Part shown: one piece after another, positions 1-25,665 of the stretch | Position numbering within the stretch: the stretch's first letter is position 1 | How the letters are laid out: every line of letters begins with the position of its first letter | Virus record (IMG/VR): IMGVR_UViG_3300025168_000591 | Span: 1 to 25,665 of that record | Length of the DNA: 25,665 bases | DNA from: a virus | Strand: one strand, 5' to 3' | The notes under the pieces: generated by a model | The model's database searches: none | The model's input: the letters and a program-made list of their open reading frames with translations, nothing else | Told to the model about the DNA's origin: nothing | Program-made: the position numbers and the translations under genes

Positions 1-1304
1 CAATCAACGCAGGCGTTGTTCGAGGTGTTCGCGGGACTACGGCAGCGGCACATGCCGATGGCGTAGATGTTAAGGAAGCAAACGACTTTGTAGGATGGGG
101 CGAGTCTTCCAGTACCGCTGCTGTTACCGGATCTAACATTCGTCTGTATAGCCAAGACAATTGGGGAGAAGACCTTCTCCTGAACGTCTATGACGGAACT
201 CCGTACTACTGGGACAAAACACTGGGCCTTGGTTCACGGGCCACGGACCTTGCCTCACAATCAGGTGCTTCAGGTGCGCCGACGATAACGCGCCGGATCA
301 TGGTATCCGGTGCGGACAGGCATGTTGTCTGTTTTGGATGTAACCCTTTAGATGAGTCTGCCCAAGACTTGTTAATGGTTCGATGGTCCGACCAAGAGAA
401 TCCTGTTGATTGGACGCCCACTGCAACGAATACGGCAGGTTCCCAACGGATATCTTCTGGTTCCGAAATTATATCGGCGCAGAAGACCCGGCAGGAAATG
501 TTGATCTGGACGGATACGTCGCTTCACGCCATGCGGTTTACGGGGCCTCCGTTTACGTTTGGTTTTAGTATGCTGGCAAACAACGTGTCTATTATTGGCC
601 CTAACGCTGTAACTACGGTGGGCGACAAAGTCTTTTGGATGGACCGGGAGAACTTCTACGTTTACACGGGCCGGGTTCAGACTATTCCCTGCACTCTTCT
701 GCGCTATGTGTTTGACGACATTAACCTGGAGCAGAATTTTAAGTGCTTTGCGGCCTCTAACAAGATGTTTGACGAGGTCTTTTGGTTCTATCCAAGTGCC
801 GATTCGACGGAGATAGACAGATACGTCAAGTTTAACTTTACAGAAAACACTTGGGATCTGGGTACGTTGTCGAGGACAGCTTGGGTTGACTACGGCATAC
901 ACAATAATCCAAGAGCCTCTGGTATCGCTAGTGGCACAAACTTTGTTTATGTCCACGAGACCGGCGATGATAACGACGGATCACCCATGACTTCGTTTAT
1001 TGAGTCTGCTGACTTTGATATTGGTGATGGCGAACAATTTATGTTTGTAAGCCGCTTGGTTCCGGACATCGACATCACCAGCAGCGATGCGGATGCTTCG
1101 GTAAACTATATATTAAAGACACGGAATTATCCTGGCGACAGTCTGACTACCAATTCCACCAACGCCGTTAAATCAAGCACTGAACAGGCATTTCTTAGAA
1201 GCCGGTCCCGCCAGATTGCACTGAGGATTGAGAGTTCTACAACTGATATAACGTGGACGCTGGGCGATCTTCGCCTTGATATACGTCCAGACGGGAGGCG
1301 GTAA
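1..1304 (+). CDS. Phage tail / packaged-DNA stabilisation-like structural protein, 5' truncated
   Basis: The reading frame is open from base 3, so the gene begins upstream of the window; an internal ATG at 300 is not the real start. About 433 residues are visible. The fold appears beta-rich with many aromatic residues. It carries the pattern of P22 gp10-like stabilisation or tail-accessory proteins: statements of the type W-S-D-x-E-N-P-x-D-W near positions 385-415, then G-D-K-V-F-W-M near 625 and Y-x-K-F-N-F-T-E-N-T-W near 823-850. In that family the protein plugs or joins the portal and tail after DNA packaging. It is followed directly by a TAATG overlap with the next small gene, as expected for a late structural operon. 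Seen: the truncated frame and the motifs. Known: the P22 gp10 role. Inferred: the same role here. Other podovirus tail tubular or tail-needle-adjacent proteins are alternatives. Confidence 0.6.
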   Translation, partial: INAGVVRGVRGTTAAAHADGVDVKEANDFVGWGESSSTAAVTGSNIRLYSQDNWGEDLLLNVYDGTPYYWDKTLGLGSRATDLASQSGASGAPTITRRIMVSGADRHVVCFGCNPLDESAQDLLMVRWSDQENPVDWTPTATNTAGSQRISSGSEIISAQKTRQEMLIWTDTSLHAMRFTGPPFTFGFSMLANNVSIIGPNAVTTVGDKVFWMDRENFYVYTGRVQTIPCTLLRYVFDDINLEQNFKCFAASNKMFDEVFWFYPSADSTEIDRYVKFNFTENTWDLGTLSRTAWVDYGIHNNPRASGIASGTNFVYVHETGDDNDGSPMTSFIESADFDIGDGEQFMFVSRLVPDIDITSSDADASVNYILKTRNYPGDSLTTNSTNAVKSSTEQAFLRSRSRQIALRIESSTTDITWTLGDLRLDIRPDGRR

Positions 1305-1471
1305 TGTCTAGTCTTCTTGACCACAGTATGCCAATGGCTCCTGATGAGTATGACGCGGACACTTTTGTCCGCATTTTACGTGATTTAGAGATGGCTCTTA
1401 CCAAAATAGACTTTCCCGCTGTGGTCAGCGGCGAGGATGACACCAACGGTTTGAACTGGTTTATGGACTGA
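1304..1471 (+). CDS. Small structural-operon protein, 55 aa, function unknown
   Basis: This short gene begins at an ATG overlapping the previous stop (TAATG at 1302-1306). A good ribosome site, GGGAGG, lies at 1293-1298. It ends with TGA at 1469-1471, which overlaps the next ATG. The product is acidic, with a Met/Pro-rich N-terminus and a helical middle containing Y-D-A-D-T-F-V-R-I-L-R-D-L-E. Short proteins of this style often sit between tail genes in marine phages. I recognise the context but no named family. The perfect couplings on both sides and the clean ribosome site argue that it is real. It could be a minor tail component or an assembly factor. Confidence 0.6.
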   Translation: MSSLLDHSMPMAPDEYDADTFVRILRDLEMALTKIDFPAVVSGEDDTNGLNWFMD

Positions 1472-1809
1472 TGGCCTCTGCATACAAAAACATAGTGACG
1501 ACGGTTGGATCCACGGGTGACGTTGTCGTTTACACATGCCCTGCTGCCACTCAAGCCCTTGTAAAAAACATTAATTTATACAATAGCCATACTGGTTCTA
1601 TAGTGATACTGTGCAAGATAACCGATAGCTCCGCTTCGGCAACGGTCATTTTGCAGAAGATAACACTGGCTACTTTGGCCTCCACTTCTGCTACCGCAGA
1701 CGTGTCCTTCACCGGTCCTTTTGTCTTAGAGACAGGTGACACGCTTATATTCAACTGCGCTACCGCGTCAAAGATTCAAGTCTTTGCAAATGTTTTGGAG
1801 CTTTCATAA
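1471..1809 (+). CDS. Small beta-rich virion protein (possible decoration or tail fibre base protein), 112 aa
   Basis: The ATG at 1471 overlaps the upstream stop (TGATG), and the TAA at 1807-1809 overlaps the next ATG. The ribosome site is weak, so translation probably depends on coupling. The sequence is almost wholly alternating hydrophobic and Ser/Thr residues. It has predicted beta strands, few charges and no signal peptide, and contains the stretch G-P-F-V-L-E-T-G-D-T-L. This resembles small beta-sandwich accessory virion proteins encoded beside tail genes in podoviruses of marine bacteria. There is no catalytic motif. A structural role is inferred from composition and position only. Confidence 0.6.
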   Translation: MASAYKNIVTTVGSTGDVVVYTCPAATQALVKNINLYNSHTGSIVILCKITDSSASATVILQKITLATLASTSATADVSFTGPFVLETGDTLIFNCATASKIQVFANVLELS

Positions 1810-3659
1810 TGCAACAGCAAACGCACACCGTATCTAATAAAGGACTTCAGTCTTTTATTGATTCTTCCCCCGAATACGAACTTGCCCCAACTGGAATTGC
1901 CTCCATGCACGAGCAGGCTCAGAAGCTTGCGGAATATGGACGCAACGGAGACATTTATGTTGTTCACGCCGCAGAGGGCGAAACGGTCATACCGTTAGAG
2001 GTTCTGAACAAAAACCCCAAGATCAAGGAGCTTCTCTTCAAACAGATGGAAGAGATGGGTCTGGATCCGCAGGAATTTGTGGTTGGCAATGAGCTTAACA
2101 GCATAAACCCCGACACAGGTCTTCCTGAGTTTTTCTTCAAGAGTGTGTTTAGGGCGGTCAAGAAAGCCGTTAAGAGTGTTGTCAAGGTCGCGAAAAAGCT
2201 GGCCCCAATTGTGCTGCCGATTGCTGCGGCGGCTTTTGGCGTGCCGTTTTTGGGACCGGCGTTTGGCGCGGGAACCTTCGGCGCTAGCTTTTTGGGCAGC
2301 GGCATAGGGTCTTTGATAGGAGGCGCAAGCATCAAAGATTCTCTTAAATCCGGTTTAATTTCCGGTGGCCTAGCGGGTCTCACGTCAGGTTTCACGGGGC
2401 CGGGAAGCTTTGGGGAAAACCTTACTAGCACTTTTACTGGTGCCACTCCCGTGTTCAACGCGGCAGGCACTACTCAAATAGGGACACAGTATGCGGCCTC
2501 GCCGTTTGCAGATGCTCTTGGTAGCAGCGCAGCGAGACAGGCCAGCGCCGCCGCTTCTAAAGCACAGTTCAGCAATCTTTTCAGTGGTGATCCGTTGAGC
2601 GCGTTTACGGGTGAGGGTACGTTGTTTGGTGACACTCCGACCAGCGTCACGGACCCAGTAACCGGCGCTGTTAAACCGGGTTTCGTACCGACAGCGCCGA
2701 CAGCGCCGACAGCACCAAGTCTTAATCCCAATATTACATCCGTAAATCTTACCAGCACCCCTTCTGCGGTTGAACAGGCCCAAGCCTTAAACTTGCCGAT
2801 GGACGAGGCAGGAAACTTTTATGCAGGCAATCAGGTAGTAGCGGGTCCTAACATAACGGCATCTGGTCAACCTCTGGGACCCGGCAACATCATGGCATCC
2901 CAAGGAACTTCAAATTTACAAAACTTTGGCAGCGTTCCAAAAATAACCCCGCCCAAGGACGTATCCACACTTGAAAGTTTATTCGGCTCAACAGGTAAAT
3001 CTATAGACGAGGGTATGACAACTGCCGGTGATTATCTTTTCCGTGGGGGCGATAGCAAAGTCGTAATAGATCAGGCAGCAAAAGACGCTGGAGCAAAATA
3101 CTTAGCGGAAACGCCTGTTAATCTTCAAACAGCGAAGGCGTTTGAGGCAGCTAAAGCTACTGCCCAACCAACTATGCTTGCTAAGTACGGCCCAACAGGG
3201 TTATTGCTTGCCGGGGGGGCGAAACTCGGTGGTGTTTTTGATCCCGCTGTAGATGCTGGACAGCCGACGGCGGGTGATCTCGAAGGTGTTGTGCCTAGCG
3301 AAACAGGGTACGACCTCTTCCAGAAAGACCCTCAGAAGTATCTGGTTCAGGACACTAATCCGTACCGCTACGACCTCGGAAACGTCGCTGTCCCGACAAG
3401 TTATGTAGCCGACGGCGGTTACATGGAAAATCCTCGATACATGAACATGGGCGGCACCCCGCAGTTTCCCCGCCGAGAAATGCTGGTGGAAGGCCCCGGA
3501 ACGGAGCGTTCGGACGACATTCCCGCCATGCTTTCCGACGGAGAGTTTGTGATGAACGCCAAGGCAGTGCGCGGGGCTGATCCCTCGGGCAATGGCAACC
3601 GACAGGCGGGTGCAGCAAATCTCTACAACATGATGCGTAATTTTGAGATGAGGTCGTAG
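1809..3659 (+). CDS. Large virion protein with amphipathic and hydrophobic segment (ejection-type), 616 aa
   Basis: It starts at an ATG overlapping the previous stop, with GGAG about 8 nt upstream. Several regions are visible. Residues 30-100 form a soluble N-terminal domain (E-G-E-T-V-I-P-L-E-V, then D-P-Q-E-F-V-V-G-N-E). Residues 111-130 form a strongly basic amphipathic helix. Residues 131-171 are Ala/Gly-rich and hydrophobic and look membrane-active. Residues 293-304 carry a Pro-Thr-Ala repeat. The C-terminus (about 562-590) carries the G-P-G-T-x-x-S-D-D-I-P-A-M-L-S-D-G-E-F motif that recurs in marine phage structural proteins. Position in the late module and the membrane-active segment suggest a minor virion protein that contacts the host membrane during DNA entry. 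No named family is recognised. The function is inferred. Confidence 0.65.
   Translation: MQQQTHTVSNKGLQSFIDSSPEYELAPTGIASMHEQAQKLAEYGRNGDIYVVHAAEGETVIPLEVLNKNPKIKELLFKQMEEMGLDPQEFVVGNELNSINPDTGLPEFFFKSVFRAVKKAVKSVVKVAKKLAPIVLPIAAAAFGVPFLGPAFGAGTFGASFLGSGIGSLIGGASIKDSLKSGLISGGLAGLTSGFTGPGSFGENLTSTFTGATPVFNAAGTTQIGTQYAASPFADALGSSAARQASAAASKAQFSNLFSGDPLSAFTGEGTLFGDTPTSVTDPVTGAVKPGFVPTAPTAPTAPSLNPNITSVNLTSTPSAVEQAQALNLPMDEAGNFYAGNQVVAGPNITASGQPLGPGNIMASQGTSNLQNFGSVPKITPPKDVSTLESLFGSTGKSIDEGMTTAGDYLFRGGDSKVVIDQAAKDAGAKYLAETPVNLQTAKAFEAAKATAQPTMLAKYGPTGLLLAGGAKLGGVFDPAVDAGQPTAGDLEGVVPSETGYDLFQKDPQKYLVQDTNPYRYDLGNVAVPTSYVADGGYMENPRYMNMGGTPQFPRREMLVEGPGTERSDDIPAMLSDGEFVMNAKAVRGADPSGNGNRQAGAANLYNMMRNFEMRS
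2688..2714 (+). repeat. Three tandem copies of a 9-bp unit (CCGACAGCG)
   Basis: Three consecutive copies of CCGACAGCG occur in frame; the last copy ends in A. They encode a Pro-Thr-Ala repeat in a linker of the 616-aa virion protein. This looks like slippage expansion in a flexible, low-constraint linker rather than a regulatory site. Confidence 0.8.
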
Positions 3660-3661
3660 TC

Positions 3662-4708
3662 ATGGCTGAGAAAACAATCACAGAACAAATTGTCCGCGAA
3701 GCCCCGGAGATTGAGGCCCTAAAACTGGGCCTGATAAACTCGGCTAAAGATCTCTCCGACATCCAGATACAGCTTCCCGGACAACAAATTGCGGGTCTTA
3801 CGGGTCTTCAGCAGCAGGCCGCTACCCTTGGGGGGGCTGCTGGAGGTATCGGAGGTTACCAACCCTTCCTGACCTCCGGTTCGCAAACCATTGGAACGGG
3901 CCTCGGTACATTAGGCACGGCCCTCGGAACATTGGGTCAGTCTCAGACACCGATTACCGCCGCGCAACAGGCCATCTCCGGGTCCGGTCAACTGTTCGCA
4001 CCGACGGACCTTTCTGCCTACACCAACCCGTACCAGCAGCAGGTCGTTGACACCACCCTTGCCGAGATGAACCGGCAAGCCCAAATTTCGCGCAACAACC
4101 TTGCAGCGCAGGGCGTCGGCGCGGGTGCTTTTGGGGGGAGCCGTTTTGGCATTGCAGGGGCTGAACTTGACCGTGGGCTCGCGGATTCCCAAGCCCGCGC
4201 CATTGCTCAGTTGAATGCCCAAAACTACAACCAGGCTCTCGGCGCGTCTCAAACAGCCTTTGAAAACCAGCAGCGCCGACAGCAGCAACAGTCTCAGTTA
4301 TACGGCGGCATTGCAGGTCTTTACGGAAGCCTCGGGGGTCAGCAGGCTGGTATAGCAGGTCAGCAGGCTGGAATTGGCGGTCAACAGCTTGGTCTGGGTC
4401 AACTAATGCAGCAGGCTGGTGTCCAAGACATTGCAACTATGCAGTCTCTTGGTCAGGAGCAACAGCGCCAACAGCAGTCCGAACTAGACGCCGCCCGTGT
4501 AAACGAGCAGAAACAGTTGTACGAGCCCTACAGTCGCGTTGCGTTCCTCTCGGACATTTACAAGGGTGCCCCGTCAAGCCAGACAATCCTAGGTTCCCAA
4601 GTTTCGCCATCCGCACCAACGCCCTCCGCCTTCCAGCAAATTGCTGGTGTGGGAACGGGACTTCTAGGAACCGCCGCCGCCGCCAAGCAAATCGGCGGAC
4701 TATTTTAA
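3662..4708 (+). CDS. Gln/Gly-rich virion-associated protein, 348 aa
   Basis: It starts 2 nt after the previous stop. The protein is rich in Gln, Gly and Ala and has almost no aromatic core. Residues about 118-200 (N-P-Y-Q-Q-Q-V-V-D-T-T-L-A-E-M-N-R-Q-A and on) form a long Gln-rich helical segment with R-N-N-L-A-A-Q-G-V-G-A-G-A-F-G-G-S-R, a style recurrent in phage internal or tail-associated proteins. Residues about 220-250 contain short G-Q-Q-A-G-I repeats encoded by 21-bp direct repeats (4337-4371). A Gly/Ala-rich, mildly hydrophobic C-terminus follows. No enzyme motif is seen. Its place between other large virion genes suggests an internal virion or ejection protein. This is inference; the family is not named. 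Confidence 0.6.
   Translation: MAEKTITEQIVREAPEIEALKLGLINSAKDLSDIQIQLPGQQIAGLTGLQQQAATLGGAAGGIGGYQPFLTSGSQTIGTGLGTLGTALGTLGQSQTPITAAQQAISGSGQLFAPTDLSAYTNPYQQQVVDTTLAEMNRQAQISRNNLAAQGVGAGAFGGSRFGIAGAELDRGLADSQARAIAQLNAQNYNQALGASQTAFENQQRRQQQQSQLYGGIAGLYGSLGGQQAGIAGQQAGIGGQQLGLGQLMQQAGVQDIATMQSLGQEQQRQQQSELDAARVNEQKQLYEPYSRVAFLSDIYKGAPSSQTILGSQVSPSAPTPSAFQQIAGVGTGLLGTAAAAKQIGGLF
4337..4371 (+). repeat. 21-bp-period direct repeat encoding Gly-Gln-Gln-Ala-Gly-Ile
   Basis: GGTCAGCAGGCTGG occurs at 4337-4350 and again at 4358-4371, spaced by 21 bp (7 codons). A decayed third copy follows (GGTCAACAGCTTGG from about 4379). This is an in-frame protein repeat in the Gln/Gly-rich virion protein. Confidence 0.8.
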
Positions 4709-4720
4709 TAGGAAAATACT

Positions 4721-5701
4721 ATGCCCGGAATATACGACAGAAGCATGTTTAACAACGCAACGCCCATGGCGACTGGCGGGCTTATGATCCAAGCTCTTGA
4801 GCAAGCAGGAGCACTACAGCCTGTTATGGAACAGCTTGGTATAACGAATTTAGCTGGATCGGTGCCCGGATCCAACATGGCTGCTTTGTTCATGCAGAGG
4901 TACGGAAGAGCACCGAGCCCGCCTGAGTTACAGGAGTTCATGGCGCAGAACCCTGTCGGCATGGCCGAAGGTGGCGCTACTTTCCCGGATCTGAGCGGCG
5001 ACGGAAAAGTAACCCAAAAGGATATTCTTATGGGCCGTGGGGTGTCAATGGCTAACGGCGGCATGATTCCTCCCATGCAAGAAGACATGATGGCGGATAT
5101 GCCGTTGATGTCCCCGGAGCAGGAAGCTCAGATATATCAGGAGGCGCAGGGTTTGCCCCCCGAAGTTCTTCAAACAGCAGAATCCGAAATGGGCAATCTT
5201 ACCAACGAGCTTGCAGCCGAAGGCGTAGGATCAGCGGTCAACGAAGAAGTCTCTCGCAGCATTGGCAACATGGACATGGCCGGTGACTTCAAGGACATTA
5301 TGAACTCGGTCTGGGACGAGGACGAAGGTCTTGAGACCTACCGCTCCCGTTTAGCGCAGGTTGTAGGACCGGAAGATGCCCAGAGAACACCAGATTCTGT
5401 TCTGGCCCTTGTGCAGCCGACCCTTCAGCTTGCACAGATTGACCAAGGCATTGGTGCTCTGATGCAGGAAGAACTGGCAGAAGTTGGCGGCATGGGCGGA
5501 GGTATCACCGAACTGGCTGCCAAAAGCGCGGTTGCGGACGGCATGGCCGCTGAAACGGGTGCGTTGGTTAACGCTGTAGGAAACATGGCCCAAGGACCAT
5601 CCGGTATAATGGCAACGGGCGAAGATCCTATGGGCATGGACCCAATGATGCTACAAGCTATGATGCAAGGTGCAGGGCCCACGGGCCAAGGCATGGTCTA
5701 A
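4721..5701 (+). CDS. Met/Gly-rich virion protein with EF-hand/dockerin-like Ca-binding loop, 326 aa
   Basis: The start is the ATG at 4721, with AGGAAAA about 7 nt upstream. The N-terminal third carries short Ala-x-Gly-Gly motifs (A-T-G-G-L-M, A-E-G-G-A-T, A-N-G-G-M-I). Residues 90-101 read D-L-S-G-D-G-K-V-T-Q-K-D, a good EF-hand or dockerin-type calcium loop (Asp1, Ser3, Asp5, Lys7 backbone, Thr9, Asp12). The rest is acidic and helical, and the C-terminus is Met-rich (G-M-D-P-M-M-L-Q-A-M-M). Such single EF-hand loops with a trailing Gly-Arg-Gly occur in marine phage structural proteins. Seen: the loop and composition. Inferred: a calcium-stabilised virion or ejection protein. Function is otherwise unknown. 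Confidence 0.62.
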   Translation: MPGIYDRSMFNNATPMATGGLMIQALEQAGALQPVMEQLGITNLAGSVPGSNMAALFMQRYGRAPSPPELQEFMAQNPVGMAEGGATFPDLSGDGKVTQKDILMGRGVSMANGGMIPPMQEDMMADMPLMSPEQEAQIYQEAQGLPPEVLQTAESEMGNLTNELAAEGVGSAVNEEVSRSIGNMDMAGDFKDIMNSVWDEDEGLETYRSRLAQVVGPEDAQRTPDSVLALVQPTLQLAQIDQGIGALMQEELAEVGGMGGGITELAAKSAVADGMAAETGALVNAVGNMAQGPSGIMATGEDPMGMDPMMLQAMMQGAGPTGQGMV

Positions 5702-5713
5702 CAGGAGCTACTC

Positions 5714-8329
5714 ATGGCAGAACCCGTAAACAACCCATATGTCCAAGCCTTTACCAAAAATCTTACAGACCTTCGCAAAGCCGGTGCGGGAGAGACAGGT
5801 ATAGCTGGTTTAATGGCTCCTGACATGCAGACTGTTTCGGCTCGGGAAGCGCAGCTAAAGAACTACTTAGGCTCTACGGACTACTCCAAACAGTTGGAGG
5901 AATCCCGGAACATGGGCAAGTTACAGCTTGCGCTGGCCTTGGCCCAACGTGGTTTTGCAGCGGCAGGTGCCACGCCCCAGCGTGGCGAATCTTCGGTAAG
6001 CACCTTGTCTCGGGAGCTATTGTCTCCCCTTGCCGGTGACGCTGGTTCGGTTGCAGGGCGCATGATGCAGCAGCGGCAAGCTCTTAAAGCAGCAGAAAGG
6101 CAAGAAGACCGCCAGCTAAAACTGTCTGCTTTGCAGCAAATCACTTCGGAGGACGCGGCATTACGTGACCTTGCAAAGGCTTCCATACCAAAAGCAGGCA
6201 CGGGTTCCGGCCTTTTGGAAACTCCTTATTACGTCATACAAAAGGGGCAGGACGACAAGTGGAGTTTTGTTCCGCAAGCTGGTGGTCAGGGTCAGATGCA
6301 GGTTCGTCAGCCGAAAGGAACTGGAGCACCCTACAACATACAGACCTTGAAGCTACAGCCTCTCCAACCGAATCAGGCGATTGCCAAGCCAAGTGATCTC
6401 GGTAAGTTTGGTCTCGGCGATCCCACAGGAACCAAGGGGGATGCCCCCAATCTTCAGGCGGGGGAGTTTAATTTATTCAAGCCAGACGGCTCGGTATTCA
6501 CGGCCACGCAGGGCGGCAAAATAAGAACGCCTGTTTACAGGGTTATAGTGGATGGTGATGACAGGGGAAAGCTTGTAGACTTGGGCAGCGGCGACGTTTT
6601 CTCGCAGGAGGATCTTAAAGCACAGGGTCTCAGCCCAAGAAAAATTACGACAGGCACCGGTGTAACTGACACAGATAAAAAAATAGAGGCCGACCGAAAT
6701 TTGCTGTTTACCAGCATGAATCGTTTGCAACTCCAGCAGTTGGATGGACCTAACACGCCTTACAGCGCAAAAAGTGCTTTGTATTTTGACGTGGGTGCAT
6801 ATCAGCGTGGCGATTTTGCCTTTAGGTATATACGTCCGGGCACCAATCCTTTAGAAGCTGCCGCAAAATCTGTTCCTATAACTAACGAACGACTTCAGAA
6901 GTATATAACAAGAAAAGTAAACAGCGCAGCCGATACTCTTTTGAAAGGTGATTTTGGGTCTGAAAATCAGGAGATCAAAGAGGCGCGTGTACAAAAGGCC
7001 GTTAGATCAATTCTAAATGAAACACCTCAAATGCTCTTTGGGGCGCAGGATATACCTGACATAGGGGTTACTGTAGGTGGCGAACGTATAGGTTATACTC
7101 CCACCACCGCTGCTTTTAATCCAGCACTACAGACAGAAGCAGTGAAGACGGCTGTTCGTACCTTAAAACAAGACGCTTCTGCAAATCCAACACTTACCTA
7201 CGGCCCTGTGGCTTTTCCTGATAGCCAAGAAGCTCTTAATAAAAATCCAGGTCGCATAAAGATTGCTACGAGACTTTTTCCGGAGGCTTTTAGTGATCCG
7301 CAAGCACCGGGAACGCAAGCTTATGACCCCGGCATGGTTCAGCAACGAAGAGATATAGAAGCCGCTCTTCCCAGAGCTACCTTAACAATAGGAGCTTCAA
7401 ACAACGATTATAGAAAAGTTATTTCTGACGAAGCGCAGAAGATAGCGGACAGCAGACGAACGCAGCAGACAAAACCTGCGGCTAATGAGGCAAGAGAATT
7501 ATTATCGACAAGGCTTGGGTTTCGTCAAGCTCTTTTAGATTTTAAAAACGCCGCCGCCCAAGCGGGTAATGTTGAAGGTTTCATTACCGGTGGCCTTGCC
7601 GCAACCGCATCAAAAATTGGTCTTGCTGAATATATTGCCGGGGAAGGCGCGGTACATTGGGCCAGACTAACCGCTGCCTCAGACAGGTTTCAACAAGGAC
7701 AGTCTCGTCGCGTAGGTAGAGAGTTTGGCGATAACCGCATAAGCAACTACGACGCACAAGCTTATCAAACACTTGTTGCCAAAATACAAAACAGTAAACA
7801 ATTTAACCGGGTTCTGATTGAAGATGGATTGAGGCGTGTAAACAAGGAGATAACGGGTCTTATGTCTCTGGGCGGTAAGGTTGGTTGGACCGAAAGAGAG
7901 TTAAGACAATCCGCAGAGGCTGGGGTTGATTTTTCCGAACTCCGAACTATGGAAAACTGGCACGGGCACGGGTACTACGGAAAAGACAGGTATTCCGCTA
8001 CTCGTCAACAGACTCCGTCTCTTTCCCAAAACCAACGGGACGTTATTAGAACACAGGGTCAGTTAAAGGATACTATGTACGGCGGTCAGTACACAGTTCC
8101 AGACGTAGATTATTTAACAGATACGTTGCCCACTTTCCAACGAGCACGAGAAGAATCTTCCGAAGGACCTGCAATTCCCGCAACTAGAGTGCTACAAAAA
8201 GGACCTTTTGAATTTCAAAAATACATTGAAAGTTTGGCTCGTTCTTCTGGTGTATCGGAAGACGTAATTCGTAAACGGGTGGTTCAAGGCATAATCTCGT
8301 ACAATACTTTCCGCGAACAGATTAGGTAG
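5714..8329 (+). CDS. Large internal/ejection-type virion protein, 871 aa
   Basis: It starts at the ATG at 5714, preceded by AGGAG at 5702-5706. The N-terminus (about residues 1-160) is helical and Gln/Ala/Arg-rich, with a basic coiled stretch near 115-150. A mixed, beta-containing middle follows (about 170-330). A long helical C-terminal half (about 340-870) includes a Gly/Ala-rich patch near residues 600-650 and an Arg-rich helix near 655-690. No transglycosylase or other enzymatic motif is recognised. Large helical proteins in this position, between tail genes and the lysis gene, are typically internal core or ejected proteins in podoviruses. It shares the first four residues M-A-E-P with the next gene product. 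Function inferred from position and size only. Confidence 0.6.
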   Translation: MAEPVNNPYVQAFTKNLTDLRKAGAGETGIAGLMAPDMQTVSAREAQLKNYLGSTDYSKQLEESRNMGKLQLALALAQRGFAAAGATPQRGESSVSTLSRELLSPLAGDAGSVAGRMMQQRQALKAAERQEDRQLKLSALQQITSEDAALRDLAKASIPKAGTGSGLLETPYYVIQKGQDDKWSFVPQAGGQGQMQVRQPKGTGAPYNIQTLKLQPLQPNQAIAKPSDLGKFGLGDPTGTKGDAPNLQAGEFNLFKPDGSVFTATQGGKIRTPVYRVIVDGDDRGKLVDLGSGDVFSQEDLKAQGLSPRKITTGTGVTDTDKKIEADRNLLFTSMNRLQLQQLDGPNTPYSAKSALYFDVGAYQRGDFAFRYIRPGTNPLEAAAKSVPITNERLQKYITRKVNSAADTLLKGDFGSENQEIKEARVQKAVRSILNETPQMLFGAQDIPDIGVTVGGERIGYTPTTAAFNPALQTEAVKTAVRTLKQDASANPTLTYGPVAFPDSQEALNKNPGRIKIATRLFPEAFSDPQAPGTQAYDPGMVQQRRDIEAALPRATLTIGASNNDYRKVISDEAQKIADSRRTQQTKPAANEARELLSTRLGFRQALLDFKNAAAQAGNVEGFITGGLAATASKIGLAEYIAGEGAVHWARLTAASDRFQQGQSRRVGREFGDNRISNYDAQAYQTLVAKIQNSKQFNRVLIEDGLRRVNKEITGLMSLGGKVGWTERELRQSAEAGVDFSELRTMENWHGHGYYGKDRYSATRQQTPSLSQNQRDVIRTQGQLKDTMYGGQYTVPDVDYLTDTLPTFQRAREESSEGPAIPATRVLQKGPFEFQKYIESLARSSGVSEDVIRKRVVQGIISYNTFREQIR

Positions 8330-8335
8330 GGAAAA

Positions 8336-11300
8336 ATGGCCGAGCCAATAAAGACACCTCACACGGGCATCACTGCAACCTATCTTGGACCTGCGGGGGC
8401 TAACGGCGTTGAGCACTCCTATCGCTTTACAAATTCACAAAGTGGTGCTGTAGAAGACGTGATTACTTCTTACGGACCCGAAGACGATACAGATCCGCAG
8501 GGGGAAAGAAGGGCCGGTTTTAAAAATTTGATGGGCGCTGATTTTGGTAGTACGGCGGGTCAACAATTTGCTACAACGCTTGCCCCGGTTTTTAAAAAAC
8601 TTCAGTACAAAGACCAACGCGGATTTTTTGCCCGAGCTATAAGCCCTACTTTGCGTAGTTTTCCAGCCTTCTTCGTGGGGGGTCCCTGGGATGTAATGGG
8701 GCTGTTGTCTTATGTTCCAGATCCCGTCGAGCTTGCTGCGATGGGTTACGAAGCCGTAACGGGCGACGATCCTTTGGGGATGAACGAAAGGCAGGCAGAA
8801 CGAGGCAAAGCTCTTAGAAAAGACGTGGAAGACTTCTACGGAACGGAAGCAACACGTAGGCGTTTTCAGAAAAATATTCGAGCCGCTGATAATTACATGT
8901 TCGACGTTGCCGGTTTCAAACCTTTTGAAGCCACTGTGGGCACTGACATGACACCGGAAGCCCGTGGCATTTGGGAGAAAATGACAACAACGGGATTAGA
9001 GTTTGCCGTTAGTGGTCCTGTTATGATATCGGGCGTTACTGTTCCGGCTAAAGTTTTACAGGAAAGCGCAAAATTTACCTTTGCCAAACTAGCCAAAGAA
9101 TCCGCCAAAGAATTAGGCGAAGGGGCTCTGGACCCCAAAAACATTCGTTCTTTAATAGACAAAGCCAATGGTTACGTTAACCCACTAACCAAAACGGGAC
9201 GACGAAACATACGCGGAGAAGTGGGTTTTGGAGGGGCCGCAGGTGTGTCTACCGAAGCAGCTTTATCGGCATTGGGGGAAGTAGATCCCGACGCGGCGGG
9301 GTGGGTAAAAACAACTGTCGCCATTGGATCCGGGTTGCTTGCTCCAATCGCTGCTAGGGGTGCGTTCACTACTTTTTTACAGGGTCCGATAATTAGAATT
9401 GGTACAAAGGCTATTGTAGACCCTCTGTTTAGACCCGAAAAATCCGCTGCAAGATTTAGTCAAGACCAGGGTCTTGGAAAGACCGCAGAGGATCGTGCAG
9501 GTGTTGCAAGTGTCGCGAGAATTTTAGAAGAGGCTGTTCTAAACGGACGGAACATAGACCAAGCTTCCGGTTTGGCTTTTACAACTCCCGAACTTGCGAG
9601 AACTGAATCGAATATATTAAGAGCAGAAATCCAGCTTAAAAGAGAACGGTTAGATCAAGAAACGGATCCGGATATTCAAGCCCGTTTAGAAAAAGAAATT
9701 AAAGCAGACGAATCTGACGTTGGTTATTTAAACAGGACGGCTAATTTCCACGAGAGCGTCCTTCAGTCCGCTGCGAACGACTCAAACATTGCTTCTGTTA
9801 ACCGGTATTTTCAAGAAGAAGCTGGTCGTTTAGTTGTAAGAAGAAAACAGTTTTTCAATTACATTGAAAACACTTTTAAGAGATCTGTAGACGATTTAAG
9901 TTTCGGCGGCAGGGATGGCGGAAGCCTCCAAGAACAAAATCTTGATTACAAGAACGCTAAAGAACAAGGGGCTATACCAGAATTTGAAGCTACCCGTCGC
10001 CGGTTGGTTATGGAAGGCGATCCCAAAGGCGTGGAAGCTTCCGAGCTTACGTGGCTAAATCCGCAAACCGCAGAACGTTTCAAAGGTATCCGAGAAGATC
10101 TGTCTTTTCAAATGGAGAAATCTTTTGCGGATGCTCAAGAGGCTGCGGAGGGTCGTGTCAAGATGTGGCAAGACTCCGTGCAATCATACTTGGCGGACAG
10201 AGGTCTGAGATCTGTAGACGATCTGCCGGTTGAAGAGAAAGCTCTTGTTGGTGACATCGTTCGTGGAATTTATGACGACGCCCACCGCGAATTTAGGGCT
10301 TTTGAGAAGGCCGCGTACCGCCGAATAAATGGCTTGGATGACAAAGTTGTTGACGATATCGTCTTTCCTGAAGGGTCAATTGATCCCGCGAATGGTTCCA
10401 ATATATCCGGCATGACCGTGTCGGACTGGGCTACGGGGCGTCTAGAAAACCTTTCGCGAACAGAACGATTCAACATCAAAGAGGTCCCGGTAGAAATAGC
10501 CCAGCTTGCGGGTTCAAGGTCGGTCTTAGTCCAACTAAACCGCCAACGTGAAGAAGCGGTAGCCGAAGGACGATCCAGCGCCGCACAATCTCGCATACCG
10601 GATCTAGAAGCCCAAAGAAACGATGTAGTAGCTAGGAAGACAGAGGCCGAGTCTCGTTTAGACAAACAAGTAGAAACAGAACGTATAGACGCAGAAAGGC
10701 TTGCGCGGTCTTTTGAGGAATATGTTCAAAGTAGCCTAGCGAAATTAGACGATTCCCAAAAAGCAGCCGTGCTGGAGTTTGCTAGCAGCCCCACTGTTGG
10801 AGGCGGCGATTGGTCAAATATAACAATACAACAAGCTCGGGCCAGAGCCCCTGTAGGTCTGGAAGATGTCTTTGCACAAGTAGCGAAACAGAAAAAAGCC
10901 ATAGCTACCCTGGGCGAAGGCGTTACTTCTTCTAAGGCTGTTAGAAATTTAAGAAAAGAAGTTATAGACCTTGGAAAAGAAGCTCAAGGGTTCCAATCAG
11001 ACATAGATAAAATTACCCGAGACTTTTTAGGAACCGGGGACGACGTTGTCATTGAGCCTACGGGTCGTCTGACATCCCGAGATGCGGATGGGGTCGTTGT
11101 TGCCGGTGGCGTTTCTGCAAATGATGTAAAAGAAACAATTTCAAACGTCGCGGAAGCTGCGAGACGCGAAAGTTTTACTAACGGTAAAACTCCAAGATAC
11201 CGAAGCTTACTGCACGTAAGAGGAACCCTCGAACAACTTCTCTCCCCGGAAACGTTCTCCACTTTGGACCCGGCTGCTCTAGCGTTGGCCCGAGAGGCTT

Positions 11301-13150
11301 CTCGTGTTAAAAACAAAGTAGACGACGCACAGGGTGACATACTCGGAAAAGACAGAGGGTCTGCGGTTAAAGTACCTGTGGAGCAAGCCGCGACAAAAAT
11401 CCTGCCCGAAACTACTGCTCCCCTGGCTCGTGCTTCAAATTTAAGAGTGCTCACCGAAGCAACGGCTCCGCTGCCTGATTTTGTCTCTATAAAAAGAGGG
11501 GACGACGGAAAAATTATCACTGACGCAGAGGGCGTTCCGGTTGCGGTGATAGACGAGAAGGCCATAGACGGAAGCTCTCTTTTTGATCTCCCGGAATCTC
11601 CCTTCGAGTTAGTGCGCGTTGGAGAGGCTGGAACTCCGATTGAAATTAGGATTAAACCGGATTTTCCAGTCAGCCCCAGATCTTTGCAGGTTGCGGAGAG
11701 CATCCTGCTGGAACGTTTGGCGTTGAGTTTCTCGGATGGTGTAGATGCAAAAAGCCTCGATTCTTTTCGGAGCAGAAATAAGGAGGCTATTCAGTTCCTT
11801 GAAAACAATGGACGAGGGGACGTTCCGTCTTTAATGACCGATGCCGACGGACTTGCAACCCAGTTGGATGCGTTGAAGACCCTTCGCAATGACAAGACAA
11901 GGCGGCAGCTTACCGAACTGGTAAACAGAGGTCAGCTAGATCTCAAGGGATTAGATATTGACGACTATCTAGATTACATAGGTCAAAGGCGTAAGCGTTT
12001 TTCAGAGGAGAATGCGTTCTCCGAAGTTATAAATGCAGAAGCTGGACGCGGAGCAGAACTTCTTTTTGACCAAGTTATAAGCCCCGGCAATAAATCCCCA
12101 AAAGGATCTCTAAACGAATTTTTATCTCTTGTCCGTGGAAACCGGCAAGCCGAGAAAGGTCTTCAAGCTTCCATAATCGGAGAGCTTTTCAAGCGTTCTA
12201 CTACCGCTACCGACCCTGCCATTCGCGATGCTCTTATAAAACAAACGGGAGACATTGCCGCGTCGGCCTTCGACCCAGCTAAGTTTCGTGAATTGATATC
12301 AAATCCACGTATTCGTTCTCTTATTCAGGAAGCTTTTCCAAACAACTCTGAGTTGTTGCCGGGTTTAGAGAAAATGGCAGTAGCTGCTTTTGAAACATCC
12401 AACTTTACCAAGGGAACGTCAGTCGGTAATAAAATAGATCCGCAATCCGCACTCAGCATGGAGGCGTGGAACAACCTTGGCCGAATAGCGGGCTTGCAGG
12501 TTGCGGATCGGATTAGCTTTATAAACTCACTGGTTGCAGCCGGAGCGGGTAGCCGCATGTTTGGTAACATCGGGAAGAACATAACTGGTAATAAAATAAA
12601 AGACATTTTAATCAACGCTGCTCTTAACCCTGAAATAGCCGTAGGTTTGGCGAGGAAGACCTCTCAATCGGACGGTTTCTTTAAGTCGTTAGCAAAAGCC
12701 GCGATAGACACAGTTACGGCTCGTGGACTGCGTCCCGGTGCTGTGACTCCTGTCCTAAAACAAGGTGAGGAGGAATTTGACGAGCCCGGTAACGTGGGCG
12801 ACCAGTCATCCGTTCAGCCCGCAGGGCAGCCGATCCGCCGAATGGCGGCTAATAACACCCCACTGCGTGCTCCGGCGGGCATGGCGCAGCGAACGTTGGC
12901 GGGACAAGCTCCTCCGGACGCCCGAGTCGGTACGCAGCGAACGTTGGCGGGACAAGCTCCTGTGCAAGGGTCTTCCCTCGCTTCTGCAAACCCCCTCGGA
13001 ACCGCTCTATTCGGCCCAAACGACCCGGTCTTCGGCCTCGGTTTCCGCCACGGCGGTTACGTAACAGGGGGTGCCGGTAGTGGCGTAGGCCGGATGGAAG
13101 AATCCGGTATTATGTCGATCAAGCGCAAACCAAGGCAGTTAGTCGGATGA
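8336..13150 (+). CDS. Giant virion protein (internal/ejection type), 1604 aa
   Basis: This is the largest gene of the window. The start ATG follows GGTAGGG by about 6 nt. The product is mostly charged and helical, with likely coiled coils at about residues 425-470 and 725-800 (alternating Glu, Arg, Lys, Leu). A hydrophobic Gly/Ala stretch near 322-347 could be membrane-active. The C-terminus (about 1500-1604) is Pro/Ala-rich and carries a 16-residue tandem repeat. It ends with a R-H-G-G-Y-V-T-G-G-A-G-S-G-V-G motif and a basic tail. Size and location match giant internal virion proteins such as T7 gp16, although I see no lytic transglycosylase motif. It overlaps the endolysin start by ATGA. 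No family name can be given from reading alone. Confidence 0.6.
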   Translation: MAEPIKTPHTGITATYLGPAGANGVEHSYRFTNSQSGAVEDVITSYGPEDDTDPQGERRAGFKNLMGADFGSTAGQQFATTLAPVFKKLQYKDQRGFFARAISPTLRSFPAFFVGGPWDVMGLLSYVPDPVELAAMGYEAVTGDDPLGMNERQAERGKALRKDVEDFYGTEATRRRFQKNIRAADNYMFDVAGFKPFEATVGTDMTPEARGIWEKMTTTGLEFAVSGPVMISGVTVPAKVLQESAKFTFAKLAKESAKELGEGALDPKNIRSLIDKANGYVNPLTKTGRRNIRGEVGFGGAAGVSTEAALSALGEVDPDAAGWVKTTVAIGSGLLAPIAARGAFTTFLQGPIIRIGTKAIVDPLFRPEKSAARFSQDQGLGKTAEDRAGVASVARILEEAVLNGRNIDQASGLAFTTPELARTESNILRAEIQLKRERLDQETDPDIQARLEKEIKADESDVGYLNRTANFHESVLQSAANDSNIASVNRYFQEEAGRLVVRRKQFFNYIENTFKRSVDDLSFGGRDGGSLQEQNLDYKNAKEQGAIPEFEATRRRLVMEGDPKGVEASELTWLNPQTAERFKGIREDLSFQMEKSFADAQEAAEGRVKMWQDSVQSYLADRGLRSVDDLPVEEKALVGDIVRGIYDDAHREFRAFEKAAYRRINGLDDKVVDDIVFPEGSIDPANGSNISGMTVSDWATGRLENLSRTERFNIKEVPVEIAQLAGSRSVLVQLNRQREEAVAEGRSSAAQSRIPDLEAQRNDVVARKTEAESRLDKQVETERIDAERLARSFEEYVQSSLAKLDDSQKAAVLEFASSPTVGGGDWSNITIQQARARAPVGLEDVFAQVAKQKKAIATLGEGVTSSKAVRNLRKEVIDLGKEAQGFQSDIDKITRDFLGTGDDVVIEPTGRLTSRDADGVVVAGGVSANDVKETISNVAEAARRESFTNGKTPRYRSLLHVRGTLEQLLSPETFSTLDPAALALAREASRVKNKVDDAQGDILGKDRGSAVKVPVEQAATKILPETTAPLARASNLRVLTEATAPLPDFVSIKRGDDGKIITDAEGVPVAVIDEKAIDGSSLFDLPESPFELVRVGEAGTPIEIRIKPDFPVSPRSLQVAESILLERLALSFSDGVDAKSLDSFRSRNKEAIQFLENNGRGDVPSLMTDADGLATQLDALKTLRNDKTRRQLTELVNRGQLDLKGLDIDDYLDYIGQRRKRFSEENAFSEVINAEAGRGAELLFDQVISPGNKSPKGSLNEFLSLVRGNRQAEKGLQASIIGELFKRSTTATDPAIRDALIKQTGDIAASAFDPAKFRELISNPRIRSLIQEAFPNNSELLPGLEKMAVAAFETSNFTKGTSVGNKIDPQSALSMEAWNNLGRIAGLQVADRISFINSLVAAGAGSRMFGNIGKNITGNKIKDILINAALNPEIAVGLARKTSQSDGFFKSLAKAAIDTVTARGLRPGAVTPVLKQGEEEFDEPGNVGDQSSVQPAGQPIRRMAANNTPLRAPAGMAQRTLAGQAPPDARVGTQRTLAGQAPVQGSSLASANPLGTALFGPNDPVFGLGFRHGGYVTGGAGSGVGRMEESGIMSIKRKPRQLVG
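12885..12961 (+). repeat. 29-bp perfect direct repeat, 48-bp period, in the giant virion gene
   Basis: The same 29 bases, beginning CGCAGCGAACGTTGG, occur at 12885-12913 and 12933-12961. The period of 48 bp equals 16 codons, so the protein repeats Q-R-T-L-A-G-Q-A-P in frame. Perfect identity implies recent duplication or ongoing homogenisation in the disordered C-terminal linker. Confidence 0.85.
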
Positions 13151-13596
13151 TGCTATCTGCACACTTTTCTCTAAGCGAGCTTACAAAGTCGGAGACGGCC
13201 ACTCGAAAGGGTATCGACAACACGCCCAACGGCACTGAGGTTGAAAACCTGATACTGCTCTGCGACAACATACTGGAGCCTGTCCGGGAGCATTACGGTA
13301 TACCGTTTGTACCCAACAGCGGTTACAGAGGTCTTGACCTTAACCGGGAGATCGGTTCTTCAGACGGATCACAGCACGTCACCGGCAATGCCGTAGACTT
13401 TGAAGTTCCGGGGTTCGACAACAAAGAGGTCGCGCTCTGGGTTATGGAGAACTGCGACTTCGACCAGCTAATCCTTGAGTTCTACAAGGAGGGGGAGCCC
13501 ACTAGCGGCTGGGTGCATTGCAGCTACGACGCATCCAAGACACACCGCAAGTCGGCTCGCATCTTTGACGGTCGTACTTGGACCGCTCTAGCTTAA
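13147..13596 (+). CDS. Endolysin, peptidase M15-type (D-Ala-D-Ala carboxypeptidase fold)
   Basis: The 149-aa product carries the zinc-peptidase signature of the M15 (Peptidase_M15_3-type) family. S-x-H-x-x-G-x-A-x-D gives His77 and Asp84, G-W-V-H gives His124 as the third zinc ligand, and Glu111 is a candidate catalytic acid. The G-Y-R segment (residues 59-61) before it also fits. Enzymes of this family cut peptide cross-links of peptidoglycan, so this is most likely the phage lysis enzyme. There is no signal peptide, so release should need a holin; none is adjacent. Two consecutive ATG codons (13147 and 13150) are possible starts; the first overlaps the upstream stop. The 3' end overlaps the convergent helicase gene by 9 bp. 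The length is normal for phage M15 endolysins. Confidence 0.85.
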   Translation: MMLSAHFSLSELTKSETATRKGIDNTPNGTEVENLILLCDNILEPVREHYGIPFVPNSGYRGLDLNREIGSSDGSQHVTGNAVDFEVPGFDNKEVALWVMENCDFDQLILEFYKEGEPTSGWVHCSYDASKTHRKSARIFDGRTWTALA

Positions 13597-15027
13597 CCAC
13601 TCCCTAGCGTCCTCGCCCAATACAAGGTCCGCAATTTTAATTTTGTTCCGCAGGGCTGTGACAATCTTCTCGTCTATAGTCTTAGGGGAGATGAGGTCGA
13701 TATAGGTGACCTTATTCTCCTGCCCAATGCGGTGGGCACGGTCTTCGGACTGAAGCCGTAGCTCCAGATCATAGCTGTTGCTGTAGTAGATCACAGTGTT
13801 TGCAGCCGTAAGGGTCAGACCGTAACCGCCTGTTTTAGGATGCCCCACGATGAAACGTAACTCAGATTGACGATCTTGGAATGTTTCCACGATCTGTTGT
13901 CGATCTGAATCAGGGGTCTCACCGTGGAGCGTAGCAACCGCTTCGACGCCAAAGCGGTCGCGCAGGGCCTCGGCAATCGAACGGATATCCTGTGTCCAGG
14001 TTGCCCATATGATTGCTTTGCCCTGTATCTCTTCACAGATGCTCATTAGTTCGGATTGCCGGTTGGACTTCAGGGGGTGAACGTCCCCGTCGTCGTCGGT
14101 CAAACTGCCCAGACATATTTGTTGCAGGCGCATGATCTGTGTGAGTACGTTTTGCGTAGTGGATAAGTCACCACTGTCCAGTCTTGCCAGCGCCAGATTC
14201 TTCATCTGAACATAGGCGTCGGTCTGTTCCGGTGTAAGCTCCACCTCGCGTTTCATGTAGACCTTGTCAGGCAGATCCAGACAGTCCTCTTTACGAACCC
14301 GGTATGAGTGCTCGTCCAGCGTTTCGGTCAGTTCGTCCAACCTCTGGAAGCCCAGTATCTGGTTGAAGGAGTGCGCTCCCATGCTCCGGCGCTGCACAAC
14401 GGCGTACCGGCTCTGAAAAGCGTAGTAGCTTTTGAACCCCAGTATCTTGGGGCTGAGAAAATCCATCTGGCTAAAAAGATCCATGGGCGACTTGGTAACC
14501 GGGGATCCCGTCAGGATGCGCCGCATTACCGCACCACGGCCCACGTTGCATATAGCCTTCGTCCGCTTGGCCTGCCGGTTCTTAATAGTGGTTGATTCGT
14601 CCACTGCCATGAAAACCTTAAACTTCCTCACAAAAAACTCCGCAACATCCACACCTTTCTTGGTAGAGAACGCTTCGATGTTCATCAGCAGGAACTTGAG
14701 CTTGTCGTTATCCTTGTAAAGATCTGTAAGCTCCTTACGCTTCGCCTTCGTTAAGTTGGGCTTCCACATAACAACTTCCCGGTCCACGCGATCCGGCAGG
14801 TGTGTCTCTATCTCACCTATCCAGTTGGCGATGACACCCTTGGGTGCTACGATAATAGCGAAGTCTACGTCCTTCTTTTCAAAGTTGTAGGCAATCGTAT
14901 CGATGCAGACTTTTGTTTTTCCTGTGCCCATGTCCATCAGAAGAGCATAGTTCTCCTGCTCCGCGCTGCCATCGAAGGCTTGCCGCTGGTGATCGTAGGG
15001 GTCGGTTTTAAAAACGAATCTAGTCAT
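13588..15027 (-). CDS. SNF2-like superfamily 2 DNA helicase/translocase, 479 aa
   Basis: This is the only leftward gene of the window. The motifs are complete: a Q-like D-P-Y-D-H-Q-R-Q-A at 9-17, Walker A D-M-G-T-G-K-T (Lys37), motif II D-E-S-T (143-146, instead of DEAH), motif III L-T-G-S-P (172-176), motif V G-G-Y-G-L-T-L-T-A-A, and motif VI S-E-D-R-A-H-R-I-G-Q. The architecture is the compact SNF2/Rad54-like core without extra domains. Known members translocate on duplex DNA. In phages they are linked to replication, recombination or replication start. The gene lies between the late module and the replication module and is driven from the divergent region at 15028-15118. Its ribosome site is weak (AAGAGA about 8 nt before the ATG). 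The activity call is firm; the role in this phage is inferred. Confidence 0.9.
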   Translation of the reverse strand: MTRFVFKTDPYDHQRQAFDGSAEQENYALLMDMGTGKTKVCIDTIAYNFEKKDVDFAIIVAPKGVIANWIGEIETHLPDRVDREVVMWKPNLTKAKRKELTDLYKDNDKLKFLLMNIEAFSTKKGVDVAEFFVRKFKVFMAVDESTTIKNRQAKRTKAICNVGRGAVMRRILTGSPVTKSPMDLFSQMDFLSPKILGFKSYYAFQSRYAVVQRRSMGAHSFNQILGFQRLDELTETLDEHSYRVRKEDCLDLPDKVYMKREVELTPEQTDAYVQMKNLALARLDSGDLSTTQNVLTQIMRLQQICLGSLTDDDGDVHPLKSNRQSELMSICEEIQGKAIIWATWTQDIRSIAEALRDRFGVEAVATLHGETPDSDRQQIVETFQDRQSELRFIVGHPKTGGYGLTLTAANTVIYYSNSYDLELRLQSEDRAHRIGQENKVTYIDLISPKTIDEKIVTALRNKIKIADLVLGEDAREWLS

Positions 15028-15038
15028 AAAGATTTCTC

Positions 15039-15067
15039 TTGCATCAACCTATAAATACCCATATAAA
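15039..15067 (+). promoter_or_regulatory. Rightward sigma70-like promoter for the replication module
   Basis: TTGCAT at 15039-15044 and TATAAA at 15062-15067 are separated by 17 bp, close to the sigma70 consensus. Transcription would start near 15074 and run into the gene at 15119. It is the only sizeable non-coding gap upstream of the replication genes, which supports the call. Experimental start sites are needed for certainty. Confidence 0.5.
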
Positions 15068-15088
15068 GGTTTCCGACGGTTCAGTCAA
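15060..15088 (-). promoter_or_regulatory. Leftward sigma70-like promoter for the SNF2 helicase
   Basis: On the minus strand TTGACT (plus-strand 15083-15088) and TATATG (15060-15065) are separated by 17 bp. Transcription would start near 15053 and read into the helicase ATG at 15027. The -10 hexamer overlaps that of the rightward promoter by 4 bp, so the two probably exclude each other. Confidence 0.45.
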
Positions 15089-15094
15089 CCGCCG
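15074..15094. promoter_or_regulatory. Imperfect dyad in the divergent control region (operator candidate)
   Basis: CCGACGGTT and AACCGCCG flank a 5-nt centre (CAGTC). The inner five pairs CGGTT/AACCG (15077-15081 and 15087-15091) are perfect. It covers the -35 of the leftward promoter and the start region of the rightward transcript. A repressor bound here could affect both directions; the XRE-type protein encoded at 18055 is a candidate. It could equally be a small hairpin in the leader RNA. Confidence 0.35.
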
Positions 15095-15118
15095 ATTAAT
15101 TATGCAGGAGCAAAGAAC

Positions 15119-15694
15119 ATGAACGACTTACTAGCAGAAATGGCCTCCGACTCTGAGGCAACCCCCGACAAAATTGACCAGCTACAAGAAGGCAAACTTG
15201 ACGCCGTGTCGCGTCTGGCTAACGAAGCCGCAGCCCTTGAGCACAAGCTGGCCGAAGCCGAGAAGCTTATGAAGGAAACCAAATCCGCTCTCCATAAGAT
15301 AACGGACGAGCACTTGCCCGAGGCATTGGAAGCCATGGGTCTTCAGAAGTTTACCTTGACTGACGGCTCCGAAATCGCCGTCAAACCCATTTACGCAGCA
15401 AGCATTCCACGCGACCGCAAGGACGAAGCCTTCCAGTGGTTGCGTGACCATGACTTTGGCGACCTCGTGAAGAATAACGTAACGGTTACCTTCGGTCGCG
15501 GCGAAGACGAAACGGCCAAAGAGTTTGTAGGACTTTGCGGCGCACAGGGATTCGTTCCCAGCCAACTGGAAAAGGTCGAACCAATGACCTTGAAAGCGTG
15601 GCTTCGGGAACGGGTAGAAGCGGGCGACCCCGTCCCGCTTGATTTATTCGGGGCTTTTATCTCACAACGAGCAACTATCAAGAGGAGTAAATAA
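15119..15694 (+). CDS. Coiled-coil replication-module protein, 191 aa
   Basis: The start is the ATG at 15119, with AGGAG at 15106-15110 (8-nt spacing); it is the first gene of the rightward transcript. Residues about 18-62 form a charged, Leu-rich coiled coil (K-I-D-Q-L-Q-E to A-E-K-L-M-K-E-T-K). A compact alpha/beta domain follows, including F-T-L-T-D-G-S-E-I-A-V and W-L-R-D-H-D-F-G-D-L-V-K. The C-terminal tail is basic (T-I-K-R-S-K). Proteins of this shape often precede an SSB-like gene in phage replication operons, but the biochemical role is not established to my knowledge. A DNA-binding or recombination-accessory role is inferred from the neighbours. The next gene starts 11 nt downstream, with GAGG in the gap. 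Confidence 0.6.
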   Translation: MNDLLAEMASDSEATPDKIDQLQEGKLDAVSRLANEAAALEHKLAEAEKLMKETKSALHKITDEHLPEALEAMGLQKFTLTDGSEIAVKPIYAASIPRDRKDEAFQWLRDHDFGDLVKNNVTVTFGRGEDETAKEFVGLCGAQGFVPSQLEKVEPMTLKAWLRERVEAGDPVPLDLFGAFISQRATIKRSK

Positions 15695-15695
15695 C

Positions 15696-16476
15696 GATGG
15701 CAACAGCAGTAGCTAAAAAGAAAACCGCCGAAGTAGCGGTTATGGACGAGAACATGTTTGCCGCTGACGCAGGCATTGGCGTAAACGACCTTGGCTCTGA
15801 AGATCTCGCGATACCTTTCCTCAAGGTGTTGCAGAAGATGTCCGACGAACTGGACGACCTTGATAATGCCAAGGCCGGTGACATTTACAACACCGTCACC
15901 AAAGAGGTTGTTAAGGGAAAAGACGGCGTTCGTTTGATTAACTGCGCCTACAATCTTCAGTACATCGAATGGGAGCCGCGTGGCACCGGTACTGGCGCAC
16001 CTCATGCCATTTATGGCGCAGGGGATGAAATCCCGGCTACCGAACGAGGTGACGACAACAAGGACTATGTCGCTGGAGGGAGCGGTCGTTATCTTGAGCG
16101 CACTGCCCAGCACTACGTACTTGTCGTTGAAGAAGACGGCATGACCCAACAGGCACTCCTGCCTATGAAGTCAACGCAGTTTAAGAAGTCCAAGCAGTGG
16201 AACAGCGCAATGCGTTCGCTGAAGATGAAAGACAGCAAGGGTGGTCTGTTTACGCCCCCGCGCTTTTCTCACGTTTGGAAACTGGAGACCGTTTCCGAAG
16301 AGAACAAGAATGGATCGTGGCACGGTTGGCAGATCAGTAAGGACGACGTGGTCAAAGACCCGAGTGTCTACGCGGAAGCCAAGTTGTTCGCTGAGTCCAT
16401 TCAAGCGGGTCAGGTCAATGTGAAGCATGTCAGGGAGGAAGACAAACCCTCCTCTGACGAAGACCTGCCTTTCTAG
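15696..16476 (+). CDS. Single-stranded DNA-binding-like protein with SSB-type acidic tip, 259 aa
   Basis: The ATG is at 15697, with AGAGGAG shortly upstream inside the end of the previous gene. After a basic Ala/Lys-rich N-terminus the protein has a conserved-looking core (A-I-P-F-L-K-V-L-Q-K-M, G-D-I-Y-N-T-V-T, Y-I-E-W-E-P-R-G, then F-K-K-S-K-Q-W-N and P-P-R-F-S-H-V-W-K-L). It ends in an acidic tail closing with S-S-D-E-D-L-P-F. That tail mimics the C-terminal peptide of bacterial SSB (D-D-D-I-P-F), which recruits replication partners; T7 gp2.5 also ends in an acidic stretch plus Phe. I infer an ssDNA-binding function from the tail, the aromatic/basic core and the operon position. An OB fold cannot be proved by eye. 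Confidence 0.6.
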
Positions 16477-16480
16477 GTAT

Positions 16481-16509
16481 AACGGGGGGAGGCTTGCCTT
16501 CCCCCGGTT
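16481..16509 (+). promoter_or_regulatory. GC-rich stem-loop between the SSB-like and primase genes
   Basis: A GGGGGAGG arm and a CCTTCCCCC arm pair around a CTTG loop, with outer AAC/GTT pairs and one bulge. Only a GGTTT follows, so it is a poor intrinsic terminator. It buries the only strong purine-rich ribosome site (GGGGGGAGG), which would otherwise lie about 25 nt before the primase ATG. Likely roles are an attenuator, an RNA-stability element or a translation control that keeps primase below SSB. Confidence 0.5.
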
Positions 16510-16516
16510 TACAGCA

Positions 16517-18058
16517 ATGAAAAAAGAAATAGAACGATTTGCACGGTTATTCCGTGGTTTGAACCGGGCCTACGGGGCCTTGGATCTGACTACGAAGGAC
16601 GCTCGTGGGAAGCAGAAGGGCAAATACAAATTTGTCCACGAACCACGGACCAGTGTCACATATGAAAATCACCTGAAGGGTGATACGAGCATTGGCGTTG
16701 TCCCTATAAACGAGGACAATTTATGCCTGTGGGGGGCCATCGATATTGACCAGTATCCTCTGGATCATTCCAAGATTCTGAAGAAGCTGACAGAAGTTGA
16801 GCTACCTCTTGTCGTTTGCCGCAGTAAATCAGGCGGGGCGCACCTTTACCTGTTTCTGACAGAACGGGTAGAGGCAGAAAAGGTTCAGGTTAAATTAAAA
16901 GAGGTCGCTGCCGAAATAGGCTTTGGTGGATGCGAGATCTTTCCGAAGCAGATCAAACTGGTTTTAGAGCGCGGCGACAACGGGAACTTCCTTAACCTGC
17001 CGTACTTCGATCACGAAGGGGGTCTTCGCTACGCCTTCAAAAAGGATGGTAGTGCTGCAACATTGGAAGAGTTCCTGGACCTGGCCGAAGGGTCCGCTAT
17101 AAACGAAAAGGCGTTGGACGAGCTTCTGTCAAAGTCAGTTCCGGACGTGGACCAAAAGCTCAAGGACGGACCTCCGTGCCTGCAAGCTTTGCTGCGTCAG
17201 GGTTTCCCGGAAGGCACTCGGAACAACGGCCTGTTTAATCTGGGTGTGTATCTTAGGAAGGCTTTCCCGGATGACTGGGAAACCAAAATACTTGAGTACA
17301 ACCAAAACATCATGGAGCCGCCGCTAGACCTCAAAGAGGTCAACATTGTTGCGGACCAGATAAAAAAGAAGGACTACCAGTACAAGTGCGCGGACCAGCC
17401 TATCTGCAACTTCTGCAACAAGGATCTGTGTCGTAGCCGAAAGCACGGCGTGGGCGGCGGAGCAAACACTCCGACCGTAGCCAACCTGCGTAAATATGAC
17501 AGTGAGCCGCCGCTGTGGTTCCTCGACGTTAACGGCAGTCCTGTTGAACTGGACACCGAGGGCCTTCAGAAGCAGCCCCGCTTTCAAATACTGTGTATGG
17601 AACAGATAAACTTCATGCCCCGGACCATTACCCGCCAAGCTTGGGAGGCTCAAATGAACAGCCTTCTGGGGCAGATGGTGGATACAGAGGGTGCGGTGAT
17701 CTCTACCTCCGAGGACACCAGCCTTCGCGGTCAGTTCTACGACATGCTAGAAGAGTTCTCCACGCACATGCAGTCCGCTATGGACAAAGAAGAGATCCTT
17801 CTCCGCCGCCCATGGACCGATGAGAAAGAGGGCCGAACATATTTCAGGTTGAAGGACTTCGAGGCTTTCTTGAAGCGGAACAAGTTTTTTGAATACCGGT
17901 CTAATAAAATAGCGCAGCGCCTTCGGGACATAGACGGCAGGTCTGAGCAGTTCCGAATCAAAGGACGAACCGTCCGGTGCTGGTCTATCCCGGCCTTTGC
18001 AAAAATAGAGGAGGCTTTTGAGTCTCGATTTGATGATGAAGAGGACATTCCGTTTTGA
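16517..18058 (+). CDS. Archaeo-eukaryotic-type (AEP) primase with zinc motif and SSB-like C-terminal tip, 513 aa
   Basis: I place the start at the ATG at 16517. The frame is open back to 16427, but that would run through the SSB-like gene and the hairpin. AEP active-site motifs are visible: D76-I-D78 (metal ligands), S-K-S-G-G-A-H109 (the sxH nucleotide-binding motif), and a downstream G-N-F-L-N-L-P-Y-F as in TOTE/phage AEP primases. A PriCT-like helical region follows (about 235-290, L-L-R-Q-G-F-P-E-G-T-R-N). A Cys cluster comes next, C-x5-C-x2-C-x4-C, in a Y-K-C-A-D-Q-P-I-C-N-F-C context. The last residues are D-D-E-E-D-I-P-F, like bacterial SSB. The protein should make primers for the polymerase encoded downstream. 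The primase call is strong; the tail function is inference. Confidence 0.82.
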   Translation: MKKEIERFARLFRGLNRAYGALDLTTKDARGKQKGKYKFVHEPRTSVTYENHLKGDTSIGVVPINEDNLCLWGAIDIDQYPLDHSKILKKLTEVELPLVVCRSKSGGAHLYLFLTERVEAEKVQVKLKEVAAEIGFGGCEIFPKQIKLVLERGDNGNFLNLPYFDHEGGLRYAFKKDGSAATLEEFLDLAEGSAINEKALDELLSKSVPDVDQKLKDGPPCLQALLRQGFPEGTRNNGLFNLGVYLRKAFPDDWETKILEYNQNIMEPPLDLKEVNIVADQIKKKDYQYKCADQPICNFCNKDLCRSRKHGVGGGANTPTVANLRKYDSEPPLWFLDVNGSPVELDTEGLQKQPRFQILCMEQINFMPRTITRQAWEAQMNSLLGQMVDTEGAVISTSEDTSLRGQFYDMLEEFSTHMQSAMDKEEILLRRPWTDEKEGRTYFRLKDFEAFLKRNKFFEYRSNKIAQRLRDIDGRSEQFRIKGRTVRCWSIPAFAKIEEAFESRFDDEEDIPF

Positions 18059-18279
18059 CAAACGAACGAACGAATTGGAGCAAGCTTCTCCGGGAACTGA
18101 GGGACGAGAGGGGCTTTACGCAAAAGGAGCTTGCGTACAAGTCCAACATGCCGCAGCGCACGATAGCGGAATATGAAAACGTGGGAGCCGCACGACAACT
18201 ATCTATCTACAAGATAGAGCAGATATTGGACGCCCTTGGGTATGAGATAGATGTGTTTTTGAAAGTGAAAGATGTTTAG
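18055..18279 (+). CDS. XRE-family helix-turn-helix DNA-binding protein, 74 aa
   Basis: It begins at a TTG at 18055 that overlaps the primase stop (TTGA); GAAGAGGA lies about 10 nt upstream. Residues 7-60 form a complete Cro/CI-type fold with the helix-turn-helix T-Q-K-E-L-A-Y-K-S-N-M-P-Q-R-T-I-A-E-Y-E (22-41), followed by K-I-E-Q-I-L-D-A-L-G-Y. Such proteins bind operators as dimers. Sitting inside the replication operon, it may control the divergent promoter region at 15028-15118. It overlaps the helicase start by 8 bp. The family call is firm; the target is unknown. Confidence 0.82.
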   Translation: MTNERTNWSKLLRELRDERGFTQKELAYKSNMPQRTIAEYENVGAARQLSIYKIEQILDALGYEIDVFLKVKDV

Positions 18280-19795
18280 GTACTTCGGGCCTCCGGGCAC
18301 CGGGAAAACAACCACGCTGCTAAATCAAGTAGACGCTCTTCTTTCAAAAGGGATGTCCCCCAACGACATAGGGTATTTTGCTTTCACACGAAAAGCGGCT
18401 CACGAAGCACGGGACAGGGCGGTAGCGCGTTTTAACCTGGACCCGGAAAAGGACTTTTCATATTTCAGGACGCTGCACAGTCTGGCTTTCCAGTGCCTTG
18501 GAATGTCCGCAGCGGACGTGCTTGGAGACAAGGGTCTGAGAGGGTTCAGCAAGGAGACCGGAGTTGACCTGTCGTCAAACGGGGCCGAGCACATAGCGGA
18601 TGACGGGTTCACCGTTATGAAATCCAACAACCCTATCATGCGGGCTTTTGACCTAGCCAGAAACTCGTTACGTGGGATCCAATATGCCTACAACGTTACA
18701 GAGCTAACCATCCCCTACTACGAGTTTGAGCACCTGTACAAAGAGTACGAACGCTTCAAGATGTTCCACGGACTTAAAGATTTCACCGACATGATGGTCG
18801 AGTTGTCCGAGAAACCGGGCAACCTTCCTGTGCTCAATACGATATTCCTTGACGAAGCACAGGACCTGACCCCGTTGCAATGGCGGGTGGCCCACAGTTT
18901 AAATGAGCGGTGCGAACGGATGTTCGTTGCTGGCGACGATGACCAAGGCATATACCGCTGGGCCGGTGCCGACATAGGGCACTTTGTTTCTCTGGAAGGT
19001 GGGTCCGAGGTCCTCTCCCAATCCTATCGCATACCTAGAAGCGTTCACCGTATTGCGGACTCCGTAGTCCAGCGCATCCAGAGCCGACAGAAAAAGGTTT
19101 GGGATCCCCGACGCGAAGAAGGGAGCGTCGAGAGAACCTACGACGCTAGCACGGTCTCATTTGGGGACAAAGAATGGCTCGTTCTCGCGCAGGCAAACTA
19201 CATGCTGGATGAACTGGCTGACAGGTTGACCTCCAGCGGCCATTACTTCGAGCGCAAGGGCTCCCCGTCGCTCAAGAAAAATGTGCGGAACGCCATAAGT
19301 TCCTGGAACCACATGCAGGAAAGTCCGGGGCACGAGATATCCCTGAAAGAGGCTGTAAACATCTACGACCACATCTCCAGCGGAGCAGGGCGTCTGAAGC
19401 GCGGTGCCAAGAAGATGCTATCCGGTGCCGACGAGCAGGATCTGTTTACGATATCCGTCCTGCGCCAGCATTTTGGTTTGGAGACTGCTGACGACACATG
19501 GGACGAGGCGCTGGACAGAATCGGAGACGAAGACCGCGCCTATGCCTCCGCCCTGCTTAACCGTGGCGTTAACATCTTCGAGAAGCCCAAGATTAAACTG
19601 TCCACGATCCACGGTGCAAAGGGCGGCGAAGCGGACAACGTCCTGCTGTTCACGGACCTTTCCGGCAAGGCTCTCAAGGAGATGGAGAAGAACCCCGACG
19701 ACGCTCACCGCGTTCTGTACGTCGGAATAACGCGCACCAAACAGAACCTTGTTTTGAAAATGCCCGAAGACTCCCAAAGAGGCTGGGCAGTATGA
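18272..19795 (+). CDS. UvrD/Rep-like superfamily 1 DNA helicase, 507 aa
   Basis: All SF1A motifs are visible: Walker A G-P-P-G-T-G-K-T-T (Lys12), Ia F-T-R-K-A-A-H-E-A, motif II L-D-E-A-Q-D, motif III G-D-D-D-Q-G-I-Y-R-W-A-G-A-D, motif IV Q-S-Y-R-I-P, motif V S-T-I-H-G-A-K-G-G-E-A-D-N-V, and motif VI V-L-Y-V-G-I-T-R-T-K. At about 500 residues it is shorter than UvrD or Rep (about 670-720), so the 1B/2B insertions are reduced. In an operon with primase and polymerase, and with no DnaB-type gene in the window, it is a candidate replicative helicase. A repair or recombination role is the alternative. Confidence 0.9.
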   Translation: MFRYFGPPGTGKTTTLLNQVDALLSKGMSPNDIGYFAFTRKAAHEARDRAVARFNLDPEKDFSYFRTLHSLAFQCLGMSAADVLGDKGLRGFSKETGVDLSSNGAEHIADDGFTVMKSNNPIMRAFDLARNSLRGIQYAYNVTELTIPYYEFEHLYKEYERFKMFHGLKDFTDMMVELSEKPGNLPVLNTIFLDEAQDLTPLQWRVAHSLNERCERMFVAGDDDQGIYRWAGADIGHFVSLEGGSEVLSQSYRIPRSVHRIADSVVQRIQSRQKKVWDPRREEGSVERTYDASTVSFGDKEWLVLAQANYMLDELADRLTSSGHYFERKGSPSLKKNVRNAISSWNHMQESPGHEISLKEAVNIYDHISSGAGRLKRGAKKMLSGADEQDLFTISVLRQHFGLETADDTWDEALDRIGDEDRAYASALLNRGVNIFEKPKIKLSTIHGAKGGEADNVLLFTDLSGKALKEMEKNPDDAHRVLYVGITRTKQNLVLKMPEDSQRGWAV

Positions 19796-20154
19796 GAGTT
19801 ATTATTGAGAGCCCCTATAGCGGTGGGCATCCCGACAACATCAAATACGCCCGACGCTGCCTGTGGGATTCCATCCTGCGCGATGAATCACCCTTCGCGT
19901 CTCACCTACTGTACACCCAGGTTCTAGACGACAAGATATCTGAGCAGCGACAGAACGGTATGAAGCTCGCCCTCGCATGGTACGAAGTAGCAGAACTCTG
20001 CGCCGTCTACATGGACCGTGGGATGACGGAGGGCATGGAGAGCGGAATCAAACACGCAAAGTCACTTGGAATACCCATTGAAGAAAGGATGTTGAACGAT
20101 GGCCGTACCAGCCAAACAAGTTTTGGAGACAGCTTTAAATCTAATTGGGGGTGA
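19792..20154 (+). CDS. Small phage protein, DUF7768-like (possible nucleotide-related Rossmann-like fold), 120 aa
   Basis: The ATG overlaps the helicase stop (ATGA). The sequence reads E-S-P-Y-S-G-G, then N-x-x-Y-A-R-R-C-L-W-D-S-I, E-S-P-F-A-S-H-L-L-Y-T-Q-V-L-D-D, and M-D-R-G-M-T-E-G-M. This is a widespread phage/prophage pattern that I associate with DUF7768. Its E-S-P-Y-S start and S-H motif recall nucleoside 2-deoxyribosyltransferase-like folds, but catalytic function is unproven. It overlaps the next gene by 56 bp. A nucleotide-metabolism role near the polymerase is plausible but inferred. Confidence 0.6.
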   Translation: MRVIIESPYSGGHPDNIKYARRCLWDSILRDESPFASHLLYTQVLDDKISEQRQNGMKLALAWYEVAELCAVYMDRGMTEGMESGIKHAKSLGIPIEERMLNDGRTSQTSFGDSFKSNWG

Positions 20155-20446
20155 CCGTGCCGCTGACTATGGCTCTATGTGGGAGAACCACGAGAACATA
20201 GCCCAGCTATGGAACGGCTACCTGTACAATAAAGAAGGTGATCTGACTGCCGAGGATGTAGCCAACCTGATGGAGTTGATGAAGATCGCCCGACGAAAGT
20301 TGGGGACGCTGAAGAAGGATAACTACATTGACGGCGCAGGCTATGCAGCGGTGGCCTTTGAATGCGCCAAAGAACAGTATGATCGGAGTGTTGACCCTGA
20401 CCAACTGTCCCTCGAACTGTTAGCGAAGAAGTACCATGGAAAATAA
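20099..20446 (+). CDS. Small phage protein, DUF6378-like, 115 aa
   Basis: It starts inside the previous gene (56-bp overlap) with its own ribosome site AAAGGA at 20084-20089. The all-helical pattern is R-A-A-D-Y-G-S-M-W-E-N-H-E-N-I-A-Q-L-W, D-V-A-N-L-M-E-L-M-K-I-A-R-R, then D-N-Y-I-D-G-A-G-Y. This matches a widespread phage family I recall as DUF6378. Its acidic/His helices resemble all-alpha NTP pyrophosphohydrolases (MazG-like), which would suit nucleotide-pool control, but that link is inference. It overlaps the next gene by 11 bp. Confidence 0.65.
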   Translation: MAVPAKQVLETALNLIGGDRAADYGSMWENHENIAQLWNGYLYNKEGDLTAEDVANLMELMKIARRKLGTLKKDNYIDGAGYAAVAFECAKEQYDRSVDPDQLSLELLAKKYHGK

Positions 20447-20945
20447 TTTTCAAAGGAAAACGCTTCAGGAAGCCCGAGCAGACTGGCGCAACGCAATTGA
20501 AGGAGATGGGAGCCACTGCCCTTGTTGCGACAGGTGGGGGAAAATTTACCCACGCCACTTTAATTCCTCAATGGCGCGGGCCTTGCTCTGGCTTGTCGGG
20601 GAAGGAGACGATTGGACCGATGTCCCAAACACCGCGCCAAAATGGCTCACGCGAACAAATCAACTGCCCACTGTCCGGTGGTGGGGGTTGATCGAACGAC
20701 AGGAGTCGGACGACCCTACGGTTAAGCATTCCGGAATGTGGCGACCCACAGAACGCGGGTCCAACTTCGCCCATGGCCGTACAACCATTCCGCGAATGGT
20801 CTTTACGTACAACGCCAAAGTCATCCGTTTTGGAGAAGAGAAAATGCGCGTCGAAGAGGCTTTCAAGACGAACTTTGATTACATGCAAGTCATGTTGCCG
20901 GTATCGGATCCTCCGCAACTGGAAATGTGGGAGCAATTACCATGA
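20436..20945 (+). CDS. Phage protein with N-terminal H-C-P-C-C cluster, 169 aa, unknown function
   Basis: The start lies inside the end of the previous gene. The N-terminus holds Cys28, Cys30 and Cys31 with His27 and His41 nearby, a likely metal or zinc site followed by helices. The rest has a W-W-G-L-I-E motif and an F-A-H-G-R-T-T-I-P region resembling a winged-helix DNA-binding layout. It is encoded immediately before DNA polymerase and overlaps it by ATGA. Similar proteins occur in phage replication modules, but I know no assigned function. Confidence 0.6.
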   Translation: MENNFQRKTLQEARADWRNAIEGDGSHCPCCDRWGKIYPRHFNSSMARALLWLVGEGDDWTDVPNTAPKWLTRTNQLPTVRWWGLIERQESDDPTVKHSGMWRPTERGSNFAHGRTTIPRMVFTYNAKVIRFGEEKMRVEEAFKTNFDYMQVMLPVSDPPQLEMWEQLP

Positions 20946-22873
20946 AAAAGAATCTTAAAAAGCCGACGTGGGGCGTGAAAACCGAATGGGTGCCCATTGA
21001 GCAGCTACCGCCCACACCCGAAGGCATCACGGAAATCGCGATTGACTTGGAGACTAAAGACCCACGGCTCAAGTCCCACGGCCCAGGTTGGGCTACCGGA
21101 CACGGAGATGTAGTCGGGTTTGCCGTCGCATACGAAGGTTTTAACGCCTACCTGCCCATTGCCCATGAAGGTGGGGGCAACCTCGACCGGGGCATCGTCA
21201 TGCGCTGGTTCCAGAAGGAGATAGCGAACCACCCGTCCGACAAGATCTTCTTCAATGCAGCCTACGACGTAGGTTGGATGAAGCGCCTTGGTATTGACCT
21301 CAAGGGTAAGTGGATCGACGCCATGCTGGCAGCGCCCCTTCTCAACGAGAACCGGTTCAGCTATTCGCTCAATGCCGTTTCCTACGATTACATGGGGCTG
21401 ATGAAGTCGGAAGCCGCACTCAGAGAAGCGGCCCAAGAGTTTGGCGTGGACCCCAAGGGTGAGCTATACAAACTGCCCGCCTGCTTTGTCGGAGAGTATG
21501 CCGAGGCCGATGCCCAGCTTACGCTCGACCTGTGGCAGGTATTCAAGATGGAACTAACCAAGGAAGACCTCTGGCAGGTCTTTGACATGGAGACCTCTGT
21601 CCTGCCGCTTTGCATAGAAATGACGTGGAAGGGTGTGCGGGTTGACCTTGATTCCGCCGAGCGCCTCAAGCAAGACCTCCTCAAGATCGTTAAGGGCATC
21701 AGGTCTGATGTTAAGAAGGAGACGGGGCTCTCTTTCGAGCTATGGGCCGCTGCCAGCATAGCCAAGGTCTTTGACCATCTGAACATACCCTATGGACGCA
21801 CCAAGACGGGATTGCCCAGCTTCACCAAGAACTTCCTGTCCCAGCACGAGCATCCCATTGCCCAGAAGATTGCCGAGGCGCGAGAGTACGACAAGATGGG
21901 CAACACTTTCCTGTCGAGCATCTTTCGTTACGCAGAGAAGGACCGCATCCACGGACACATAAACCAGCTTCGATCCGAAGGTGGCGGCACGGTCTCCGGG
22001 CGCATCTCTATGTCTAACCCCAACCTACAGCAAATCCCCGCTCGCAACCCCGAGATGGCCCGAAAGATACGCGGACTGTTCTTACCGGAGGAAGGAGAGC
22101 AGTGGGCTTCGATGGATTTCGACCAGCAGGAACCACGCATCCTCGTCCACTTCTCAAGTCTTGTCGGGAAGATGGGCCTGACAGGGTCCGACAATTTCGT
22201 CCAAGCATACCGAAACGACCCGAAGACCGACTTCCATCAGATGGTGGCCGACATTGCCAATATTCCTCGCAAGCAGGCCAAGACCATCAACCTGGGTATC
22301 ATGTACGGCATGGGTCAGACGCGGCTCGCGGAGCAGTTGGATGTGTCCACGGACCAAGCTAAACGGCTCATGCGCCAGTACCACAACGACGTGCCTTTTG
22401 TGAAAGAGCTTATGGACACGGTGACGCGGAGAGTGTCTCACAAAGACAAGGGCGGGTTTGTCCGCTCGCTTCTGGGCCGCAAGTGCCGCTTTGATCTGTG
22501 GGAGCCAAACCTGTTCTTATCTGCCCGAGCCCTGCCCCTTGCCGAGGCGAATATCGAGTACGGCGACAACATCAAACGTGCATATACATACAAGGCGTTG
22601 AACCGCCTGATACAGTCCAGCGCAGCGGACCAGACAAAAGCTGCCATGGCTGCGGTCTACAAGGAGAAGAACAAGATCCCCCTCGTGCAGATCCACGACG
22701 AACTGGCCTTCTCTGTGGCAGACGCAAAAGAAGCCGAAGAACTGTGCAAGATCATGGAATCCGCCTACAAACTAGAGGTGCCAAGCCCTAGCGACATATC
22801 GCTAGGGCCAAACTGGGGAAACTTGACGAAGTTGGATAAGTCCGATAGTATCCCAGAATTAAAGGATGAATAG
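20942..22873 (+). CDS. polA: DNA polymerase I-type (family A) with 3'-5' exonuclease, 643 aa
   Basis: I choose the ATG at 20942. It overlaps the upstream stop (ATGA) and has GGGAG about 10 nt before it; an in-frame ATG at 20927 has a poorer context. The exonuclease motifs are A-I-D35-L-E37, N-A-A-Y-D-V-G-W and Y-A-E-A-D-A-Q. The polymerase motifs are S-M-D392-F-D394-Q-Q-E-P-R (A), R443-K-Q-A-K447-T-I-N-L451-G-I-M-Y455-G (B) and I-H585-D586-E587 (C). There is no 5' nuclease domain, as usual for phage replicases. The residue aligned with E. coli Phe762 is Leu451. It should be the main replicase, working with the primase, the SSB-like protein and the helicases encoded upstream. Confidence 0.96.
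   Translation: MKKNLKKPTWGVKTEWVPIEQLPPTPEGITEIAIDLETKDPRLKSHGPGWATGHGDVVGFAVAYEGFNAYLPIAHEGGGNLDRGIVMRWFQKEIANHPSDKIFFNAAYDVGWMKRLGIDLKGKWIDAMLAAPLLNENRFSYSLNAVSYDYMGLMKSEAALREAAQEFGVDPKGELYKLPACFVGEYAEADAQLTLDLWQVFKMELTKEDLWQVFDMETSVLPLCIEMTWKGVRVDLDSAERLKQDLLKIVKGIRSDVKKETGLSFELWAAASIAKVFDHLNIPYGRTKTGLPSFTKNFLSQHEHPIAQKIAEAREYDKMGNTFLSSIFRYAEKDRIHGHINQLRSEGGGTVSGRISMSNPNLQQIPARNPEMARKIRGLFLPEEGEQWASMDFDQQEPRILVHFSSLVGKMGLTGSDNFVQAYRNDPKTDFHQMVADIANIPRKQAKTINLGIMYGMGQTRLAEQLDVSTDQAKRLMRQYHNDVPFVKELMDTVTRRVSHKDKGGFVRSLLGRKCRFDLWEPNLFLSARALPLAEANIEYGDNIKRAYTYKALNRLIQSSAADQTKAAMAAVYKEKNKIPLVQIHDELAFSVADAKEAEELCKIMESAYKLEVPSPSDISLGPNWGNLTKLDKSDSIPELKDE
22785..22808 (+). repeat. Perfect 10-bp inverted repeat (stem-loop) inside the 3' end of the polymerase gene
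   Basis: GCCCTAGCGA and TCGCTAGGGC are exact reverse complements around a CATA tetraloop. No U-tract follows, so it is not a standard terminator. It lies about 65 nt before the polymerase stop and about 70 nt before the next gene. It may be an RNase III-type processing site, an mRNA 3' stabiliser or a protein-binding site. Confidence 0.8.
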
Positions 22874-22876
22874 GCT

Positions 22877-23047
22877 ATGAACCCGGAAAAATGGAAGTCA
22901 GTGGTAGTGCCGATTGAGAGCTACCACGTCTTAAAGAAGCTGGCTGAAAAAGAGCGGCGCACCTTGTCGGGGCAGTTCACGCTGATCTTGGAGCAGGTTA
23001 CCGGAAAACCTATCCAGCCGACAAAACAGGGGGTGTCCAAGAAATGA
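22877..23047 (+). CDS. Small ribbon-helix-helix-like protein, 56 aa
   Basis: The ATG lies 3 nt after the polymerase stop, with AAAGGA about 12 nt upstream. The pattern W-K-S-V-V-V-P-I-E-S-Y-H-V-L-K-K-L-A-E-K-E-R-R-T-L-S-G-Q-F-T-L-I-L-E-Q fits a short beta strand followed by two helices of the Arc/CopG type. The tail is basic. Such proteins are DNA-binding repressors or antitoxin-like. No toxin partner is visible beside it. It ends with a TGA that overlaps the next ATG. Confidence 0.55.
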   Translation: MNPEKWKSVVVPIESYHVLKKLAEKERRTLSGQFTLILEQVTGKPIQPTKQGVSKK

Positions 23048-23109
23048 TGACCGCAGTTTTCGTTACGGCAGTCTTTTACACTGCGGCTCTTATTTTCCAA
23101 GCACTGTAA
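23044..23109 (+). CDS. Single-pass membrane micropeptide, 21 aa
   Basis: ATG-ATG starts inside the previous stop, and the TAA overlaps the next gene's ATG (TAATG). All 21 residues form one hydrophobic helix (T-A-V-F-V-T-A-V-F-Y-T-A-A-L-I-F-Q-A-L). The precise double coupling suggests it is translated. It could be a membrane micropeptide or, less likely, a spacer that couples its neighbours. It is very short, so the call is tentative. Confidence 0.4.
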   Translation: MMTAVFVTAVFYTAALIFQAL

Positions 23110-23714
23110 TGGGCAAGCGTTCCGACTTTGCGCGGAAAAAACGTGACTTCTACCCAACCCCGGTGAGTGCGGTCGAGCCCCTCATCCCACACCTACCCGA
23201 ACGCTTCAGCTACATAGAGCCCTGCTCCGGTGACGGTGCTTTAATCCGTGCTCTGTCCAGTTTTGAGGGCGTGGCGCACGGCGGAAAGTTCTGTCCTATC
23301 CTAGAGTATGCAAGTGACATTTCACCCTCCGACAGGGCCATCGAAGCCTCGAACTTCAAAGCCCCCTGCGGGCATGAGTTCAAAGCGTACATCCAAGATG
23401 CGTTCGACATTGAAGATGCCGACATGAACGTGGACTTCTTCATCACCAACCCACCCTGGAGCAGGGATGTCCTGCACCCAATGATTATGCACCTGTCGGC
23501 AATCCTGCCTACATGGCTCTTGTTCGACGCCGACTGGATGCACACCAAGCAGGCCGCGCCGTACTTGCCCTATTGCAAGCAGATTGTCAGCGTCGGACGT
23601 GTGAAGTGGATCCCGGACAGCCCGCATACAGGGAAAGATAACTGCGCGTGGTATCTGTTTGAAACCGACACCCGAGCGCCCGATGCGTCCGTAGACTTTC
23701 ACGGCAGAGGGTGA
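23109..23714 (+). CDS. DNA N6-adenine methyltransferase-like protein, 201 aa
   Basis: Residues 13-18 give D-F-Y-P-T-P, a common start of phage adenine methyltransferases. E-P-C-S-G-D-G (37-43) is the SAM-binding motif I, and N-P-P-W (114-117) is catalytic motif IV. W-Y-L-F near the end completes the fold. No restriction endonuclease is adjacent, so it is an orphan enzyme, probably protecting phage DNA or marking replication. It is shorter than Dam (about 280 aa), so the target-recognition part is minimal. The start overlaps the preceding micropeptide (TAATG). Confidence 0.8.
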   Translation: MGKRSDFARKKRDFYPTPVSAVEPLIPHLPERFSYIEPCSGDGALIRALSSFEGVAHGGKFCPILEYASDISPSDRAIEASNFKAPCGHEFKAYIQDAFDIEDADMNVDFFITNPPWSRDVLHPMIMHLSAILPTWLLFDADWMHTKQAAPYLPYCKQIVSVGRVKWIPDSPHTGKDNCAWYLFETDTRAPDASVDFHGRG

Positions 23715-23770
23715 TAGCGTTGACCGACACCTCCCGAGACAGTGGTTTGTTGACTCCTTCCACTGTACCT

Positions 23771-23814
23771 GCGGCGATGAGTTTCACCCGAGACTCGTCG
23801 CCGCCTTTTATTTT
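23771..23814 (+). terminator. Rho-independent terminator after the methyltransferase gene
   Basis: The 12-bp arms GCGGCGATGAGT (23771-23782) and ACTCGTCGCCGC (23793-23804) pair fully with one G-U wobble around a 10-nt loop. CTTTTATTTT follows. This is a strong, classical intrinsic terminator that closes the replication operon. Confidence 0.85.
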
Positions 23815-23824
23815 GTGGGACTAA

Positions 23825-23968
23825 ATGGCAAAACAAACAGCCTCTGAGTATAACAAGCCCACACGATCCCGCCGACGGAACAAACCTCATCCGTTGAACG
23901 GCAGGAAAAACCTAGGACCAAGGTCGCCATGGCGCGGGATGAACAAGAAGAAGAGAGGGCAGGGTTAA
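23825..23968 (+). CDS. Possible very basic mini-protein, 47 aa
   Basis: The ORF starts at an ATG just after the terminator. It codes for 15 Lys/Arg and only one Glu, with R-S-R-R-R and K-K-K-R clusters. It overlaps the following gene by 40 nt. A weak GGGA lies 6 nt before the ATG. It could be a nucleic-acid-binding peptide. The terminator position and the overlap lower confidence. Confidence 0.4.
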   Translation: MAKQTASEYNKPTRSRRRNKPHPLNGRKNLGPRSPWRGMNKKKRGQG

Positions 23969-24144
23969 CCTGTTCTATCTGCGAAGCGGACGTTGATCTT
24001 GAAGGCGAGGGCGGGATTGCCGGTAACTTTGGCATCTGCCCCGTCGCCTTCTGTGTCTGGTGCTACGCCTCAATTGTAGACATGGTCAGCCAAAGTTGTC
24101 TGCGCTGCTACGAGGACGAAGAAGACCCCCCTGTAATAAATTAG
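23929..24144 (+). CDS. Cys-rich zinc-binding mini-protein, 71 aa
   Basis: Cys15/Cys18, Cys42/Cys45 and Cys57/Cys60 form three C-x-x-C pairs, with Cys37 extra. This is a RING- or treble-clef-like zinc arrangement between an acidic N-terminus and an acidic C-terminus. No ubiquitin-type function is implied in a phage. It may modulate host proteins or bind nucleic acid. The start is the ATG at 23929, with AAGG upstream. Similar Cys-rich mini-proteins are common in marine phages, but the role is unknown. Confidence 0.6.
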   Translation: MARDEQEEERAGLTCSICEADVDLEGEGGIAGNFGICPVAFCVWCYASIVDMVSQSCLRCYEDEEDPPVIN

Positions 24145-24173
24145 TTGACGGCCTTTTTTTTTGTGCCTAGTCT
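24145..24173 (+). promoter_or_regulatory. Weak promoter candidate before the accessory gene cluster
   Basis: TTGACG at 24145-24150 is a good -35. A 17-bp spacer, mostly a nine-T run, separates it from TAGTCT, a poor -10. Located after the terminator and before a gene with a clear leader, it could restart transcription. The T-run without an upstream hairpin is not a terminator. Confidence 0.25.
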
Positions 24174-24179
24174 TATGGG

Positions 24180-24206
24180 ACGAATCACATACGACGAATC
24201 ACATAC
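24180..24206 (+). repeat. Tandem 13/14-bp direct repeat in a gene leader
   Basis: ACGAATCACATAC occurs at 24180-24192 and 24194-24206, separated by one G. It sits between the weak promoter candidate and the ribosome site AAGGAGAAGGA of the GTG-start gene. It could be two side-by-side binding sites on DNA or mRNA. Confidence 0.75.
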
Positions 24207-24218
24207 AAGGAGAAGGAA

Positions 24219-24512
24219 GTGTTTATTGGATCTAATTACGTCATCACGGATTCGGGGAGAGATAGATCAATTTTTGGTTACGATAAAATCGTAGTTAAAG
24301 ACCAGTTCCTGTTACGCACCGAAAAGCGTGATAAGGAGGATTTTCGCGTTCCGGGGGACACGGCTTGCGTCACCTCTTATTTCTACACTTTGGTGTGTGT
24401 TGTAGACAGGCCCGACGAACCGTTTGAAGATTGCGCGTTGATCGACCAAGACGAGTTATATGAAGAAGTGATTTCTGGTTACTACCAACTAACCCCGGAG
24501 GTGGTGACATGA
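24219..24512 (+). CDS. Acidic phage protein of unknown function, 97 aa
   Basis: It begins at a GTG (24219) directly after an extended ribosome site AAGGAGAAGGA (24207-24217), which decides the start. The product is acidic and appears beta-rich (Y-V-I-T-D-S-G, then Y-D-K-I-V-V-K-D-Q-F-L), with two Cys and no recognised motif. Its end overlaps the next ATG (ATGA). It is the first gene of a short accessory operon. Function unknown. Confidence 0.6.
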   Translation: MFIGSNYVITDSGRDRSIFGYDKIVVKDQFLLRTEKRDKEDFRVPGDTACVTSYFYTLVCVVDRPDEPFEDCALIDQDELYEEVISGYYQLTPEVVT

Positions 24513-24700
24513 ACGAAGCACAGCGTTTTATTAACGGCCTGAACTGGTTGGGACAGCAACTAGCCGCCCCAACCCCGACCGAGCGTCGTATAGCCCGGTG
24601 CGAAGAAGCACGGGACGCGGCCCACGATCCAGATATCAAGATCATCTGGGAATGCAAAGCACGGAAATTGCGCGACCAACGCACAAAGGAGGCAAACTGA
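24509..24700 (+). CDS. Small helical phage protein, 63 aa
   Basis: It is coupled to its neighbours by ATGA at the start and TGATG at the end. The ribosome site GGAGG lies 8 nt before the ATG. The helical, Arg-rich sequence includes R-R-I-A-R-C-E-E-A-R-D-A-A and K-A-R-K-L-R-D-Q-R-T-K-E. It may bind nucleic acid. No family recognised. Confidence 0.55.
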   Translation: MNEAQRFINGLNWLGQQLAAPTPTERRIARCEEARDAAHDPDIKIIWECKARKLRDQRTKEAN

Positions 24701-24966
24701 TGAAGATTTTTAATTGGCTGTTTGGCAAAGGCTGGGACACCCCTGCCGACGACGTTCCGGGGGAATTTGTTGCGAACCCGCGCAAGTTTAAGCCGGTCCC
24801 CAAATGGACCCACGCTGGTAAGGCGGGCAAAACGATCTACTGCCCCAAGTGCGGTGGGCCTACTCACGTTCATAATTTTGCTTGGTCCGCGCTTGTCTGC
24901 AACGCTTGTGCCACAGTGATAGAGAAGTACGAGTGGCTCATGCCTGTGAAAAAGAGGAAGAAGTGA
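24700..24966 (+). CDS. Zinc-ribbon protein, 88 aa
   Basis: I choose the ATG at 24700, which follows AAAGGAGG by 7 nt; a longer frame from 24598 would overlap the previous gene. Cys48/Cys51 (C-P-K-C-G-G) and Cys67/Cys70 (C-N-A-C) form a classical zinc ribbon. The tail is basic (V-K-K-R-K-K). It resembles small nucleic-acid or RNA polymerase-binding ribbons. Function is inferred as DNA/RNA or host-protein binding. Confidence 0.6.
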   Translation: MKIFNWLFGKGWDTPADDVPGEFVANPRKFKPVPKWTHAGKAGKTIYCPKCGGPTHVHNFAWSALVCNACATVIEKYEWLMPVKKRKK

Positions 24967-25367
24967 TGCAGACGTTCCTGCCTTACAAGAGCATGGGCCG
25001 CTCAGTCCGCTGCCTCGACTACCGGCGGCTTGGCAAACAGCGCGTTGAGGCGTTCCAGATCCTCAATGCGTTGGCCGGGAAGTCCAAAGGCTGGACCAAC
25101 CACCCCGCTACAAAGATGTGGCGAGGTTATGAGACGGCCCTCTCGTTCTACAAAGATTTGTGTATAGAAGAGTGGGTCCGGCGCGGCTATAATAATACGA
25201 TGCAGAAAGAGAAGTCGTATGGGGCCATCGTGCTGCCCAAGTGGATGGGCCGCGACGACATCCACGCCAGCCACCGGTCCAACCTCCTCAAAAAAGACCC
25301 GGAGTTCTACGGCAAGTTTGGCTGGACCGAAGCCACGGACCTCGACTACGTCTGGCCTGTCCAATGA
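24966..25367 (+). CDS. Pyrimidine-dimer DNA glycosylase-like protein (T4 endonuclease V / MSMEG_6728 family), 133 aa
   Basis: The start is the ATG at 24966, overlapping the previous stop (TGATG). The length and three-block layout match T4 endonuclease V (138 aa): a helix with L-G-K-Q-R-V-E28 (the Glu aligned by eye with catalytic Glu23), a central H-P-A-T-K-M-W-R-G-Y-E-T-A-L block, and a C-terminal H-A-S-H-R-S-N-L-L-K-K-D-P-E-F-Y block. The family is thought to repair UV dimers. The nucleophilic Thr2 of T4 is not at position 2 here (M-Q-T), so activity is uncertain. A repair role would suit a surface-water phage. Confidence 0.75.
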   Translation: MQTFLPYKSMGRSVRCLDYRRLGKQRVEAFQILNALAGKSKGWTNHPATKMWRGYETALSFYKDLCIEEWVRRGYNNTMQKEKSYGAIVLPKWMGRDDIHASHRSNLLKKDPEFYGKFGWTEATDLDYVWPVQ

Positions 25368-25597
25368 ATAAGGAAAGGAAAGAGAAAGAACGTGTGATAA
25401 CCCAGACTTGGATACAGGGTCTGATAACAGCTTCGCTGATAGCGGAGGACGCCTTTATCAGCATACAAACGAAGGACACGTCGAACAGCATGGACTTGGA
25501 CGATTACCGCTCGGCCATACGAGAGATTGCCGGGGAAGCTTTAGAAGAAGTCCGAGAATCCAAAGACATCACACGTATGAGAGAGATTCCGCAATGA
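25364..25597 (+). CDS. Small acidic/helical phage protein, 77 aa
   Basis: The ATG overlaps the repair gene's stop (ATGA), and the end overlaps the next ATG (ATGA). After a Lys/Glu-rich N-terminus there is an amphipathic helix (W-I-Q-G-L-I-T-A-S-L-I-A-E-D-A) and a second acidic helix. No recognised family. The tight coupling supports that it is real. Confidence 0.5.
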   Translation: MNKERKEKERVITQTWIQGLITASLIAEDAFISIQTKDTSNSMDLDDYRSAIREIAGEALEEVRESKDITRMREIPQ

Positions 25598-25665
25598 CTT
25601 GGGCAATCAGAATATGCCTCGCGCTGGCGGCGTTGCTCGTCGCTCTCCTCATAGGGCTGGTGGTC
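25594..25665 (+). CDS. Start of a membrane protein, 3' truncated
   Basis: It starts at an ATG overlapping the preceding stop. The 24 visible residues form one strong transmembrane helix (C-L-A-L-A-A-L-L-V-A-L-L-I-G-L-V-V), possibly a signal anchor. The window ends here. A holin or spanin component is conceivable, but nothing proves it. Confidence 0.5.
   Translation, partial: MTWAIRICLALAALLVALLIGLVV

Follow-up and report, generated by a model that had tools for sequence, protein, structure and literature searches.

A shared C-terminal tail on a gp34-like protein and an archaeo-eukaryotic-type (AEP) primase drifts in concert across phage lineages

Introduction

In the T7 replisome, a phage single-stranded DNA-binding protein (SSB) and a primase-bearing protein both possess acidic C-terminal tails. 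Those of gp4, in which a TOPRIM primase is fused to a helicase, attach to basic patches on gp5, the family A DNA polymerase (PMC12593628), and the tail of gp2.5 has been implicated in contacts with the polymerase and the primase-helicase (PMC5686142). An autoinhibitory position of the gp2.5 tail in the protein's own ssDNA groove has also been proposed, and crystals of T7-type SSBs display the C-termini in the groove of a neighboring molecule (PMC5686142). The terminal phenylalanine of gp2.5 is important according to Ghosh et al. (2009), as cited in PMC3997047. In CcPol-MP, a PolA-type primase of mobile elements that is paired with its own SSB, the predicted contacts are made mostly through the variable C-terminal tail of the SSB (PMC10061031). 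Bacterial SSBs end in a tip of the DDDIPF type, preceded by a disordered linker. Human PrimPol is an AEP primase that reaches RPA through a C-terminal acidic motif, and to our knowledge it does not copy an RPA tail. How SSBs regulate PrimPol is treated in PMC4333378.

Here, we analyze a viral DNA stretch of 25,665 nucleotides (IMG/VR record IMGVR_UViG_3300025168_000591, hereafter the window), whose replication module comprises a gp34-like protein, hereafter gp34, and an AEP primase (Table 1). This locus resembles T7 in that a putative SSB and a primase share an acidic, hydrophobic-ended C-terminal tail. It differs from T7 in three respects: its primase is an AEP enzyme that stands alone, gp34 cannot be recognized as a T7-type SSB, and the terminal signatures of the two proteins drift together from lineage to lineage, a behavior of which we know no description for T7. 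The tip is nearly identical to that of bacterial SSBs in the window's own clade and likewise follows a disordered linker; however, it is carried by a primase and by a member of PF23977, without PF00436, and distant lineages end in IV, II, PY, or EF. The AEP domain is akin to those of CRISPR-associated Prim-Pol (CAPP) and TOTE proteins in fold and sequence, but is placed here in a phage replication module together with PriCT-1 and a C-terminal region. As in PrimPol, a C-terminal acidic motif of an AEP primase may point toward an ssDNA-binding protein, and as in CcPol-MP an element-encoded priming enzyme is paired with its own putative SSB, although the CcPol-MP enzyme is a PolA derivative without a shared tail. 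By analogy, we would describe the arrangement as T7-like shared-tail docking, in which the primase is of the AEP type and the signature is lineage-specific and drifts. A literature search, with most subscription papers outside its scope, returned no AEP primase with an SSB-type tip; the arrangement is only partly new, given that acidic C-terminal tails are already in use on both gp4 and gp2.5 of T7.

Table 1. Positions in the window of the two tail-bearing genes, their tips, and neighboring replication genes.
Feature	Position	Strand	Remarks
gp34-like protein (PF23977), putative phage ssDNA-binding protein	15697..16476	+	259 aa; putative SSB activity
gp34-like protein, C-terminal tip SSDEDLPF	codons 16450..16473	+	direct reading; all 44 distinct tails in the clade at ≥75% identity end in P-F
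AEP primase: CAPP-like Prim-Pol domain, PriCT-1, C-terminal winged-helix-like region	probably 16517..18058 (listed ORF 16427..18058)	+	
AEP primase, C-terminal tip DDEEDIPF	codons 18032..18055	+	direct reading; all 41 distinct tails in the clade at ≥75% identity end in P-F; low pLDDT
gp33-like protein (PF23984, E=4.5e-31)	15119..15694	+	same module, without tip; Mu Gam-like annotation in relatives
UvrD-like SF1 helicase (PF00580)	18272..19795	+	adjoins primase in most relatives; further candidate receptor
Family A DNA polymerase (PolA; PF00476, E=1.3e-65)	20927..22873	+	candidate receptor of both tails

Results

Identity of the two tail-bearing proteins

The primase matches AEP-TOTE (E=4.7e-13; 49.7 bits against a cut-off of 27), PriCT_1, and phrog_21866, annotated 'primase' (E=5e-102). 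Its catalytic residues D76, D78, and H109, within DxD and SxGGxH-like motifs, are invariant in the primase alignment, which places the protein among the AEP primases. The AEP domain is similar to that of CAPP (pdb, 7nqe) both by Foldseek (E=5e-11) and by profile comparison (E=3.5e-14), and scores below the cut-off of the NCBIfam CAPP model (36.9 of 200 bits). The AlphaFold2 model has a pLDDT of 85.9, with values near 50 in the last blocks, consistent with a disordered tip. Because many homologues match the listed reading frame only from residue about 20-31, translation probably starts at the Met at 16517 and not at 16427, and the gp34 and primase genes would therefore not overlap.

The original prediction labeled the upstream protein SSB-like. 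It is not a canonical SSB: profile searches gave no PF00436 (bacterial SSB) match in the window or in 14 related phage records, and the protein belongs instead to Pfam PF23977 (Pam3_Gp34; E=1.2e-62; 212.2 bits against a curated cut-off of 27; residues 13-240), a family present in about 500 phage records, and to phrog_2402, whose function is unassigned in PHROG. Neither PF00436 nor phrog_18154, a small phage SSB, was found in the complete phages DSL-LC04, ct3Et533, psg01, Pan1, HTVC023P, R5C, HTVC027P, PB1, Lydia, and Pam3. The AlphaFold2 model of gp34 (pLDDT 83.8; final 13 residues below 50, hence a predicted disordered C-terminus) has no significant fold match in the PDB (best E=0.034), its weak neighbors including RPA, PrgE, SSB M5, Rim1, and other OB-fold SSBs. 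In BFVD, the model matches mainly phage proteins without names, the gp34 sequence gave only chance matches to solved structures, and one depositor annotation among the relatives reads 'T4 gp32-like'. We retain the putative ssDNA-binding role: gene position, the tail, the weak fold hints, the lack of another recognized SSB, and this annotation suggest that gp34 is probably the ssDNA-binding protein of the phage.

The module also encodes, by profile search, an SNF2-like helicase on the minus strand and a small HTH protein (18055-18279) with a possible TTG start overlapping the primase stop; relatives have similar small genes with the same overlap. Upstream, a 1604-aa protein (8336-13150) is without a convincing counterpart in PHROG (best E=0.005), and the gene at the equivalent position of DSL-LC04 is annotated as a DNA transfer protein.

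Conservation of the tails

The two tips are present in consecutive genes letter for letter as originally reported, an observation that was right and indeed understated. All close homologues (71-98% identity, about 60 distinct per protein) end in P-F in both gp34 and the primase; none lacks the tail, the case that would have spoken against the original prediction. In the clade with at least 75% identity, positions -4 to -6 are nearly always acidic; position -3 of the primase is hydrophobic (V, I, L, or M, with one Q), and T is also accepted there in gp34. The linker preceding the tip varies in sequence and length among close homologues. Only 2 of 1194 other distinct forward ORFs of at least 150 aa in these loci end in PF and none (0/1194) in [DE]xPF, so that the two endings exceed what chance would give. 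No further copy of the tail was found in the module, with gp33, the UvrD-like helicase, and PolA as controls, and the tails of gp33-like proteins are basic. The primase thus ends in a conserved, probably disordered, SSB-type terminal peptide that it has in common with the neighboring putative SSB. A docking partner used by both proteins is implied, and to that extent the original prediction is supported.

Overlap with the downstream gene was considered as a cause of the tail and rejected, since in the window it involves only the last codon base and the stop (18055-18058).

Co-variation of the tails across lineages

Across distant lineages the two tails change together, the gp34/primase ends being DLPF/DIPF, DIV/NIV, APY/TPY, SII/DII, SEF/AEF, and GNY/PNY (the last at locus L427). 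At greater length, the pairs read xPF/SPF in the DSL-LC04 clade, QDIV/ENIV in the HTVC027P clade, HSEF/KAEF in Kokobel2, SDEY/KSEF in JeffCo, DIPFA/PPPFV in ct3Et533, EPEL/EPDL at L302, and DEDIPF/DNDIPF at L424. An exploratory pairing test on 21 lineages below 50% identity gave p=0.007, 0.033, and 0.087 for the last two, three, and four residues, respectively. No control gene pair gave a comparable result; the smallest value was that of primase-PolA (p=0.03, last two residues only).

Further lineages came from genome contigs of bacteria and archaea, which were scanned once the hypothesis was in place, and contributed the pairs KQPY/EAPY, EAPY/ETPY, KSII/TDII, ATPF/KVPF, and NVPF/EVPF. Same-genome pairing was better than shuffled pairing in the 12 later lineages alone (p=0.0002-0.0011) and in all 31 lineages below 50% identity (p=0.0001-0.012), although p-values over many lineages are optimistic, the lineages being kin, and the claim is carried by the later-found lineages and the control genes. 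When the last three residues of gp34 were ranked against all ORFs of at least 100 aa in the same locus, the primase was strictly the best match in 23 of 49 lineages (3.0 expected) and, within the later set, in 11 of 15 (1.5 expected), compared with 2/50 for gp33, 2/46 for the UvrD-like helicase, and 0/39 for PolA. At whole-genome scale, the primase ranks first or tied first in DSL-LC04, JeffCo, Kokobel2, and ct3Et533; in HTVC027P, it comes second when three residues are compared and first when five are, and in psg01 it fails, TPY lying inside a longer tail.

The agreement has exceptions. Nanhaivirus (Pan1, R5C) and HTVC023P keep the gp34 tip with a primase devoid of one; at L413, L397, and L444, gp34 has a basic end (RRR or FRR) while the primase keeps a hydrophobic one (DIPF, DHI, or DQI); the tails also disagree at L431, L440, and L437. 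The acidity of gp34 is weak in the DSL-LC04 clade, where agreement is mostly confined to the last two residues. In the psg01 clade (L134, 1802-3346; L305-L384), the gp34-like TPY is internal in the primase tail, five further residues with a terminal F (QIENF-like) coming after it.

Such disagreeing pairs, and the inflation of counts by relatedness, would be compatible with acidic hydrophobic ends that have merely been kept, their agreement within lineages being inherited and not coupled. However, the pattern is absent from control genes of the same loci, is replicated in the later-found lineages, and leaves a partial Mantel test positive when primase tree distance is controlled (50 lineages, p=0.013-0.037); we consider this explanation quite improbable. 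A C-terminal degradation or stability signal would likewise be shared and terminal, and proteases can read a free hydrophobic C-terminus. Yet the acidic stretch and P-F look like docking tips, and drifting co-variation is unexpected for a signal read by a host protease, because the host differs little among SAR11 phages, making such a signal highly improbable.

Copying of the tails at the DNA level, or their gene conversion, was rejected: the codon identity of shared residues is 0.50 within genomes and 0.47 between them. Because codons agree no more within genomes than between them, the likeness is selected at the protein level.

Host SSB tips and separate phage SSBs

The original prediction also pointed to host receptors of the SSB tip, namely PriA, RecQ, and chi. 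The tails could fill the SSB-tip pockets of these proteins, RecO, or similar ones, thereby recruiting or distracting them, and the tips of the window do almost equal those of bacterial SSBs, which end in DD[DE]IPF in seven alpha- or gammaproteobacterial-type genomes. Comparable ends on some mobile-element AEP primase-helicases with no gp34 gene found nearby would also fit such mimicry. Against it, the phage tails do not follow the host SSB tip in the SAR11 comparison: SAR11 genomes bearing such phage contigs have SSB tips DDDIPF or DDEIPF, whereas their phage pairs are PY/PY (L488, L497), and SAR11-related phages have II/II (L500) or IV/IV (HTVC027P, cultured on SAR11). Phages of Acinetobacter, Providencia, and Salmonella offer a second control, as they encode a separate small SSB (phrog_18154) ending in DDDLPF or DDDIPF. 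In phages with a separate SSB, the primase ending matches that of gp34, being E-aromatic in JeffCo and Kokobel2 and EM/EF in PMBT28; that the primase tail follows the canonical SSB tip is thus rejected for Acinetobacter-type phages, whose primases track gp34 and not the phage's own DDDLPF SSB. A host-pocket reading is therefore unlikely as a general rule, and the part of the original prediction that named host receptors does not hold at that level; host docking is a possibility for the window's own DIPF-type clade. A phage-encoded pocket is the simplest reading of the SAR11 and Acinetobacter-type controls, so the tail probably serves as a private docking code for a site that the phage encodes and does not mimic host SSB.

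Second small SSBs (phrog_18154/7364) occur in gp34-bearing Acinetobacter-, Salmonella-, and Vibrio-type phages (L447, 10837-11160; L449, 9249-9590; L453, 11149-11628), with the canonical tips DDDLPF, DDDIPF, and DDGIPF. Separately, longer AEP primase proteins on alphaproteobacterial contigs (L498, 4890-7235; L512, 4926-7706; L513, 2201-4951) end in DEDIPF or DEDLPF. They comprise 752-911 aa from the assumed start, have DUF5906 or weak DUF927 helicase-type matches, and lie in loci where no gp34 gene was found. The tip is sporadic and not conserved among their relatives, one of which ends in DGDDGSPF.

Discussion

Based on the above data, we propose that gp34 and the primase present the same C-terminal docking peptide, which would consist of a flexible, usually acidic linker, a lineage-specific hydrophobic signature, and the free carboxylate. 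Both tails would enter one and the same pocket of a replisome component that the phage encodes, and this pocket would co-evolve with the signature. We favor this mechanism with moderate confidence; the sharing, conservation, and co-variation of the tails are direct observations, the disorder of both tips is a model prediction, and binding to one pocket is what these would suggest. The most likely receptor would be the family A DNA polymerase, in the manner of T7 gp5 for the gp4 and gp2.5 tails. The searches recovered PolA from every one of the 14 records with a primase; over the full set of 18 records, PB1 alone lacks it.

The next candidate receptor would be the DNA-binding groove of gp34 itself. 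PB1 retains a gp34 tail (EEF) while having no PolA, so that this groove or another protein may also read the tail. The gp34 tail might be autoinhibitory in its own ssDNA groove, with the primase copying it to dock on gp34-coated ssDNA. This would account for the primase tracking gp34 and nothing else, and for the retention of the gp34 tail in phages that lack this primase or PolA; it is also in line with the placement of C-termini in T7-type SSB crystals (PMC5686142). However, the tail is disordered in the predicted gp34 model, and some gp34 proteins lack a tip where the primase retains one, so we regard docking on gp34 itself as conceivable but doubtful.

Under the mechanism that we favor, with a shared pocket on a replisome component, gp34 bound to single strands and the primase would take turns on that pocket, and primer synthesis and hand-off to the polymerase would occur on phage ssDNA, not via host SSB partners. 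The broader proposition, that an SSB-like protein and an AEP primase carry a private, lineage-specific C-terminal code with a single phage-encoded reader, which drifts in concert and keeps the replisome apart from host SSB partners, is in our judgment evenly balanced.

If the proposal is correct, an AEP primase would enter the replisome with the same short peptide as the phage ssDNA-binding protein, and the use of one pocket by two tails, already known from T7, would have arisen also with an unrelated primase type. It would further give functional access to PF23977, the gp34 family, which has no assigned function and for which the natural tail variants would be ready-made swaps for finding the receptor.
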